Assembly: GCF_009671205.1 (NCBI RefSeq)
Contig: NZ_CP045309.1
Coordinates: 3,348,001 to 3,412,000, forward strand
Length of the DNA: 64,000 nt
Reading direction: 5' to 3'
Source of the DNA: Micromonospora terminaliae
Lineage (GTDB): Bacteria; Actinomycetota; Actinomycetes; Mycobacteriales; Micromonosporaceae
The translations under genes were made by a program, and so were the position numbers. Below the pieces are notes generated by a model that was not told the origin of the DNA, searched no databases, and saw nothing but the letters and a program-made list of their open reading frames with translations. Positions 1 through 64,000 of this stretch are shown here, piece by piece (the first letter of the stretch is position 1; each line of letters starts with the position of its first letter).

Positions 1-662
1 GTGATCAGCCGGCGGCCCAGCGCCCGGGCGTAGGTGGCGTCCTCGGTGGGGCAGACGAAGATCCGGGCGGCGACCTCGAAGCCGGGGCGGCGCTCGCCCA
101 GCTCGCCCAGGGCGGTCGGCACGTCGTCGGCGGCCAGCCAGTTGAGGATCACCCCGTCGGCCTCGGCGGCGGCGAGCCGCAGCATGCCGGGGCGCAGCGC
201 GGCCAGCAGCACCGGCGGCGGCACGGCCGGCGGGCGTTCCAGGGTGAACCGCCGGACGGTGAAGGTGTCGTAGACCTCGTCGACGGTGTCCCCGCGCAGT
301 GCCGCGCGCAGGAAGCGCAGCACGTCGCGGGTCCGTTTGAACGGCTCGTCGAAGCGCACCGCGTTCCAGTCCCGGACGAGCACCGGCGAGGAGGCGCCGA
401 TGCCCAGCGCGAAGCGGCCGGGCGCGGCCTCGGCGAGGGCGGCGGCGCTCATGGCGAGCAGCCCCGGTCCCCGGGTGAAGACCGGGGCGATGGCGGTGCC
501 GAGGCGGAGCCGCGGCTGCCAGGCGACGGCGAGCGCCAGCGGGGTGAACGCGTCGGTGCCGGCGACCTCCGACGACCAGACGTCGGTGAAGCCGGCCCGG
601 TCGAGCGCCGCGTAGACCGCGGCGTGGTCGGCGAGCGGGACGCCGGCCAGCGGCACCGTCAT
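1..662 (-). CDS. LLM-class (luciferase-like) oxidoreductase, 3' end outside window
   Basis: The reverse strand reads open from an ATG at 662 to the window edge, giving about 220 N-terminal residues. It starts MTVPLAGVPLADHAAVYAAL and contains WSSEVAGTDAFTPLALAVA and GRFALGIGASSP, the pattern of the bacterial luciferase-like TIM barrel. In actinobacteria such proteins usually bind coenzyme F420 (or FMN) and oxidise or reduce a small substrate; the substrate cannot be told here. The C-terminus is missing because the gene runs off the left edge. It is divergent from the LtrA gene, with a 192-bp gap between the starts. Confidence 0.8.
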   Translation of the reverse strand, partial: MTVPLAGVPLADHAAVYAALDRAGFTDVWSSEVAGTDAFTPLALAVAWQPRLRLGTAIAPVFTRGPGLLAMSAAALAEAAPGRFALGIGASSPVLVRDWNAVRFDEPFKRTRDVLRFLRAALRGDTVDEVYDTFTVRRFTLERPPAVPPPVLLAALRPGMLRLAAAEADGVILNWLAADDVPTALGELGERRPGFEVAARIFVCPTEDATYARALGRRLI

Positions 663-854
663 GCCCCATCGATTCGTCACCGGTCGATCGTGCCCGGTCG
701 CCGTCGCCGGGGGCAAGATCCCGACCGGCGGCTCCCGGCCCGGCGTAGCGCCGGACTCGCCGAGCCGGGGACGCGATATGCCCGATCCGCCGTACCCGGC
801 CCGGAAAGAGTGTTACGAACGCCAGATGGGGTGGTCCGAGGGCGGGAGGCCGCG

Positions 855-2087
855 GTGAAGACTTCCGAACCGGCCGCGCTCCGCCCCACAGAGGGGCCGA
901 ACCGGGCGACATTCCTGGAGCTCTTCTTCGACCTCGTGTTCGTCTTCGCGCTGACCCGGATCTCCGCTCGCGCCTTCGAGGACCTGGCGCTGGAAGGGGG
1001 GAAGACCGCCTGGACGGCGGTGACCGGAGGCGGCAAGACGCTGCTGCTGTTCCTCGCGCTGTGGGCGGTCTGGCAGGGCACCGCCTGGACCACCAGCCGC
1101 TACGACCCGTACCACATCTGGCTCCAGGTCATCGTGGTCATCGCGCTTGTCGGCAGCATGGTGATGGGCGTGGCCGTCCCCCGTGCCTTCAGCAGCACCG
1201 GGCTGGCCTTCGCCACCGCGTACGTGGTGGTGCAGGTGAGCCGGCCCGCGATCCTGCTGATGGTGCTGCGCCAGCTCCAGTACCGCCGGCTGAAGCTGCG
1301 CATGCTGATCACCTTCAGCGTGACCGGGACGCTCTGGCTGACCGGCGCGGTGCTGCCCACCGATCCCCGGGTGACGCTCTGGACGCTCGCGCTCCTGCTC
1401 GAGTACCTGGCGAACCGGGTCGGCTGGCCCGTGCCCGGGCTGGGCCGGTCGACCGTCTCCCGCTGGGACATCCACGGGGAGCACCTGGCCGAGCGCTACC
1501 AGCAGATCTTCCTCGTCGCGCTCGGCGAGACGATCCTGATTGCCGGGCTCGCCTACAGCCGGACCCCGACCGGCGCCGCCCGCACCGTCGCCTTCGCCGC
1601 CGCGCTGCTCACCTCGGTGCTGTTCTGGCGGATCTACGTGCAGCGGGCCGGGCAGATCCTGGGCGAGGCGGTGACCCGGGCCGCGCACCCGGCCACCATC
1701 GGCCGCTCCGCCGCCGACACCCACCTCATCATGGTGGCCGGCGTGGTGGCCACCGCGATCGGCTACGAGCTGGTCAACGAGCACCCGACCGGCCACAACC
1801 AGGCTGGCTGGGTCGCCATGATCCTCGGCGGTCCGGCGGTCTTCCTGCTCGGCCGGGCCCGCTTCGAGTACGAGGTGTTCGGCCGGGTGTCCCCGTCGCG
1901 CTGGGTGGCCGTCCTCGTCCTGGCGCTGCTCATGCCCCTGCTCAAGCCCGTGGTGCCGCTGGCCGCAGCCATCGCCACGCCGCTGGCCGCGGCGATCGCC
2001 ACCCCGCTGGTGCTGCTCGGGGTGGCGGTGGCCGACGCCCGCCGCGCCTGGGGCCGCCCGCTGGAGGAGGCCGCCCCGCCGTACTGA
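855..2087 (+). CDS. Low temperature requirement protein A (LtrA) family membrane protein
   Basis: This 410-residue polytopic membrane protein has the LtrA-family N-terminal signature FLELFFDLVFVFALTRIS, followed by about ten hydrophobic segments separated by short Arg-rich loops. The family is named for a Listeria gene needed for growth in the cold; its biochemical role is unknown. I chose the GTG at 855 because GGGAGG lies five to ten bases upstream and the family signature begins shortly after. An upstream extension in the same frame to 624 is Arg/Pro-rich and unlike the family. A repeated PLAAAIATPLAAAIATPL stretch sits near the C-terminus. Confidence 0.85.
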   Translation: MKTSEPAALRPTEGPNRATFLELFFDLVFVFALTRISARAFEDLALEGGKTAWTAVTGGGKTLLLFLALWAVWQGTAWTTSRYDPYHIWLQVIVVIALVGSMVMGVAVPRAFSSTGLAFATAYVVVQVSRPAILLMVLRQLQYRRLKLRMLITFSVTGTLWLTGAVLPTDPRVTLWTLALLLEYLANRVGWPVPGLGRSTVSRWDIHGEHLAERYQQIFLVALGETILIAGLAYSRTPTGAARTVAFAAALLTSVLFWRIYVQRAGQILGEAVTRAAHPATIGRSAADTHLIMVAGVVATAIGYELVNEHPTGHNQAGWVAMILGGPAVFLLGRARFEYEVFGRVSPSRWVAVLVLALLMPLLKPVVPLAAAIATPLAAAIATPLVLLGVAVADARRAWGRPLEEAAPPY

Positions 2088-2139
2088 CCGCGCCCCGTGG
2101 CGACCGCCGACGCCCCCACCCCGGCGCTACCATCCGCGG

Positions 2140-2979
2140 GTGACCTTCTCGATCGTCGCCCGCTCCGCGGACGGCCTCCTGCACGGCGTCGCCGTGGCCA
2201 GCAAGTTCCTTGCCGCCGGGGCCCTCGTTCCGGCCGCCGAGGCCGAGGTCGGCGCGCTCGCCAGCCAGGCCCACGCCAACCTGGCGTACCGCGCGCAGGG
2301 GCTCACCATGCTGCGCACCGGAGTGCCCGCGGCCGACGTGGTGGCCGGCCTGATCGCCGCCGACCCGGGCCGCGACGACCGGCAGCTGGGCGTGGTCGGC
2401 ACGACCGGCGACGGCGCCACCTGGACCGGGCCACGCTGCCACCCGTGGGCGGGCGGCCAGTCCGGCGACGGCTGGGCGGCGCAGGGCAACATCCTGGCCG
2501 GCCCGGAGGTCATCGACGCGCTACGGGACACCTGGCTCGGCGGGGCCGGCCTGCCGTTCCCGCAGCGGCTGCTCGCCGCCCTCGCCGCTGGCGACCGGGC
2601 CGGCGGCGACCGGCGGGGCCGGCAGAGCGCGGCCCTGTTCGTCGTGCAGCGGCACGGCGGCTACGCCGGCACCGGCGACGAGCTGGTCGACCTGCGGGTC
2701 GACGACCACCGCGACCCGGTCGGCGAGCTGGGGCGCCTGCTCGACATCCACACCCTGCTCTTCGGCAAGCCCGACCCGGCCACCCTGCTCGACCTCACCG
2801 GCCCGGTCGCCGACGAGGTGGCGGCGCTGCTGGCCACCGCCGGCCACCCGGTCGGCGCCGCCGGGGTGGAGGAGGCGCTCGACGCCTGGGCCGGCGTCGA
2901 GAACCTGGAGGAGCGCATCGTCCCCGGCCGCATCGACCCGATCGTCCTGGACCACCTGCGCCGCACCACCGGCGGCTGA
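2140..2979 (+). CDS. DUF1028 domain-containing protein
   Basis: The 279-residue product matches the DUF1028 family along its length: it opens with TFSIVARSADGLLHGVAVASK and keeps GALASQAHANLAYR and WAGGQSGDGWAAQGNILAG. Family structures belong to the Ntn-hydrolase-like group, but the substrate is not established. The C-terminal 80 residues resemble the putative peptidoglycan-binding tail seen in some members. The start is GTG, 52 bases after the LtrA stop, so the two may be co-transcribed. The stop codon lies inside a 13-bp hairpin shared with the convergent gene. Confidence 0.85.
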   Translation: MTFSIVARSADGLLHGVAVASKFLAAGALVPAAEAEVGALASQAHANLAYRAQGLTMLRTGVPAADVVAGLIAADPGRDDRQLGVVGTTGDGATWTGPRCHPWAGGQSGDGWAAQGNILAGPEVIDALRDTWLGGAGLPFPQRLLAALAAGDRAGGDRRGRQSAALFVVQRHGGYAGTGDELVDLRVDDHRDPVGELGRLLDIHTLLFGKPDPATLLDLTGPVADEVAALLATAGHPVGAAGVEEALDAWAGVENLEERIVPGRIDPIVLDHLRRTTGG

Positions 2980-2999
2980 CCGGCGGCGGTCAGCCGCCG
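2970..2999. terminator. Bidirectional hairpin containing both convergent stop codons
   Basis: A perfect 13-bp stem (2970-2982 paired with 2987-2999) has a 4-base GCGG loop. The TGA of the forward gene (2977-2979) and the TGA of the reverse gene (2990-2992 on the top strand as TCA) lie in opposite arms. No U tract is present, as is common for GC-rich actinobacterial terminators. Confidence 0.7.
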
Positions 3000-3658
3000 A
3001 AGGAGAGCCAGCGGAAACCGGTCCGGTCCAGCACCGCCCGCTCCGCATCGGTCAGCGGCACCCGGCCGGTGGCCTTGCGCACCAGGGTGAGCGCGTCCCA
3101 GCCGAGCCCGTCCGGGACGGACCCGCCAGTGAGCAGGTCGGCCACCACGGCCGCCGCCGTCGGGGTCAGCCAGGGCCGCCGGTCCAGCGCGTCGGCCAGG
3201 TCCAGGCCGTGCACCCCGACCTCCACCACCCGGGTACGCAGGAACTCCGTCAGCGCCATCGCGTCGCCGTGCCGGGTACGGACCAGCCGCCCCGGCGGCG
3301 CGGCGGCCACCGCCGCGTCCGCGGCCCGCCAGGCCCGCGCGAAGCCTTCCGCCACCTCGGGTACGCCGGGCAGCTCCCGCGCCTCCCGCCGGGCGCCGTC
3401 GATCCGGTCCCGGTCGACCTCGGGCGCGAACTTCGCCGCCCCGAAATAGCCGGCGGCGTCCACCTCGGCGCGCTCCGGGGCCGGCGCGGCGAGCATGCCG
3501 ACCAGCCGGCCGGCGCCGGTGCGCACGTGCGCCAGCAGGTCCCGTACCGCCCAGGGCGGGCAGGGCGTGGGCCGGTCCAGGTCCGCCGGGTCGAGATCCC
3601 GCAGCACCTGCTCCAGCCGTGCGCACTCGTCGCGGAACGCCGCGCCTACCTGGTCCAT
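2990..3658 (-). CDS. TIGR03086-like / maleylpyruvate isomerase-fold protein
   Basis: This 222-residue protein has the DinB-like four-helix-bundle N-terminus of mycothiol-dependent maleylpyruvate isomerases: the start MDQVGAAFRDECARLEQVL, then DLDRPTPCPPWAVRDLLAHV, where the Trp and the His of LLAHV belong to the metal-site region. A C-terminal part with VVEVGVHGLDLADAL carries the other conserved His. In the family these residues bind zinc and the substrate thiol is mycothiol. Which conjugate is used here is unknown. It faces the DUF1028 gene tail to tail. Confidence 0.8.
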   Translation of the reverse strand: MDQVGAAFRDECARLEQVLRDLDPADLDRPTPCPPWAVRDLLAHVRTGAGRLVGMLAAPAPERAEVDAAGYFGAAKFAPEVDRDRIDGARREARELPGVPEVAEGFARAWRAADAAVAAAPPGRLVRTRHGDAMALTEFLRTRVVEVGVHGLDLADALDRRPWLTPTAAAVVADLLTGGSVPDGLGWDALTLVRKATGRVPLTDAERAVLDRTGFRWLSFGG

Positions 3659-3768
3659 CCGTCCTCCCCCGTCCGGTCCGTACCTCGGTGGTCCACCCTG
3701 CCAGCTGCCGTTTCGCCGCCCACCGGCCGGGTACGCGCCGGTGGACCGAGGAGAGGAGGCGCCGAACG

Positions 3769-4221
3769 ATGGCCGGCATCATGCTCCGCAGCACCGCGTT
3801 CAACGACCACGACCTGCTTCCCGGGCGTTTCTCCCAGGAGGGCGGCAACGTCTCGCCCCCGTTGGAGTGGTCCGGGGCCCCGGACGGCACGGAGGAGCTG
3901 GTCCTCATCGTGGAGGACCCGGACGCGGGGAAGACTCCTTTCCTGCACTGGCTGGTGACCGACATCTCGCCGGATTCCGGCGGGGTCGCCGAGGGCGGCG
4001 TCCCGGAGGGCGGCCGGGAGTGGCCCAACAGCTTCGGCACGACCGGCTGGGGCGGCCCGCACCCGCCTCGTCACGAGGACCCGCACCGGTACTTCTTCCG
4101 CCTGTACGCACTGGAACGCCCGCTGACGCTGCCGGAGGCGCCGCAGGCCTCCGACGTGCACCGCGCGCTCGCCGACAAGGAGATCGCCAGCGGGACGATG
4201 GTGGGCACCTTCTACCGCTGA
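3769..4221 (+). CDS. YbhB/YbcL family Raf kinase inhibitor-like (PEBP) protein
   Basis: The 150-residue product is a phosphatidylethanolamine-binding-protein fold. It carries the ligand-pocket signature ELVLIVEDPDAG with FLHWLVTDI, then GPHPPRHEDPHRYFFRLYAL, where the His-Arg-Tyr-Phe run matches the bacterial YbhB subfamily. No signal peptide is visible, so it is cytoplasmic. Bacterial members bind small anionic ligands; a physiological partner is not known. The ATG at 3769 is preceded by GAGGAGAGGAGG at a good distance, which rules out the longer in-frame extension beginning at 3619. Confidence 0.88.
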   Translation: MAGIMLRSTAFNDHDLLPGRFSQEGGNVSPPLEWSGAPDGTEELVLIVEDPDAGKTPFLHWLVTDISPDSGGVAEGGVPEGGREWPNSFGTTGWGGPHPPRHEDPHRYFFRLYALERPLTLPEAPQASDVHRALADKEIASGTMVGTFYR

Positions 4222-4232
4222 CCCGCTCCGGG

Positions 4233-4259
4233 TGGCCGGCCGGCGACCCCGGCCGGTCA
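4233..4259. terminator. Convergent terminator hairpin
   Basis: Eleven base pairs (4233-4243 with 4249-4259, one of them G-U) enclose the loop CGACC. The 3' arm contains the stop codon of the reverse PAP2 gene (TCA at 4257-4259). It can serve both converging genes. Confidence 0.6.
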
Positions 4260-5144
4260 GCCCTTCCAGCGGGGCACGAGCCGGTGCACCGTCGCGAGGA
4301 CCAGAGCGGACACCACGGCGATCGTGCCGGCGATGCCGGCCGCGCTGCCCGCGTACCCGATGAAGAGCGGGCGGCGGCCGAGCTCGTCGACGGCGACGGT
4401 GGACCGGTCGACCAGCCAGGACAGGGCGAACGCGGAGACGAGCAGGGCCGCGACGCCGCCGAGACCGAGCACGGCGGCGGCGATCCGGTGCGCGTCGGCC
4501 GGGGAGACCACGGCCCGTTCCCGCTGGAAGAACAGCAGCACCAGGCCGGCGACGGCGGCCCAGGCGCCGACCACGAGGTAGGCGGCGACGGCGTCGCTGG
4601 GGCGGTGCCAGCCGGCGGAGAGGGTGGCCACCCCGGCGGCGGCCGCGTAGCCGGCGCCCAGGAACGCGCCGGCCACGCGCAGCTTCGGCGGCAGCACCAG
4701 GATCAGCGCGACCGCCACGGACGCGGCCACGGCGGTGTGTCCGCTGGGCAGGCTGTTGCCGGCGGCGGCCCGTTCCGGGTCGATGCCGAAGTCGGGGCGG
4801 TCCAGGTAGCGCTTGAGCAGCTGGGTGCTGACGTTGGCGCCGGCGATGAGCAGGGTGGCGGTGACGGCGAGCGCCTTGCGGCCGCGGATCAGCGCGATGA
4901 AGCCGATCATCGCGGTGGCCGCCAGCAGCGACACCACCGACATGGCGTTGAGGATCCGGTCGACCGGCCCGTCGATGCGGTCCTGGCCGATGCGGTTGCC
5001 GGTCAGCGCCACGGTGTCCAGCCACTGGCCGAGCTGGGTGTGCACGCCGAAGCGCCACACCACCAGGAACGCGGCCGTCTGGGCCAGGGCCAGTACGACC
5101 AACCAGACCGCCGTCCAACCCCTTGCCGTCTCGCGCACCCGCAC
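4257..5144 (-). CDS. PAP2-family membrane phosphatase
   Basis: The 295-residue integral membrane protein carries all three acid-phosphatase motifs of the PAP2 family: LKRYLDRPDFG (KX6RP-like), NSLPSGHTAVAAS (PSGH) and SAGWHRPSDAVAAY (SRX5HX3D-like). The two His are the nucleophile and acid. About six or seven transmembrane segments are seen, including an N-terminal one (VWLVVLALAQTAAFLVVW). Family members dephosphorylate lipid phosphates such as undecaprenyl pyrophosphate or phosphatidate; the true substrate cannot be assigned. It is divergent from the DUF3159 gene. Confidence 0.88.
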   Translation of the reverse strand: MRVRETARGWTAVWLVVLALAQTAAFLVVWRFGVHTQLGQWLDTVALTGNRIGQDRIDGPVDRILNAMSVVSLLAATAMIGFIALIRGRKALAVTATLLIAGANVSTQLLKRYLDRPDFGIDPERAAAGNSLPSGHTAVAASVAVALILVLPPKLRVAGAFLGAGYAAAAGVATLSAGWHRPSDAVAAYLVVGAWAAVAGLVLLFFQRERAVVSPADAHRIAAAVLGLGGVAALLVSAFALSWLVDRSTVAVDELGRRPLFIGYAGSAAGIAGTIAVVSALVLATVHRLVPRWKG

Positions 5145-5228
5145 AACTTAACGGTCGGCGGGGCCCGGCGCTCGTCGGAGCTCCGCGGCTTCCGCGTAGG
5201 TTGGGGGCGCGACGGAAGGAGGTGCCGC

Positions 5229-5912
5229 GTGACCAGCACGCCGGGGCGGGAACGGCCGTCCGGGGACCGGCCGGAGTCGCTGGCCGACCTGCTCGGTGGC
5301 CGGCGCGGGGCGGTCGACGCGACGGTGCCGCCGGTGGCGTTCGCGATCGGCTGGCTGGCCGCCGGGCTGTGGGGCGGGGTGGTCGCCGCGGTGCTGGCCG
5401 GGACGGCCGTGGCGGGCTGGCGGTGGCGGCGCGGGGACCGGCCGCGCTCGGTGCTGATCGGGCTGCTGGCCGTCTGCGTGGCCGCGCTCATCGCGCTGCG
5501 GACCGGGCGGGCCACCGACTTCTTCCTGCTGCAGCTGGTCTCCAACGCGGCGAGCGCGCTGGCCTGGATCGTCAGCATCGTGGTGCGCTGGCCGCTGCTC
5601 GGTGTCGTCGTCGGCGCGGCGCTGGGCCAGCGCGCCCGGTGGCGGCGCGACCCGGCGCTGCTGCGGGCGTACGGGCGGGGCAGCTGGGTCTGGGCGGCCA
5701 CCTACGTGCTGCGGGTGGCGGTGTTCGTGCCGCTGTGGCTCGCCGGCCAGGTGGTCGGGCTCGTGGTGGCCCGGGTGGCGCTGACCTGGCCGCTGGTCGC
5801 GACGGCGCTGGCGGTGAGCTGGATGGTGATCCGGCGCTCGCTCCCGGCGGACCACCCCGGGTTGCGGCATCCGGTGACGCCGTCCGATGCGGACACCGCC
5901 CCGGCAAAGTAA
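5229..5912 (+). CDS. DUF3159 family membrane protein
   Basis: This 227-residue protein has the DUF3159 layout: a short polar N-terminus with SLADLLGGRRGAVDATVPP, then five or six hydrophobic helices and a conserved centre RATDFFLLQLVSNAASALAW. The family is restricted to actinobacteria and has no assigned function. GTG at 5229 follows GGAAGGAGG with about eight bases of spacing. The gene ends just before a strong inverted repeat. Confidence 0.82.
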   Translation: MTSTPGRERPSGDRPESLADLLGGRRGAVDATVPPVAFAIGWLAAGLWGGVVAAVLAGTAVAGWRWRRGDRPRSVLIGLLAVCVAALIALRTGRATDFFLLQLVSNAASALAWIVSIVVRWPLLGVVVGAALGQRARWRRDPALLRAYGRGSWVWAATYVLRVAVFVPLWLAGQVVGLVVARVALTWPLVATALAVSWMVIRRSLPADHPGLRHPVTPSDADTAPAK

Positions 5913-5914
5913 AA

Positions 5915-5944
5915 GAGAGGCCGCCACGGGGGGAGCGGCCTCTC
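5915..5944. terminator. 10-bp hairpin terminator
   Basis: GAGAGGCCGC (5915-5924) pairs perfectly with GCGGCCTCTC (5935-5944) around a 10-base loop. It directly follows the DUF3159 stop. AAAA at 5911-5914 would give a U run after the stem for transcription coming from the right, so it can also stop read-through from the cellulase gene. Confidence 0.75.
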
Positions 5945-6085
5945 CGGTGACGTACGTTACTCCGTCCGCGCCGACGGTGTGATCCCGTGGAGCGCCGATT
6001 TCCCGGGCTTTTTCGCGGCAAGTTCGTCTCCGGGCGGATGGGTGGGCCGGTCCGTCCGCTGCGTCGGCCGGACGGCCGGCCCACC

Positions 6086-6110
6086 CGGCCTGACCGTGGG
6101 AGTCAGGCCG
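6086..6110. terminator. 9-bp inverted repeat between convergent genes
   Basis: CGGCCTGAC (6086-6094) and GTCAGGCCG (6102-6110) form a perfect stem with a 7-base loop. It lies between the converging DUF3159 and GH48 genes and is the middle of three hairpins in this 290-bp gap. Confidence 0.5.
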
Positions 6111-6160
6111 CCCGCCGACCGGGCCGCTCCGTTCCCCCTTCGGCCCGGGTCGGCCTCCCG

Positions 6161-6185
6161 CGCGGGCGGGCCGGGCCCGCCCGCG
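6161..6185. terminator. GC-rich terminator after the GH48 gene
   Basis: Bases 6161-6172 are perfectly complementary to 6174-6185; sterically this is a stem of about ten pairs with a small loop. It begins 15 bases beyond the GH48 stop on the reverse strand, so it is the likely primary terminator of the cellulase transcript. Confidence 0.65.
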
Positions 6186-6199
6186 CAGGAGTGGTCACC

Positions 6200-9106
6200 T
6201 CACCCCGCGGGGAAGTAGGTGCCGTAGTCGGCGTACGCCATGGCGACGTCCGCCTGGGCCCAGAACCGGTGGTAGTTGAAGACCGGCTCCGCGCCGCCGT
6301 TGAGGTACGCCTGCACCTTCGGCCAGTCCGGGTCGTTCTTGTAGAACGAGCGGATGTCCAGGAAGCTCTTGCCGGCGGCGATGGTGTCGCCGTTGGGCAT
6401 CTTCCCGGTCCAGCCGGAGGGGATGTAGAGGCCCTGGCCGTCGGCGGCGTTGTAGACGTCGTCGAAGCGCTTGTAGTCGCCGCGCTTCTCCGGCATCGAG
6501 ACGCCCTTGGTGTCCGCGGCCGCGGACAGCGCGTCCAGCAGCCCCTTGGCGGTGCTCTTCGCCGCCGCGTTGCCGGACTTCGCGGCGTACGCGATGAGCG
6601 TCCGGGCGTAGGCGGCGGCCACGCCGACGTCCTGGCCCTTCACGGTCACCTCGACGTGCAGGTTGGTGTTCGGCTGCGGGCTCGTCGGGTTCCAGTTGGC
6701 CGGCTGGCCGGTCCACTTCATGTCCGACGGGATCGACCAGTTGGCGCCCAGCGTGGTGTTGGCGATGGCCCAGGGCACCCACTTGTCCAGCAGCGCCTTG
6801 GCCTTGGCGTTGCCGGTCTGCAGGTACAGCTCGGCGATCCGCTGCATGGACCAGGCCTGCATGCCGAACCACTGGTTCGACGGCGGGTCGTTGTAGACCG
6901 GGTCGACGTCGTAGTACATGCCGTAGAAGGTGGCGGTGCCGGCCGGCGGCTGGGCGTAGCTGCCGTCCCAGCTGTTGGTGGCGCCGCCCGCGATGCCGCC
7001 CTCGGCGGACTGGAGCCAGGTGTAGAACTCCAGTTGCCGGTCGAGGCTCTTCTGCCAGTCGGAGACCGCGGTCGGCGACTTGGGCTTGAGCTGGTCGACG
7101 TTGGTCATGGCCCAGGCCGCGAACGGGTTCTGGTAGCCGAAGTGGTTGTGGCTGGAGCCGATCCGCCACGACCAGTTCTGCGAGGTGTCGTACGCGCCGC
7201 CCCAGGCGTAGTACCAGGACAGCAGGTAGTGCGCCGAGTCGCGGCCGCTGCCGGCCGGGCAGGTGGACGCGCCGACGCAGTTGCCGATCTTCTTGAAGTA
7301 CTTGTCGAACAGCGAGTAGCGCAGGTAGTCACCCATCTTGGCGGCCTTCGCCACGGTGGCCGCGACGTCGGCCTCCCGGCCCTGCGCCTTGGCCCAGGTC
7401 AGCGCCCAGTACGCGGCCTGCACGGCGCGCGCGTCGGCGTCCGGCGCGTTGGTGTACTTCCACTGCTTGGCCGGTGCGCTGGACTCCTTGACGAACAGGT
7501 CGAGGTAGCCGTACTGGCCGCCGTGCTTGAAGGTGTCGCAGGACGGTTGCGGCACGGTCTCCCAGACCGACTCCTGGGTGCCCCGCTGGAAGGTGTTGAT
7601 GTAGGCCGGGCGGGTGGTGCCGTCGCCGCAGCGGCCGTAGCCGTAGGTGTTGTCGACGTCCAGCAGCCAGTGCATGCCGTAGATGTCGCCGGTGCCGTAG
7701 GTGGACTGGAGCTCGCTGCGCAGCGGGTCCTGGCCGACCGGCACGTTCGGCTCCAGCCCCGAGGGGTACTGGCTGGGCAGGTTGTGCTCGGCGGCGTACT
7801 GGGGGGTGCCCGGGGCGCCGGCTGTCGGCTGGTCGGCGTGCGACGGGATGATGTACTTCTCCATCACGGTCCAGGCGTTGTTGAACGGGGCCCAGTTCTG
7901 GGTGACCCGGCCGTACTGGGCCTCCAGCCAGAGCCAGAAGCTGAACGCCTCCGACGTGGTCTCGTGGCCGTGGTCGGGCGCCTCGACGATGAGCGTCTCC
8001 ACCGAGTGGTACGGCACGCCCTCGGGGCTGAAGTAGCCCGAGTTCTTGATCTTGCCGTACTGGTCGAGGAACTTCTTGAGGTACGCGTTGTCGCCGCCCG
8101 GGGTGTCGTTGTCGACCTCGGTGGCGGTGACCGCGACGGGCGCGAACCCGGTGGCCGAGGCGGTGATCGTGGCGGTGCCGCCGGCGGTGTCGGCGTCCTC
8201 CGCCGCCGCCACGGTGGCGGTGACCCCGGTGTTCCAGTTGCTCGGGGTCAGGGTCAGCGTCGTGGGCGACACGGTCACGTCGCTGTCGCCGGTGACGGCG
8301 AGGGTCACCGGGACGTTCGCGGTCGGGGCCGCGCTGAGGGTGAACTTCACCGGGGCGGTGCCGCCCTCGGTGACGCTCACGGCCGACGGGGTGGCCACCA
8401 GCACCGGGCCGGAGGCCGGGTTCACCGTGAAGGACTTCTCGGCGACGGCCGTGGCGTTCGCGTTGTCGTACGCCTTGGCCTGCACGGTGTAGCTGCCGGC
8501 GGGCAGGTCCTCCAGCGTGTAGCCGTACGGGGCGGTGGTGTCGGTGTTGACCAGCAGGCCGTTGCGGTAGAACTCGACCTTGGCGATGGTGCCGTCCGGG
8601 TCGGCGGCGGTGGCGGTCAGCGGCACGTCGGCCGGCGCCTCGAACGGGCCGCTCGGCAGGCCGAGCGAGACGGTCGGCGGCTGGTTGGTGGGCGCGCCGT
8701 TGCAGGCGACCCCGTTGAGAGTGAAGGCCGTCGGCTTCGGGTTGCTGCCGGTGTGGGCGCCGTTGAAGCCGATGGTGGTGGACGCGCCGGTGGGCAGGCT
8801 GCCATTCCACGACTCGTTGGTCGCGGTCACCTCGCTGCCTGACTGGCTCCATCTGGCCGACCAGCCCTGGACGAGCTTCTGGCCGCTGTTCGGGAAGGCG
8901 AACTTGAGCGTCCAGCCGTTGACGGCGTCGCCCAGGTTCTTGATGGTGACGTTGGCGGTGAAGCCGTTGTTCCAGTCACTGGTCACATAGGTCACGTCGC
9001 AGGCCGGGGCGGCCTGCGCGGCGCCCGCCGGCAGGGCCACCCCGCCGATGGCGAGGGCGGTGGCGGCGACCATCGCCGTCCGGCGACGTCTGGCCATGAG
9101 TCTCAT
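6200..9106 (-). CDS. Secreted GH48 cellulase with CBM2 and two beta-sandwich linker domains
   Basis: The 968-residue precursor has an Arg-rich Sec signal (residues 1-32, ALPAGAAQA before the mature protein). A CBM2 cellulose-binding module (about 35-136, with surface Trp in [16 protein letters not shown] and QGWSARW) comes next. Then follow an Ig-like domain (about 143-232), a Calx-beta-like domain (about 235-337) and the GH48 catalytic domain (about 345-968). The catalytic domain shows [20 protein letters not shown] and [12 protein letters not shown], the region holding the general acid. GH48 enzymes are processive cellobiohydrolases acting from reducing chain ends, giving cellobiose. The ATG at 9106 has GAGGAG upstream; MARRRR three codons later is an alternative. 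Two CebR-like operators lie upstream. Confidence 0.93.
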
Positions 9107-9317
9107 GTGCGCGGTGTCTCCTCGGACCGGGCCGGGACGCGGGGCCCCGGCGGGGCGCCTCCACGCGACGGCGTACGTGCGCGGGGGGACGGAGGCGCCC
9201 GGAAAGGTGGTCGACCCGGCCGTGCCGGGGATCGGGGCGCCGCACCGGTGTCACCGGGTGCCCTCGGCGGCCCGCACTCGCGCGAGCTGGCTCCGCGTGG
9301 TGGTGGAGAGTTTGCCA

Positions 9318-9331
9318 TGGAAGCGCTCCCA
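9318..9331. promoter_or_regulatory. CebR-type operator 1
   Basis: TGGAAGCGCTCCCA differs at one position from the 14-bp CebR palindrome TGGGAGCGCTCCCA known from Streptomyces and Thermobifida cellulose regulons. It lies 212 bases upstream of the GH48 start codon. CebR is a LacI-family repressor released by cellobiose; no cebR gene is in this window. Confidence 0.82.
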
Positions 9332-9385
9332 CCACAACGGCCAGGGCGGATACGCACGTCGATGTTTCGATCTCGTTTTGGGGCT

Positions 9386-9413
9386 TTCACAAAGCCGTGA
9401 CGGGCGTTACAGT
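9386..9413 (+). promoter_or_regulatory. Forward sigma-70-like promoter upstream of operator 2
   Basis: TTCACA (9386-9391) and TACAGT (9408-9413) are separated by 16 bases. This predicts a start near 9420, so the CebR-like operator at 9429-9442 would sit just inside the transcript. No gene follows for over 500 bp, so the transcript would be either a long GH1 leader or a small RNA ending at the hairpins. Confidence 0.5.
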
Positions 9414-9428
9414 CGCAAGCATCGCCGA

Positions 9429-9442
9429 TGGGAGCGCTTCCA
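9429..9442. promoter_or_regulatory. CebR-type operator 2
   Basis: TGGGAGCGCTTCCA matches 13 of 14 positions of the CebR palindrome. Its centre is 111 bp from operator 1. It could control the divergent GH48 promoter, the forward promoter at 9386-9413, or both through looping. Confidence 0.82.
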
Positions 9443-9503
9443 TCGACGGAGATCCACGTAAGAGATCGCCGGGGCCTTGCGCTCCCGGCGCACCAGCCCC
9501 AAG

Positions 9504-9540
9504 GGCTGACGGCGGGCCAGCCCGGACGCCGCCGTCAGCC
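9504..9540. terminator. 11-bp hairpin in the GH48-GH1 intergenic region
   Basis: GGCTGACGGCG (9504-9514) is perfectly complementary to CGCCGTCAGCC (9530-9540) around a 15-base loop. It lies downstream of the forward promoter at 9386-9413 and upstream of the GH1 gene. It could be a terminator or a folded part of a small RNA. Confidence 0.5.
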
Positions 9541-9650
9541 ATCACCCACCGACATGGAGGGAGGTGGAACCAGAGCCACTCGCGTGGCCCGGCTCCCGCG
9601 CGACACGCACGACCGGACGCCAATTCCACTCGTGCGTGTGTGCATCACAG

Positions 9651-9683
9651 GTGGGGACGGGGGTTGCCCTCCCCCGTCCCCAC
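9651..9683 (+). terminator. 13-bp hairpin, likely terminator
   Basis: GTGGGGACGGGGG (9651-9663) pairs perfectly with CCCCCGTCCCCAC (9671-9683) around a 7-base loop. No gene ends here, so it either terminates a non-coding transcript from the CebR-flanked promoter or insulates the GH1 promoter. Confidence 0.6.
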
Positions 9684-9892
9684 ACTAAACCCCCGTTGTC
9701 GACGGGAAAAGAGGCCGACGGGACAGGCGCGACGCGCCGCCCGGACGGCCTCCTTCGCTATCCGCCCCACCCTTCGCCGCTCGCCCCCGCCCCCGAGCGA
9801 CCCCCGCCCACCCCACACCTCCGGCCGCCCGCCGGCTGGGCCGCGCCCCCTGCCGCGACCCGCCCTCGGGACGCGGCCGGCCGCGCCTGGCC

Positions 9893-9911
9893 TATGCTGG
9901 GAGCGCTCCCG
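9893..9911 (+). promoter_or_regulatory. GH1 promoter -10 with overlapping CebR-type operator 3
   Basis: TATGCT at 9893-9898 is a plausible -10 element; no good -35 is visible. TGGGAGCGCTCCCG at 9898-9911 matches the CebR palindrome at 13 of 14 positions. It overlaps the predicted start of transcription, the position expected for repression. The GH1 start codon is 37 bp downstream. Confidence 0.8.
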
Positions 9912-9947
9912 GCCCCAGGGCGGCCAGTCACTCCGAGGAGAACACCC

Positions 9948-11441
9948 ATGTCGCTACTCACCAGACGGCGCCTGCTCCGCCGTGCCGCCCTCTCCGCGAC
10001 CGCCGCCGGCGTGGCTCCGGCCGGGCTGGCCGGCGCCGCCGCGGCCGGGACCGTCGCGTCTGCCGCCGCGGTCGCCGGCTGCGACGACACGCCCGATCCC
10101 CACGGCGACGCGGACCCCGACGGCGCGCTGCGCTTCCCGCCCGGCTTCGGCTGGGGCGCGGCCACCTCGGCGTACCAGATCGAGGGCGCGGCCAAGGAGG
10201 ACGGGCGGGGCGAGTCCGTCTGGGACACCTTCAGCCACACCCCCGGACGCATCCGCAACGGCGACACCGGCGACGTCGCGGCCGACCACTACCACCGGTA
10301 CGCCCAGGACCTCGACCTCATGCGCGACCTCGGCCTGCGCAGCTACCGGTTCTCCATCTCCTGGCCCCGGATCCAGGCCGACGGGTCCGGGCGGCCCAAC
10401 CAGCGCGGCCTGGACTTCTACCGGCGGCTGGTGGACGGGCTGCACGAGCGCGGCATCGCGCCCATGGCCACCCTGTTCCACTGGGACCTGCCCCAGGCGC
10501 TCCAGGACACCGGCGGCTGGGAGAACCGGGACACCGCCGAGCGCTTCGGCGACTACGCCGACGCCGTGTTCCGCGCCCTCGGCGACCAGGTGCCGGTCTG
10601 GCTCACCGTCAACGAGCCGAAGACCGTGGTGCAGAACGGCTACCTCTGGGGGCACCACGCCCCGGGCCGGCAGGACCCGGCGGCGGCGTACCTGGTCGCC
10701 CACCACCTCCAACTGGCCCACGGCCTCGCCGTCCGCGCGCTGCGCGCCACCGGCGGGCCGGGGCGGATCGGCCCGGCGCTCAACCTGCACCCCTGCTACC
10801 CGGCCGACGAGACCGCCGAGGCAGCCGCCGCGACCCGCCTGTACGACGGCTACGAGAACCGGCTCTACCTCGACTCGATCTTCAAGGGCGCGTACCCGGA
10901 GGACGTGCTGGCCGACCTGGGCGCGGAGAGCCGGATGGTCCGCGGCGTGCGCGACGGCGACCTGGAGATCATTTCCAGCCCGGTCGACCTGCTGGCGGTG
11001 CAGTACTACACGCCGATCTACGTCACCGGCCAGGGCGACACGGTCCGCCGCTGGCCGACGTCCGAGGCGGAGTGGCAGCAGATCTACCCCGAGGGGATGT
11101 ACGACATCCTGACCCGGGTCACCCGGGACTACGGCCGGGTGCCGATCACGATCACGGAGAACGGCCTGCCCTGCCCGGACACCCTCGGCGCGGACGGCAC
11201 CGTCGACGACCGGGCCCGCATCGACTTCCTCCGCGACCACTTCGCGGCCGCCCACCGGGCGATCCGGGACGGGGTGCCGCTGGAGAGCTACCACGTCTGG
11301 TCGCTGCTGGACAACTTCGAGTGGGCCGAGGGGTACGAGCAGCGCTGGGGCCTGGTCTACGTCGACTACCCGACCCAGCGGCGGGTGCTCAAGCGCAGCG
11401 CACACTGGTACCGCGACGTGATCCGCCGCAACGGGCTCTGA
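9948..11441 (+). CDS. GH1 beta-glucosidase with Tat-type signal
   Basis: The 497-residue protein is a GH1 enzyme: after FPPGFGWGAATSAYQIEG come the acid/base Glu223 in LTVNEPK and the nucleophile Glu404 in ITITENGLP, with YHVWSLLDNFEW near the end. It hydrolyses beta-glucosides such as cellobiose. The first 45 residues (MSLLTRRRLLRRAALSATAA, then an Ala-rich hydrophobic run ending VAGC) look like a twin-arginine, possibly lipoprotein, signal. That suggests an extracytoplasmic enzyme, unlike the cytoplasmic BglC-type of Streptomyces. ATG 9948 has GAGGAG upstream; a CebR-type operator overlaps the promoter, tying it to the cellulase. Confidence 0.92.
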   Translation: MSLLTRRRLLRRAALSATAAGVAPAGLAGAAAAGTVASAAAVAGCDDTPDPHGDADPDGALRFPPGFGWGAATSAYQIEGAAKEDGRGESVWDTFSHTPGRIRNGDTGDVAADHYHRYAQDLDLMRDLGLRSYRFSISWPRIQADGSGRPNQRGLDFYRRLVDGLHERGIAPMATLFHWDLPQALQDTGGWENRDTAERFGDYADAVFRALGDQVPVWLTVNEPKTVVQNGYLWGHHAPGRQDPAAAYLVAHHLQLAHGLAVRALRATGGPGRIGPALNLHPCYPADETAEAAAATRLYDGYENRLYLDSIFKGAYPEDVLADLGAESRMVRGVRDGDLEIISSPVDLLAVQYYTPIYVTGQGDTVRRWPTSEAEWQQIYPEGMYDILTRVTRDYGRVPITITENGLPCPDTLGADGTVDDRARIDFLRDHFAAAHRAIRDGVPLESYHVWSLLDNFEWAEGYEQRWGLVYVDYPTQRRVLKRSAHWYRDVIRRNGL

Positions 11442-11449
11442 GGCGTACC

Positions 11450-11478
11450 GGCCCGGCCGGCGCGACACCGGCCGGGCC
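11450..11478. terminator. Convergent terminator, 11-bp stem
   Basis: GGCCCGGCCGG (11450-11460) pairs with CCGGCCGGGCC (11468-11478) around CGCGACA. It lies between the converging GH1 and roadblock genes and is placed to serve both. Confidence 0.7.
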
Positions 11479-11486
11479 CTTGCCCC

Positions 11487-11909
11487 TCAGCGGGGCAGCG
11501 CCTGCTGGAGTTCCGCACGCAGCGCCGGGGTGAGCATCTCGCCGGCCTGCTTGGCCAGCCGCGCCATCTCGTAGCCCACCACGCCGATGTCGGCGTCCGC
11601 CCCGGCCAGCGTGGCCAGGATCGAGCCGTCCCGGATCTGCATGACCAGGAAGTAGCCCCGGCCCATCTCCACCACGGTCTGCTTGACGACGTCGCCGTCG
11701 AACATCTGGGCCGCGCCGGCGGTGATGCTCATGAGGCCCGAGGTCACCGCCGCGAGCTTGTCCGCGTGGTCGCGGGGCAGGTGCGCGGAGATCGCCACGA
11801 GCAGCCCGTCGGTGGAGACCACCACCGCGTGCGCCACCCCCGGCACCCGCTCGGCGAACGCGTTCACCAGCCAGCTCAGGTCCCGTGCCTCCTGGCTCAA
11901 CGTCGTCAC
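11487..11909 (-). CDS. Roadblock/LC7 domain protein (CvnB-like)
   Basis: This 140-residue protein matches the roadblock/LC7 family of actinobacterial conservons: [20 protein letters not shown], the strand [13 protein letters not shown], and the C-terminal [17 protein letters not shown]. In conservons this component accompanies a sensor kinase and a Ras-like GTPase and is thought to act on the GTPase or scaffold the complex. The start is GTG at 11909, overlapping the upstream kinase stop by four bases (GTGA), so translation is coupled. The usual DUF742 and GTPase partners do not follow. Confidence 0.9.
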
Positions 11910-14509
11910 TGTCGTCGTCCCCCTTCATCGCGCGGCAGGTACATCTCGGTGGTCTCCTCGGCCTCCGCCCGCCGTACCCCGCCGTAGTAGCGGGACAGCA
12001 TGCCGCCGACCGCCTCCGGGTCCGGCTCGTGACGTGCCGGCCGGTCCGGGGCCGCGGGCTGGGTGACCGCGGTGAGCTGGGCCATCGGTACGCGTACCGG
12101 CAGGCCTCGTTCGTTGGTGCCTCCGGTGACCGGCGTCGCGGCCGGCGGCGATGTCACACCGAGCACCGCGCCCGACGGCCCCTGGCGGCTGAACCAGCCG
12201 CCGCCCGCCGCTCCGGCGGCCGGGGCGAGCACGTCCTCGGCTCGGCCCGGCACCGGGCGTGGCCTCGGCACGGTCGACCCGGGCGTACGGCGTGCCGCCT
12301 CGGTGGCGGGCGGCGCCCCGCCCAGCGGAAGCCCCGTCAACGGCGACACCGGCAGCTCCGCCGGTGGCGCCGGCGGGCGGCGGCCGGCCACCGGCAGCTC
12401 GGCGGTCGCCGTGGCGAGCGGGCCGGCGCCGGGCGCCAGGCGGGACGCGGCGGCCACCTGGCTGGTCAGCATCCGGGGCGCGGCCGGCTGGTCCAGCCCG
12501 GGCGCGGGCGCCGGGGCCAGCAGCTCGGCCGGGATCACGATCCGGGCCACCACGCCGTCCTGGCCGCCCCGCAGCCGCACCCGCACGCCGTGCCGGGCGC
12601 CCAGGTGGCTCACCACGAACAGGCCCATCCGCTCGGACGCGGCCACGTCGGCCGCCGGCGGCTCGGCCAGCACCTCGTTCGCCTCGGCCAGCGCGGCCGG
12701 GCTCATCCCGAGCCCCTGGTCGACGATCTCCACGAACGCGCCCCGGCCGTCCGCCCCGGCGACGACCCGCACCACGGTGTCCGGCCGGGAGAAGGCGGTG
12801 GCGTTCTCCAGCAGCTCGGCGAAGAGGTGCACCAGGTCGCCCACCGCGTGCCCGACGACGTGCAGGTCGGACCGGGAGTCGTGGCGGACCCGCTGGTACT
12901 GCTCGATCTCGGCGCTCGCCGCGAGCAGCACCGCGCCGAGGCCGACCGGCCGGTTCCACCGCCGGCTGGACTCGGTGCCCGCGAGCACCAGCAGGCTCTC
13001 GTCGTTGCGGCGCATCCGAGCGGCGAGGTGGTCGAGCTTGAACAGGTTCTCCAGCTGGTCCGGGTCGCTCTCCTCGCGTTCCAGCTCGTCGAGGAGTTCG
13101 AGCTGCCGCTCGACCAGCACCTGGCTGCGTCGCGCCAGGTTGACGAACATGGCGTTGACGTTGCGCCGCATCATCGCCTGCTCGACCGCGACGTCGACGG
13201 CACTGCGGTGCACCGCCACGAACGCCTCGGCCAGCTCGCCGATCTCGTCCTGCGAGTCGACCACCGCGGGAGGCACGTCGATGGTGCCCACCGGGCGGTC
13301 GACCGCCCGCAGCCGGTCCAGGGTGTGCGGCAGCTCCACCTGCGCGATGCGCAGCGCCTGGCCGCGCAGCTGCCGCATCGACCGGGCCACCGACCGGCCG
13401 ACCAGCAGCGAGATGAGCACGGCCACCAGGAGCACGCCGACGATGCCGCCGGCCACCAGCAGGGTGTCCCGCAGTTGCCGGGCGCTGGCGTCGTCGGCCT
13501 GGCGTACGGCGTCATCGAGGACGGCGGACTCCAGCTGGCGGAACAGCTCCTGCCGCTGCTCGCTGGCCGCCCACCACTGCGTCGCGGGCAGCACCGCCGG
13601 CTCGGCGGTCCCGCTGGGCAGGGTCTGCTCCTCCAGCCGGGCGGCGGAGATGAACGCCGGGTCCACCGAGGTCTCGTCGTAGCGGCGGACCTGGTCGGCC
13701 GTCGCGGCGACCCGGAACGCGCCCACCGCGGTGAGCTGCTGGGCGCGCAGGTCGGTCAGGTTGACCTGGTCGTCTACCTCGTACCGGCCGGCCCGGGCGG
13801 CGGCGTAGAGCTCGGCCCGGATCCGGGAGGACAGCTCCTTGACCCGGGAGAGCTGCACGTACCGCAGCACCGCGTTGGTCAGCGCCCGCTGGTCGTCGCC
13901 GGGCGACGGCTCGGCCAGCAGGTTGAGCAGGGCGGCGATGGCCCGGTGGTAGTTGCTCAGCACGGTGTCGCTGGACAGCACCGCCGGTGGCACGGCGGCG
14001 CGGATGTAGACGACCTGGTCGTACGCCTCCAGCACCTCCGAGTAGGCCACCCGCCAGGCGGCGTCGGCGTCGGCGAGGGGCTCGGCCGCGGCGCGCAGGT
14101 CGCTCATCGCCCGGTCGGAGGCGTCCTGGAGCGGCTTGAGCGCGGCGACCGCCGCGTCCCGGTCGGCGCCGCTGCCGGCCCTGCGCAGTGCCGCCAGCTC
14201 GCCGGCGGAGCGGTCCCGCTCCTGCTGGAGCCGGTCCACCGCGGTGCTGATCTGCCGGCCGATGCCGACCTGCTGGGCGAAGTCGCTCAGCGCGGTGGTC
14301 TGCCCGACCAGCCCCCGGGTCTGCACCCCGGCGAGCACGAGGAACGCCACCGAGGGCAGCACGAGCACGGTCGCGAGTTTCGTGCCCATCCGCCAGTCCC
14401 GCAGCCGGAAGCGCGAGCGCCGCCGCCGGTGCGGTGTCACCCGGTCGTCGGACGGGCTCCGGCGCGGCTGCGGCACGGCATCGCGAGCCGGGTCGGGACC
14501 TGCGCCCAC
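11906..14509 (-). CDS. Nitrate/nitrite-sensor type histidine kinase (CvnA-like)
   Basis: The roughly 867-residue membrane kinase has a first helix ([16 protein letters not shown]), an extracellular all-helical NIT-like sensor region with [15 protein letters not shown], a second helix ([20 protein letters not shown]), a HAMP segment, and a dimerisation region [20 protein letters not shown]. The ATPase domain follows, with [14 protein letters not shown] (N box) and VDQGLGMS plus [14 protein letters not shown] (G boxes). The 190-residue C-terminal tail is Pro/Ala-rich and disordered. I chose GTG 14509 because GAGGAGGAG lies just upstream; ATG 14566 is the alternative. It is co-translated with the roadblock gene. 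Confidence 0.88.
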
Positions 14510-14618
14510 ACTCTCCTCCTCGGTCCCCCTCGGCTCCACCGGGACGGGGAGCGGAAGTCCATCCAACCAGGCCGGCGGGCGGTGTCAAACGGACCGGCCA
14601 GCGGCACGAGCAGGAAGG

Positions 14619-16022
14619 TCAGCGCGGGGGGCGGGCGGCTACGGTGTTCGGCTCGTCCCGGTCGTCCGTCCGGACGATGCCGCCCACGTGCGCCGCCTCC
14701 GCGATGCGGCCGAGCGCCACCAGCGCGGCCCCGGTCGCCCCGATCTCCGGGTTGCGCTGGTGCCGCACCGGACGCGGGGCCAGCGCGTCGACGAAGGCGG
14801 CCCGCCACCAGGCCGAGGCGGCCATCGCGCCGCCGCCGAGCACCACCTCGGCCGGCCGGCCCACCCCGGCCTCGAGCAGGGCCAGGTCCCGGGCGATCAG
14901 CCCGCACATCCCGGTCATCAGGACGGCGAGGATGTCGACGGCCGTGGTGCCGAAGCTCAGGCCGCGCAGCTCCCCGGAGCCGGCCGGGGTGACCCCGGGC
15001 GGCCGGTCCCCGCCCAGCCGCGGGTTGGCCCGCAGGGTCGGGTGCGCGCCGGCCCGGGCGAGCGCCGCCTCCAACTCGGCGCCGGAGGGCAGCCGCAGCT
15101 CCCGGGCGGCCCAGGCGAACAGGTTCCCGCCGCTGGAGTACGCGGCGCCGGTCACCACGTGCTCGTGGTCCACCCGGTAGCGCCAGAGCTCTTCGGGCAG
15201 CGGCGGCAGCTCCGCGCCGGCCGGCACGGCCTGGAGCAGGCGTACCGCGGCGGAGGTGCCGACGGTGACCGCGGCGCGGGACGGGTCGACGCAGCCGGAG
15301 CCCACGTTCGACGCCGCGCCGTCGCCGACCGGGGCGGCCCAGCGGGCGTCGGCGAGCTGCGGCCAGCGCTGGGCGTGCTCGACACGGAGCCGGCCGCGCC
15401 ACCGCTGGGGGGCCAGCGCCGGCAGGTCCTCGGGGCGGACGCCGGCCAGCTCGCACGCCTCGGGATCCCACTCCAGCAGGCGCAGGTCGAGCAGCCCGGT
15501 GCCGGAGGCCATCGACACGGACATCGGCGCGTCGTCGAGCAGCACGCCGAGGGCGTACTCGACGAGCCCGCCGAAGCGGGCGACCGGGGTGCCGCAGTGC
15601 TCCCGCAGCCAGGGCAGCCGCATCGTCCAGTAGCAGCGGTGCCACCAGGCGCCGGTGCGCTCGTGGAAGGCGTCCGGATCGACCGGCGCGGCGGCGCCGG
15701 GTAGGGCCTCCGGCCGGGTGTCCATCCACGTGAGGACCGGGCCGAGCGGTGCGCCGTCGGCGCTCAGCGGCAGCACCGAGTGCCACTGCGCCGAGGTGGC
15801 GACCAGCTCGACGTCGCGCAGGTGCCCGCCGGCGGCCAGCTCGTCCAGGCACTCCATGAGGCAGGCCAGGTAGCCGGGGCCGTCCAGGACGCCGCTGCCG
15901 TCGTCCCCGGTCACCAGGTGCACCTTCCTGCGGGCCAGCGCGCCGGGGCGCGGAACGGCGTCCGCATCCAGCACGAGACCGCGCACCGAGGAGGTGCCCA
16001 GGTCCAGAGCGAGAATGTCCAT
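14619..16022 (-). CDS. FGGY-family carbohydrate kinase
   Basis: The 467-residue protein opens with MDILALDLGTSSVRGLVLDA, the phosphate-1 motif of FGGY kinases. It has TSAQWHSVLPL with ALTWMDTR-like sequence (VLTWMDTRPEA) in the substrate half. The C-terminal half has AAVTVGTSAAVRLL, GGNLFAWAARELRLPSG and AEVVLGGGAMAASAWW, the adenosine motif. It phosphorylates a sugar or polyol with ATP; the pattern is closest to gluconokinase/xylulokinase-like members, but the substrate is not certain. It stands alone, transcribed away from the trpEG leader. Confidence 0.85.
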   Translation of the reverse strand: MDILALDLGTSSVRGLVLDADAVPRPGALARRKVHLVTGDDGSGVLDGPGYLACLMECLDELAAGGHLRDVELVATSAQWHSVLPLSADGAPLGPVLTWMDTRPEALPGAAAPVDPDAFHERTGAWWHRCYWTMRLPWLREHCGTPVARFGGLVEYALGVLLDDAPMSVSMASGTGLLDLRLLEWDPEACELAGVRPEDLPALAPQRWRGRLRVEHAQRWPQLADARWAAPVGDGAASNVGSGCVDPSRAAVTVGTSAAVRLLQAVPAGAELPPLPEELWRYRVDHEHVVTGAAYSSGGNLFAWAARELRLPSGAELEAALARAGAHPTLRANPRLGGDRPPGVTPAGSGELRGLSFGTTAVDILAVLMTGMCGLIARDLALLEAGVGRPAEVVLGGGAMAASAWWRAAFVDALAPRPVRHQRNPEIGATGAALVALGRIAEAAHVGGIVRTDDRDEPNTVAARPPR

Positions 16023-16113
16023 CGCGGGTCAACCTACCCGCCGGGACCGGCGGCGAAGCCAAGATCCGCGGGGCCGGCGCTGCGATCGGGTTCCGCGGCA
16101 CGGCCCGCTCGCG

Positions 16114-16119
16114 TACAGT
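16114..16119 (+). promoter_or_regulatory. Putative -10 element of trpL-trpEG
   Basis: TACAGT at 16114-16119 lies eight bases before the leader-peptide ATG (16127). A transcript from it would start within a base or two of that ATG, giving a nearly leaderless leader peptide. The -35 region is poorly conserved (TTCCGC at 17-bp spacing). Confidence 0.45.
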
Positions 16120-16126
16120 GATCGCC

Positions 16127-16186
16127 ATGCCCGCGCACCTGACCTGCTGGTGGCCCGCCGACCCGGCGGCCCACCCCCGCGCGTAG
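16127..16186 (+). CDS. trpL: trp leader peptide (19 aa) with tandem Trp codons
   Basis: The short frame encodes MPAHLTCWWPADPAAHPRA. Two adjacent TGG codons (16148-16153) sit in the 5' arm of a hairpin. The sequence resembles Streptomyces trp leader peptides, which have tandem Trp followed by a HPAAH-like end. Three mutually exclusive pairings follow: 16149-16160 with 16164-16175 (11 of 12 pairs), 16165-16171 with 16199-16205 (antiterminator), and 16197-16205 with 16212-16220 (terminator). This is ribosome-mediated attenuation: a ribosome stalled at Trp codons favours the antiterminator. Confidence 0.88.
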   Translation: MPAHLTCWWPADPAAHPRA

Positions 16187-16196
16187 CTTTCCCCAC

Positions 16197-16220
16197 GCGG
16201 CCGCCCGACGAGGCGGCCGC
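16197..16220 (+). terminator. trp attenuator terminator hairpin
   Basis: GCGGCCGCC (16197-16205) pairs perfectly with GGCGGCCGC (16212-16220) around CGACGA, followed by CGGTCTCTCC. Its 5' arm can instead pair with 16165-16171 within the leader-peptide gene, so termination depends on where the ribosome stands. Confidence 0.8.
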
Positions 16221-16282
16221 CGGTCTCTCCCCGGCACCCCGGGTCGCCCCGCCGGCGGCCTCCGGCCCACCGAGGAGACCGC

Positions 16283-18202
16283 ATGACCCGCCCGCACGAC
16301 CCGCTCGCCGCCGTGGCGGCCGGCCGCGACCCCGGCCCCTTCGCGCTCGTCCGTCGCGAGGGCGCCGACCACGTCGACCTGTTCACCGGTCCGGTACGCA
16401 CGGCCGACCGGCTCGCCGACCTCCCGCTGCCCGACGGCGGCGCCGGGCCCCGCACGCTCGCCCTGGTCCCCTACCGGCAGATCGCCGAGCGGGGCTTCGC
16501 CTGCGTGGACGACGGCCTGCCGCTGGAGTGCCTGATCGTCGCCGAGCACCGGCGGCTCCCCCTCGACGAGGTGCTGGCGGCCCTGCCCGACGCGCCGGTG
16601 GTGACCCGGGGCGCCGCCTTCGACATCTCCGACGCCGAGTACGCGGACACCGTGGGCCGGGTGCTGCGCGACGAGATCGGCCGGGGCGAGGGCGCGAACT
16701 TCGTCATCCACCGCACCCTGCGGGCCACGGTCGAGGGCGCGCCGGTGGCGGCCGCCCTGGCGGCGCTGCGCCGGCTGCTGCTGCGCGAGCGGGGCGCGTA
16801 CTGGACGTTCGTGGTGCACACCGGCAGCCGGACCCTGGTCGGGGCGAGCCCGGAACGGCACGTCAGCGTCGACGACGGCCTGGTCATGATGAACCCGATC
16901 AGCGGCACCTTCCGGCACACCGGCGCGGCGGCGGACCGGGCGGCGCTGCTGCGCTTCCTCCACGACCCGAAGGAGGTCGAGGAGCTGTACATGGTGCTCG
17001 ACGAGGAGCTGAAGATGATGGCCACCGTCGCCGAGCACGGCGGCCAGGTGGTCGGGCCCTACCTGAAGGAGATGGCGCACCTCGCGCACACCGAGTACCT
17101 GCTGGCCGGGCGGGGCTCGCTGGACGTCCGGGAGGTGCTGCGGGAGACCATGTTCGCGCCCACCGTCACCGGCAGCCCCATGGAGAACGCCTGCCGGGTG
17201 ATCGCCCGGCACGAGCGGACCGGCCGGCGCTACTACGCGGGTGTGCTCGCGCTGCTCGGCCGCGACGAGCAGGGCCGGCAGACCCTCGACGCGCCGATCC
17301 TGATCCGCACCGCCGAGCTCTCCCCCGACGGGCAGCTGCGGGTGCCGGTCGGCGCGACGCTGGTCCGGCACTCGACGGCCGAGGGCGAGGTGGCCGAGAC
17401 GCACGCCAAGGCGGCCGGGGTGCTGGCCGCGCTCGGCCTCGGCCCGGATGCCCCGACCCGCGACGCCGGGCCGGCGCTCCGGTACGCCGACGACCCCGAG
17501 GTGCGCGCCGCGCTGGCCGCCCGCAACACCCCCCTCGCACGGTTCTGGCTGGACCAGCGCGTCCCGGGTGCCACCGCGCTGCCCGGGCTGGCCGGCCGCC
17601 GCGCGCTGATCGTGGACGGCGAGGACACCTTCACCGGGATGCTGGCCCACCAGCTCGGCGCGCTCGGCCTGGCGGTGACCCGGCGGGACTGGCACGACGC
17701 CGGCCCGGTCGACGGGTACGACCTCGTGGTGGTCGGTCCCGGCCCGGGCGACCCGGACGACGTCGCCGAGCCGAAGATGGCGAGCATGCGGGGGCTGCTG
17801 GCGGAGCTGCTCGCGGCGGGCCGGCCCACCCTGGCGGTCTGCCTCGGCCACCAGCTCCTCGCCGGGCTGCTGGGGCTGCCGCTGCACCGCCGGGACGCGC
17901 CCTACCAGGGGCTGCCGCGGGACGTGCCGGTGTTCGGGGCGACCCGCCGGGTGGGCTTCTACTCCAGCTTCACGGCCCGCGCCGGCGCGGACCGGATCGC
18001 CACCCCGTACGGGACCGTGGAGCTGTCCCGGGACCCGGCGGACGGGGCGGTGCACGCACTGCGCGGGGCGGGCTTCGCCGGTGTGCAGTTCCACCCGGAG
18101 TCGGTGCTCAGCCGCGACGGCATGGCGGTCCTGGCGGATCTGCTCGGACACCTGCTGGCCCATCCGGCGCTGACCGGGCATGGACCGGCCGATCGCGGGT
18201 AG
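16283..18202 (+). CDS. trpEG: Anthranilate synthase, fused TrpE-TrpG (PhzE-like)
   Basis: The 639-residue fusion has a chorismate-binding TrpE part (about 1-420: NPISGTFRHTG, EELYMVLDEELKMMATV, GSPMENACRVI, YYAGVLALLGRD) and a C-terminal glutamine amidotransferase (about 440-630). The latter carries the triad Cys in AVCLGHQLLAGL and His/Glu in VQFHPESVL. It converts chorismate and glutamine to anthranilate, the first step to tryptophan. The fused layout also occurs in PhzE, which makes 2-amino-2-deoxyisochorismate. The upstream Trp-codon attenuator argues for tryptophan supply, and no phenazine genes are nearby. The start ATG has GAGGAG seven bases before. Confidence 0.9.
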   Translation: MTRPHDPLAAVAAGRDPGPFALVRREGADHVDLFTGPVRTADRLADLPLPDGGAGPRTLALVPYRQIAERGFACVDDGLPLECLIVAEHRRLPLDEVLAALPDAPVVTRGAAFDISDAEYADTVGRVLRDEIGRGEGANFVIHRTLRATVEGAPVAAALAALRRLLLRERGAYWTFVVHTGSRTLVGASPERHVSVDDGLVMMNPISGTFRHTGAAADRAALLRFLHDPKEVEELYMVLDEELKMMATVAEHGGQVVGPYLKEMAHLAHTEYLLAGRGSLDVREVLRETMFAPTVTGSPMENACRVIARHERTGRRYYAGVLALLGRDEQGRQTLDAPILIRTAELSPDGQLRVPVGATLVRHSTAEGEVAETHAKAAGVLAALGLGPDAPTRDAGPALRYADDPEVRAALAARNTPLARFWLDQRVPGATALPGLAGRRALIVDGEDTFTGMLAHQLGALGLAVTRRDWHDAGPVDGYDLVVVGPGPGDPDDVAEPKMASMRGLLAELLAAGRPTLAVCLGHQLLAGLLGLPLHRRDAPYQGLPRDVPVFGATRRVGFYSSFTARAGADRIATPYGTVELSRDPADGAVHALRGAGFAGVQFHPESVLSRDGMAVLADLLGHLLAHPALTGHGPADRG

Positions 18203-18212
18203 GGCGAGGGGC

Positions 18213-18258
18213 GACCGGTGGTGCGGACGAGCCGAGAGCCCTCGTCCGGCCACCGGTC
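18213..18258. terminator. Long convergent terminator hairpin
   Basis: Two stacked helices form: 18213-18221 with 18250-18258 (9 bp) and 18224-18231 with 18241-18248 (8 bp), split by a small internal loop. It lies between the converging trpEG and wrbA-like genes. Confidence 0.75.
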
Positions 18259-18273
18259 ATCCGGCGTGCGGAG

Positions 18274-18891
18274 TCAGCCCGCCAGGCCCTTCTTCAGCGC
18301 CATGCCCATCTGCACGGCCCGCTTGGCGGTCAGCGCGGTGGCGCCGAGGGCCACGTGGTCCGGGGGATTCTCGCCGTTGTTGCTCGTGTGCGAGGCGCCG
18401 TACGGGTTGCCGGCGACGAACTGGCTGGGATCGGTGTAGCCAGGGGTCACGACGATGCCACCCCAGTGGTAGAAGACCGTGTACAGCGACAGCAGCGTGG
18501 CCTCCTGGCCGCCGTGCAGGGTGGCGGTCGAGGTGAAGCCGGTGTAGACCTTGTTCGCCAGCGCGCCCTGGGCCCACAGCGGGCCGGTGGTGTCGATGAA
18601 CTGCTTGAGCTGGGCGGCGACCATGCCGTAGCGGGTCGGCGACCCCATGATGACGACGTCGGCCCAGGAGAGGTCGTCCGGCTGCGCCTCCTCCACGTCC
18701 TGGGTCTCCAGGCGGTGCGCCTGCCAGCCCGAGTTCGAGCGGATCGCCTCGTCCGGCGCCAGCTCACGAACCTTGCGCAGGCGTACCTCGGCTCCGGCCT
18801 CCCCGGCGGCCTCGACCGCCGCCTGCGCCATCTGGTAGGTGATGCCGGTCGCGCTGTAATAGATCACCGCGGCCTTGACCTGGCCATCCAT
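18274..18891 (-). CDS. WrbA-type NAD(P)H:quinone oxidoreductase
   Basis: The 205-residue flavodoxin-like protein has AAVIYYSATGITYQMAQA (FMN phosphate loop), VVIMGSPTRYGMVAAQLKQF, and TGFTSTATLHGGQEATLLSL with YHWGGIVVTPGY, all typical of WrbA. It binds FMN and carries out two-electron reduction of quinones, limiting oxidative stress. No signal peptide is present. ATG 18891 is preceded by a GAGG-type site. A shared long hairpin separates it from trpEG. Confidence 0.9.
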   Translation of the reverse strand: MDGQVKAAVIYYSATGITYQMAQAAVEAAGEAGAEVRLRKVRELAPDEAIRSNSGWQAHRLETQDVEEAQPDDLSWADVVIMGSPTRYGMVAAQLKQFIDTTGPLWAQGALANKVYTGFTSTATLHGGQEATLLSLYTVFYHWGGIVVTPGYTDPSQFVAGNPYGASHTSNNGENPPDHVALGATALTAKRAVQMGMALKKGLAG

Positions 18892-19181
18892 CAGACGATT
18901 CCTCCTCGTTTCGGGTCAGCTCCGGCGACTACCCGCTGCTTGCGACGGCAAACGGCGGGCGGGGGCCGAGGTACAGCGGTTGACCTGAGTCGATAACTTG
19001 CCGCGGCTCAAGATTTGCGCAAGTTCCGATGGAAACCGCTTCCCCGGATCGCGGCGCCCGGGGATCCTGTTCCCACCGGTGCCGGCGTGCCGCCGCCGCC
19101 CCCGCATCGGGAACCTGAACGGGGGATCGCGCTCCGCCGGCAGCGTGGCTGGCGTAGCGCGATCAGGGGTGCTCCCACGGC
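18892..19181. other. Intergenic region, 290 bp
   Basis: The stretch between the WrbA gene start and the stop of the next reverse-strand gene holds the presumed WrbA promoter. I see no convincing gene, RNA or operator. Bases 19000-19040 are less GC-rich than the surroundings (AAGATTTGCGCAAGTT). Confidence 0.4.
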
Positions 19182-19562
19182 TCAGTCGTTGAGCTTGTCC
19201 CGCAGGTCGGTCACCCGCTTCTCCAGCCGGTTCACCGCCTGCTCGTTGTTGACGAAGGTGCTGATGCCGGCGGCGAGCGCCAGGCCGAGCAGCACCGCCA
19301 GGCCGCTGAGCACCAGGCCCCCGATCGCCACCCCGCGCCCGGTGACGCCGGGTCGCCGGCTCATCCGCAGGCCCACGATGGCCAGGACGACGCCGATGAT
19401 CCCCAGCAGCAGCCCCACCGAGGCCAGGATCGCGGTGAGCACGCTCAGCAGGCCCGCCACACCGAACACCAGCGAGAAGGTGGCCGCGGCGCTGGTCTTC
19501 GCCCCGCCCGCCGGTCCCGCGGGCCGGGCGGCGCCGCGCATCGGTTCACTGGACGCTGTCAT
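19182..19562 (-). CDS. Small two-helix membrane protein (DUF4190-like)
   Basis: The 126-residue protein has a polar N-terminus, two long hydrophobic helices (TFSLVFGVAGLLSVLTAILA running into LLLGIIGVVLAIVGLRMSR, then GVAIGGLVLSGLAVLLGLAL) and a short C-terminal coiled-coil-like tail (EQAVNRLEKRVTDLRDKLND). The layout fits DUF4190-type proteins of actinobacteria, whose function is unknown. ATG 19562 has GAGG upstream; an extension to 19622 is Cys-rich and unlikely. Confidence 0.7.
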   Translation of the reverse strand: MTASSEPMRGAARPAGPAGGAKTSAAATFSLVFGVAGLLSVLTAILASVGLLLGIIGVVLAIVGLRMSRRPGVTGRGVAIGGLVLSGLAVLLGLALAAGISTFVNNEQAVNRLEKRVTDLRDKLND

Positions 19563-19748
19563 CACCCGTACCTCACATTCCTCGCAGCGGTTGCCCCCGG
19601 CGCATCCCCGTTGAGGCCACACTCATGCGTCAGGGCCCGGCGTTTCGGGCACCGCTGCTGCTCCTCCTCCTGTTCGTCCCGATTCAGGGGAATGCCGGGC
19701 GCACCGCCGGGGACTCGGGTGCTGACCCCGCGAGAGGAAGGACGAACC

Positions 19749-20477
19749 ATGCGACTGACGGAGCAGCAGGTCCGCTCGCTGTACGGGCAGGACGTCCAGG
19801 ACCGCTCGGGTGCGAAGATCGGCACCGTGGGGCAGGTCTGGGCCGACCCCGCCGGCGAGGCGACCTGGGTCAGCCTGAAGACCGGCACGATGGGCCATCA
19901 CGAGTCGATGGCGCCGCTCCAGGCGGCCCGGATGCAGCCGGACGGCCGACTCCAGGTGCCGTACGACAAGGCGACGGTGCGCAGCGCTCCCAGCGTCGAG
20001 ACCGGCACCGACCAGCCGCTCGGCGCCGACCAGCTCACCCAGCTCTACCGGCACTACCAGCTCGGAGAGCAGGCGGGGCCGGCGCCCCAGCGGATGCGGG
20101 GCGCGCCCGAGGTGGTCCGCTCCGAGGAGCGGCTGCGGGTCGGCACCGAGAGCGAGCCGGCCGGCACGGCCCGGCTGAGCAAGCGCGTGGTCACCGAGAA
20201 CGTGCAGACCAGCGTGCCGGTCGAGCACGACGAGGTGACGGTGATCCACGAGCCGGTCAGCGAGGCCGACCGGGACGCCGCCCGGGCCGGCATCGGCGAG
20301 GAGCAGCGCGAGATGGAGCTGCGCGCCGAGCACCCGGTGGTCGCCAAGGAGCAGGTCCCGGTCGAGCGGGTCCGGCTGAACAAGGACGAGGTCGTCGAGG
20401 AGCAGCCGGTCAACGCGCAGGTCCGCCGGGAACTGGTGGACGCCGACGTGCCGGAGCGGGCACGCCGCAACGGCTGA
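19749..20477 (+). CDS. PRC-barrel and DUF2382 (YsnF-like) stress protein
   Basis: The 242-residue protein has an N-terminal PRC-barrel-like region (about 1-85, LYGQDVQDRSGAKIGTVGQV) and a C-terminal DUF2382 region (about 125-238). The latter has RLSKRVVTENVQTSVPV, EVTVIHEPV, HPVVAKEQVPVERVRLNKDE and paired acid/base repeats. Members such as Bacillus YsnF are stress-induced and of unknown mechanism. The protein is highly charged with no signal peptide. ATG 19749 is preceded by GAGAGGAAGGA. It is divergent from the small membrane protein gene. Confidence 0.88.
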   Translation: MRLTEQQVRSLYGQDVQDRSGAKIGTVGQVWADPAGEATWVSLKTGTMGHHESMAPLQAARMQPDGRLQVPYDKATVRSAPSVETGTDQPLGADQLTQLYRHYQLGEQAGPAPQRMRGAPEVVRSEERLRVGTESEPAGTARLSKRVVTENVQTSVPVEHDEVTVIHEPVSEADRDAARAGIGEEQREMELRAEHPVVAKEQVPVERVRLNKDEVVEEQPVNAQVRRELVDADVPERARRNG

Positions 20478-20489
20478 GCCGACGGCATC

Positions 20490-20521
20490 CCGGGCGGGTG
20501 GGCCACGGCCCGCCCGCCCGG
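20490..20521 (+). terminator. Terminator after the DUF2382 gene
   Basis: CCGGGCGGG (20490-20498) pairs with CCCGCCCGG (20513-20521); the 14-base loop contains a further GGCC/GGCC pairing. It starts 13 bases after the stop codon. Confidence 0.65.
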
Positions 20522-20588
20522 TCGTCCGCCCGCCGGGAAACGTCGCACCGGCCGCCTATGCTGACCGTCCACCTCGACGGGAGGCACC

Positions 20589-21692
20589 GTGACCGTACGT
20601 CTCACCGGCGCCGAGGCGCTGGCGCTGCGGATGACCAGCCTGCTGCTGCGCCCGCACCCGGTCGCGCGACCGGAGACCGTGGCCGGGGTGGTCGAGTGGT
20701 TCGGCGCCATGCAGGCGCAGGACGCGGCGAGCGGCCTGTGGTCCCTCGGCGTACGCCTGCCCGGCCGCACCCAGGACGACGTGCGCGCGGCGCTGGAGCG
20801 GCGGGAGGCGCTGCGCACCTGGCCGATGCGGGGCACCGTGCACCTGGTGCCGCCCCGGGACGCGCGGTGGATGCTGGCCGTTACCGGCGTCCGGGTGCTG
20901 GCCGGCGCGGGCACCCGGCGGACGCAGCTCGGGCTGACCGAGACCGACGCGGACCGCGCCGCCGACGTGCTGGGCGAGGCCCTTGCTGGCGGGGGCCGGC
21001 TCACCCGGGCCGAGTGCCTGGCCACGTTGCGCGCCGCCGGGCTGGACACCACCGGCCAGCGCGGCTACCACCTGCTCTGGTACGCCAGCCAGCGCGGCGT
21101 CACCTGCATCGCCCCGCACGTCGGCACCGAGCAGACGTTCGCGCTGCTGGACGAGTGGGCGCCGGATCCGCACCGCCCCGAGCGGGACGAGGCCCTCGGC
21201 CTGCTGGCCCACCGCTACGTGCGCGGCCACGGCCCGGTGACCCGGCACGACCTGGCGCGGTGGACGGGTCTCACGGTCACCGACGCCACGCGGGGCATCG
21301 CGACAGCCGGCGACGCGCTCGCCCCGGTCGAGGTCGACGGCACGCCGGCCGTCGTCGACGCGGCCCTGCTCGACGCGCCCCGGGCGCCGGTCGACGACGT
21401 GCACACGCTGCCCGGTTTCGACGAGTACCTGCTGGGCTACCGGGACCGCTCGCTGATGCTCGACCCGGCGCACGCGAACGCCGTCGTCCCCGGCAACAAC
21501 GGGATCTTCCAGGCCACGGTGGTGCGCGGCGGCCGCACGGCCGGCATCTGGAAGCGGACCGTGGGCAAGCGGGCGGTCACCGTGACCGTGCAGCAGCTGA
21601 CGCCGTTCGACGCCCCGCTGCGGGCCCGCGTCGAGTCGGCCCTCGCCCGCTACGCCGACTTCCTCGGGCTGCCGCTGCGGCTCACCTGGTGA
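20589..21692 (+). CDS. AlkZ-like winged-helix DNA glycosylase family protein (HTH_42)
   Basis: The 367-residue protein belongs to the winged-helix family that includes Streptomyces AlkZ and E. coli YcaQ. It has WFGAMQAQDAASGLWSLGVR, where Gln42 and Gln44 form the QxQ motif catalytic in AlkZ; RTWPMRGTVHLVPPRD; VDDVHTLPGFDEYLLGYRDR; and a C-terminal wing VRGGRTAGIWKR. AlkZ unhooks DNA crosslinks and protects producers of alkylating antibiotics. Many relatives are free-standing like this one, so self-resistance is not implied. The start is GTG 20589 with GGGAGG upstream. Confidence 0.75.
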   Translation: MTVRLTGAEALALRMTSLLLRPHPVARPETVAGVVEWFGAMQAQDAASGLWSLGVRLPGRTQDDVRAALERREALRTWPMRGTVHLVPPRDARWMLAVTGVRVLAGAGTRRTQLGLTETDADRAADVLGEALAGGGRLTRAECLATLRAAGLDTTGQRGYHLLWYASQRGVTCIAPHVGTEQTFALLDEWAPDPHRPERDEALGLLAHRYVRGHGPVTRHDLARWTGLTVTDATRGIATAGDALAPVEVDGTPAVVDAALLDAPRAPVDDVHTLPGFDEYLLGYRDRSLMLDPAHANAVVPGNNGIFQATVVRGGRTAGIWKRTVGKRAVTVTVQQLTPFDAPLRARVESALARYADFLGLPLRLTW

Positions 21693-21699
21693 CCCGCGA

Positions 21700-21730
21700 C
21701 CGGGCCGGCGGGCACCGCCCACCGGCCCGG
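21700..21730. terminator. Convergent terminator hairpin
   Basis: CCGGGCCGG (21700-21708) pairs with CCGGCCCGG (21722-21730), extended by GGG/CCC after one mismatch, with loop CACCG. It separates the AlkZ-like gene from the sugar ABC operon on the other strand. Confidence 0.7.
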
Positions 21731-21743
21731 ACCAGGGCGCCGC

Positions 21744-22952
21744 TCAGTCGGCCAGCGCGCCCGACGCCCGCCCCTCGTGCAGCGTGAGGTTCCGTCCGGT
21801 GGACGGGTCGAAGAGGTGGATCTTCTCCAGGTTGAACCAGACCCGCCGCGGCTCGCCCTCGCGGACCGGCGACTCGGCCGACAGCCGGGTCACCAGGCTC
21901 GACCCGGTCCCGGTGAAGTCCGCGGCGCCGGCGTCGGCGGCCAGTTCCTCCAGCTCGGCGGCGCTGGCACGCTCCCCCTCTACGGTGAAGTAGACGTACT
22001 TGTCCGAGCCCATCGACTCGACGATGTCGACCGGCGCGTCGAACTCCAGGCCCCGGCGGCGGGTCTCGTCGTCGATCAGCGCGGCGTCCTCGAAGTGCTC
22101 CGGGCGGATGCCGAGGATCAGCTCGCGCGGGGCGTCGGCGCCGTCGAGCTGCCGGCGTACCCGGTCCCCGATCGGCACGTCACCCAGCGCCGTGCGCAGG
22201 TGCCCGTCCTCGACGGCGGCGTGCAGGAAGTTCATCGACGGCGAGCCGATGAAGCCGGCCACGAAGAGGTTGCGGGGGTGGTCGTAGAGCTCCTGCGGCG
22301 GGCCGACCTGCTGCACCGCGCCGCCCCGCATGATCACCACGCGGTCGCCGAGGGTCATGGCCTCGGTCTGGTCGTGGGTGACGTAGACGGTGGTGGTGCC
22401 GAGCTGCTTCTGCAGCCGGGACACCACGGTGCGCATCTGCACCCGCAGCTTCGCGTCCAGGTTGGACAGCGGCTCGTCCATGAGGAACGCCTTGGGCTGC
22501 CGGACGATGGCCCGCCCCATGGCCACCCGCTGCCGCTGCCCGCCGGAGAGGTTCGCCGGCTTGCGGTCCAGCAGCGGGGTCAGCTCCAGGACCTTCGCCG
22601 CCTCCTCCACCTTCTGGTGGGTGGTCTCCCTGTCGAGCTTCGCCAGCCGCAGCGGGAAGGCCATGTTCTCCCGCACGGTCATGTTCGGGTAGAGGGCGTA
22701 GGACTGGAAGACCATGGCGATGTCCCGGTCCCGGGGCGCCTTGTCGTTGACCCGCTCCCCCGCGATGCGCAGCTCGCCGGAGCTGATGTCCTCCAACCCG
22801 GCGATCATGTTCAGGGTGGTGGACTTCCCGCACCCGGAGGGGCCGACCAGGATCACGAACTCGCCGTCGGCGATCTCCAGGTCGACGTCCCGCACCGCGG
22901 TGGTCCCGTCCGGGAACCGCTTGCTCACCTTGTCCAGCACGATGTCGGCCAT
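21744..22952 (-). CDS. sugC: Sugar ABC transporter ATPase (SugC/UgpC/MsiK type)
   Basis: The 402-residue ATPase starts MADIVLDKVSKRFPDGTTAV. It has Walker A GPSGCGKST, signature NLSGGQRQRVAMGRAI, Walker B KAFLMDEPLSNLDAKLRV, the switch His in YVTHDQTEAMTLGDRV, and a C-terminal OB-fold regulatory domain. It powers the permeases encoded upstream. The N-terminus strongly recalls mycobacterial SugC, the ATPase of the LpqY-SugABC trehalose importer. It is the last gene of a four-gene operon and the only carbohydrate-importer ATPase in the window, so it could also serve the Ngc systems. ATG 22952 fits the family N-terminus. Confidence 0.9.
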   Translation of the reverse strand: MADIVLDKVSKRFPDGTTAVRDVDLEIADGEFVILVGPSGCGKSTTLNMIAGLEDISSGELRIAGERVNDKAPRDRDIAMVFQSYALYPNMTVRENMAFPLRLAKLDRETTHQKVEEAAKVLELTPLLDRKPANLSGGQRQRVAMGRAIVRQPKAFLMDEPLSNLDAKLRVQMRTVVSRLQKQLGTTTVYVTHDQTEAMTLGDRVVIMRGGAVQQVGPPQELYDHPRNLFVAGFIGSPSMNFLHAAVEDGHLRTALGDVPIGDRVRRQLDGADAPRELILGIRPEHFEDAALIDDETRRRGLEFDAPVDIVESMGSDKYVYFTVEGERASAAELEELAADAGAADFTGTGSSLVTRLSAESPVREGEPRRVWFNLEKIHLFDPSTGRNLTLHEGRASGALAD

Positions 22953-22963
22953 GACAACACCAC

Positions 22964-23800
22964 CTAACCCTTGACTGCGCCGGAGGTCAGACCGGAGACG
23001 ATGCGGCGCTGGAAGAAGAGCACGAACAGGATGATCGGAATGGTGATCACCACGGCGGCGGCGCAGATCGCCCCGGTGGGATCCTCGAACTGTGATTCGC
23101 CGGTGAAGAACTGCAGGGCCACCGGGACCGTGCGGGACCGCTCGGTCGAGGTGAGCGTGATGGCGAAGAGGAAGTCGTTCCAGCAGAAGATGAAGACCAG
23201 GATGGCCGTGGTGAACAGCCCCGGCGCGGCCAGCGGGGCGATCACCCGACGGAACGCCTGGCCCTGGGTGGCGCCGTCCATCTTCGCCGCCTTCTCCAGG
23301 TCCCACGGGATCTGCTTGAAGAACGCCGAGAGCGTGTAGATCGCCAGCGGCAGGGCGAAGGTGATGTACGGCAGGATCAGCCCTGGCCAGGTGTCGAAGA
23401 GGCCGAGCTGGCGCTCGATCTCGAACAGCGGCGACACCAGCGACACCTGCGGGAACATGGCGATCAGGAGGGACACCCCGACCAGCAGCTTCTTGCCGGG
23501 GAAGTCCAGCCGCGAGATCGCGTACGCGGCCATCGCGCCCAGCACCACGGCGATCAGGGTGGCGATCAGCGCGATGCCGATCGAGTTGACCAGGGCCCGG
23601 ACGAACTGGTCGGTGTCGAAGATCGTCCGGTAGTTGTCCAGCGTCCACTCCCGGGGCCAGAACTTCCCGTCGGTGAGGGTGGCCGGGGTCTTGAACGACA
23701 GCGAGGCGATCCAGAGGACCGGTACCAGCGCGAAGACGACGACGATGACGTCCAGCAGGCCCCAGCGCACCTTCGCCCGCGTGGTGGTTTCGACTGCCAT
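22964..23800 (-). CDS. sugB: Carbohydrate ABC permease, MalG/SugB type
   Basis: The 278-residue inner-membrane permease has six predicted helices and the EAA-loop signature [20 protein letters not shown] that docks on the ATPase. It starts 11 bases upstream of sugC and follows sugA by one base. By gene order (lipoprotein, SugA, SugB, SugC) it corresponds to SugB of LpqY-SugABC, so trehalose or a similar disaccharide is the inferred cargo. Confidence 0.88.
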
Positions 23801-23801
23801 G

Positions 23802-24797
23802 TCAGCGCCTCTCCCCGTCGTCGCTGCCGGGCGCAGCGGTGCCGAACAGCTTCACGAACACGAACGCGATGATCGCCACGGTGAGGAAGATCAGCACCGA
23901 CATCGTGGAGCCGATGCCGAGGTTCAACCCCCGGATCAGGTTGTTGTAGGCGAGCATCGACACCGACGAGGTCTCGTTGCCGCCGGCGGTGAGCACGAAG
24001 ATGTTGTCGAACACCCGGAACGCGTCCAGGGTGCGGAACAGCAGGGCCACCAGGATGGCCGGCTTCATCACCGGCAGCATCACCTTGGTGAACCGCTGCC
24101 AGGCCGTCGCGCCGTCGGTGGAGGCCGCCTTCAGCAGGTCCTCCGGCACCAGCGCCAGCCCGGCCATCAGCAGCAGCGCCATGAACGGGGTGGTCTTCCA
24201 GATCTCGGCCAGCATGATGATCGCCAGCGAGCTGGCCCGCTCGGTCAGCGGTGCGCTGCCGTCGAACAGGTTGGCCAGGTAGCCGGTGCCGGGCGTCCAG
24301 GCGTACCGCCAGGAGAAGGCGGCGACGACCGTGACGATGCCGTACGGGATCAGCGCCGCGGTGCGGACGATGCCCCGGCCGACCAGCGTCCGGTGCATGA
24401 TCAGGGCCAGGCCCATGCCGAGCACCAGCTCGACGGCGACGGTGACCACGGTGATCAGTGCGGTCACCCCGAACGCCGTCCACCAGAACTGGTTGGTCAG
24501 CACGGTGGCGTAGTTCTCCAGCCCGACGAACTCGCGCTGGTCGGGGAAGCGCAGGTCGAAGCGCTGGAGCGACAGCCAGACCGAGTAGAGGATCGGGTAG
24601 GCGGTGACCAGCAGCATGACCAGCGCGGCCGGCGCGCAGAGCAGCCAGCCGAGGCGCCGCTCGGCCCGCTTGTTCTCGCTCAGCGGCGCCTTCGACCGGC
24701 GGCCGGCCCGCTGCGCGGGCACGGCAGCGTGCCGGCCGGTGGTGCGCTCGGCGTCCGCCGCGACCTCGGCGCCGGCGGGCGTGGCGTTGACGCTCAC
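23802..24797 (-). CDS. sugA: Carbohydrate ABC permease, MalF/SugA type
   Basis: The 331-residue permease has a disordered N-terminal 40 residues, then helices from [20 protein letters not shown] and the EAA-loop [23 protein letters not shown] 24797 overlaps the stop of the upstream binding-protein gene by four bases (GTGA), giving translational coupling. A longer reading frame running back to 26525 is simply the overlapping phase of the binding-protein gene. It pairs with SugB to form the membrane channel. Confidence 0.88.
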
Positions 24798-26080
24798 GGC
24801 AGAACCCCCTTCGACTCGAGGGCGTCGGCGATGGCGTCGCGCAGCTCGTCGGCGGTCTGCTCGGGCCGGATCGCCGACGGCGGCGACAGGATCGCCGACA
24901 TGACCGTGGAGATGCTCTGGTACGCCGGGGTCAGCGGCCGGACCGCCGGCTCCTTGAGCTCCTCCAGGATGGTCTCCTTCATCGGGTACGCCTTGTCCAT
25001 CTCCGGGTCGGCGTAGACCGCCTCGATGGTGGGCGGCACACCGTCGTTGACCGCGGAGAACTTCTGGTGCTCGGCGTTGCGGATGCACTTCGCCGCCTCG
25101 AAGGACTCCGTCGGGTGCTTGGAGTAGGTGCTGACCGCCATGTTGACCCCGCCGATGGTGACCTTGCTCGGGGTGTTCCCGTCGACGCCCGGCAGCCGCG
25201 CCCACTTGACCTTCTTGGCCAGGTCCGGGTTGGCCTCCTGCATGGCCGGATACACGAACGGCCAGTTGACCTCGAAGGCGCCGGCGCCGGACTGGAACTC
25301 CAGCCGGACCGGGTCCTCGGTCGCGTTGCTGAACGACGGCGAGGTCACGCCCGAGGTGGCGAACTTCTTGAGCTGGTCGAGTGCCCGCACCGCGCCCTCG
25401 TCCATCTCGGCCTTCCGGCCGTCGTCGCTGAGGATCTTCCCGCCCGCGCTCTCGGCCAGGGTGTTGTAGAGGACGACCAGGCCCTCGTACTGCGCGCCCA
25501 TGGTCAGCACCTGGTAGGGCTTGCCCTGCTGCTTGAGCTGCTGCGCGGCGGAGATCATCTCGTCCCAGGTCTTCGGCGGCTCCTGGACCAGGTCGCTGCG
25601 GTACCAGAGGAGCTGCACGTTGGTGTTCTTGGGCGCGGCGTGGAGCTTGTCCTCGTAGCGGGCGGTGTCCAGCGGGCCGGCGAGGGTGCCCTGCTCCACC
25701 TCCGCCTTGTCCTGGCCGGTCCACTCCCGGATCCACTTGGCGCTGGCGAACTCCTGGGTCCAGGTGACGTCGAGGCCGAGCACGTCCATCCCGGTGTCCT
25801 CCGCCGCGAGCCGCCGCACCATCTGCACCCGCTGCTCGTCGGCCTGCCGGGGCAGCACCCGGTAGACGATCCGGTAGCGCCCCTGGGCCTGGGCGTTGCA
25901 GTCGTCGACCACCTTCTGCAGGTTCTGCTCCGGTGGGTAGTACAGGTTGATGGTGGGCGTACCGCCCGCACCGCCCGATCCGCAGGCGGCCAGCGGGGCC
26001 ACCAACGCGAGCGCGGCGGCTGCCGCCGCCGCACGCCGGGTCGACCGCCGCCGTGCGGCCGCGCCGGGGTCCGTCGTCAT
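24794..26080 (-). CDS. lpqY: Sugar-binding lipoprotein, LpqY-like
   Basis: The 428-residue extracellular solute-binding protein has a lipoprotein signal ending LVAPLAACGSG (Cys33). The mature part has TINLYYPPEQNLQKVV, DVLGLDVTWTQEFASAKWI, VQLLWYRSDLV with PPKTWDEM, and FEVNWPFVYPAM. It is the first gene of a four-gene importer whose order matches lpqY-sugA-sugB-sugC, the mycobacterial trehalose recycler. Substrate assignment is inference from gene order and SugC similarity. I chose ATG 26080, preceded by GGGGGAGG, over ATG 26119. The 240 bp upstream would hold the promoter. Confidence 0.82.
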   Translation of the reverse strand: MTTDPGAAARRRSTRRAAAAAAALALVAPLAACGSGGAGGTPTINLYYPPEQNLQKVVDDCNAQAQGRYRIVYRVLPRQADEQRVQMVRRLAAEDTGMDVLGLDVTWTQEFASAKWIREWTGQDKAEVEQGTLAGPLDTARYEDKLHAAPKNTNVQLLWYRSDLVQEPPKTWDEMISAAQQLKQQGKPYQVLTMGAQYEGLVVLYNTLAESAGGKILSDDGRKAEMDEGAVRALDQLKKFATSGVTSPSFSNATEDPVRLEFQSGAGAFEVNWPFVYPAMQEANPDLAKKVKWARLPGVDGNTPSKVTIGGVNMAVSTYSKHPTESFEAAKCIRNAEHQKFSAVNDGVPPTIEAVYADPEMDKAYPMKETILEELKEPAVRPLTPAYQSISTVMSAILSPPSAIRPEQTADELRDAIADALESKGVLP

Positions 26081-26321
26081 CGCCCTCCCCCTTTCCTCGG
26101 CGAAGAACCGGGGAGTCACCCGTGCCCCGGCGCACGGCGAGACGGTCGGGGCGCCCGCTCGCTGCCTGGCGTCCCGGGACGTTTCGTGGGCGAGACAGTG
26201 CCCGGGCTGCGACGCTGCGAAACCTGACGGTCACGAGACGGATACGACAGCCGCCGCTGTGGGACGGACCACCCGCCGCGGCGCGCCCGTGGCTGTCCGA
26301 CCCGGGCGGCATGATGGCCGG

Positions 26322-26678
26322 ATGATCGCGAGCTTCAAGGACCTCTGCATGGACGCGGGCGACGCTCACCGGCTCGGCGGCTTCTGGGCCGGCATCCTCG
26401 ACGGGGAGCTGGTCGACACGGGTGACGGCGACACCCGGATCGATCCCCGCGCCGCCGCGTCGGGCGCCGAGTCGATCTGGGTCAACACGGTGCCCGAGCC
26501 GCGCACCGGCAAGACGCGGGTCCACCTCGACCTGCGGCTCGCCGAGCCGGAGCCGGCCGCGCTGCTGGCGGCCGGCGCGCGCCTGGTCCGCGAGCCGGAC
26601 GCGGAGATCAGCTGGTGGGTGCTGGCCGACCCGGAGGGCAACGAGTTCTGCGCCTTCGCGGCCCGTCCCACTCCGTGA
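26322..26678 (+). CDS. VOC (glyoxalase-like) family protein
   Basis: The 118-residue single-module protein has the small VOC layout: start IASFKDLCMDAGDAHRLGGFW, middle RTGKTRVHLDLRL (metal-site His) and end WWVLADPEGNEFCAF with the C-terminal Glu. Many such short actinobacterial members have unknown substrates. The ATG at 26322 fits the beta-alpha fold start; longer in-frame extension into the lpqY promoter is unlikely. Confidence 0.8.
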   Translation: MIASFKDLCMDAGDAHRLGGFWAGILDGELVDTGDGDTRIDPRAAASGAESIWVNTVPEPRTGKTRVHLDLRLAEPEPAALLAAGARLVREPDAEISWWVLADPEGNEFCAFAARPTP

Positions 26679-26861
26679 GCGGCGAGGCTACCCAGCGTGC
26701 GCCCGGTGGACTAGCGTTTCGGTAGCTCCGCAGCCAGCGCGTCGCCGTCGAAGTCGATACGCCTCCGGCCGACCCCCAGCCCGTCCGATCGGTTGGTTCT
26801 CGCGCGAACTCCCTTCTGCGCTTCCCCCGGTTGGGCAGGATCCCCACGAGGAGGTGCCGTC

Positions 26862-27293
26862 GTGCAGGACACCCGCGCTCTCGCCCTGACGTTCGAGGTG
26901 AGCGGCCTGCCCCCGGTCAAAACCGAGGCTCTGTCCATCTTCGCCGCTGGGCACCGGCAGGCGACGAGGGTCCGCGCCCTGCTCCAGGCCGCCTGCACGG
27001 CGGCCCAGCGCACGGGGTGGACTCCGCTCACCGGTCCTATCGAGGTGGACGTGACTCTGCGCTGCCCGCCCGGGCACCGCACCTCCGACGCCAGCACCCT
27101 GCTGGGCGGGGTCTGCGCCGTGCTCCAGGACAAGAAGCGGGTCGCGAACATCGGCCTGGCCCACCTCGGGGTGCTGGTCGACGTCGCCCTCTGGTCGGAC
27201 GACCGGCAGATCCGCCGGCTGTCCTACGTCGAGGAGCCCGGGGAGGACTTCTCGTACCAGGTCCGGGTGGCAGCCGTACCGAGGATGGTTTGA
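26862..27293 (+). CDS. Small RusA-like protein of unknown function
   Basis: This 143-residue protein is not one I can name. Its plan recalls RusA Holliday-junction resolvases: an opening strand LTFEVSGLPPVKTEALSI, a long helix TRVRALLQAACTAAQRTGW, PLTGPIEVDVTLRCPP, TSDASTLLGGVCAVLQDK and LWSDDRQIRRLSYVEEPGED. The Asp in TSDAS and the Asp pair in SDDRQI fall where RusA catalytic acids sit, but the DxDN motif is incomplete. GTG 26862 follows GAGGAGG. A 10-bp hairpin and a second small gene follow it. Confidence 0.6.
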   Translation: MQDTRALALTFEVSGLPPVKTEALSIFAAGHRQATRVRALLQAACTAAQRTGWTPLTGPIEVDVTLRCPPGHRTSDASTLLGGVCAVLQDKKRVANIGLAHLGVLVDVALWSDDRQIRRLSYVEEPGEDFSYQVRVAAVPRMV

Positions 27294-27297
27294 CCGA

Positions 27298-27322
27298 CGA
27301 CCGCGGTGGGGTACCGCGGTCG
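27298..27322 (+). terminator. Intercistronic 10-bp hairpin
   Basis: CGACCGCGGT (27298-27307) pairs with ACCGCGGTCG (27313-27322) around GGGGT. It starts five bases after the RusA-like gene's stop and 18 bases before the next start. It could terminate part of the transcript. Confidence 0.5.
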
Positions 27323-27340
27323 CCGACGAAGGGAGCGCCG

Positions 27341-27616
27341 ATGCCGGAGCCACATGTCACGCTCGACCCGAGCGGGCTCGATCCCGTGCAGCAGAAGCTG
27401 CGCGGTCCGCTGGAGGAACAGCTGACCTCGGCCCTGCAGGCGGCCGCCGAACGGGTCCGCGGCAACTACGCGGGTGAGCCCGTGGAGGAGGTCTGCCGCC
27501 GGCTGCTCGACGAGACGCGGGCCGGCCTCCATCCGGACATCGCCGCCGGGTTCAACCCGGACATGGACGAGTTCTGCCGGGTCGCCGTGGCGATCGTGCG
27601 GGGCGAGGTCTCCTGA
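27341..27616 (+). CDS. Small conserved-looking protein, unknown
   Basis: The 91-residue acidic, mostly helical protein contains LDPVQQKLRGPLEEQLTSAL, EVCRRLLDETRAGLHPDI and FNPDMDEFCRVAVAIVRG. It has no signal peptide or membrane helix. The spacing of charged residues suggests a helical bundle. It follows the RusA-like gene by 47 bp and may share its transcript. ATG 27341 is preceded by GAAGGGAG. I do not recognise the family. Confidence 0.6.
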   Translation: MPEPHVTLDPSGLDPVQQKLRGPLEEQLTSALQAAAERVRGNYAGEPVEEVCRRLLDETRAGLHPDIAAGFNPDMDEFCRVAVAIVRGEVS

Positions 27617-27638
27617 GGCGTGGCGCCGGCGTCGGTGC

Positions 27639-28571
27639 TCAGCCGGTGAGCTCCAGCGACTTGAGCACCACCAGCGCGACCATCAGCACGGTCAGCCCGA
27701 CCACCGTCGCCGTCTGGACGACCGTCCGGCGCTCCGCCGGGGCGAACGCGAACCCGGCGCCGACCAGGCCGCCGGCCAGCAGGCCGCCCAGGTGCCCCTC
27801 CCAGGAGGTCCAGCCGGCGGAGAGCACCATCCAGATCACGAACGGGATGAGCACCCGCTGCGGGTCGATCGGGTGGTGGTGCAGGCGGCGGGTCAGCACC
27901 ACGTAGCAGCCGGCCAGGCCGTAGACCGCGCCGGACGCGCCGACCGCCGCCTGGTGCGGGGAGACCAGGAAGCCGAGGACCCCGCCGCCCAGCGCGGAGA
28001 GCAGGTAGACGGCCAGGTAGCGCGCGTGCCCCAGCCGCTCCTCGAGCACCCGGCCGAGTTCCCACAGCCACCACAGGTTGAACGCGATGTGCAGGATGCC
28101 GAGGGCACCCTGGGTGGGCAGCAGGTGCAGGAACGACGAGGTGAGCAGCCGGTACCACTCGCCGTGCGCGACCCCGACCGCGTCGTACCCGGGGTGGGGG
28201 GCGCCGTCGTCGACGTAGCGCTGGCCGGCGTCGTCGACCAGCCCGGTGCCCAGGCTGTCGAACCGGTCCAGGACGGCCGGGTGGACCAGCTCGACGAGGT
28301 ACGCCAGCAGGATGAGGGCCACCAGGGCGTACGTCACCAGCGGGCGGGTGACCAGCCGGCCACCGAAGACGGTGCGGGCCTGGCGGACGGTCCGGTTGTC
28401 CGACCGGACGCACTCGGGGCAGCGGTGGCCGACCGGCGCCTCCCGCATGCAGTCGGGGCAGATGTGGCGGTCGCAGCGGGTGCAGCGCAGCAGCGTCTCT
28501 CGCCGGGGGTGGCGGTAGCAGGTGCCGGCGGCGTTTCCGGCGGGGGGCTGGCCGGTGCTGATCGTGTCCAT
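27639..28571 (-). CDS. Rhomboid intramembrane serine protease with N-terminal zinc-binding domain
   Basis: The 310-residue protein begins with a Cys/His-rich B-box-like module (Cys18, 30, 33, 38, 41, 51 and 54 with His21 and His36). A six-helix rhomboid domain follows, with LHIAFNLWWLWELGRVLEER, catalytic Ser213 in GASGAVYG and His260 in WEGHLGG. Rhomboids cleave transmembrane substrates inside the membrane; targets in actinobacteria are largely unknown. The zinc module is common in actinobacterial rhomboids. It precedes the L,D-transpeptidase-type gene's stop region closely and may be co-transcribed with it. Confidence 0.9.
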   Translation of the reverse strand: MDTISTGQPPAGNAAGTCYRHPRRETLLRCTRCDRHICPDCMREAPVGHRCPECVRSDNRTVRQARTVFGGRLVTRPLVTYALVALILLAYLVELVHPAVLDRFDSLGTGLVDDAGQRYVDDGAPHPGYDAVGVAHGEWYRLLTSSFLHLLPTQGALGILHIAFNLWWLWELGRVLEERLGHARYLAVYLLSALGGGVLGFLVSPHQAAVGASGAVYGLAGCYVVLTRRLHHHPIDPQRVLIPFVIWMVLSAGWTSWEGHLGGLLAGGLVGAGFAFAPAERRTVVQTATVVGLTVLMVALVVLKSLELTG

Positions 28572-28599
28572 GGGCAGGCGGTCCTGGCGGCTCGTGGGG

Positions 28600-29238
28600 T
28601 CAGTAGCGGTCGAGGCACTCGGCGGGGCTGAGCACGACGTGCGGCGCCGCCTCGGGGTCGAGCCAGGTGAGCACCGCGACCAGGTGCTCGTGGGACAGGC
28701 TCACGCAGCCGGCCGTGGGGTTGCCCTCGGCGCGGCTGAACTGGTGCAGGAAGATGCCGCTGCCGGCGTGCGGCACGGGGGCCGGGACGGTCGGCGGCAT
28801 GTTGTAGGTGATCACCGCGAAGTGGGTGTACGCCGGGTCCTCCCGCCACAGCGCCTCGCTCTGGCCGCCCAACTGCTCGGCGGAGCGCTGGAAGCTGTTG
28901 TAGTGCGGCGAGTCGGGCTCGGCGTTCCACCAGTCGTCGACGGTCACCCGGTGGTAGGGGTGGCGGACGCCCGGGTCGGCGGCGATGCCGTAGACGGTGG
29001 GGCCGATCGCGTAGACGCCGGTCGGGGTGGTCGGCACGCCCTCGACGTGCCGGTCGCTGAACCCGTCGGCGCCGATCCGGGCCGGTAGCGGGGGCAGGGC
29101 CCGCCGCCAGTCGTCGCCGGCACGGTCGTACGTCTCCAGAGTGGCGTGGGTGGTCTGCCAGCCCTCGCCGGTCACGATGACGACCTGCCGCGCGTGCGGT
29201 GGGAGGGACGTCAGCCGGGTGGCCCTCGTCGGCTTCAC
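28600..29238 (-). CDS. L,D-transpeptidase (YkuD) family protein
   Basis: The 212-residue protein contains the YkuD catalytic pattern HQFSRAEGNPTAGCVSLS, with the nucleophilic Cys and upstream His. It also has a family-typical opening HARQVVIVTGEGWQTTHATL and GVPTTPTGVYAIG. YkuD enzymes make 3-3 peptidoglycan crosslinks outside the cell; this L,D-transpeptidase-like subgroup may act otherwise. Unusually, no signal peptide or membrane helix is visible from GTG 29238 nor from an upstream ATG at 29388. Either export is non-classical, the start is wrong, or the protein is cytoplasmic. Confidence 0.75.
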   Translation of the reverse strand: MKPTRATRLTSLPPHARQVVIVTGEGWQTTHATLETYDRAGDDWRRALPPLPARIGADGFSDRHVEGVPTTPTGVYAIGPTVYGIAADPGVRHPYHRVTVDDWWNAEPDSPHYNSFQRSAEQLGGQSEALWREDPAYTHFAVITYNMPPTVPAPVPHAGSGIFLHQFSRAEGNPTAGCVSLSHEHLVAVLTWLDPEAAPHVVLSPAECLDRY

Positions 29239-29617
29239 GCGGAGGATCCTCGCACGTGGCCGGTAGTCCGCACCGCCCCGCCTGGCTGATCTTCGAAAGG
29301 TGGCCGGACGGGTCAGGACCGGGTCCGCAACTCCCCGGTCCTGACCCCAGCCGTCCGGCGTGGTAGCGGTCTTCGCCGTCGCGAGCACGGCAGGCGTGGC
29401 ACGCCGCCAACGCCGGGCTCAACACGGCGAGCCGGCCCGCCTGCACTCAGCTCCACGGTGCCCAACTACCGGACTTCGGCGCGCCCCCGACTCACCCCGA
29501 AGAGGCGTGGGCGCGGGCTCAGGTTAGGCAGGTTCCCGCAGGTCGGACAAGGTTCGGCGGGCCCGGGAGAATGTGATTGATACCAACGTTGAAATACGGC
29601 ATGTCGGCGTAACAGGG
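29239..29617. other. Intergenic region with long hairpin (379 bp)
   Basis: No gene is supported here. The main content is a 20-bp bulged hairpin at 29304-29358. The remainder (29360-29617) becomes AT-richer after 29570. I looked for tRNA or SRP-RNA-like signatures and found none. Confidence 0.5.
29304..29358. terminator. Very stable 20-bp bulged hairpin
   Basis: GGTCAGGACCGGG (29311-29323) pairs with CCCGGTCCTGACC (29334-29346), and CCGGACG (29304-29310) with CGTCCGG (29352-29358) across a 5-base bulge. It lies 65 bp upstream of the L,D-transpeptidase start on the reverse strand and 260 bp after the DUF4184 stop. It probably isolates these two reverse-strand genes. Confidence 0.6.
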
Positions 29618-30409
29618 TCAGCCCGGCGAGCGCTGTTTGTGTTCGAGGCGACGGCTGCGCCCGGCGTCCGGCGGGGGCCCGGTCAGCGCCCCGGCGGCGG
29701 CCGCCCCAGCGATCAGCGCGACTCCCGCGAGGTGCAGCAGGCGCACCCCGGCCGGGGCCGGAACGGTGGCCGCCGGCAGGCCCGGCAGCAGCGCCACCCC
29801 GAGTCCGGTGACCGCCAGGGCCACCCCCCAGAACAGGCCCGGCCGGGCCGCGGGCGCGGGCGGGCGGACCCCCTCGAAGATCTCATGCCGGTGGGCGGCG
29901 CGCACCGCCAGGGCGGCGACCAGCAACCCACCACCGACGGTGCCCGCCACATCCGACACCTGCCACCAGTAGAGCCCGGTGAGGGCGTGGAAGTCGGCGA
30001 TGCCGAGCAGGCGCGGCCATCGGTCGCTGTGGGTGATCCGGTCCCAGGCGACGTGGCTGAACGCGCCGATCAGCGCGGAGCAGACGGTGACCTGCCAGGG
30101 ATGCCGCACGCCGCCCAGCGCGGCGTGGTCGGGCCAGCCGAACAGCCGCTGGCCGGGCAGGTGCACGGCGACGCCGGCGATGACCCGGCGGACGATCCAG
30201 GCGTAGCCGAGGGCGACCGGCAGGCACCACCAGAGCAGCCCGCCGAGGCTGTGCGTCCGCAGCCCGAGGGCGAGCCCCGTGCCGGTGAACAGGTAGCCCA
30301 CGTCGGGCGCGACCGCGCCGGTGGCCAGAGCCACCCCGTCGAACCAGTGCGGCCGCCAGAGCTTCAGCGGCAGCACCGGCGCCAGGTGCGACGGAAAGGT
30401 CAGCGGCAC
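29618..30409 (-). CDS. DUF4184 family membrane protein
   Basis: The 263-residue protein opens MPLTFPSHLAPVLPLKLW, the DUF4184 hallmark, and continues GAVAPDVGYLFT, IGAFSHVAWDRITHSDRWP and FHALTGLYWWQV. Conserved His and Asp in polar turns suggest a metal site as in the YdjM-like membrane hydrolases. About six transmembrane helices are predicted. Function is unknown. It lies 21 bp downstream of the HAD hydrolase gene and is likely co-transcribed with it. Confidence 0.85.
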   Translation of the reverse strand: MPLTFPSHLAPVLPLKLWRPHWFDGVALATGAVAPDVGYLFTGTGLALGLRTHSLGGLLWWCLPVALGYAWIVRRVIAGVAVHLPGQRLFGWPDHAALGGVRHPWQVTVCSALIGAFSHVAWDRITHSDRWPRLLGIADFHALTGLYWWQVSDVAGTVGGGLLVAALAVRAAHRHEIFEGVRPPAPAARPGLFWGVALAVTGLGVALLPGLPAATVPAPAGVRLLHLAGVALIAGAAAAGALTGPPPDAGRSRRLEHKQRSPG

Positions 30410-30430
30410 GCCTGGGACGTTACCGCCGGA

Positions 30431-31129
30431 TCAGAAGTGCCGGACCAGGTCGGGGAAGGCGGCCAGCCGGATCACCCCCGGGTCGGACGGGTCCAGCTCG
30501 TCGTGTTCCAGCACCCAGGTGTTCTCGTTGGGGATGAACACCGCGTTCAGGCCGGCGGCGCGGGCCGGCAGGATGTCCGAGCGCGGGGAGTTGCCGACCA
30601 TCCAGGCGGTGGCCGGGTCGAAGGCGTGTTCCCGGGCCAGCCAGCGGTAGGTGTCGGCGTCCTTCTCCGGCACGATGTGCGCGGCCCGGAAGTGGTGCAG
30701 CAGCCCGCAGGCGTCGAGCTTGCGCTGCTGCTCCTCGCGCTCCCCCTTGGTGAGCAGCAGCAGCTCGTGGCGGGTGGCCAGGTCGTCCAGGGTCTCCGCC
30801 ACACCGGGCATCAGCTCGACCTGGTGGCCGACCAGCGCCGCCGCCAGGTCGTCGATCTCGGCGCGCTCCCGCTCGGTCGCCGGGCGGGACCGCAGCTTCT
30901 CCAGGCACTCCCCCAGGCTGCGCAGGAACACCTTGCTGCCGTAGCCGTGCGCGACCGCGTTGGCCCGCTCGATGTCGTCGAGCACCGCCCGGATCTCCGT
31001 CCGGTCCAGCGTCGGATGGTCCAGCCAGGTGAGGAAGTCGTCGATCACCCGCTCGAAGACGACGTTGTTCTCCCAGAGCGTGTCGTCGGCGTCGAAGACC
31101 AGTACCGCGGCCTCCCGGCGCTGTCGCAT
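30431..31129 (-). CDS. HAD-superfamily hydrolase
   Basis: The 232-residue protein has HAD motif I VLVFDADDTLWENNV (nucleophile Asp and acid Asp), motif II LLLLTKGER (Thr), the Lys in VPEKDADTY and motif IV AWMVGNSPRSDILPA. The helical cap between motifs I and II indicates a C1-type small-molecule phosphatase; the NSPRSD variant is common in actinobacterial copies. Substrate unknown. ATG 31129 is preceded by GGGAGGGAG. Its promoter region faces the peptide-operon promoter. Confidence 0.87.
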   Translation of the reverse strand: MRQRREAAVLVFDADDTLWENNVVFERVIDDFLTWLDHPTLDRTEIRAVLDDIERANAVAHGYGSKVFLRSLGECLEKLRSRPATERERAEIDDLAAALVGHQVELMPGVAETLDDLATRHELLLLTKGEREEQQRKLDACGLLHHFRAAHIVPEKDADTYRWLAREHAFDPATAWMVGNSPRSDILPARAAGLNAVFIPNENTWVLEHDELDPSDPGVIRLAAFPDLVRHF

Positions 31130-31334
31130 CGCGTCTCCCTCCCGTGGTGGACCGGGACACGGTACTGCGCCCGCGCGGCCATTTACATCCGGGTTTCCGC
31201 GCAAGTGGGAACGACCGGCCCCGGCGGGACCAGCTCGGCGAATCCTAACCCAGTGACGAACCGGCCGCTGCCCCGTGCGACATTCCACCGGAGACAATAC
31301 GAACCCATTCTTCAACCTCAATCTCGACAAGGGG

Positions 31335-31365
31335 TTGACGGCGCGTTACTTAATCTCGGTAAAGT
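31335..31365 (+). promoter_or_regulatory. Promoter of the candidate peptide operon
   Basis: TTGACG (31335-31340) and TAAAGT (31360-31365) are 19 bases apart in an unusually AT-rich patch for this genome. This predicts a start near 31372, about 40 bases before the peptide gene. The 19-base spacer is long, so strength or an activator requirement is uncertain. Confidence 0.55.
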
Positions 31366-31409
31366 GTCGGCACGGCTCCAGACGGGGCATCATCCGATTA
31401 CGGGGAAGG

Positions 31410-31526
31410 ATGGTGAAAGAAATGGACCAGATGGCCAAGGTGGAGAAGACCACCAAGACCCTGAGCGTCAAGGTTCGCAAGCTCGAGAAGCTTGAGACGA
31501 CGACGGCCCGCGGCACCAACGGCTGA
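31410..31526 (+). CDS. Candidate RiPP precursor peptide (34-38 aa)
   Basis: The small gene encodes up to 38 residues: MVKEMDQMAKVEKTTKTL, then SVKVRKLEKLETTTARGTNG. Three in-frame ATGs exist (31410, 31422, 31431); ATG 31422 has the best spacing from GGGGAAGGA. The Lys/Leu/Glu-rich centre (SVKVRKLEKLE) would form an amphipathic helix fit for an RRE (PqqD-like) domain. The small polar C-terminus TTTARGTNG could be the product part. It has no Cys, so it is not a classical lanthipeptide or sactipeptide. A strong hairpin follows and two RRE-containing enzymes come next. The precursor role is inference. Confidence 0.65.
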   Translation: MVKEMDQMAKVEKTTKTLSVKVRKLEKLETTTARGTNG

Positions 31527-31538
31527 CGGCGGCAGCAC

Positions 31539-31572
31539 CTTCGGCCGCCGCCGATTCCGGCGGCGGCCGAAG
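31539..31572 (+). terminator. 15-bp perfect hairpin between peptide and enzyme genes
   Basis: Bases 31539-31553 pair perfectly with 31558-31572 around the loop ATTC. It starts 13 bases after the peptide stop and ends 45 bases before the ThiF-like start. Partial terminators in this position keep precursor mRNA in excess over enzyme mRNA in many peptide operons. No U tract follows. Confidence 0.75.
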
Positions 31573-31616
31573 TCGCCGGCAAGCCCGTCCATTTCTTCCG
31601 ACAGGTGTGACGACAC

Positions 31617-32738
31617 ATGCTCCGTCCCGCGATCAAGAGCGCCCACCAGCCCTACACCCTGCCCGGTCACCGGATCATCGTCGGCCTGATGCAGTACGGC
31701 GTGGCCGCCGAGATCCAGGACGACGAGGAGGACAGCATCGCTCGGCTGCTGACCCTCATGGACGGCACCCGGGATCTCGACGCCATCCGCGCCGACTTCG
31801 ACCGCACCCACCCCGGGCACTCCGCCGAGAGCGTGACGGAGGTGGTCCGGGACCTCATCGATCAGGGCTTCGTCGAGGACGCCGCGGCCCCGCCGCCGGC
31901 CACCCTGACCGACGCGCAGACGGAGCGGTACCGCTCGGCCCGCCAGTTCTACTCGTGGATCGACACCACCCCGCGCGAATCGCCCTGGTCGGTACAGGAG
32001 CGGATCGGCGCCGCCCGGGTCGTCCTGCTGGGTCTCGGCGGCACCGGCAGCGCGGTCGCCGCCGGCCTCGTGGCCAGCGGGATCGGCGGACTGCACTGCG
32101 TCGACTTCGACCGGATCGAGCCCGGCAACCTCACCCGCCAACTCCTCTACGTCGAGAGCGACGTGGGCGAACCCAAGCTCGCGGCCGGGCTGCGGCGGCT
32201 GCGGGCGATGAACCCGCACGTCACCGTCACCGGAGAGGAACTGCGGGTCGGCTCGGCGGCCGACGTGGCCCGGCTGATGGCCGACGCCGACGTCTTCGTG
32301 CTCTGCGCCGACCAGCCGGACCAGCTCATTCAGGAGTGGACGAACGAGGCCGCGCTGGCGACCGGCACGCCGTGGTTCATGTCGCTCTACACCGGCCCCA
32401 TGGTGGTGGTCGGCTCCTTCCTGCCCGGCCGCACCGGCTGCTACGCCTGCATGATCCGGGGCGAGCGCCAGCGGGAGATCAACAGTGTCGGCCGGCCGCT
32501 GACCGACCTGCCCCGGCCCAACGCGGTGGTCGCCGCCAACGCCAACGTGGGCGGGCATCTCTGCGCCCTCGAGGTGCTCTACCACCTCGGCGGCCTGCCG
32601 CAGCAGACGGCGGGCCGGCTCTACCACCACAACGTCGCGCGCTGGGACCACCAGTACTTCATCGACGTCGTCCAGGATCCCGGGTGCCCCGCCTGCGGCG
32701 AGCGGCCGGCGCCACCGACCGGGGAGCCGGCCGGATGA
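31617..32738 (+). CDS. ThiF/E1-like adenylating enzyme with N-terminal PqqD-like (RRE) domain
   Basis: The 373-residue protein has an N-terminal winged-helix PqqD/RRE-like region (about 14-88, ending DLIDQGFVED). A Rossmann E1-like domain follows: GLGGTGS (139-145), DFDRIEPGNLTRQ (163-175, with the E1 Arg174), Lys187 in GEPKLAA, and two zinc motifs CYAC (275-278) and CPAC (357-360). These are the residues E1/MoeB/MccB enzymes use to adenylate a C-terminal carboxylate, so it appears catalytically complete, unlike the inactive ThiF domains of YcaO partners. It likely binds and activates the upstream peptide. Its stop overlaps the protease start (ATGA). Confidence 0.85.
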   Translation: MLRPAIKSAHQPYTLPGHRIIVGLMQYGVAAEIQDDEEDSIARLLTLMDGTRDLDAIRADFDRTHPGHSAESVTEVVRDLIDQGFVEDAAAPPPATLTDAQTERYRSARQFYSWIDTTPRESPWSVQERIGAARVVLLGLGGTGSAVAAGLVASGIGGLHCVDFDRIEPGNLTRQLLYVESDVGEPKLAAGLRRLRAMNPHVTVTGEELRVGSAADVARLMADADVFVLCADQPDQLIQEWTNEAALATGTPWFMSLYTGPMVVVGSFLPGRTGCYACMIRGERQREINSVGRPLTDLPRPNAVVAANANVGGHLCALEVLYHLGGLPQQTAGRLYHHNVARWDHQYFIDVVQDPGCPACGERPAPPTGEPAG

Positions 32739-34012
32739 CCGCCACGGCCACCACGGACAGCGTCGTCCGCTTCCGTCCGATGCACACGCAGATCTCGGAC
32801 GACGACCCGGACCTGTTCGTCGTGGGCCGGCCGGAGGTCGGTGAATTCATCGAGGTGCCCGGTGTCGGCATGGCGGCGATCCGCCGGCTGGACGCCGGAC
32901 ATCGGATCCGGGACGTCGAAGAATGGCTCGCCGAAAAACACGACGCGGAGGTGGACCTCAGCGAATTCGTGGACGATCTTATCGACGTCGGATTCGTCGC
33001 CAGTATCGACGGCGAGAACATCCCTGATCCATATCCTAAATTGCGTCCACACCTGCCGTGGCTCACCGCCTCGAACACCGGATGGTTGTTCGGAAAGATC
33101 GCCAAGGCGGCTTACGCAGTGCTGATCCTGGCCACCGTCGTAACGCTGTTTCAGCGGCCGGACCTCGTGCCCGGATACCGTGACTTCTGGTGGGGCGACT
33201 ACATCGGCCTCTGCGTTCTGGTGAACACCGTGCTCTTCTCGCTGGCGGTGACCCTGCACGAGCTGAGTCACCTCGTCGCCGCCCGGTCGCTGGGCGCCCC
33301 GGCCCGGATCAGCTTCGCCACCCGTCTGCACCACCTCGTCGTGCAGACGGATGTGACCGCGGTGTGGGCGGTGCCCCGCAGACAGCGGTACCGGGTCTAC
33401 CTGAGCGGACTGCTCTGCGACCTCGCACTGGTGTGCGGCGCGATCCTGGTGAACGCGTACGCCCGGCCCGGTGCGCTCGTCGAGCGGCTGCTGGCCGCGC
33501 TGGCGGTCACCGTCGTCATGTCGATGGCCCTCCAGGCACACGTCTACATGCGCACCGACCTCTACTTCGTCCTGCTGGACCTGCTGCGCTGCCGCAACCT
33601 GTTCCACGACGGGCTCGCCTACGCCCGGCATCTCGCCCGGCGATCGGGCCACCGGCTGCTGCCCCGGGTGGTCGGCGCGCCGGGCATCGACCCCACCGCC
33701 GACTTCTCCGCGCGGGAGCGGCGCGCCGTGCGTCTCTACGCGGTGGCCGTGGTGGTCGGCAGCACCGTGGCGCTGGCCGGGTTCATCGCGTACGGGCTGC
33801 CCATCGTGGTGCACGGCGTGCTCGCCGCCGCCCGGGCCATGGGCGGCGGCGGCCTGCTCGCCACCGTCGACGCGGGCCTGCTGATCCTGGTCGAGGGCGC
33901 TCTCCAGGTGCTGTTCCTGGTCACCTTCCATCGCCGGCACCGGCACCGCCTCCCCCGCCTCCTCGGGGGCCGACGGCCGGCGCCGACCGGCGCGGTCAGC
34001 GGCGCCGGGTGA
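32735..34012 (+). CDS. Membrane zinc metalloprotease (M50/S2P-like) with N-terminal PqqD-like domain
   Basis: The 425-residue protein has a PqqD/RRE-like N-terminus (about 18-95, FVDDLIDVGFVASIDGENI) and about six transmembrane helices. The zinc motif HELSH is at 175-179 within VTLHELSHLVAARSLG, and Asp275 in YMRTDLYFVLLD is a plausible third ligand. This resembles the intramembrane or YydH-like peptide metalloproteases seen in some RiPP loci, which cut leaders or export products. Its 5' part has rarer codons (ATATCCTAAATTG near 33030) than neighbours. It overlaps the ThiF gene by four bases and its stop lies inside a repeat shared with 35511-35561. Confidence 0.82.
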   Translation: MTATATTDSVVRFRPMHTQISDDDPDLFVVGRPEVGEFIEVPGVGMAAIRRLDAGHRIRDVEEWLAEKHDAEVDLSEFVDDLIDVGFVASIDGENIPDPYPKLRPHLPWLTASNTGWLFGKIAKAAYAVLILATVVTLFQRPDLVPGYRDFWWGDYIGLCVLVNTVLFSLAVTLHELSHLVAARSLGAPARISFATRLHHLVVQTDVTAVWAVPRRQRYRVYLSGLLCDLALVCGAILVNAYARPGALVERLLAALAVTVVMSMALQAHVYMRTDLYFVLLDLLRCRNLFHDGLAYARHLARRSGHRLLPRVVGAPGIDPTADFSARERRAVRLYAVAVVVGSTVALAGFIAYGLPIVVHGVLAAARAMGGGGLLATVDAGLLILVEGALQVLFLVTFHRRHRHRLPRLLGGRRPAPTGAVSGAG

Positions 34013-34045
34013 GGATCAGATCGACGACCAGCGCCGTGCAGCCGG
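33995..34045. repeat. 51-bp direct repeat, copy A
   Basis: It is identical to 35511-35561 at 46 of 51 positions, in the same orientation. Copy B is the 3' end of the GH63-like glucosidase gene, including its stop. Copy A therefore reads on the reverse strand as a fragment ending TALVVDLILTRRR-stop. The metalloprotease stop codon (34010-34012) lies within it. Confidence 0.85.
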
Positions 34046-34062
34046 ACGGACGGACCGTCCGG
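34042..34062 (+). terminator. Terminator of the peptide operon
   Basis: CCGGACGG (34042-34049) pairs with CCGTCCGG (34055-34062) around ACGGA, 30 bases after the metalloprotease stop. Confidence 0.6.
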
Positions 34063-34136
34063 AATGGCCGAACGCCGTGCGAGGGGCGGCGGGAACCCGA
34101 CTGCGCCGACCAGGCCCGGGGCGGCATGCTTCGGCG

Positions 34137-35474
34137 ATGACGACCTCACGCGATCAGCCCCGCGCGATGCCGGCCCGGCGCCGGCGTCGCCGGAGGGCGG
34201 CCACCGCCGTGGCGGCAGCGCTCGCCGCCGCGGGCGGCGCGCTCCCCCCGTCGCCGGCCCTGGCGGTCAACGCCACGCACGCCACGGTCGTGGGCGCCAA
34301 TCCCGTGGACTGGACGCCGCACGCGCTCGACGGGACCGTGTACCGGATCCTCCAGATCGGCAACCGGGTGTACCTGGCCGGCTCGTTCACCAAGGTCCGC
34401 AACGCCACGCAGACCGCCCAGCTCGCGATGCCGCGCCTGGTGGCCTTCGACGCCACGACCGGCCGGATCGACACCACCTTCCGGCCGGTGGTCAACGGCA
34501 CGGTGAAGGCGCTCGCCGCCGCGCCGGACGGCCGCTCGCTCTACCTCGGCGGCGCCTTCACGACGGTCAACGGCGTGGCCGCGCCGCGGGTGGCCCGGAT
34601 CGACGCGGCCACCGGCGCCCGGGTCGCCGGGTTCGCCCCGGCCGCCCTCAACAACCAGGTCAACGACATGCGCCTGGTCGGCGACCGGCTGATCCTCGGC
34701 GGGGCGTTCCAGACCGTCGGCGGGGTGACGCGACGGGCGCTGGCCGCGTTGAACCCGACCACCGGGGCCGCCGACGCGTCGGTCAACCTGCGCGTCGAGG
34801 GACCTCGGAAGACCAGCTCCGGCGCCACCGCACCGGTCAAGATCGAGGCGCTGGACGTCTCCGCGGACGGCCGGCGGCTCGTCTTCGTGGGCAACTTCAG
34901 CTCGGTCGCCGGCGTGGCGCGCCACCAGCTCGCGGTGGCGAACCTGACCACGACCGGCGCCACCCTCTCGGGCTGGTCGACCGACCGCTACCAGCCGCAG
35001 TGCGCCCGGACCACGCCGACCTACCTGCGGGGAGTCGACATCTCCGCGGACGGCGCCTGGTTCGTGGCGGTCACCACGGGCGCCGCGTTCCCGGGCACGC
35101 TCTGCGACACGGCGTCCCGCTTCGAGTTCGGCACCGAGACCGGCGGCAAGCAGCCCACCTGGGCGAACTACACCGGCGGCGACACCCTGCTCTCGGTGGC
35201 GATCACCGGCGCGGCGGTCTACGTCGGCGGTCACCAGCGCTGGCTGGACAACCCGCTCGGGCGCGACTCGGCGGGCCCGGGGGCGGTGTCCCGGCCCGGG
35301 ATCGGGGCGATCAACCCGACCACGGGCAAGGCGCTGGCCTGGAACCCGACCAAGGCCCGGGGCGTCGGCACCCAGGAGCTGTACGCGACCGACCGGGGCC
35401 TCTGGGTCGGCAGCGACACCACCACGGTGGCCGGCGAGTACCACGCCCGGGTGGCGTTCTTCCCGCTGCCGTGA
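34137..35474 (+). CDS. Secreted beta-propeller protein
   Basis: The 445-residue protein has an Arg-rich signal peptide ([20 protein letters not shown], cleavage after PALA-like ALA). Repeated blades follow with the pattern YLAGSFTKV, YLGGAFTTVNGV, ILGGAFQTVGGV, FVGNFSSVAGV, YVGGHQRW and WVGSDTTTVAG, each about 50-60 residues apart. These fit delta-60/PQQ-like propeller repeats, so it is an extracellular binding protein; ligand unknown. Two Cys pairs may form disulfides. The gene sits between two copies of a 51-bp repeat and converges on the glucosidase gene. ATG 34137 was preferred to 34077 because the signal follows. Confidence 0.72.
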   Translation: MTTSRDQPRAMPARRRRRRRAATAVAAALAAAGGALPPSPALAVNATHATVVGANPVDWTPHALDGTVYRILQIGNRVYLAGSFTKVRNATQTAQLAMPRLVAFDATTGRIDTTFRPVVNGTVKALAAAPDGRSLYLGGAFTTVNGVAAPRVARIDAATGARVAGFAPAALNNQVNDMRLVGDRLILGGAFQTVGGVTRRALAALNPTTGAADASVNLRVEGPRKTSSGATAPVKIEALDVSADGRRLVFVGNFSSVAGVARHQLAVANLTTTGATLSGWSTDRYQPQCARTTPTYLRGVDISADGAWFVAVTTGAAFPGTLCDTASRFEFGTETGGKQPTWANYTGGDTLLSVAITGAAVYVGGHQRWLDNPLGRDSAGPGAVSRPGIGAINPTTGKALAWNPTKARGVGTQELYATDRGLWVGSDTTTVAGEYHARVAFFPLP

Positions 35475-35477
35475 ACG

Positions 35478-35510
35478 GGTGGGGCGCAGCGGTCCCCGCC
35501 GCGCCCCACC
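35478..35510. terminator. Convergent terminator, 10-bp stem
   Basis: GGTGGGGCGC (35478-35487) pairs with GCGCCCCACC (35501-35510). It lies exactly between the stops of the propeller gene and the glucosidase gene. Confidence 0.72.
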
Positions 35511-35511
35511 G

Positions 35512-38214
<2,703 letters not shown>

Positions 38215-38256
38215 TGTCGTCGTGGCGGGTGACACCCCGCCGGTGGTGGAGGAAAG

Positions 38257-40200
38257 TTGATCGAGATTCGCTTCGGGCCGCAGGTCTGCGGGGAGCTGTC
38301 CGCCTCGTCGACCCGGGAGTGGCTGGTCACCGACGGGCGCGGCGGCTACGCCATGGGCACGGTCGCCGGGCTGCGGACCCGGCGCTACCACGGGCTGCTC
38401 GTGGTGGCCGGGGAGACGCCGGCCGCCCGCAAGGTGGGCCTGGTCAGCCTCGACCCGGCGGTGACCCTGCCGTCCGGGCGGCAGGTCCGGCTCGGCGCGC
38501 ACGAATGGTCCTCCGGTGTGGTCGACCCGCGCGGCTACGAGCTGCTGGAGCGCTTCGACCTCACCGACGGGGTGCCCCGCTGGCGCTGGCGGGTCGGCGA
38601 CGTGGTGATCGAGCGGGAGATCGCCATGGCGTACGGCCGGTCCTGCGTGGCGGTCGTGCACCGGCTGATCTCCGGCGGCCCGGTCCGGCTGGACCTGGCC
38701 GCGGCCTGCACCTGGCGGGACGCGCACGGCGAGCGGCGGGCGGACGGCCCGACCCCGCGGCTGGAGGAGGTGGCCGGCGGCGCGGTGGTGGAGGGCGCGT
38801 TCCGGCTGGCCGGGCCCGGCTGGACGCCCGAGGGGCAGTGGTGGCTCGGGGTACGCCACCGGGAGGAGGCGGCGCGCGGGCTGCACCCCGACGAGGACCT
38901 CTGGTACGCGGGCCGGTTCTCCGGTTCCCTCGACGAGCCGGGCGCCGAGGTGTCCGTGCTGGCCTGGGCCGACGACCTGGGCGAGGAGCCGCCGCCGGCG
39001 ACCGCGCTGGTCGAGGCGGCCCGGCGGCGCCACCGGGCCGTGGTGGCCGCGGCGAAGCCGGACGACGACGTCGACGCGACCCTCGCCCTGGCCGCCGACG
39101 CCTTCGTGGTGCACACCGGCACCGGCCCGGACGTGGTGGCCGGCTACCCCTGGTTCGGGGCGTGGTCGCGGGACACCATGACCTCCTACGAGGGGCTGTT
39201 CCTCGGCACCGGCCGGGGCGACGAGGGCCGGGAGCTGCTGCGGGCGTACGCGGCCACGCTCTCGGAGGGGATGCTCGCCAACACGGCCGACACCGGGCGG
39301 GTGGAGCACAACACCGTCGACGCGACGCTGTGGTTCCTGCACGCCGTGAACCGGCACGTGACCCGCACCGGGGACACCGACCTCGGAGCGGAGCTGCTGC
39401 CCGCGCTGGAGGACGTGGTGGCCGCGCACGTGGCGGGCACCCGCTACGGCATCGGCGTCGACCCGGCCGACGGGCTGCTCACCCAGGGCGGGCCGCCCGA
39501 CGTCGCGCTCACCTGGATGGACGCCCGCGTCTACGGGGTGCCGGTCACCCCGCGCACCGGCAAGCCGGTCGAGGTCAACGCGCTGTGGGTGAACGGGCTG
39601 GCCGGGCTCGCCGAGCTGGCCGAGCTGGCCGGCCGGGACGCCACCGAGCTCTGGGGCCGGCACCAGCGGGCCGCCGCCGCGTTCCGGGAGCGCTTCCCCA
39701 CGCCGGCCGGCTGGCTGCACGACGTGGTGGACGCGCCGGCGCCCGCGTACCCGCTCGGCGGCGCGCCGCACCACGACGACGACCTGCTCCGCCCCAACCA
39801 GCTGCTCGCCTGGTCGCTGCCGTACGCGCCCCTCGAACCGGACGAGGCCACCCTGCGCCGGGTCACCGAGGCGCTGTTCACCCCGCTGGGGCCGCGCAGC
39901 CTCGCCCCCGACTCCCCCGGCTTCGTCGGCCGGCACCGCGGCGGCCCGGCCGAGCGGGACTCCGGCTACCACCAGGGCACCGTCTGGCCGTGGTTGATCG
40001 GGCCGTTCGTCGACGCGTACCGCCGGGCCGGCCTGCCCACCGGCGACCTGCTGGTGGGACTGGAGGGGCACCTCACCGAGTACGGCCTCGGCTCGGTCAG
40101 CGAGACCGCCGACGGGCTCGCCCCGCACGCCGCCACGGGCTGCCCGTTCCAGGCGTGGTCGGTGGCCGAACTGCTGCGCGCCCGGCGGCTGCGCCGGTAA
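38257..40200 (+). CDS. Amylo-alpha-1,6-glucosidase (GH133), glycogen-debranching type
   Basis: The 647-residue protein has the N-terminal glycogen-debranching domain (about 1-230, REWLVTDGRGGYAMGTVAGL with RTRRYHGLLVVAG) and a C-terminal (alpha/alpha)6 catalytic domain. The catalytic domain has YPWFGAWSRDTMTSYEGL, EHNTVDATLWFLHAVNRH, VEVNALWVNGLAGLAELA and GYHQGTVWPWLIGPFVDAY. It removes alpha-1,6 branches of glycogen-like glucan. The only reasonable start is TTG 38257, with GGAGG four bases upstream, a rare codon that may limit expression. A GT4 gene follows on the same strand, as in glucan-metabolism clusters. Confidence 0.9.
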   Translation: MIEIRFGPQVCGELSASSTREWLVTDGRGGYAMGTVAGLRTRRYHGLLVVAGETPAARKVGLVSLDPAVTLPSGRQVRLGAHEWSSGVVDPRGYELLERFDLTDGVPRWRWRVGDVVIEREIAMAYGRSCVAVVHRLISGGPVRLDLAAACTWRDAHGERRADGPTPRLEEVAGGAVVEGAFRLAGPGWTPEGQWWLGVRHREEAARGLHPDEDLWYAGRFSGSLDEPGAEVSVLAWADDLGEEPPPATALVEAARRRHRAVVAAAKPDDDVDATLALAADAFVVHTGTGPDVVAGYPWFGAWSRDTMTSYEGLFLGTGRGDEGRELLRAYAATLSEGMLANTADTGRVEHNTVDATLWFLHAVNRHVTRTGDTDLGAELLPALEDVVAAHVAGTRYGIGVDPADGLLTQGGPPDVALTWMDARVYGVPVTPRTGKPVEVNALWVNGLAGLAELAELAGRDATELWGRHQRAAAAFRERFPTPAGWLHDVVDAPAPAYPLGGAPHHDDDLLRPNQLLAWSLPYAPLEPDEATLRRVTEALFTPLGPRSLAPDSPGFVGRHRGGPAERDSGYHQGTVWPWLIGPFVDAYRRAGLPTGDLLVGLEGHLTEYGLGSVSETADGLAPHAATGCPFQAWSVAELLRARRLRR

Positions 40201-40331
40201 CGCGTTACAGACCGGCAACCGGCGCGTCGCCGCTGGTTATCGACCGGTGGGCAGGATGGGCTGCGACCCCACGACGGGCCCGGTGCGGGCGCCGTCGGGC
40301 GGTGCGGGAACCACAACTCCAAGGGGGCCGC

Positions 40332-41657
40332 ATGTCCGCTGACGCCGAAGTGATCGACATCCAGCCCGCCCGGCGCCAGCGGGTGCTGATCCTCTCGTGG
40401 GAGTACCCACCCGTGCTCGTCGGTGGCCTCGGCCGCCACGTGCACGCGCTCTCCGTCGCGCTGACCGCCGCCGGCCACGAGGTCACCGTCGTCACCCGGC
40501 ACGCCGAGGGCGCGCCCCTGGAGGAGTACGCCGAGGGCGTCCGCGTCCTCCGGGCCGCCGAGGACCCGGTCCGGTTCCCGCTGGCCACCGACTCGCTGCT
40601 GGCCTGGACCATGGCGTTCAACCACACCCTCACCCGGGCCGCGCTGCGGGCCGCCGAGGCGGGCGGCTTCGACGTCGTCCACGCCCACGACTGGCTCGTC
40701 GCGCACACCGCGGTCACCCTGGCCGAGCACCTGGACCTCCCGCTGGTCACCACCATCCACGCCACCGAGGCCGGCCGGCACCAGGGCTGGCTGCCCGAGG
40801 AGATGAACCGCACCATCCACGGCGTCGAGCACTGGCTGAGCAACGCCTCGGCCCGGGTGATCGCCTGCTCCGGCTACATGCGGGACCAGGTGGCACGGCT
40901 GTTCGACGTACCGGCCGGTCGGATCGACGTGGTCCCCAACGGGGTGGACGACCGGGCCTGGCACGCCCGCCCGCGCGCGGTCTCCGCCGCCCGGGCCCGG
41001 TTCGCCGGCGACGGACCCCTGGTCGGGTACGCCGGCCGGCTGGTGTACGAGAAGGGCGTGCAGCACCTCGTGGACGCCGTACCGTACCTGCGGGACCGGC
41101 ACCCCGGCCTCCGGGTGGTGATCGCCGGCGACGGCCCGTACCGCGACGAACTGGTCGATCAGGCGCAGCGGCTGCGCCTCGCCGACACCGTCCGGTTCAC
41201 CGGCTTCCTGGACGCCACCCAGCTCCCGGCCGTCCTGGGCGCCACCGACGCCACCGTGGTCCCCAGCCTCTACGAGCCGTTCGGCATGATCGCCCTGGAG
41301 GCGGCCGCGGCCGGCGCGCCCCTCGCGGTGGCGGAGACCGGTGGCCTCGCCGAGATCGTCGAACCCGGGGTGACCGGGGTGACCTTCCCCCAGGGCGACC
41401 CCGACGCGCTGGCCGGCGCGGTCGACCGGCTCGTCGGCGACGAGGTCTTCGCCCGCCGGCTGGCCCGCCGGGCCCGCGCCGTGGTCGCCGAACGCTACAC
41501 CTGGTCCGCCATCGCGGCCCGCACCGCCGGCAGCTACGCCACGGCCCGTCGCGAGCACGGCGCGTTCCGGGCCCGCCGGGCGGCGGCGCTGCTGACCGCT
41601 GGCCGGTCCGCCATCGCCATCCCGGACGGAAATCTGCTGGCCGGCGCCGCAAGCTGA
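40332..41657 (+). CDS. GT4-family glycosyltransferase
   Basis: The 441-residue GT-B enzyme has VLILSWEYPPVLVGGLGRHV at the acceptor side, DVVHAHDWLVAHTAVTLA, VVPNGVDDRAW, VGYAGRLVYEKGVQHLVDAV and the retaining-GT EX7E motif EPFGMIALEAAAAG. The opening WEYPPVLVGGLGRHVHAL resembles glycogen/starch synthase-like GT4 proteins. Adjacency to a debranching enzyme supports an alpha-glucan role, but this is inference. It is cytoplasmic. ATG 40332 follows AAGGGGG. The 131-bp gap after the GH133 gene contains no clear terminator. Confidence 0.85.
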   Translation: MSADAEVIDIQPARRQRVLILSWEYPPVLVGGLGRHVHALSVALTAAGHEVTVVTRHAEGAPLEEYAEGVRVLRAAEDPVRFPLATDSLLAWTMAFNHTLTRAALRAAEAGGFDVVHAHDWLVAHTAVTLAEHLDLPLVTTIHATEAGRHQGWLPEEMNRTIHGVEHWLSNASARVIACSGYMRDQVARLFDVPAGRIDVVPNGVDDRAWHARPRAVSAARARFAGDGPLVGYAGRLVYEKGVQHLVDAVPYLRDRHPGLRVVIAGDGPYRDELVDQAQRLRLADTVRFTGFLDATQLPAVLGATDATVVPSLYEPFGMIALEAAAAGAPLAVAETGGLAEIVEPGVTGVTFPQGDPDALAGAVDRLVGDEVFARRLARRARAVVAERYTWSAIAARTAGSYATARREHGAFRARRAAALLTAGRSAIAIPDGNLLAGAAS

Positions 41658-41735
41658 GCCACGCCGCCCCGACGAGCGATAGGTGTTGTCCGATCCGTTG
41701 GCTATTGTGGACATCCACCAGCGGTGAGGAGTGCG

Positions 41736-43745
41736 GTGCAGCAGGTAGTGATCGCCGGCCGGTACCGCCTGCTCGATCTGGTCGGCCGCGGCGGGATGGG
41801 CCGGGTCTGGCTGGCCCGGGACGAGATGCTCCACCGCGAGGTCGCGGTGAAGCAGGTGGTGCCACCGGGCTGGCTCGCCCCGCACGAACGCGACGAGCTG
41901 CGCGGCCGCACCCTCCGCGAGGCCCGTGCGACCGCCCGGCTCACCCACCCCAACGTGGTCCGGGTCTACGACGTGGTCCGGGTCGACGGCGACCCGTGGC
42001 TGGTCATGGAGTACGTGCCGTCCCGGTCGTTGCAGGAGACCGTCGAGACGGACGGGCCGGTCGACCCGCGCCGCGCCGCCACGATCGGGCTGGCGGTGCT
42101 GGCCGCGCTGCGCGCCGCGCACGAGGCGGGCGTGCTGCACCGGGACGTGAAACCCGCCAACGTGCTGCTGGCCCGCGACGGCCGGGTCCTGCTCACCGAC
42201 TTCGGGCTGGCCGTCTTCGACGGCGGCGACGGGATGACGACCCGCCCCGGCCTGGTCCTCGGCTCCCCGCAGTACGTGGCACCCGAACGGGCCGCCGAGG
42301 GCGTGTCCAGCGTCGAGGCCGACCTCTGGTCGCTGGGTGCCACCCTGCACGCGGCCGTGGAGGGCCGCTCCCCGTACGCCCGCAGCACCGCCATGGCGAC
42401 CCTCGCCGCGCTGGCCAGCCAGCCACCCGACCCGGCGCCGCACGCCGGCCCGCTCGCGCCCGTGCTGGTCGGCCTGCTGCGCCGCGACCCGCGGCACCGG
42501 CTCGGCCACGACGACGCGGCCCGGCTGCTGGCCGCCGCCACCGCCCCGACCGTCGACGTGCCGGGCTGGCCGGCGGCCGGCACCGTCGCGCCCGCCACCG
42601 CCCCGGACGGTGACGACGCGTCCGGCTCCGGCTGGGACAGCGGCGGCGCGACCGCCGTACCGCCGCCGGAGCGCGCCTACCCCGACGTGATGCCGCCGGC
42701 CGCGGCCGCCCGCGAGTGGAGCCGCGCCGCCCGCCGGAGCGAATGGGCGCCCCCGGACGACGAGGGCACCCCGCCGCCGGCCCCGAGCCGGGCCGGCCGC
42801 GGTGGCGGCTCCTCGCGGCCCGCGCCGGCCGCGGCCGACCAGCCCACGCCGACCGACGGGCCGGCCGGCGGCGTCGCGATCCCCGGCGGCACGGCCGGCA
42901 CCTCCGCCGCTTCCAGCGGGGCGGACGGCACCGCCACCAGCACCAGCGGGGCGGCCGGTGCCGTCGAGGGCGGGAACGGCCCGGCGGCCTCCCCCGCGGG
43001 CGAGGCCGAGTGTCCGAGCCGGCGACGCCGGGCGGCCCTGCGCCGCCTGGCGCTCGCGGCGGCGGCCGTCGTGCTCGCCGTGGCGGCGGGGATCGGCACC
43101 GCGCTGGCGGTCACCGACGACCACGACGGCGGTCCGGCCGGCGACCCGCACGGCGAGGGGCCGGGCGAGCCCTGGGAACACCGGCCCGGCCCGCCCGGCG
43201 GCCCGCCCCCCGGTGTCCCGCCGCCCCCGTTTCCGTGCGTCCGGCCCGAGGCGACGGGCAACCCGGTGCGGGCCGGCTCGCCACCCGCCGACGCGGGGCT
43301 CGCCCTCCCGGCCGGCTGGGTCTGGCACGCCGACTCCGCCGGCTTCCGGGTCGCCGTGCCGGCCGGTTGGCTGGAGCTGAGGTCCGGCAGCACCACCTGC
43401 TTCCAGGACCCCGCCACCCGGCGGATCCTCGGCGTCGAGCCCTACCCGGGCGGCGATCCGCTGGGCCAGTTGCGGGCGGCCGAGCGGGAGCTGACCACCG
43501 ACGGCCGGCTGCCCGGCTACCAGAAGGTGCGGCTGGCGGCCGCCGGCGGCGGCGCGGAATGGGAGTGCCGCTGGACGGCCCCGTACGGGGAGCGGATGCA
43601 CGCGCTGCGGGTGCTGCCCGGTGACGCCGGCGGGTGGACGCTCGGGTGGACCACCTCCGACGCCGACTGGTCCGCCGCGGCGGGGCAGCTCGCGCTGATC
43701 CGGGACAGCTTCCGGTCGGGCCGGGCCACCCGAGCGGCCGGCTGA
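41736..43745 (+). CDS. Membrane Ser/Thr protein kinase (PknB-like)
   Basis: The 669-residue protein has an N-terminal eukaryotic-type kinase domain (about 8-265): GRGGMGRVWLARD (glycine loop), AVKQVV (Lys), LHRDVKPANVLL (catalytic Asp137), DFG at 155-157 and SPQYVAPERA. A Pro/Ala/Gly-rich linker of about 170 residues, one transmembrane helix (about 435-460) and an extracellular domain of about 200 residues follow. The last contains VPAGWLELRSGSTTCF and lacks PASTA repeats. It may sense an outside signal and phosphorylate cytoplasmic proteins. GTG 41736 follows GAGGAG. The external domain may bind a small molecule or wall fragment. Confidence 0.9.
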   Translation: MQQVVIAGRYRLLDLVGRGGMGRVWLARDEMLHREVAVKQVVPPGWLAPHERDELRGRTLREARATARLTHPNVVRVYDVVRVDGDPWLVMEYVPSRSLQETVETDGPVDPRRAATIGLAVLAALRAAHEAGVLHRDVKPANVLLARDGRVLLTDFGLAVFDGGDGMTTRPGLVLGSPQYVAPERAAEGVSSVEADLWSLGATLHAAVEGRSPYARSTAMATLAALASQPPDPAPHAGPLAPVLVGLLRRDPRHRLGHDDAARLLAAATAPTVDVPGWPAAGTVAPATAPDGDDASGSGWDSGGATAVPPPERAYPDVMPPAAAAREWSRAARRSEWAPPDDEGTPPPAPSRAGRGGGSSRPAPAAADQPTPTDGPAGGVAIPGGTAGTSAASSGADGTATSTSGAAGAVEGGNGPAASPAGEAECPSRRRRAALRRLALAAAAVVLAVAAGIGTALAVTDDHDGGPAGDPHGEGPGEPWEHRPGPPGGPPPGVPPPPFPCVRPEATGNPVRAGSPPADAGLALPAGWVWHADSAGFRVAVPAGWLELRSGSTTCFQDPATRRILGVEPYPGGDPLGQLRAAERELTTDGRLPGYQKVRLAAAGGGAEWECRWTAPYGERMHALRVLPGDAGGWTLGWTTSDADWSAAAGQLALIRDSFRSGRATRAAG

Positions 43746-43892
43746 CAACCCCGCCGTCCCATCACCGACAGATACTCGGTCCCGCCCGCCCGGAACGACA
43801 TACTTCCTGGTGATCCGGCGCCGCCCGCCGGGCGGCCCGTGGACCCCTCTCCCCAGTGGACCGTCCGGGTGATGCCCCGCGACCCGACGCCT

Positions 43893-43910
43893 AACTACAG
43901 TGGCGTAGTT
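43893..43910. promoter_or_regulatory. Inverted repeat upstream of YdjM-like gene
   Basis: AACTAC (43893-43898) and GTAGTT (43905-43910) form a 6-6-6 inverted repeat about 35 bp upstream of the start codon. TACAGT inside it could be a -10. It could be an operator; no matching regulator is adjacent. Confidence 0.3.
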
Positions 43911-43945
43911 TTGTCGATCAAGATCTCTGGGGAGGGCGAGCCGAG

Positions 43946-44755
43946 ATGATGGGACCGTCCCACGCGCTGTCCGGCGCGGCGGTGTGGCTGACCGGCTCCT
44001 GGGCGCTGGACCAGTTCGCCGACTACCACCAGACACCGCTCGCGCTGGCGGTCGGCACCGCGGTCTGCGCGGGCGGGGCGCTCTTTCCCGACCTCGACCT
44101 CTCCGGCAAGGTGACGCGCAACCAGGGCGGCGCCACCGTGGCGCGGACCTTCGGCGTGTTCAGCCTCTTCATCGCCGAGGTGATGGAGAAGATCTCGCTG
44201 GGCGTCTACTACGCGACCAAGCTGAGCAGGGACCCGCGCCGCAACAACGGCCACCGCACGCTCACCCACACCCTCCCGTTCACCCTGCTGGTCGGCTGGG
44301 GCACCACCGCGCTCTGCGCCGCGTACGGCAAGTGGGCGGTCGTCAGCATCCTCTTCTTCATGATCGGTCTGGCGCTGCGCGGGCTCTTCGACGAGTGGGC
44401 CGAGCGGGCCGGGTGGGTGGTCGTCACCCTGCTGTCGGCGGCCGCGGCCTGGTTCACCTTCGCCAACCTGCCCGGCGACCGGGGCTATCCCCTCATCGGC
44501 ACGGCGGTCGGCGTAGGCTGCTTCGTGCACATCCTCGGCGACATGATCACCAAGGCGGGGGTGCCGATCCTCTGGCCCATCCCGATCAAGCGCCGGATGT
44601 GGACGATGATCGGGTTGCCCAACGGCATCGCCCTGCGCACCGGCAGCAAGGCCGAGACCATCGTGCTGCGTGCGGCGCTGACCGTGCTCGCCGTACTGGC
44701 CGCGGTGGGGCTGGTCGCACCCTCGGTGCTGCACCGCTTCAATATCGAGGTGTGA
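43946..44755 (+). CDS. YdjM-like membrane-bound metal-dependent hydrolase
   Basis: The 269-residue protein opens MMGPSHALSGAAVWLTGSWA and has GALFPDLDLSGKVTRNQGG, RRNNGHRTLTHTLPFTLLVG and FVHILGDMITKAGVPILWP. These His/Asp motifs typify the YdjM/LexA-regulated family of membrane hydrolases. Seven or so transmembrane helices are predicted. The biological substrate is unknown. Its stop overlaps the amidohydrolase GTG start by four bases (GTGA), so the two are translationally coupled. Confidence 0.87.
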   Translation: MMGPSHALSGAAVWLTGSWALDQFADYHQTPLALAVGTAVCAGGALFPDLDLSGKVTRNQGGATVARTFGVFSLFIAEVMEKISLGVYYATKLSRDPRRNNGHRTLTHTLPFTLLVGWGTTALCAAYGKWAVVSILFFMIGLALRGLFDEWAERAGWVVVTLLSAAAAWFTFANLPGDRGYPLIGTAVGVGCFVHILGDMITKAGVPILWPIPIKRRMWTMIGLPNGIALRTGSKAETIVLRAALTVLAVLAAVGLVAPSVLHRFNIEV

Positions 44756-45684
44756 CGGACCTGGCCGACGACGGGACGGGGCCGGCGGAGCACGCCCGGC
44801 CGCCGGTCGAGGACGCTGGGGTGCCGGAGTTCTGGCGGCCGCTCGGGCTGCCCGGGCTCGCCGACGTGCACACGCACTTCCTGCCGCCCCGCATGCTGCG
44901 CAAGGTGTGGGCGTACTTCGACGCGGCCGGGCCGCTGGTCGGCACCGAGTGGCCGATCCGCTACCGGTGGGACGACGCGGCGCGCGTGGCGCACCTGCGG
45001 CGGCTCGGCGTGCGGATGTTCAGCGCGCTGGCGTACCCGCACCGGCCCGGCATGGCCGAGTCGCTGAACGCGTGGACGCTGGACTTCGCGGCGCGTACCC
45101 CCGGTTGCCTGCCCTCGGCCACGTTCTTCCCGGAGCCGGCGGCGGCGCGCTACGTGGCCGATGCCCTCGCGGCCGGCGCCCGGGTGTTCAAGGTGCACGT
45201 CCAGGTGGGCGGCTTCGCGCCCACCGACCCGGCGCTGGACGCCGTGTGGGGGCTGCTGGCCGAGGCGGGCGTGCCGGTGGTGGTGCACGCCGGGCACGCG
45301 CCGGTCGGCACGGCCCACACGGGACCGGAGTCGTTCGCCGCGCTGCTCGCCCGGCATCCCGGGCTGGCCGCGATCGTGGCGCACCTGGGCGCGCCCGACT
45401 ACGCGGCCTTCCTGGGCCTGGCCGAGCGGTACGCGCACGTGCGGCTGGACACCACGATGGCGTTCACCTCGTTCTTCGACCGGTTCGTGCCGTTCCCGGC
45501 GGCCGAACTGCCGCGGCTGCGCGAGCTGGGCCTGGCCGGCAAGGTGCTGCTCGGCAGCGACTTCCCGAACATCCCCTACCCCTACGCCGAGCAGCTGTCC
45601 GCGCTGGCCCGGCTCGACCTGGGCGACGACTGGCTGCGAGCGGTCTGCTGGGACGCCGCCGCGGCCCTGTTCGACCTGGGCTGA
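44752..45684 (+). CDS. Amidohydrolase-family protein
   Basis: The 310-residue TIM-barrel protein carries DVHTHFLPPRML (HxH metal site), ARVFKVHVQVGGF, VVVHAGHAPVGTA, AIVAHLGAPDY and KVLLGSDFPNIPYPY (final metal Asp). This matches the amidohydrolase_2 family, which includes aminocarboxymuconate-semialdehyde decarboxylase and related hydrolases or decarboxylases. Substrate unknown. GTG 44752 overlaps the upstream stop. Residues 1-25 are polar and variable. No signal peptide. Confidence 0.85.
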   Translation: MTDLADDGTGPAEHARPPVEDAGVPEFWRPLGLPGLADVHTHFLPPRMLRKVWAYFDAAGPLVGTEWPIRYRWDDAARVAHLRRLGVRMFSALAYPHRPGMAESLNAWTLDFAARTPGCLPSATFFPEPAAARYVADALAAGARVFKVHVQVGGFAPTDPALDAVWGLLAEAGVPVVVHAGHAPVGTAHTGPESFAALLARHPGLAAIVAHLGAPDYAAFLGLAERYAHVRLDTTMAFTSFFDRFVPFPAAELPRLRELGLAGKVLLGSDFPNIPYPYAEQLSALARLDLGDDWLRAVCWDAAAALFDLG

Positions 45685-45696
45685 CGGGCGCGTCAG
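45681..45696. terminator. Short convergent hairpin spanning both stop codons
   Basis: CTGACG (45681-45686) pairs with CGTCAG (45691-45696) around GGCG. The stop codons of the amidohydrolase (45682-45684) and of the reverse phosphotransferase (45693-45695) lie in opposite arms. Six pairs are weak alone. Confidence 0.45.
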
Positions 45697-46760
45697 GCAA
45701 CGGACGTGGCCGCCCAGCCGGCGAGGAGTTCCAGGACCGGGCGGCGGCCGGCGAACATGGCGGCCTCGTCGCGCCGGTCGTAGGTCTGGCCGGTGGCGCC
45801 GCCGGCCCGATTGAGCATCACGGGCGCGAGCCAGAAGTACTTGGCCGCACCGCTGAGCCGCACCGCGTGGGCGACGAGCGCCGGATCGACGGCTCCGCGC
45901 AGCCCGTCGACGTAGCCGTCCAGCACCGCGTCGGCCACGTCGGTCAGCAGCGCCACGTCGACCAGGCCGTCGAGGAAGGTGTCCAGCACCAGGTTTGCCG
46001 CGTCCTCACCGATGGGCCCCGGGCCGACGAAGGACCAGTCGAGCAGGACCGGACCGCTGTCGGCGAACACCAGGTTCGCCGGCCAGACGTCGTGGTGGCA
46101 GAGGGTACGCGGTAGCCGGTCCGTGGCCGCCAGCACGGTGTACCGCTGCTCCCAGAGCCGGCGCAGGTCGTCCCGCAGCGGCTCCGGCCAGGCCACCACA
46201 GCGACCGGATGGTCCCAGGGCACCGGCTCGGTCACCGGCCGGCTCAGCGTGTAGTCGCGCAACCAGTCCCGGGCCAGCCAGTCGTACCGGGACACGTCCG
46301 CGGCCCGGCGGGTGGTCGGCGCGGCGCCGGGGTCGGCGAGCCAGGCGGCCTGGGCGGCCCCGAGCCGGCGGGCCAGGTCGGCAAGGTCGCGAACGGTGCC
46401 GGTGGTGCCCGGGCGGCCGGCCGCCTCGGTCAGCCAGAGTGCGACCGTCCCGTCCGGACGATCGTCGATCGCCAGGGGGTCCGGAGCGACGAGACCCGCG
46501 TCCGCGTAGCAGGTCGTGGCCACGCCGCTCCGGTACGCCTCGACCTCGCGCCGCCAGTAGTTCCAGTGGCCGGGGTCGTCGCTCGCCGCCCAGTGTGCCG
46601 GGCCGACGCCCGCTCCTGGCGGCGCGATCAGCTTGAGCACCGCCGACCGGCCGGCCCGGCGGGTCCGCCAGATACCTCCGGTGACGCCGTTGAGCGGGTT
46701 GTGTGTCAGCGACTGTGCCGGCACCTCGGCGGGAACAAGGTCGGCCGGAGGTCGGGTCAC
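45693..46760 (-). CDS. Phosphotransferase of the APH / choline-kinase fold
   Basis: The 355-residue protein has the APH-type catalytic loop LCHHDVWPANLVF (Asp then Asn), the metal-binding Asp in VLLDWSFVGPGPIGEDAA and a Lys in AVLKLIAPPG near the N-terminus. It is kinase-like, but relatives act on many small molecules; antibiotic resistance is not implied. It is monocistronic, convergent with the amidohydrolase. The start at 46760 is GTG (MTRPP). Confidence 0.82.
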   Translation of the reverse strand: MTRPPADLVPAEVPAQSLTHNPLNGVTGGIWRTRRAGRSAVLKLIAPPGAGVGPAHWAASDDPGHWNYWRREVEAYRSGVATTCYADAGLVAPDPLAIDDRPDGTVALWLTEAAGRPGTTGTVRDLADLARRLGAAQAAWLADPGAAPTTRRAADVSRYDWLARDWLRDYTLSRPVTEPVPWDHPVAVVAWPEPLRDDLRRLWEQRYTVLAATDRLPRTLCHHDVWPANLVFADSGPVLLDWSFVGPGPIGEDAANLVLDTFLDGLVDVALLTDVADAVLDGYVDGLRGAVDPALVAHAVRLSGAAKYFWLAPVMLNRAGGATGQTYDRRDEAAMFAGRRPVLELLAGWAATSVA

Positions 46761-46803
46761 CGGGCGAGCCTAACTCCGCGCGGCGGGACGCACGGTCCGG
46801 CGG

Positions 46804-48039
46804 TCAGACGGCCACCCGGTCCCGCCCCGCGCGGCCGGGAGCGGGATCGGCCGCGCGGAGCCGACTGGGCAGCGGGCGCAGCCAGGGTCCGGCGAGGAGC
46901 CCGACGGCGATCTGGGCAGCCCCCGCGACGACCAGCGTGGGGCCCGCGCCGGCCAGCCCGATCACCGCGCCGCCACCGAGCAGGCCGATCGAGACGGCAC
47001 CGTCGTGCACCAGGCTCTCCACGGCGAAGGCGGCCCGCCGTTCGGCGCCCTCGGTGCGGGTGGTGATCAGGCGGTTGACCGCGCCGATGCCGAGCGGCAT
47101 GGCGAGGCCGCCCGCGGCCGCCAGGACCGCGATGAGCGGCAGCGACGCGGTGACCGCGGGCAGCGTCGCGAAGGTCGCGCCCAGCAGGATCCAGCCGGCC
47201 GCCACGGTGGCCAGTGGCGGCAGCCGGGGTACGAGCACCGGGGCGACCAGCGCTCCGGCGAGCGAGCCGGCGCCGTAGCCGGTCATGCCGGCCGAGATGA
47301 GCAGCCCGGGCCGGCCGGTCTCGGCGCCCAGGATGGCCAGCCCGAGGGTGAAGGCGAACCAGGCGAGGCCCCCGACGCCGGCCATGGTGACCGCGCGGCA
47401 CACCTCGGGGTGCCGGGCCAGCACGTGCCGGAGCGCGGGGGCGGCGGCCGCTTCCTCGGCGGCGGCGGGTGCGGCGGTGCCGCGGACGGCGAGCAGCAGG
47501 ACGGCCCCGAGGGCGACGCCGGCCGCCTCCGCCCAGAGCAGCCGGAGCGGCCCCCCGACGGTGACCGCCCAGCCGGCCAGCGGCGGCGCGAGGATCATGG
47601 TGCTGCGGTGCGCGAAGTCCTGCCAGGCCAGCATCCGGGCGGCGGCGTCGCCACCGGCGCAGATGTCGGCGAGCAGGGCCCGCTGGCCCGGCCCGCTCAG
47701 CGTGGTGGCGGCGCCGGTGACGAGGCCGGCGGCGGCCAGGTGGAACGGGCCGACGGCGCCGACGGCGGCACCGACCGGGACGACGAGCAGGCCGAGCACC
47801 TGGATCGCGAGGACGGCCGCGAGGGCCGGGCCGGTGGTCAGCCGCTGCCGCAGCCCCCGCGCCCACCAGGCGGAGGTGAGCATGGGCAGCCCGACCGCCC
47901 CGCCGACCAGGCCGGTGGTCCAGGCCGAGCCGGTCTCGGCGAGCGCGACCAGGGGCAGCGCGACGGCGGTGGTGCGTTGGCCGAGCCAGGTGACGAAGGT
48001 GGTCGTGAGCATGGCGGCGATGTCCCGGCGGGTGGTCAC
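46804..48039 (-). CDS. MFS transporter
   Basis: The 411-residue protein has about twelve transmembrane helices, beginning AAMLTTTFVTWLGQRTTAVA and including LATVAAGWILLGATFATLPA, with the MFS-like loop after helix 2 (WARGLRQRL). It resembles the MFS_3-type exporters of actinobacteria. GTG 48039 is preceded by AGGA; the same frame runs further upstream across the LysR gene, which is antisense there. Divergence from a LysR regulator 73 bp away suggests that the regulator controls it. Confidence 0.82.
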   Translation of the reverse strand: MTTRRDIAAMLTTTFVTWLGQRTTAVALPLVALAETGSAWTTGLVGGAVGLPMLTSAWWARGLRQRLTTGPALAAVLAIQVLGLLVVPVGAAVGAVGPFHLAAAGLVTGAATTLSGPGQRALLADICAGGDAAARMLAWQDFAHRSTMILAPPLAGWAVTVGGPLRLLWAEAAGVALGAVLLLAVRGTAAPAAAEEAAAAPALRHVLARHPEVCRAVTMAGVGGLAWFAFTLGLAILGAETGRPGLLISAGMTGYGAGSLAGALVAPVLVPRLPPLATVAAGWILLGATFATLPAVTASLPLIAVLAAAGGLAMPLGIGAVNRLITTRTEGAERRAAFAVESLVHDGAVSIGLLGGGAVIGLAGAGPTLVVAGAAQIAVGLLAGPWLRPLPSRLRAADPAPGRAGRDRVAV

Positions 48040-48112
48040 GGCTTCGATCCTCTGGCCCCGCCGGCCGGCCCGGTAGCTGGCGGTTCGACCGGCGGGCTCA
48101 TAACCTGGGCCT

Positions 48113-48988
48113 ATGAGCTCCCTACCGTCGGTCGAGGACCTGCGGCTCGTGGCGGCGCTGGCGCGGCACGGCTCCCTCGGCGCGGCGGGCCGCGAGCTGC
48201 GGATCAGCCAGCCCGCCGCGAGCAACCGGCTGGCGGCGCTGGAGCGGCGGATCGGCGAGCGGCTCTTCGACCGGGACACCACGGGCGCGCGGCCGACCCC
48301 GGCCGGGCGGGCGCTGGTGGCCGAGGCGGTCCACGTCCTGGGGCACCTGGAGGCGATCTTCGACCGGACCCGCTCGGCGGCGCGCGGCGAGGTGCTGAGC
48401 GTGGGCACCTTTCCGAGCCTGGCCGCGTGGCTGTTCCCCGCGCTGGCCGCCCTGCTGCGCGACGCGACCGTGCACCAGGTCACCGACCACGGTGACCGCC
48501 TCGTCGAGTGGGTCGGTGAGGGCTCGCTCGACGCCGCGTTCGTGACGGTCGCCAACCAGATGCGGCTGCCCGCCACGGCCACCGCCACACCCGTGGCCGG
48601 CGACCGGCTGGCCCTGCTCACCCCGCCCGGGGTACGCGTCGGGTCCGGGCGCCGGCCGTTCGCCGGCCTCGACGTGGTGGCGCACAGCTACGACCCGTCC
48701 GCCGACGCCCTGCACCGGCGGCTCTCCGCGCTGGGCGCCCGGCCGACACCGGCGGCCACGGGCGAGACGGCGGTGCGGATGGGGCGGCTGCTCGGCTGCC
48801 CGGTCGTGCTGCCGCGCGGGCTCGCACTCGCGTACGCGACCCCGGACGAGGAGGTGGCGCCGGCGCCGGTGCCGGGCCGCTTCACCCTGTTCCTGGTGAC
48901 CCGGCGACCGGTCCCGGCTGTGCTGGCGGCGGTCGTGGGCGGGCTGGCCGCCCGGCTCGGGCTGGAGCCGGCGGGCGGGGAGCCCTAG
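48113..48988 (+). CDS. LysR-family transcriptional regulator
   Basis: The 291-residue regulator has an N-terminal winged HTH (LVAALARHGSLGAAGREL with ISQPAASNRLAALERRIGE) and a periplasmic-binding-protein-like effector domain. The latter contains LSVGTFPSLAAWLFPALAAL and LGCPVVLPRGLALAY. LysR proteins usually act on a divergent neighbour in response to a small ligand; here that is the MFS transporter gene. The ATG at 48113 fits the family N-terminus. Confidence 0.88.
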   Translation: MSSLPSVEDLRLVAALARHGSLGAAGRELRISQPAASNRLAALERRIGERLFDRDTTGARPTPAGRALVAEAVHVLGHLEAIFDRTRSAARGEVLSVGTFPSLAAWLFPALAALLRDATVHQVTDHGDRLVEWVGEGSLDAAFVTVANQMRLPATATATPVAGDRLALLTPPGVRVGSGRRPFAGLDVVAHSYDPSADALHRRLSALGARPTPAATGETAVRMGRLLGCPVVLPRGLALAYATPDEEVAPAPVPGRFTLFLVTRRPVPAVLAAVVGGLAARLGLEPAGGEP

Positions 48989-48994
48989 ACCGCT

Positions 48995-49327
48995 CTACTT
49001 CGCCGGCAGGGTGCCGGCGTAGCCCACGCCGCGACCGACCCACCGGGCCAGCTCGGCGTCACCCGCGACGGCCGAGGGCTCCACCGTGATCCATCCCCGC
49101 ATCGGCCGCCCCCGCATCACCGTCGCCTGCGCGCCGGGCTCCGCCTCCAGCCGCTCGGACTCGGCCGGGTCGACGCGGACCATGAGCCCGCCGGCGCCGC
49201 GGACGACCACCGCCATGTTGCCCTGCACCATCATCGCCAGGCCGCCGAACATGCGCTGCTCGGTGAACCCGGACTCACGCCCGACCAGCTCCCGGACCCG
49301 GTCCGCGAGGTCCTCGTCATACGCCAT
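48995..49327 (-). CDS. TfoX/Sxy N-terminal domain protein
   Basis: The 110-residue protein fits the TfoX_N family: AYDEDLADRVRELVGRESG, TEQRMFGGLAMMVQGNMAV, VRVDPAESERL and MRGRPMRGWITVEP. In gamma-proteobacteria TfoX promotes competence, but stand-alone actinobacterial copies are uncharacterised. It is convergent with the LysR gene (gap of six bases). Confidence 0.85.
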   Translation of the reverse strand: MAYDEDLADRVRELVGRESGFTEQRMFGGLAMMVQGNMAVVVRGAGGLMVRVDPAESERLEAEPGAQATVMRGRPMRGWITVEPSAVAGDAELARWVGRGVGYAGTLPAK

Positions 49328-49363
49328 GTCCGCATCCTGGCACCCGGGGCGGACAACACGGGG

Positions 49364-50158
49364 TCACGGCCTGGGCAGGTCGGCGCAGAGCTTCCCCGGG
49401 AACGCCGGCTCGACGCTGCGGACCCGTCCGCAGCCGGCCTCCGCCGAACCGGCGATCGTGGCCCAGCCGCGCTCGCCCGCCCAGCGCAGGAAATAGCGGC
49501 GTACGGTGACCGACGCCTCGCAGCCCGGCCTCGCCTCGGCGCCGCACGGTACCGGATCCAACGGCACCGTCATGACCAGCCACCGGCCGTCGCAGGCCTC
49601 GGACGAGCCGACGGAGTGCCGGGACACGTCCATGCCCCGGACGGCGACGCTGATCCAGGCGGGGTCACAGTGGTCCGTCGGCATCGGGTCACAGCCGAAG
49701 GTCGCGTCGCAGCGGCGGTACGCGGCACCGTCGGGCTTCCACGGCTCCTGGTTGAGCACGACGACGCGGCCGGCGATCGGTCCCGGCGCGGTCAGCGTCA
49801 CCTGGCCCGGTGTGTGGGTCGGGCAGGCGCCGACCACCCCCGACAGGCGCGAGTCCTGCACCACGTTCGCGTGGACGCGGTTGTTCTCCTCGACGAGGTA
49901 GGTGACCCGCGGATTGCGGGAGCACCCGTCGGCGTCCCCGAGCAGCGCCACGGTCAGCACGAGCGAGCGCGGGTCGTCGCCGAGGCGTACCGCGGTGACG
50001 TCGGCCTGGTAGGTGGCCCACCGGGTGTCGTCGGCGGTGCCGGCCGGTGTGGGCGCGTCACCCGACGCGGGCCCGTCGCCGGGCGTGGGCACGGCGCCCG
50101 GCCGGGCGCAGCTCGCGAGCGCGGCGAGGCACAGCAGGGCGGTGGCGAGTCGACGCAT
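49364..50158 (-). CDS. Lipoprotein of unknown function
   Basis: The 264-residue precursor has a lipoprotein signal MRRLATALLCLAALASC with Cys17 as the lipidated residue, then a Pro/Gly/Asp-rich linker and a domain with about ten Cys (e.g. RRCDATFGCDPMPTDHCD) that could form disulfides. No family is recognised. ATG 50158 starts the signal exactly; an upstream ATG at 50194 would bury it. It is likely a surface-exposed binding or structural protein. Confidence 0.72.
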   Translation of the reverse strand: MRRLATALLCLAALASCARPGAVPTPGDGPASGDAPTPAGTADDTRWATYQADVTAVRLGDDPRSLVLTVALLGDADGCSRNPRVTYLVEENNRVHANVVQDSRLSGVVGACPTHTPGQVTLTAPGPIAGRVVVLNQEPWKPDGAAYRRCDATFGCDPMPTDHCDPAWISVAVRGMDVSRHSVGSSEACDGRWLVMTVPLDPVPCGAEARPGCEASVTVRRYFLRWAGERGWATIAGSAEAGCGRVRSVEPAFPGKLCADLPRP

Positions 50159-50216
50159 GGCACCGAGTCTGGCCGGGCCGCCCGACCCCCGCATCCGTAC
50201 GGGTACTCAGTCCACC

Positions 50217-50810
50217 TCAGACACCGACGCGCTGCTCCGGGATGCTCAGGCCGTAGAGGGCCATCAGTTCCGGGCTGTCGATCCGGCTGCCGTCGGCCAC
50301 CGAGTCGCAGGCGATGTCGACGATCTGGTCCTTGTGCGCGAGCAGGTACGGCCGGGCGCCGACGTCGGCGCTGGCCAGGGTCGCGATGCCGGACCAGTGC
50401 CGGCGGCCGAACAGCATCGGGTAGCCGCGCAGCCCGTCGTAGGTGGCGCAGACCAGCACGTCCGGGTACGGCAGGGCGGCGACCCGGCGGACCGCCGCGG
50501 CGGTGAGCCCGGGCATGTCCACGGGCACCACGACCACGGCCTCGATGGTCTCGTCGGTCAGCGCGGCCAGGCCGGCCCGGATCGATGAGCCGACCCCGGT
50601 GCCCCAGGCCCGGTTGACCACCACGGTGGCGGCGGTCAGGTCGGTGGTCTGGCGCACCTGGTCCGCCGCCGCGCCCAGCACGACGACGACCTCCACGCAG
50701 CCCGCCTCGGCCATCGTGTCGATCATCCGGCGGACCAGGGGCTTTGCCCCCTGGTGCAGCAGCGCCTCGGGCCCGCCGATCCGGCGGCCCCCGCCAGCGG
50801 CGATGATCAT
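50217..50810 (-). CDS. MobA-like nucleotidyltransferase
   Basis: The protein (197 residues from ATG 50810) has the NTP-transferase signature MIIAAGGGRRIGGPEALL, then VEVVVVLGAAADQV, VVVVPVDMPGLTAAAVRRV (metal Asp) and ATYDGLRGYPMLFGRRHW, typical of MobA/MocA cytidylyl- or guanylyltransferases for molybdenum cofactor. It is more probably MocA-like, but no Mo-enzyme gene is nearby. The family usually begins a few residues earlier: an upstream CTG at 50828 with GAGGGGG five bases before would restore that strand, so the true start may be CTG. Confidence 0.78.
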   Translation of the reverse strand: MIIAAGGGRRIGGPEALLHQGAKPLVRRMIDTMAEAGCVEVVVVLGAAADQVRQTTDLTAATVVVNRAWGTGVGSSIRAGLAALTDETIEAVVVVPVDMPGLTAAAVRRVAALPYPDVLVCATYDGLRGYPMLFGRRHWSGIATLASADVGARPYLLAHKDQIVDIACDSVADGSRIDSPELMALYGLSIPEQRVGV

Positions 50811-50953
50811 TCCTGCGATCCGGTTCAGCGGTGCCCCCTCGACCTGGGGGACGGACCGAAGGCAGCCGCGCCCGGTCCGTCCCGTCGTACGCACACCGGG
50901 CCCAACGAGCACGCCCGGGAGCGGGTAGCGGGGCAAATCGGAAAATTGCGTGG

Positions 50954-52627
50954 CTATGCCGCGTCGGCGTAGCAGTCCACGACGGACAGGTCGAGCGGGA
51001 AGCGGACCGGTGTCTCGCCGAAGAGCAGCCGGGTGGCGCGCTCCCCCGCCCCGGTGACCGCCGCGGCCACCGTCTCGGCCGCCTCGGCCGGGCAGTGCAC
51101 GATCACCTCGTCGTGCTGGAAGAAGACCAGCTCCGCGCGGGTGCCGGCCAGCTCGGTGCGGAGCGTGGCCAGCAGCGTGGAGGCCCACTCGGCGGCGGTG
51201 GCCTGGATGACGAAGTTGCGGGTGAACCGGCCGCGCGAGCGGGCCGCCCGGGCGCGCGGGCTCTGCGGATCGGCCTCGGCATCCGCCACCGGCTCGTCGG
51301 CGTCGCCGAAGCCGGCCGTCCCGGGCGGGCAGGTGCGCCCCAGCCACGACCGGACCAGGCCGCCCGCCTCGCCGGTGCGGGCCGCCGCCTCGACGTGGCC
51401 GAACGCCGTCGGGTAGTTCTTCTTGAGCACCGCGAGGGCGGGCACGGCGGCGCCACCGGTCTGCCCGTACATGGCGCCGAGCAGGGCCACCTTGGCCCGG
51501 GCCCGGTCACCGGCGAAGGCGTCCCGGGCCAGCGCGGCGTAGAGGTCACCGGCGCCGCCGGCCGCGGCGAGCCGCTCGTCGCCGGACACCGCGGCCAGCA
51601 CCCGTGGTTCGAGCTGGCCCGCGTCGGCCACCACGAACGTCCAGCCCGGGTCGGCCACCACGGCGCGCCGGATCACCTTCGGGATCTGCAACGCGCCGCC
51701 GCCCCGGGTGGCCCACCGGCCGGAGACCACGCCGCCGGGCACGTACTCCGGGTGGAACCGGCCGCCGGAGACCCAGGCATCCCGCCAGGCCCAGCCGTGG
51801 GCCGTCCAGATCCGGTACAGCTCCTTGTATTCCAGGACGAGCGGCACGGCCGGGTGCTCCACCCCGCGCAGCACCCAGGCCCGGGTGTTCGGCAGCTCCA
51901 CGCCGGCCCGCGCGAACGCCTTGAGCAGCTCGGCCGGGGAGTCGGCGTGCAGCTGGCGGACGCCGAACGCCTCGGCGATCCGGGCCGCCAGCTCGGCCAG
52001 CCGGCGGGGCGGCCCGCCGACCGGGGACGCCTCGCCGAGCAGGTCGGCCAGGATGGCGTCGTGCACGTCGGCGCGCCAGGGCAGCCCGGCCGCGCCCATC
52101 TCGGCGGCGATGAGCGCGCCGGCCGACTCGGCGGCCACCAGCAGCCGGAACCGGCCGGGGTGTTCGGTGCGCGCGATCCGGGCGAGCTGGTCCGCGTACA
52201 CCCGGGTCAACGCCGTGATGCCCGGGCCGGGCGGGCCGGACGGCGCGTCGAAGAGCGCGCCCTGGCCGTGGCCGGGCGGCTCCGGCGGGCGGGGCGCCGG
52301 GTCCGGCGGGACGGGCGCCCCGGTGAGCCGGGCCCAGGCCGCGGCGAGCGAGCGCGGCTCGCCCCAGCGGCCGGCGTGGCCCAGCAGCAGGGCCTCGGTC
52401 AGCTCGACGTCGTGGCACCGGTCGAGCCGGACGCCGGCCCGCAGCAGCGCCGGGTAGAGGGTGGCACCGCCGGCCCACACCCAGCGGGGGCGGTCGGCGG
52501 CCTCCCGGGCGGCCACCGCGGCGGCCAGGTCGGCCACCGGCTCGGCCGGGCCGGCCGGGCGCCCGGCATCGTCGAGCGGTTGCAGCACTCCGCCGCCCCG
52601 CTCGTCCGACTCCACCGCCACCAGCAC
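50954..52627 (-). CDS. Bifunctional 3'-5' exonuclease/DNA polymerase (family A-like)
   Basis: The 557-residue protein has an N-terminal DnaQ-like exonuclease-fold part (about 1-150, degenerate in acidic residues) and a C-terminal family A polymerase palm/fingers. The polymerase part has VVADAGQLEPRVLAAVSGD (motif A), ARAKVALLGAMYGQTGG (O-helix region), RNFVIQATAAEWASTLL and VFFQHDEVIVHCP (motif C, HDE). It is much shorter than PolA and belongs to the actinobacterial secondary polymerase group. Its role in repair is inferred, not shown. The ATG is at 52627. Confidence 0.85.
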   Translation of the reverse strand: MLVAVESDERGGGVLQPLDDAGRPAGPAEPVADLAAAVAAREAADRPRWVWAGGATLYPALLRAGVRLDRCHDVELTEALLLGHAGRWGEPRSLAAAWARLTGAPVPPDPAPRPPEPPGHGQGALFDAPSGPPGPGITALTRVYADQLARIARTEHPGRFRLLVAAESAGALIAAEMGAAGLPWRADVHDAILADLLGEASPVGGPPRRLAELAARIAEAFGVRQLHADSPAELLKAFARAGVELPNTRAWVLRGVEHPAVPLVLEYKELYRIWTAHGWAWRDAWVSGGRFHPEYVPGGVVSGRWATRGGGALQIPKVIRRAVVADPGWTFVVADAGQLEPRVLAAVSGDERLAAAGGAGDLYAALARDAFAGDRARAKVALLGAMYGQTGGAAVPALAVLKKNYPTAFGHVEAAARTGEAGGLVRSWLGRTCPPGTAGFGDADEPVADAEADPQSPRARAARSRGRFTRNFVIQATAAEWASTLLATLRTELAGTRAELVFFQHDEVIVHCPAEAAETVAAAVTGAGERATRLLFGETPVRFPLDLSVVDCYADAA

Positions 52628-52637
52628 GGACGCGATT

Positions 52638-52677
52638 CTGCCCGGCCCCTCCGACAGATGCCGGAGCGGCCGGGCAG
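52638..52677 (-). terminator. Terminator of the first ngc operon
   Basis: CTGCCCGGCC (52638-52647) pairs with GGCCGGGCAG (52668-52677), and CTCCG with CGGAG inside after a C-C mismatch. It lies 14 bases beyond the ngcG stop (reverse strand) and just before the polymerase gene start. Confidence 0.75.
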
Positions 52678-52690
52678 CGGGTCGCGCGGG

Positions 52691-53644
52691 TTACTTGCCG
52701 ACGCCGGCCGTGAGGCCGGACTGCACCTGGCGCTGGAACACGATGTACACGATCAGCACCGGCAGCATCGCCATGGTGACCCCGGCGAAGAGGCCGGACC
52801 AGTCGGACTTGTAGCCCTGGTTGACCGACAGCTCGATCAGCCCCTGGGCGATCACCTGGTGCTTCGGCTCACCGGAGACCGACTGCATGAGCAGGGTCGG
52901 CAGGTACCACTGGTTCCACTGGCCGAGCACGTTGAAGATGCCGATGCTGATGAGGCCGGGCTTGGCCATCGGCAGCATCACGCTGAAGAACGTCCTGGTG
53001 TGCGACGCACCGTCGACCTGGGCCGCCTCGGCGATCGAGTCGGGCAGCGTCCGGAAGAACGAGTGCATGAAGAAGATCGTGAAGGACAGCGACCAGGCCA
53101 CGTAGACCAGGATCAGCATGACGTGCTTGTTCGGGCCGAGCAGCGGGAAGCTGACCCCGGTGTTGTAGACGCCCTTGAACAGCGGCACCGCAGCCAGGTA
53201 GATCGGCAGGGTGAGCCCGGAGAGGAACATGTAGTAGATCAGCCGGTTGCCGCGGAACTCGTAGCGCGCCAGGGCATACGCGGCCATCGAGCCGAGCAGC
53301 ATGGTCAGCGTGACGCTGCCGATCAGCACCAGGAGGGTGTTGAGGAAGAACGACCCGAGGTGCCCCGCCGTCCAGGCCCGGGCGAAGTTGTCGAAGTGCA
53401 GCGTGTCGGGGATCAGCGAGAGCGGCTCCTGGATGACCTCCGAGTCGCTCTTGAGCGCCGACATCACCACCCACAGCAGCGGGTAAAGGACCATCAGGGC
53501 CCACACCAGCAGGAACAGGTGGGAGAAGCCGTTGAAGATGCGGGAGCCCCAGCCGGGCCGGTGCGCGTCCCGGCCCGCGGGCGCGGTGCCGGGCGGGGTG
53601 GTGGCCTGGCCGGCCCGGTCGAGACCGTGCGTCGCCGTGCTCAT
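52691..53644 (-). CDS. ngcG: Carbohydrate ABC permease NgcG-like
   Basis: The 317-residue permease has six helices after a 35-residue polar N-terminus and the EAA loop SIAEAAQVDGASHTRTFFSV. It is the last gene of the operon rpiR-SIS-ngcE-ngcF-ngcG and forms the channel with NgcF for GlcNAc or diacetylchitobiose uptake (inferred from NgcE). ATG 53644 with GGAGG seven bases before was chosen over 53677. No ATPase gene is in the operon. Confidence 0.85.
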   Translation of the reverse strand: MSTATHGLDRAGQATTPPGTAPAGRDAHRPGWGSRIFNGFSHLFLLVWALMVLYPLLWVVMSALKSDSEVIQEPLSLIPDTLHFDNFARAWTAGHLGSFFLNTLLVLIGSVTLTMLLGSMAAYALARYEFRGNRLIYYMFLSGLTLPIYLAAVPLFKGVYNTGVSFPLLGPNKHVMLILVYVAWSLSFTIFFMHSFFRTLPDSIAEAAQVDGASHTRTFFSVMLPMAKPGLISIGIFNVLGQWNQWYLPTLLMQSVSGEPKHQVIAQGLIELSVNQGYKSDWSGLFAGVTMAMLPVLIVYIVFQRQVQSGLTAGVGK

Positions 53645-53657
53645 CGTCGCGCCTCCT

Positions 53658-54599
53658 TCAGAACTCGATACGGTCACGACGGGTGATCCTCAGCTGCACC
53701 GCGGCGAGCAGGATCGTGAAGATGGCCAGCGCGACACCCATCGCGCAGGCGTAGCCGAACTGGCCCTTCTGGAACGCGGTGAAGTTCAGCACCGACGCGA
53801 AGATCTCGCTGGCGTGGTTCGGCCCGCCCTGGCTCGGCGTCATGACGAAGACCAGGGCGTACATGTCCAGGGCGATGAAGCCCAGGTAGACCCAGGCGAC
53901 CGAGATGGTGTCCCGGAGCAGCGGCAGGGTGACCCGGAAGAACGTGTGGAAGCGGCCCGCCCCGTCGAGGATCGCCGCCTCGTAGATGTCCTTCGGGATC
54001 GACTGCATCGCCGCGGAGAACAGCACCATGTAGAAGCCGGCGCCGCTCCACACCGCGATGAGCAGCAGCCACCAGAGCACCGCGGGGATGCCGAGGAACG
54101 GCTCCGGGTCGGCCGTGAAGGCGATCGGGTTGTCGGCGTCGACCAGCCCGATCTTGATGAGCAGGCCGTTGATCAGGCCCTGCTGGTCGGTCCGGTAGAT
54201 CTGCTGCCACATGACGGCGATGACCACCAGCGACAGCACCTGCGGGAAGAAGAAGATGACCTTGTAGAGGGCGGAGCCGAACACCCCGCGGATGCCGGCC
54301 CTGTCCTCGCGTCCGCCCACGTTGAGCAGGAACGCGAGGAACAGGGCCAGCGCGATGGTGAACAGCGGCACGGTGACCAGGAAGAAGACGTTGTGCCAGA
54401 ACGCCTTCCTGATCAGCTCGTCGGAGAGCAGCCGGACGTAGTTGTCCAGCCCGACGAAGTTCTGGGCATCCGAGTACCCACCCCAGTCGGTCAGCGAGTA
54501 TCCCGCCGCCTGCGCGAACGGCCACACCACGTAGAACAGGTACAGCGCGACGGGCAGGGCCAGGAAACCCGTGACGAAACGCGCGACTCCGTGCCGCAT
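53658..54599 (-). CDS. ngcF: Carbohydrate ABC permease NgcF-like
   Basis: The 313-residue permease starts MRHGVARFVTGFLALPVALY and carries the EAA loop DIYEAAILDGAGRFHTFFRV. It has the larger periplasmic loop usual for MalF-type partners. ATG 54599 has GGAGAGA at nine bases; a GTG three codons upstream (54608) is the alternative. The 22-base gap to ngcE and 13-base gap to ngcG indicate one transcript. Confidence 0.85.
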   Translation of the reverse strand: MRHGVARFVTGFLALPVALYLFYVVWPFAQAAGYSLTDWGGYSDAQNFVGLDNYVRLLSDELIRKAFWHNVFFLVTVPLFTIALALFLAFLLNVGGREDRAGIRGVFGSALYKVIFFFPQVLSLVVIAVMWQQIYRTDQQGLINGLLIKIGLVDADNPIAFTADPEPFLGIPAVLWWLLLIAVWSGAGFYMVLFSAAMQSIPKDIYEAAILDGAGRFHTFFRVTLPLLRDTISVAWVYLGFIALDMYALVFVMTPSQGGPNHASEIFASVLNFTAFQKGQFGYACAMGVALAIFTILLAAVQLRITRRDRIEF

Positions 54600-54621
54600 T
54601 GGACTCACTCTCTCCGTCGGA

Positions 54622-56034
54622 TCAGGCGGTGCGGGTCTGCTTCTTGATCGACGAGTCCTTGGCGACCTTGTCGGCGGCCGCCTGCATCTTGTCGACGAAC
54701 TGCTGCGCGGTGAGCCGGCCGGCCATCAGCTCCTCGGAGAGGTTCTGGCTCTCCTTGTCCAGGTCGGCGTAGAAGTCCTGGAACTTGACGGAGATCAGCT
54801 CGCTGCCGCCGTTCTTCATGAGGCTGTTGGCGCTGGAGAGAGCGGTGTCCTGCACGTTGTCGCCGGAGCCCTTGGTGGAGGCCAGCGACTTGGTCAGCTC
54901 GGCGAACTTGGCCGAGCCGGCCTTGGACAGGATGGCCCGCAGGAACTCCTTCGCGGCCTCCTTGTTCGGGGCCTTGCTCGGCACGACGAAGCCCTCGCCG
55001 GAGGCGGCGAACACGTCCTTCGGCGCCTTGTCGTCGGCGTTGTGCCAGTAGTCGGACAGGGTCAGCTCGAAGCCCGGCGGGATGGTCGCGGACATCTCGT
55101 TCTTCAGCCAGGTACCGACCTGGATGAACGCCGCCTTGCCGTCGAGCCAGGCCTGCTGCGACTGGGTGTGGTCGAGCTTGCCCGGGAGGAGCAGCTTGTC
55201 CTTGACCAGCTTCTCCCACGGCTCCAGCGCCTTGAGCACGCCGTCGGCCTTCCAGGCGCCCTCCTTCAGGTTGTCGATGTCGACGACGACCTGCTTGCCG
55301 GCGGTCTTCCAGATGCTCGCCATGAGCGCCCAGCGCGGGTAGTAGCCGTGCACGGCGTCGTGCACGTACGGCGCCATGCCCTTGGCCTTGATCTTCGGGG
55401 CCAGCGCGAAGAACTCGTCCCAGGTGGTCGGCGCCTGCCAGCCCTCCTTCTTGAACAGCGCCGCGTTGTACCAGTTGCCCCACACCGTGTACGCCACGTT
55501 CACGACGTAGAACTTGCCGTTCTGGGTGCCGTCGCCGACCGTGCCCGGCAGCAGCGAGTCCGCCACCGTGCCCTCGCTGTCCCAGGCGGGCGCGGTGAGC
55601 AGGTCGTCGAGCGGCTCGATCGCGCCCTCGTTGATCAGGGTGCTGCGGTCCATCATGTCGGCGCCCGAGTTCATGACCAGGTCACTCGGCTGCGTCGCCA
55701 TCTTCGGCTGCTCTTCGGTCTTGATCTTCTGCGTCGACGACATGTTGACCGTGACGTTCGGGTGCTTGGCGCTGAAGATGACCTTGTCTTCCTTGGCCCA
55801 CTGGTCGCCCAGACCGCCGTTGAAGATGACCACCTTGACGGCGCTGCCGTCCTTGACACCGAACGGGTTGTCCTTGCTCTTGGCCGCGCCGCCGGTGTCG
55901 GACTTCTCCGGCTCGCTGCCCGCGCAGGCGCTGAGCAGGCCCATCGCCGGTGCGGCGAGGAGGCCGGCCGCGGCCGCCCGCTGGAGCAGGGTCCGGCGGC
56001 TGAGGTCGCCGAGGTTCTCGGGGGTAACCGACAT
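54622..56034 (-). CDS. ngcE: GlcNAc/chitobiose-binding lipoprotein NgcE-like
   Basis: The 470-residue protein has a Tat-lipoprotein signal (LSRRTLLQRAAAAGLLAAP, Cys37 in LLSACAGS). A solute-binding domain follows with PSDLVMNSGADMMDRSTLIN, YVVNVAYTVWGNWYNAALFK, PTTWDEFFALAPKIKAKG and HDAVHGYYPRWALM. This pattern matches the NgcE family, which binds N-acetylglucosamine and diacetylchitobiose in streptomycetes. The surrounding SIS, RpiR and GlcNAc-kinase genes agree. A paralogous set starts at 60989. Confidence 0.85.
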   Translation of the reverse strand: MSVTPENLGDLSRRTLLQRAAAAGLLAAPAMGLLSACAGSEPEKSDTGGAAKSKDNPFGVKDGSAVKVVIFNGGLGDQWAKEDKVIFSAKHPNVTVNMSSTQKIKTEEQPKMATQPSDLVMNSGADMMDRSTLINEGAIEPLDDLLTAPAWDSEGTVADSLLPGTVGDGTQNGKFYVVNVAYTVWGNWYNAALFKKEGWQAPTTWDEFFALAPKIKAKGMAPYVHDAVHGYYPRWALMASIWKTAGKQVVVDIDNLKEGAWKADGVLKALEPWEKLVKDKLLLPGKLDHTQSQQAWLDGKAAFIQVGTWLKNEMSATIPPGFELTLSDYWHNADDKAPKDVFAASGEGFVVPSKAPNKEAAKEFLRAILSKAGSAKFAELTKSLASTKGSGDNVQDTALSSANSLMKNGGSELISVKFQDFYADLDKESQNLSEELMAGRLTAQQFVDKMQAAADKVAKDSSIKKQTRTA

Positions 56035-56058
56035 CTCTGTCTCTCCTTGTGTGTCGGG

Positions 56059-56808
56059 TCAGGCGGTCCGCCGGAGGCGCCCGGCGTACCGCGACTCGAG
56101 GGCGAGGTTGTGCTCGTCCCCACCGGGGACGTTGGCGGAGAGGTAGATAGGGGGTACCTCCCCGGCCTGGTGGAACCGTCGTACGACCTCGGCGGTCAGC
56201 AGCTGCGCCAGCAGCGCCGCGGTGACCGACGAGACCGCACAGACCGCGCCGCCGCCCTCGAGCGGCAGCAGTGCGTCGCCGTACGGCGCGCCGTTGTCCA
56301 GCACGACGTCGGCGAGGTCGGCGAGCCGCTGGCCGGACGGGTGCCGCGGGGCGACCCGTGCGGTGTGCTCGACCGAGGTGACCGCGATCAAGGGGTGACC
56401 GTGCTCCCGGACCAGCGTCGCCAGCTCGACCACCGAGCCGTTGATGCCGGACTGGGAGGCGACCACGAACACGTCCTCCGGCTGCGGCGCCGCCAGAGCG
56501 TAGAGCTGGTGCGCCACGGCCGGGTCGCGTTCCAGCTTGGGGTCGGCGAGCACGTCGCGGGGCGCGTCGCCGTGCAGCACGAGGTCGTGCAGGGAGAGTC
56601 GGTTGGTCGGGACCAGACCGCCGGCCCGGGCCACCAGCTCGGCCGCGAACGCCTCGGAGTGGCCGGCGCCGAACGCCTGGAGCACCCCGCCGGCACGCAG
56701 GCCGCCGGCGATCACGTCGGCCGCCCGGTCGACCGCCTCCGCCTGGGTGTCGACCAGGCGGTCCAGCACCGGGCGGACGGCGTCCGCGTACCCCTGGGCA
56801 CTGATCAT
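56059..56808 (-). CDS. SIS-domain protein (UPF0309-like)
   Basis: The 249-residue protein has one SIS domain: FGAGHSEAFAAELVARAGG, EDVFVVASQSGINGSVVELA, HPLIAVTSVEHTARV and VLDNGAPYGDALLPL. SIS proteins bind phosphosugars; in this context it may isomerise, de-etherify or sense GlcNAc-phosphate, but UPF0309 members are uncharacterised. Its start overlaps the rpiR stop by four bases. It lies 24 bp before ngcE. Confidence 0.85.
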   Translation of the reverse strand: MISAQGYADAVRPVLDRLVDTQAEAVDRAADVIAGGLRAGGVLQAFGAGHSEAFAAELVARAGGLVPTNRLSLHDLVLHGDAPRDVLADPKLERDPAVAHQLYALAAPQPEDVFVVASQSGINGSVVELATLVREHGHPLIAVTSVEHTARVAPRHPSGQRLADLADVVLDNGAPYGDALLPLEGGGAVCAVSSVTAALLAQLLTAEVVRRFHQAGEVPPIYLSANVPGGDEHNLALESRYAGRLRRTA

Positions 56809-57767
56809 GAGGTGGCCCCCTTCTCGGCCTTGTGCCCGTCGACGGCCTGGGCGGTGCGCCGGAAGGCCGCGTGGGCGCGGTCGTGGGTGCGCTGCGCCAC
56901 CGCGATGTAGAGCAGGTCGAGCACGACGAGCTGGGGATGCCGCGCGGAGAGCGCGTCGGGCCGGAAGGTGGTGGCCTGGCTGGCGGTGACCAGCACGATG
57001 TCGGCCAGCTCGGCCAGCGGCGAGCGGGGGAAGCCGGTCAGCGCGACCGTGGTGGCGCCGCGGCTGCCCGCCTCCGCGAGCATCTCGATGGTCTCCCGGG
57101 TCTGCCCGGTGTGCGAGATGCCGAGCGCGACGTCGCCGACGCCGAGCAGCGCGGCGCTGGCGAGCCCCTCGTGCACGTCGCTCCAGGCCCAGGCGGCCAC
57201 CCCGATGCGGTGCAGGCTGAACTGCATCTCCTCACCGACCAGGGCGCTGCCGCTGGCGCCGAAGATGTTCACCCGGCTCGCCCCGGCGATCGCCACCGCG
57301 GCCCGCTCCACCTCGGTGAGGTCGAGCAGCGCGGCGGTGTCGTGCATGGCCCGCGTGTCGGCGGCCATGATCTGGTCGAGCACCCGGGACAGCGGGTCGC
57401 TGGGCTGAATCTCCCGGCCGATGTCGACGGTCCAGCCGGCCGAACGCGCCCGGCCGGTCTCCGCCGCGATACCGAGCCGCAGGTCGGCGTAGCCCTCGAA
57501 GCCCATGGCCCGGCAGAACCGGGTGATGGTCGCCGGCGAGGTGCCGCTACGCTCGGCCAACTCGACGATGGTGGCCCGGGCCGCCGCCTCCGGGTCACTG
57601 AGCACGTGCTCGGCGACCCGGCGCAACGCCCCCGTCAGCTCCCCCGCCCCGGCCCGGACCCGGGCCAGCACGCCGTCGGAGGAGACGGTCACCGCACCCC
57701 GCCGGTCGACCGCGTCGGCGTCGACCACCGCGGTCCCCGCGGGGGTGTCCACCTCGTGATCAACCAT
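56805..57767 (-). CDS. MurR/RpiR-family transcriptional regulator
   Basis: The 320-residue regulator has an N-terminal HTH_6 domain (about 30-110, ATIVELAERSGTSPATITRF) and a C-terminal SIS domain (about 150-300, GASRVNIFGASGSALVGEEM). The SIS domain of such proteins binds phosphosugars and sets operator affinity. As first gene of the operon and divergent from the kinase gene, it probably controls both. A polar 30-residue extension precedes the HTH. Confidence 0.88.
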   Translation of the reverse strand: MVDHEVDTPAGTAVVDADAVDRRGAVTVSSDGVLARVRAGAGELTGALRRVAEHVLSDPEAAARATIVELAERSGTSPATITRFCRAMGFEGYADLRLGIAAETGRARSAGWTVDIGREIQPSDPLSRVLDQIMAADTRAMHDTAALLDLTEVERAAVAIAGASRVNIFGASGSALVGEEMQFSLHRIGVAAWAWSDVHEGLASAALLGVGDVALGISHTGQTRETIEMLAEAGSRGATTVALTGFPRSPLAELADIVLVTASQATTFRPDALSARHPQLVVLDLLYIAVAQRTHDRAHAAFRRTAQAVDGHKAEKGATS

Positions 57768-57787
57768 GGGACGCCTTTCGGAAAAGA

Positions 57788-57861
57788 GTGTTAACTGTTA
57801 GTGGTAAAAGTTCTTACTGAAGGCCCCTCCGTGTCAAGGCCGTGGGCGAAGTTTTCAAACT
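57788..57861. promoter_or_regulatory. AT-rich divergent control region with inverted repeat
   Basis: Between the rpiR-like and kinase genes the sequence turns AT-rich, with GTTAACTGTTAGTGGTAAAA at about 57790. A perfect 12-bp inverted repeat AGTTTTCAAACT lies at 57850-57861. RpiR proteins often bind such repeats beside their own gene. Operator identity is inference. Confidence 0.5.
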
Positions 57862-57920
57862 GTTACCTGGCGCACAGGCCGGATCTTGCTTCGCGGAGCG
57901 CGGCCGACCAGCATGGAGGG

Positions 57921-58910
57921 ATGTCGGACACCGTCGTGGTCGGCCTCGACGTCGGGGGTACGTCCACCCGCGCCGCCGCCCTCAGCCTCGACGGGGTACG
58001 CCTCGGCACCGGCCGCGCCGGCGGCGGCAACCCGACCAGCCACGGCGCCGAACGGGCGGCGGCCGAACTCCTCGCGGCGCTGCGCGCCGCGCTCACCGAC
58101 GTCGATCCGGCCCGGGTCCGCGCCGGCGTCATCGGGCTGGCCGGGGCCGGCCGACTCCTCGCCGACCCGCAGGGCCGCGCCGCCTTCGACCGGGCCTGGG
58201 CCGACGCGGGCCTGCGCCACCCCTACGCCGTCCACGGCGACGCCCTCGTCGCGTACGCCTCCGGCACGGCGGCCCCCGACGGCACGGTGCTCATCGCCGG
58301 CACCGGAGCGATCGCCGCCCAGGTGCGCGATTTGCGCCTCGACCGCACCGCCGACGGGCACGGCTGGCTGCTCGGTGACGCCGGCTCCGGGTTCTGGCTC
58401 GGCCGGGAGGCGGTCCGTCGCCTGCTCACCGACCTGGACCGGGCCGAGGCGCCCGGCGACCTGGCGCGCCGCGTGCTCGCCGACCTGACCGGCGCCACCG
58501 AGGTCGCCGACCGTCCCCGCGCGACGGCGGAGGCCGTGGTGCAGGCGGTGACCCGGCGGCCGCCCGTCGAACTGGCCCGACTCGCCCCGCTGGTCGTGAC
58601 CGCGGCGCGGGACGGCGAACCGACCGGCGTGGCGCTGGTCGCGGAGGCGGCCGCGCTGCTGGCCGAGAGCGTCTCCCGCATCCGACCGCCCGGCGCGACC
58701 GACCCGGTGGTGCTCGGTGGCGGCCTGCTCACCGGGGACACCCCGCTGGCCGCCGCGGTACGCGCCGAACTGGCCCGCCGGTGGCCGGACGCACCGCTGC
58801 ACAGCGCCGGCGACGGCGCCGCGGCGGCGGCCTGGCTCGCCGCCCGCGACCTGCCCGAGGTCACGGACCCGGTCGCGCTGCACGCCCTCCTGGTGCCGAC
58901 GGCGGGCTGA
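57921..58910 (+). CDS. nagK: N-acetylglucosamine kinase-like (BadF/BcrA ATPase family)
   Basis: The 329-residue ASKHA kinase has VVGLDVGGTSTRAAALSL (phosphate-1), AVHGDALVAYASG, GTVLIAGTGAIAAQV (phosphate-2), WLLGDAGSGFWLGREAV and VVLGGGLLTGDTPL (adenosine motif). This is the typical bacterial GlcNAc-kinase plan. It should phosphorylate sugar delivered by NgcEFG. ATG 57921 lies directly after GGAGGG (very short spacing), so initiation may be inefficient or the start lies elsewhere. It is divergent from the RpiR-type regulator gene. Confidence 0.82.
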   Translation: MSDTVVVGLDVGGTSTRAAALSLDGVRLGTGRAGGGNPTSHGAERAAAELLAALRAALTDVDPARVRAGVIGLAGAGRLLADPQGRAAFDRAWADAGLRHPYAVHGDALVAYASGTAAPDGTVLIAGTGAIAAQVRDLRLDRTADGHGWLLGDAGSGFWLGREAVRRLLTDLDRAEAPGDLARRVLADLTGATEVADRPRATAEAVVQAVTRRPPVELARLAPLVVTAARDGEPTGVALVAEAAALLAESVSRIRPPGATDPVVLGGGLLTGDTPLAAAVRAELARRWPDAPLHSAGDGAAAAAWLAARDLPEVTDPVALHALLVPTAG

Positions 58911-59131
58911 ACCAGGCGACGCACCCGCATCATCCCGGCGACCCGGTCTCCAGGCGGCCGGGCCGGCCACCGCGATGCTGGGCCTCCCGTTCCCGTAGCC
59001 GCTGTCGAGCTGATGTCGCAAACGACTCGTCGGACACCCCGCGGAACCCCTGCGGCGCTCGGTACGACGCGTTGGACCGCAGCTGACATCACCAACGACT
59101 CAGTTCCACAGCGAACCCGGACCCGTTGGCT
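58911..59131. repeat. Intergenic region with imperfect 21-bp direct repeat
   Basis: 59008-59028 and 59081-59101 share 17 of 21 bases (AGCTGA then a conserved AACGACTC end), in the same orientation, 73 bp apart. No gene is visible here. Confidence 0.45.
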
Positions 59132-59155
59132 CGGCCGGCGGCCACCCGCCGGCCG
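59132..59155. terminator. Convergent terminator, 10-bp stem
   Basis: CGGCCGGCGG (59132-59141) pairs with CCGCCGGCCG (59146-59155) around CCAC. It lies 11 bases from the SRPBCC stop and serves the kinase and SRPBCC genes converging on it. Confidence 0.7.
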
Positions 59156-59166
59156 GGGCCGGGCCG

Positions 59167-59598
59167 CTAGCGCAGGTCGGCGAGGGCCTGCGACAGCCGT
59201 GGCCACACGTGGCTGCGCCAGCCGCCGTCGAGCAGGGTGAAGGTGCGCCGCTGCACCGGGTCGTCCGGGTCGAACCCGGCGTGCTCCAGGAACAGCCGGG
59301 TGCCCCGCCCCTCGGGCACCAGGGTCCACGTGACGACGGTGTCCAGCGCGCCACCCCGCCAGGCCCAGCGCAGCCGGCGCGGCTCGTCGAACTCCAGCAC
59401 CTCGCAGTGCACCACGCCGTCGAAGCCCTGACCCGGCCGCGGGGTGGTGCGGAAGGTGAACGAATGCCCCGGAATCGGCCGGAAGTCGTTGGGCATCAAC
59501 CAGCGGGCCAGGAGATCAGAATCGGTCAGGGCCCGCCAGACCTTGGCCGGCGGGTGGGCCAGGAACTGGTCCACCTCGATCGTCGCCGGCTCACTCAT
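59167..59598 (-). CDS. SRPBCC (AHSA1-like) domain protein
   Basis: The 143-residue protein has the activator-of-HSP90-like START fold: TIEVDQFLAHPPAKVWRALT, LLARWLMPNDFRPIPGHSF, LEFDEPRRLRWAWRGG and GRGTRLFLEHAGFDPDD. These small proteins bind hydrophobic ligands; function unknown. It overlaps the ArsR-type gene by eight bases, an arrangement common in actinobacteria. Confidence 0.87.
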   Translation of the reverse strand: MSEPATIEVDQFLAHPPAKVWRALTDSDLLARWLMPNDFRPIPGHSFTFRTTPRPGQGFDGVVHCEVLEFDEPRRLRWAWRGGALDTVVTWTLVPEGRGTRLFLEHAGFDPDDPVQRRTFTLLDGGWRSHVWPRLSQALADLR

Positions 59599-59905
59599 CG
59601 GGCAGCCCGTCCAGCACCTCGCGCAGGTCGGCGAGGCGCGCCCGCCAGAACCGCTCGTACGGGCCGAGCCAGTCGGCCACCTCGCGCAGCGGCTCGGGGC
59701 GCAGCGCGTAGAAGCGCTGCCGGCCGATCGGCTGCTCGGTCACGAGCCCGGCGTCCTTGAGCACCCGCAGGTGCTCCGACAGGCTGGGCCGGCGCATGTC
59801 GAAGTGGTCGGCCAGCTGCTGCACCGGCTGCTCGCCGCGTTCCAGGAGCAGCCGGAGCAGTTCCCGGCGGGTGGGATTGGCCAGCGCCGCGAAGACGTCC
59901 GACAC
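59591..59905 (-). CDS. ArsR-family winged-helix regulator
   Basis: The 104-residue protein is a winged-helix regulator with the opening DVFAALANPTRRELLRLLLE and recognition helix DMRRPSLSEHLRVLKDAGL. No Cys ligands for metal are present, so it is not metal-sensing. It probably regulates its own operon with the SRPBCC gene. Co-transcribed VOC, ArsR and SRPBCC genes occur widely. Confidence 0.87.
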   Translation of the reverse strand: MSDVFAALANPTRRELLRLLLERGEQPVQQLADHFDMRRPSLSEHLRVLKDAGLVTEQPIGRQRFYALRPEPLREVADWLGPYERFWRARLADLREVLDGLPDE

Positions 59906-59906
59906 G

Positions 59907-60293
59907 TCAGACCCGGGTGGACTGCAGGACGATGCCGTTGCCGTCGGGGTCGTGGAAGGTGATGTACCGGCCCCACGGCGCGATCTGGATGCCGCCGTCG
60001 GGGAGGTCCACGCCCCGCTCCCGCAGCCGGGCGGCGTCGGCGTCGAGGTCGTCGGTCTCCAGCACCAGGCCCTTGAGCGAGCCGGGTGCCATGGTCGGGA
60101 ACCAGGTGACCAGGGTCAGCGCGGTGGCCGCGCCCTTCGGTGCCACCTGGATCCAGCGGCTGCCGTCCGGCCCCATCGGATTGTCGAAGATCAGGTCGAA
60201 GTCGAGGACGTCGAGGTAGAAGTCGCGGGCCCGATCCTGGTCGCTGACGGGGACGGAGACGAGCTGCACGTGGGTCACGGTCATGCCCACCAC
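59907..60293 (-). CDS. VOC (glyoxalase/bleomycin-resistance fold) protein
   Basis: The 128-residue protein opens TVTHVQLVSVPVSDQDRARD (metal-site His) and has PDGSRWIQVAPKG, LVLETDDLDADAARLRERGV and YITFHDPDGNGIVLQST. One VOC module; it would dimerise to form the active site. Substrate unknown. It ends one base before the ArsR-type gene starts. Confidence 0.87.
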   Translation of the reverse strand: MVGMTVTHVQLVSVPVSDQDRARDFYLDVLDFDLIFDNPMGPDGSRWIQVAPKGAATALTLVTWFPTMAPGSLKGLVLETDDLDADAARLRERGVDLPDGGIQIAPWGRYITFHDPDGNGIVLQSTRV

Positions 60294-60327
60294 AATAGGT
60301 AGGAGATTTCCTACGGGTCAAGCCGGA

Positions 60328-60360
60328 AGTGGGCCGGCCGACACCGCCGACCGGCCCACT
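60328..60360 (-). terminator. Terminator downstream of the Gln/Pro-rich membrane protein gene
   Basis: AGTGGGCCGG (60328-60337) pairs with CCGGCCCACT (60351-60360). On the reverse strand it begins 15 bases after the stop at 60375. Confidence 0.7.
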
Positions 60361-60374
60361 ACCAGGACAGACCG

Positions 60375-60902
60375 TCAGGCACCCGGGTACGGCTGCCCCT
60401 GCGACTGGCCGTACTGGCCCTGGGGGCCCGGCTGGCCGTACTGGCCCTGGGGGCTCGGCTGGCCATAGGGCGCCTGCGGCGCGGGGTGGCCCGGCTGCTG
60501 CGGAGCCTGGCCGTAGGGCTGACCCTGCGGAGCCTGGCCGTAGGGCTGGCCCTGCGGGGCCGGCCAACCCTGGCCCGGCTGGCCGGACGCGGACGGGGCG
60601 AACTGGCCCGGCTGGGCGGCACCGGCGAACTGGTGCGCCGCGGCCTGCTCGCGGGCCTCCTTGCGGGCCTTCACCGCGCGCACGATCAGCAGGATCGGCA
60701 GGATGAAGACGTAGATGAAGATCCGGTACTCATAACCCACGGGAGCGAGGAACATCAGGTAGAAGCCGTAGCCGAAGAAGGCCAGGCCCACGACGACGTT
60801 CAGGATCCGAGAGCCCGTGCTCTGCTCCTTGATGGCGATGCCGATGGCGACCATCGCGATTCCGCCCAGAATCAGCAGGAGTTCGTAGACAAGTTCAAAC
60901 AT
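60375..60902 (-). CDS. Membrane protein with Gln/Pro/Gly/Tyr-rich repeat tail
   Basis: The 175-residue protein has three predicted helices (about 3-22, 34-52, 58-76; FELVYELLLILGGIAMVAIG first). A charged stretch and a low-complexity C-terminal tail of about 80 residues follow, with repeats such as APQGQPYGQ, five to six copies. Such tails are common in actinobacterial membrane proteins; function unknown. The tail is probably cytoplasmic. It has its own promoter region and terminator. Confidence 0.72.
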   Translation of the reverse strand: MFELVYELLLILGGIAMVAIGIAIKEQSTGSRILNVVVGLAFFGYGFYLMFLAPVGYEYRIFIYVFILPILLIVRAVKARKEAREQAAAHQFAGAAQPGQFAPSASGQPGQGWPAPQGQPYGQAPQGQPYGQAPQQPGHPAPQAPYGQPSPQGQYGQPGPQGQYGQSQGQPYPGA

Positions 60903-60969
60903 GTGATTCCTGTCGATCGGTGAAGGTGCCGGCCCACGATAAGGGAGGGCTCAGCGGTCCCGCTGCCCC

Positions 60970-60984
60970 GTTGCCTGTGGCAAC
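60970..60984 (-). terminator. Short hairpin after ngcG-2
   Basis: GTTGCC (60970-60975) pairs with GGCAAC (60979-60984) around TGT, five bases past the stop of the second ngcG-like gene on the reverse strand. Six pairs with a triloop: weak. Confidence 0.4.
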
Positions 60985-60988
60985 GACC

Positions 60989-61897
60989 TCACTTGAGCTG
61001 CCCGGCGGTGAGGCCGGTCTGGATCTGCCGCTGGAATGCGACGTACACCGCCAGCACCGGCAGGGTGGCGATGGTCAGTCCCGCGAACAGGCCGCTGAAG
61101 TCACCCTGGTAGCCCTGGCTGACGGCGAGCGCCGTGAGGCCCTGCGCCAGCACCCACTTGGAGTCGTCGCCCTGCATCAGCACCTGCGGCAGGATGAACT
61201 GGTTCCAGTGGCTGAGGAAGTTGAAGATCGCCACGCTGATCAATCCCGGTCGCGCCATCGGCAGCATGACCCGGAAGAAGAGCCCGAAGTGCCCGCAGCC
61301 GTCGATGAGCGCCGCCTCGGCGATCGAGGTCGGGAGCGTCCGGAAGAAGGCGGTCAGGAAGAAGACCGTGAAGGGCAGCGAGTAGGCGGCGTAGACCAGG
61401 ATCAGCCCGGTCCAGGTGCCGAACAGGCCGGCGTTGCGCACCACGAAGAAGAGCGGCACGAGGGCGAGGAAGACCGGGAACATCATCCCGCCGACGAACA
61501 GGTAGTAGACAGCCTGCCGGCCCCGGAACTCGTACCGGGCGAAGACGTAGGCCGCGGTGGCGCCGAGCAGCATGGTGAGGGTGAGCGAGCCGGCCACCAC
61601 GATGCCGCTGTTCAGGAAGTAGCGGCCGATGTGCGCCTCGGTCCAGGCGCGGGACCAGTTCTCCAGCCGCAGCGCTCCCGGCAGCCCCCAGGGGTCGGAG
61701 AGGATCTCACCGTCGCTCTTGAACGAGCTCACGAACATCCACAGCAGCGGCAGCGCGGTCAGCGCCGCCCAGAGCAGCAGGAAGCCGTGCGAGAACAGGT
61801 TTGCGACGCCCAGGTCGCGGCGCAGCCGCCGGTCCGCGCCGCGGGCGGCGACGGGCTTCTCCGCCTCGGTCGTGGCGGGCCGATTCAGCGTGGTCAC
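60989..61897 (-). CDS. Carbohydrate ABC permease, second NgcG-like
   Basis: The 302-residue permease has six helices and the EAA loop SIAEAALIDGCGHFGLFFRV. It is clearly similar to the NgcG-like protein at 52691, including SYEFRG-like region YEFRGRQAVYYLFVGGMMFP and the tail VAFQRQIQTGLTAGQLK. GTG 61897 overlaps the upstream permease stop (GTGA). The set may take up a related but distinct amino-sugar oligomer. Confidence 0.85.
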   Translation of the reverse strand: MTTLNRPATTEAEKPVAARGADRRLRRDLGVANLFSHGFLLLWAALTALPLLWMFVSSFKSDGEILSDPWGLPGALRLENWSRAWTEAHIGRYFLNSGIVVAGSLTLTMLLGATAAYVFARYEFRGRQAVYYLFVGGMMFPVFLALVPLFFVVRNAGLFGTWTGLILVYAAYSLPFTVFFLTAFFRTLPTSIAEAALIDGCGHFGLFFRVMLPMARPGLISVAIFNFLSHWNQFILPQVLMQGDDSKWVLAQGLTALAVSQGYQGDFSGLFAGLTIATLPVLAVYVAFQRQIQTGLTAGQLK

Positions 61898-62802
61898 GAG
61901 TATTCGATCCGATCGCGACGGGCGGTACGCAGCGCCAGCACCGCCACCGACAGGGTCAGGAACAGCATCACCACGCCGATCGCGGAGGCGTACCCGAACT
62001 TGCTCTCGCTGCCGAACGCGGTCTCGTACATGCGCAGGCCGATCACGTCGGACGAGAAGTTGGGGCCGCCGTTGGTCATCTGCTGCACGAGGATGAAGCC
62101 GTCCAGGGCGGCGATGGCCAGGTAGATCCAGGCGACCTGGACGGTGTCCCAGAGCAGCGGCACGGTGATCCGGCGCAGGGTCGTCCACCGGGACGCGCCG
62201 TCGAGCATCACGGCCTCGTAGATGTCGCGCGGTACGGCGGACATGGCGGCGCCGAAGAGCACCACGTAGAAGCCCACGTTGCTCCAGACCATCACCGCCA
62301 GCACGGCCCAGAACGCCGTACGCGGATCACCCAGCCAGGTCGGCGCCGGCAGGCCCAGGGCGCGCAACGCGCCGTTGAGCAGGCCGTTGTTGGGGTGGTA
62401 GACCTCCTTCCAGAGGAGGGCGATGATCACCACCGAGAGCACCTGCGGGAAGAAGTAGACCATCCGGTAGACGGAGGTGCCCCGGACGCCGGTGACGCCG
62501 GCCCGTCCCTTGCGGCCGCCCATGTTGAGCATGGTGGCGAAGAACAGTCCGAGCACGATGGTGAGCACCGGCACCACGGCGAGCATGATGGCGTTGTTCT
62601 TGATCGCGTTCCACACCTGGCCGTCGTGCAGCAGCGTCCGGAAGTTGGCCATCCCCACCGAGTCGGCGTGCGCGGAGTAGCCGAGCCAGTTGGTGGTGGA
62701 GATCTGGAACGCCTGCAGGTACGGCGACAGCACGAAGATGCCGTAGAGCAGCAGCGGCGGCACCAGGAAGGTGATGATCAGCGGGTACTTGCCGTGTCTC
62801 AC
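61894..62802 (-). CDS. Carbohydrate ABC permease, second NgcF-like
   Basis: The 302-residue permease begins MRHGKYPLIITFLVPPLLLY and carries DIYEAVMLDGASRWTTLRRI. It resembles the NgcF-like protein at 53658 (same MRHG start and RRDRIEY end). The start is GTG 62802. It lies 67 bases after the binding-protein stop, with a strong hairpin in that gap. Confidence 0.85.
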   Translation of the reverse strand: MRHGKYPLIITFLVPPLLLYGIFVLSPYLQAFQISTTNWLGYSAHADSVGMANFRTLLHDGQVWNAIKNNAIMLAVVPVLTIVLGLFFATMLNMGGRKGRAGVTGVRGTSVYRMVYFFPQVLSVVIIALLWKEVYHPNNGLLNGALRALGLPAPTWLGDPRTAFWAVLAVMVWSNVGFYVVLFGAAMSAVPRDIYEAVMLDGASRWTTLRRITVPLLWDTVQVAWIYLAIAALDGFILVQQMTNGGPNFSSDVIGLRMYETAFGSESKFGYASAIGVVMLFLTLSVAVLALRTARRDRIEYS

Positions 62803-62831
62803 GAGATGGACCTACTTCCCCAGCGGCGCGA

Positions 62832-62861
62832 CGGTGGGGGCGGACGGGTCCGCCCCCACCG
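62832..62861 (-). terminator. Intra-operon hairpin between binding-protein and permease genes
   Basis: Bases 62832-62845 are complementary to 62848-62861; a stem of about 12 pairs with a small loop is realistic. Placement suggests that binding-protein mRNA is made in excess of permease mRNA. Confidence 0.65.
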
Positions 62862-62869
62862 GTCGGATG

Positions 62870-64000
62870 TTACGCAGCCCGCTTGTACTTCTTGATCGAG
62901 CTGTCCTGGGCGATCGTGTCCGCCCCCTTCTGGCACTGGTCGAGGAACTCGGCCGGGGTGCTCCGGCCACTGAAGAACTCGCCGCACGCGGCGTCGACCA
63001 GTTCGCGCTCGAGCTTGCGGTAGTAGTTGTTGTAGACCCAGTTGAAGCCGTTGCTGCCGGACGCCTCCAGCGCCTTGACCACGGTGGTCAGACCGAACGG
63101 CAGCTCGATTCCGTCGGTCGCGCCGGCCACGACGGTCAGGCTGGAGACCTTCTTCGTGAAGTCCTGCGCGCCCTTCTTGGAGAGCATCGTCCGGAAGTAC
63201 TCCAGGCCGCCCGCGACGTTCTTCGCCTTCGCCGGCACCATGAACGGCTCGCCCGCGGTGCCCCGGATCGCCTCGAACGGCAGCTTGTCCCCGCTGCCCA
63301 GGCTCGGCGTCGGCGCGATGGCCATGTTGAAGCCGGCCGGCGTCACCTTCGCCTGCTCGCTCTCCAGCCAGGAACCGCAGGAGATGAAGGCGGCCTTGCC
63401 CTGGCACCAGGCGGTCTGCGACTGGATGTGGTCCAGGCCCGGCGAACCGTCCAGGATGTACTTGTCCTTGACGATCTGGTACCAGGCGTCGGCCGCCGCC
63501 TTCATGGCGTCGGACTTCCAGGCGTTCGGCTCGAGGTTGTCGATCGCGACGGCCACCGACGGCCCGCCGAACTTGATCGCGGTGGCGATCAGCGGCCAGC
63601 TCATGTAGCGGGGGTGCTTGCCCGCGTACGTCCAGGGGGCGATCCCGGCGGCCTTGATCTGCTTGCAGAGCGCGATGTGCTCGTCCCAGGTCTTCGCGTA
63701 CTGCCAGTTGCGCTCGGTGAAGGTCTTGGTGGAGTACCAGATGCCGTAGGCGGTGTACGTGTAGTTGAGGACCAGGAACTTCCCGTCGTACGAGCCGACC
63801 TCGACCGCGCCGGGAAGGAGGGTGTCCTTCACCGACTTGCCGGGGATGTCCAGGCTGGGCGCGGCCAGCAGGTCGCCCAGGTCGGCGATGGCGTTCTGGC
63901 TGACCAGGCCGTTGAAGTCGATCTGGCCGGCGCCGGAGTTGTTGACCACGTCCGGCGGGGTGCCGTCGACGAAGCGCGGCTGGAGGGTCTTGTTGATCTC
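62870..64000 (-). CDS. NgcE-like sugar-binding protein, 5' end outside window
   Basis: The reverse strand is open from the window edge at 64000 to the stop at 62870, giving 376 C-terminal residues. Motifs DVVNNSGAGQIDFNGLVSQN, LVLNYTYTAYGIWYSTKTF, AKTWDEHIALCKQIKAAG, TYAGKHPRYMSWPLIATAI and the tail DTIAQDSSIKKYKRAA parallel NgcE at 54622 (which ends KDSSIKKQTRTA). It is the binding component of the second Ngc-like importer. The signal peptide is not in the window. Confidence 0.85.
   Translation of the reverse strand, partial: EINKTLQPRFVDGTPPDVVNNSGAGQIDFNGLVSQNAIADLGDLLAAPSLDIPGKSVKDTLLPGAVEVGSYDGKFLVLNYTYTAYGIWYSTKTFTERNWQYAKTWDEHIALCKQIKAAGIAPWTYAGKHPRYMSWPLIATAIKFGGPSVAVAIDNLEPNAWKSDAMKAAADAWYQIVKDKYILDGSPGLDHIQSQTAWCQGKAAFISCGSWLESEQAKVTPAGFNMAIAPTPSLGSGDKLPFEAIRGTAGEPFMVPAKAKNVAGGLEYFRTMLSKKGAQDFTKKVSSLTVVAGATDGIELPFGLTTVVKALEASGSNGFNWVYNNYYRKLERELVDAACGEFFSGRSTPAEFLDQCQKGADTIAQDSSIKKYKRAA

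Follow-up and report, generated by a model that had tools for sequence, protein, structure and literature searches.

RiPP enzymes combining an RRE with a ThiF-type domain have already been described for microcin C, pantocin, Grc, enterofaecin and Ind, and the basic idea behind the locus reported here is therefore not new (PMC12250964, PMC12150305). According to these two reports, the bonds made by described ThiF-type enzymes are a phosphoramidate, the bicyclic pantocin core, a thiolactone, a reported imide and an indolylamide. A previous sequence-only reading of our locus had not recognized its set of genes as a described class. This does not hold for the RRE-ThiF enzyme, but it stands for the peptide family and the RRE-M50 protease, for which our literature search (mostly titles and abstracts, supplements aside) returned no recognized description. 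Figure S1 of PMC12150305, which shows other RRE-ThiF groups, may already contain the branch studied here, and the main text of PMC12250964 does not mention actinobacteria, Micromonospora or Streptomyces.

The locus belongs to a soil bacterium, Micromonospora, with a genome of 6.74 Mb, of which we analyzed a stretch of 64,000 nucleotides (positions 3348001-3412000; hereafter the window). The open reading frames at 31410-34012 follow the order tiny peptide gene, RRE-ThiF gene, RRE-M50 protease gene, which confirmed the three-gene layout with a 34-38-residue peptide and a 4-bp overlap that had been read from the sequence. The same reading had assigned one promoter and one terminator to the unit; our scan did not support this, and the terminator scan did not score the 8-bp hairpin at 34042..34062 as a terminator. 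The features are as follows:

31410..31526, + strand: precursor peptide gene (MVKEMDQMAKVEKTTKTLSVKVRKLEKLETTTARGTNG), 38 aa, or 34 aa from the ATG at 31422
31467..31502, + strand: leader motif VKVRKLEKLETT, the presumed RRE-binding segment plus the conserved E-T-T, from the peptide alignment
31503..31523, + strand: variable tail TARGTNG, the presumed core, from comparison within the window's group
31539..31572, + strand: perfect 15-bp RNA hairpin in the peptide-ThiF spacer (MFE z -4.98), a presumed attenuator or stability element
31617..32738, + strand: RRE-ThiF protein (E1-like, MccB/PaaA-type), 373 aa, a predicted peptide-adenylating enzyme with its RRE at about residues 1-90
32735..34012, + strand: RRE-M50 membrane metalloprotease, 425 aa, overlapping the ThiF gene by 4 bp (ATGA)
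32759..33007, + strand: PqqD-like winged-helix RRE of the M50 protein, residues 9-91, from fold comparison
34042..34062, + strand: 8-bp hairpin 3' of the operon, without a T-run (z -2.37), a possible 3' end

The ThiF protein matches the Pfam ThiF family at 9.7e-37, and fold comparison aligned it over its full length with MccB and PaaA, the latter being the second-best RiPP match. Its ATP-binding residues are intact: the GxGGxG motif, the Arg of NLxRQ, the Lys and the Asp align with MccB and are at least 90% conserved. As in RRE-ThiF RiPPs, the RRE lies N-terminal to the ThiF/E1 domain in one fused protein, and the adjacent precursor has a conserved leader and a variable core. The N-terminus matched PqqD at E<=0.1 in 51 of 69 alignment rows, the window's own protein not being among the matches. 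The M50 protein combines a membrane-embedded HExxH with an S2P fold, as expected of M50 site-2 proteases, and its Pfam scores for M50 (0.038) and PqqD (0.035) both fell under the cut-off; fold comparison also revealed a PqqD-like winged helix in this protein. Profile and structure tools, used in place of HHpred, thus support the predicted RREs in both enzymes, in agreement with the original proposal. When the peptide was joined to ThiF in silico and modeled by AF2, the leader appeared as a free helix that was not docked on the RRE (pLDDT about 62-76).

Searches with the ThiF protein (P0001) returned 233 database relatives at E<=0.001 among 7995 candidates scored; for P0002, 265 relatives were found among 7998. 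At E<=1e-60, P0001 had matches in the window's genus (27 of 160 genomes), in one genus (5 of 16), in the family (19 of 200), in the class (13 of 394) and in another family of the same class (77 of 250), these genome samples overlapping one another. For locus comparison we assembled 99 loci, chosen by ThiF alone: the window, three loci from GTDB contigs and 95 of the places found. L047 was left out because it duplicates L005, and only part of the places from the 250-genome family was entered. Although no peptide entered into this choice, 94 of the 99 loci encode one or more peptides of the family, so that the conserved small peptide predicted beside homologous ThiF genes is indeed there. The peptide gene lies upstream of ThiF at 61 loci and downstream at 35 (both at 2). 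No family peptide was found at L006, L075, L077, L078 and L171; at L075 and L077, the ThiF motifs are intact and the stretch fetched holds no recognizable peptide or M50 gene. The M50 gene is present at 77 of the 99 loci, each time alongside the peptide. It was not detected at 17 of the 94 peptide-bearing loci, all of which were covered for at least 4.1 kb past ThiF in the downstream direction; this search used the window's own protein as query at E<=1e-4, a setting that divergent proteases could escape.

The 94 loci encode 105 peptides in total, with runs of up to three genes at L054, L061 and L180, where three precursors with differing tails stand beside a single ThiF locus. The list of 105 peptides includes L176 (E 3.3, MEKIKIKLLDKKQTTGVSGEGG), which was entered by eye, and leaves out L148, a weak minus-strand match (E 0.96); the 105 matches at E<1 do the reverse. 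A filter on the distance between match end and ORF end (at most 25 residues) excluded none of the matches at E<10. The window peptide itself matched the family profile at E 1.2e-9 in a search of its own genome and had no Pfam or NCBIfam match up to E 1. A profile search of 5.8 billion proteins returned 193 family members at E<=1, the best 120 of which have neither an informative name nor a Pfam domain. With the starts chosen, family members are as short as 20 aa.

These peptides have in common the leader motif (I/V)x(I/V)RxL(D/E)(K/R)xETT; the tail behind it varies more, and 8-17 residues follow the conserved Glu. Among 97 unique peptides, the Leu and an Arg or Lys are invariant (97/97 each), and the Glu is found in 96, the first Thr in 95 and the second in 85. 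The first Thr is not universal, since L167 has Met and L182 has Pro in its place. L176 has Gln instead of Glu and keeps both ThiF and M50, its peptide, picked by eye, lying on the other strand. The C-terminal residue is small in 96 of the 97 (G 47, N 26, A 10, S 5, T 4, D 3, C 1, M 1; counts ignore kinship). The ThiF proteins fall into 17 groups at 60% identity, three of which supply 70 of the 105 peptides, and the C-terminal bias is therefore probably in part a matter of shared ancestry. The tails of the window's group, which comprises 27 loci, always read ETTxxR...G or ...GA, with Arg as the fifth residue after Glu at all 27 loci and a final Gly at 23 and Ala at 4. Other groups have tails with paired Cys (GCRNDLCG, VICACSPCTDC) or Asn-rich ends (SNSVGN).

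The contrast between conserved leader and variable tail that the sequence-only reading had led us to look for was borne out. Over 528 pairs of loci with one peptide each and a ThiF identity of 60-85%, mean pairwise identity was 0.72 for the motif versus 0.32 (ungapped) or 0.47 (gapped) for the tail, and the tail was the less conserved part in 494 pairs without and 471 with gaps. Because the gapped mean is as high as 0.47 and the tail was not below the motif in 57 of the 528 gapped comparisons, the tail is not hypervariable. Taken together, the synteny of the peptide and the RRE folds of both enzymes support the RiPP reading, and we regard the window locus as very probably a minimal RiPP operon.

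The spacer hairpin also recurs. Peptide-ThiF spacers of 55-130 nt contain a perfect stem of at least 10 bp in 33 of 49 cases and reach z<-2 in 41 of 49, compared to 5 and 31 of 141 same-strand control gaps, comparable in length and drawn from these loci. The stem sequences differ from locus to locus, as expected if the pairing itself is kept. Downstream-placed peptides are followed by the hairpin less often (16 of 41 with z<-2, 7 of 41 with a stem of at least 8 bp); in this survey and that of stem sequences, some spacers stem from multi-peptide loci and may overlap (L159, L180).

Four neighbors scanned by Pfam in the window (a HAD hydrolase, DUF4184, YkuD and a beta-propeller protein) have no evident link to the operon, and none of the genes next to it (up to three on either side) clustered with the flanks of other loci. 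The beta-propeller (DUF5122) gene at 34077-35474 follows directly downstream on the same strand and is not common to the related loci examined. Clustering, with one representative per cluster named by Pfam, revealed recurrent neighbors elsewhere that are absent in the window: a BTAD-domain regulator, which we take to be SARP-type (21 loci), DUF6879 (21) and DUF3105 (12). The DUF3105-cluster protein follows the M50 gene at 12 loci with paired-Cys tails (L005, L046, L048-L051, L130-L135). The DUF6879-cluster protein is encoded between ThiF and M50 or downstream (L066, L069-L073 and others), and many of its 21 loci have peptides with Asn-rich tails. At L158, a second protein is encoded behind the M50 gene; it has paired CxxC motifs, and its likeness to the ocin-ThiF C-terminus was seen by eye only.

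From these data we propose the following pathway. The motif (I/V)x(I/V)RxL(D/E)(K/R)xETT would act as leader and the several residues behind it as core. The RRE of the ThiF protein would grip the leader, and the E1 domain would spend ATP to adenylate a peptide carboxylate, most likely that of the C-terminus (Gly in the window strain). Attack on the acyl-adenylate from within the same peptide would yield a dehydrated, cyclized tail. We give C-terminal adenylation followed by cyclization an even chance. Of the candidate nucleophiles, the Thr that follows the conserved Glu is kept most widely and would lead to a macrolactone, although such a Thr lactone is, taken by itself, an unlikely product; the conserved E-T-T could alternatively be a protease-recognition element. 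With its own RRE, the M50 protein would keep this leader at the membrane for a cut near ETT, after which the product would be released and presumably exported. The fusion of an RRE to an intramembrane protease suggests that leader recognition steers both modification and release, and the precursor probably stays more abundant than the enzymes owing to the hairpin behind the peptide gene. In its most specific form, our proposal is an actinobacterial three-gene family of signaling or antibiotic RiPPs, in which the E1-like enzyme would join the small C-terminal residue to the conserved Thr (or, in the window's group, to Arg), an intramembrane M50 protease guided by its RRE would cut and release the product, and the tail would vary by clade (Arg-Gly, paired-Cys, Asn-rich). 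This full version is tentative and, as a whole, improbable. If true, a ring from Thr or Arg to the C-terminal residue would be unlike the bonds that we found in the ThiF-type papers (PMC12150305, PMC12250964).

Other readings place the activated group or its acceptor elsewhere. ThiF might activate the Glu side chain of E-T-T in a pantocin PaaA- or Grc-like manner, with a bond to a neighboring nucleophile or to a nitrogen of the backbone, and the tail as a follower peptide. The near-invariance of this Glu (96 of 97 unique peptides) and the rank of PaaA among the RiPP fold matches agree with this possibility, as do the modification of Glu residues by PaaA and the Glu-Cys cross-link made by GrcB (PMC12250964). 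But L176 keeps ThiF and M50 with Gln at this position, in a peptide picked by eye on the other strand, and this reading would not account for a last residue that is confined to small types; we consider Glu activation possible, but unlikely. If instead the attack on the C-terminal adenylate came from outside, by a small amine or an amino acid, an amidated or extended peptide without a ring would result. EnfB is reported to amidate activated C-termini (PMC12250964) and no single tail nucleophile is common to all cores, yet Pfam recognized no dedicated amine-supply gene among the four window neighbors, and such a capture is rather doubtful.

The remaining readings are harder to reconcile with the peptide or the genome. 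MccB uses the side-chain amide of Asn, while all 27 loci of the window's group end in Gly or Ala, which lack it. A microcin C-like peptide-nucleotide, in which the adenylate becomes a phosphoramidate on the last residue, is thus very unlikely. Membership of the E1 family and the terminal Gly at 23 of these 27 loci would also fit a small substrate of ubiquitin-like or sulfur-carrier type or a tag that is conjugated, rather than a natural product. However, a peptide of 34-38 aa (family minimum 20) is too short for a beta-grasp domain, the P0001 stretch aligned to the Cys184 site of E. coli ThiF lacks a Cys, the RRE is fused to the E1 domain and the tail varies, all of which make this highly improbable. 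Several ThiF homologues carry the database name 'TOMM precursor leader peptide-binding protein', and TIGR03882 scored 36.3, just under its cut-off of 36.9, which might point to a mere docking partner of a YcaO cyclodehydratase encoded elsewhere, in an azole-type RiPP pathway. But the genome of the window strain has no YcaO match and hence lacks this feature of TOMM/azole RiPPs, in line with the original remark that neither YcaO nor a transporter is in view (no transporter is found among the four neighbors scanned). YcaO is present in 17 of 25 tested locus-bearing genomes and absent from the other 8; among those 17, the YcaO closest to a ThiF locus on one contig is about 180 kb away, a distance that ignores draft contigs, which cannot be ordered. 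Since the ATP-site residues are retained as well, a mere docking role is extremely unlikely.

Compared to described systems, the window ThiF is about 24-25% identical to MccB of microcin C and minimal operons (3H5N, 3H9J, 6OM4). Unlike microcin C, the window precursor has a leader and ends in Gly instead of the Asn typical of that system, and its partner is an M50 protease. Pantocin A PaaA (5FF5) differs by its precursor motif and by the M50 gene of our locus, and neither an oxygenase nor an EamA-type exporter is among the four neighbors scanned. The protease of lasso peptide pathways is a cysteine peptidase. No lactam synthetase like that accompanying the lasso peptide RRE proteins TfuB1 and TbiB1 (6JX3, 5V1U) is encoded by these neighbors.

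Likeness is also found to Ind, Grc and enterofaecin of streptococci and enterococci (PMC12150305, PMC12250964). They share the small precursor with an RRE-ThiF enzyme, and Ind also has a dedicated protease (PMC12150305). The (V/I)RKA motif of the EnfA leader resembles (I/V)RKL of our family, and the IndA core EDTTNWYFI has D-T-T where our peptides have E-T-T. Unlike these systems, the window locus is actinobacterial, its protease is an RRE-fused M50 and not an M16 protein, the tails do not follow the Trp/Ile core pattern, and the four neighbors scanned include no transporter. Like the M50 protein of the window, EpeP, TglG and TmoG are zinc proteases of the M50 family that are located in the membrane and belong to RiPP pathways (PMC10885120). 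The genus and the second family (27 of 160 and 77 of 250 genomes) hold a large RRE-ThiF branch for which our literature search returned no test; expression of three small genes suffices and the tails differ between clades, and its chemistry is therefore directly testable. Taken together, the unit is a form of known peptide-modification chemistry that recurs in many related bacteria.
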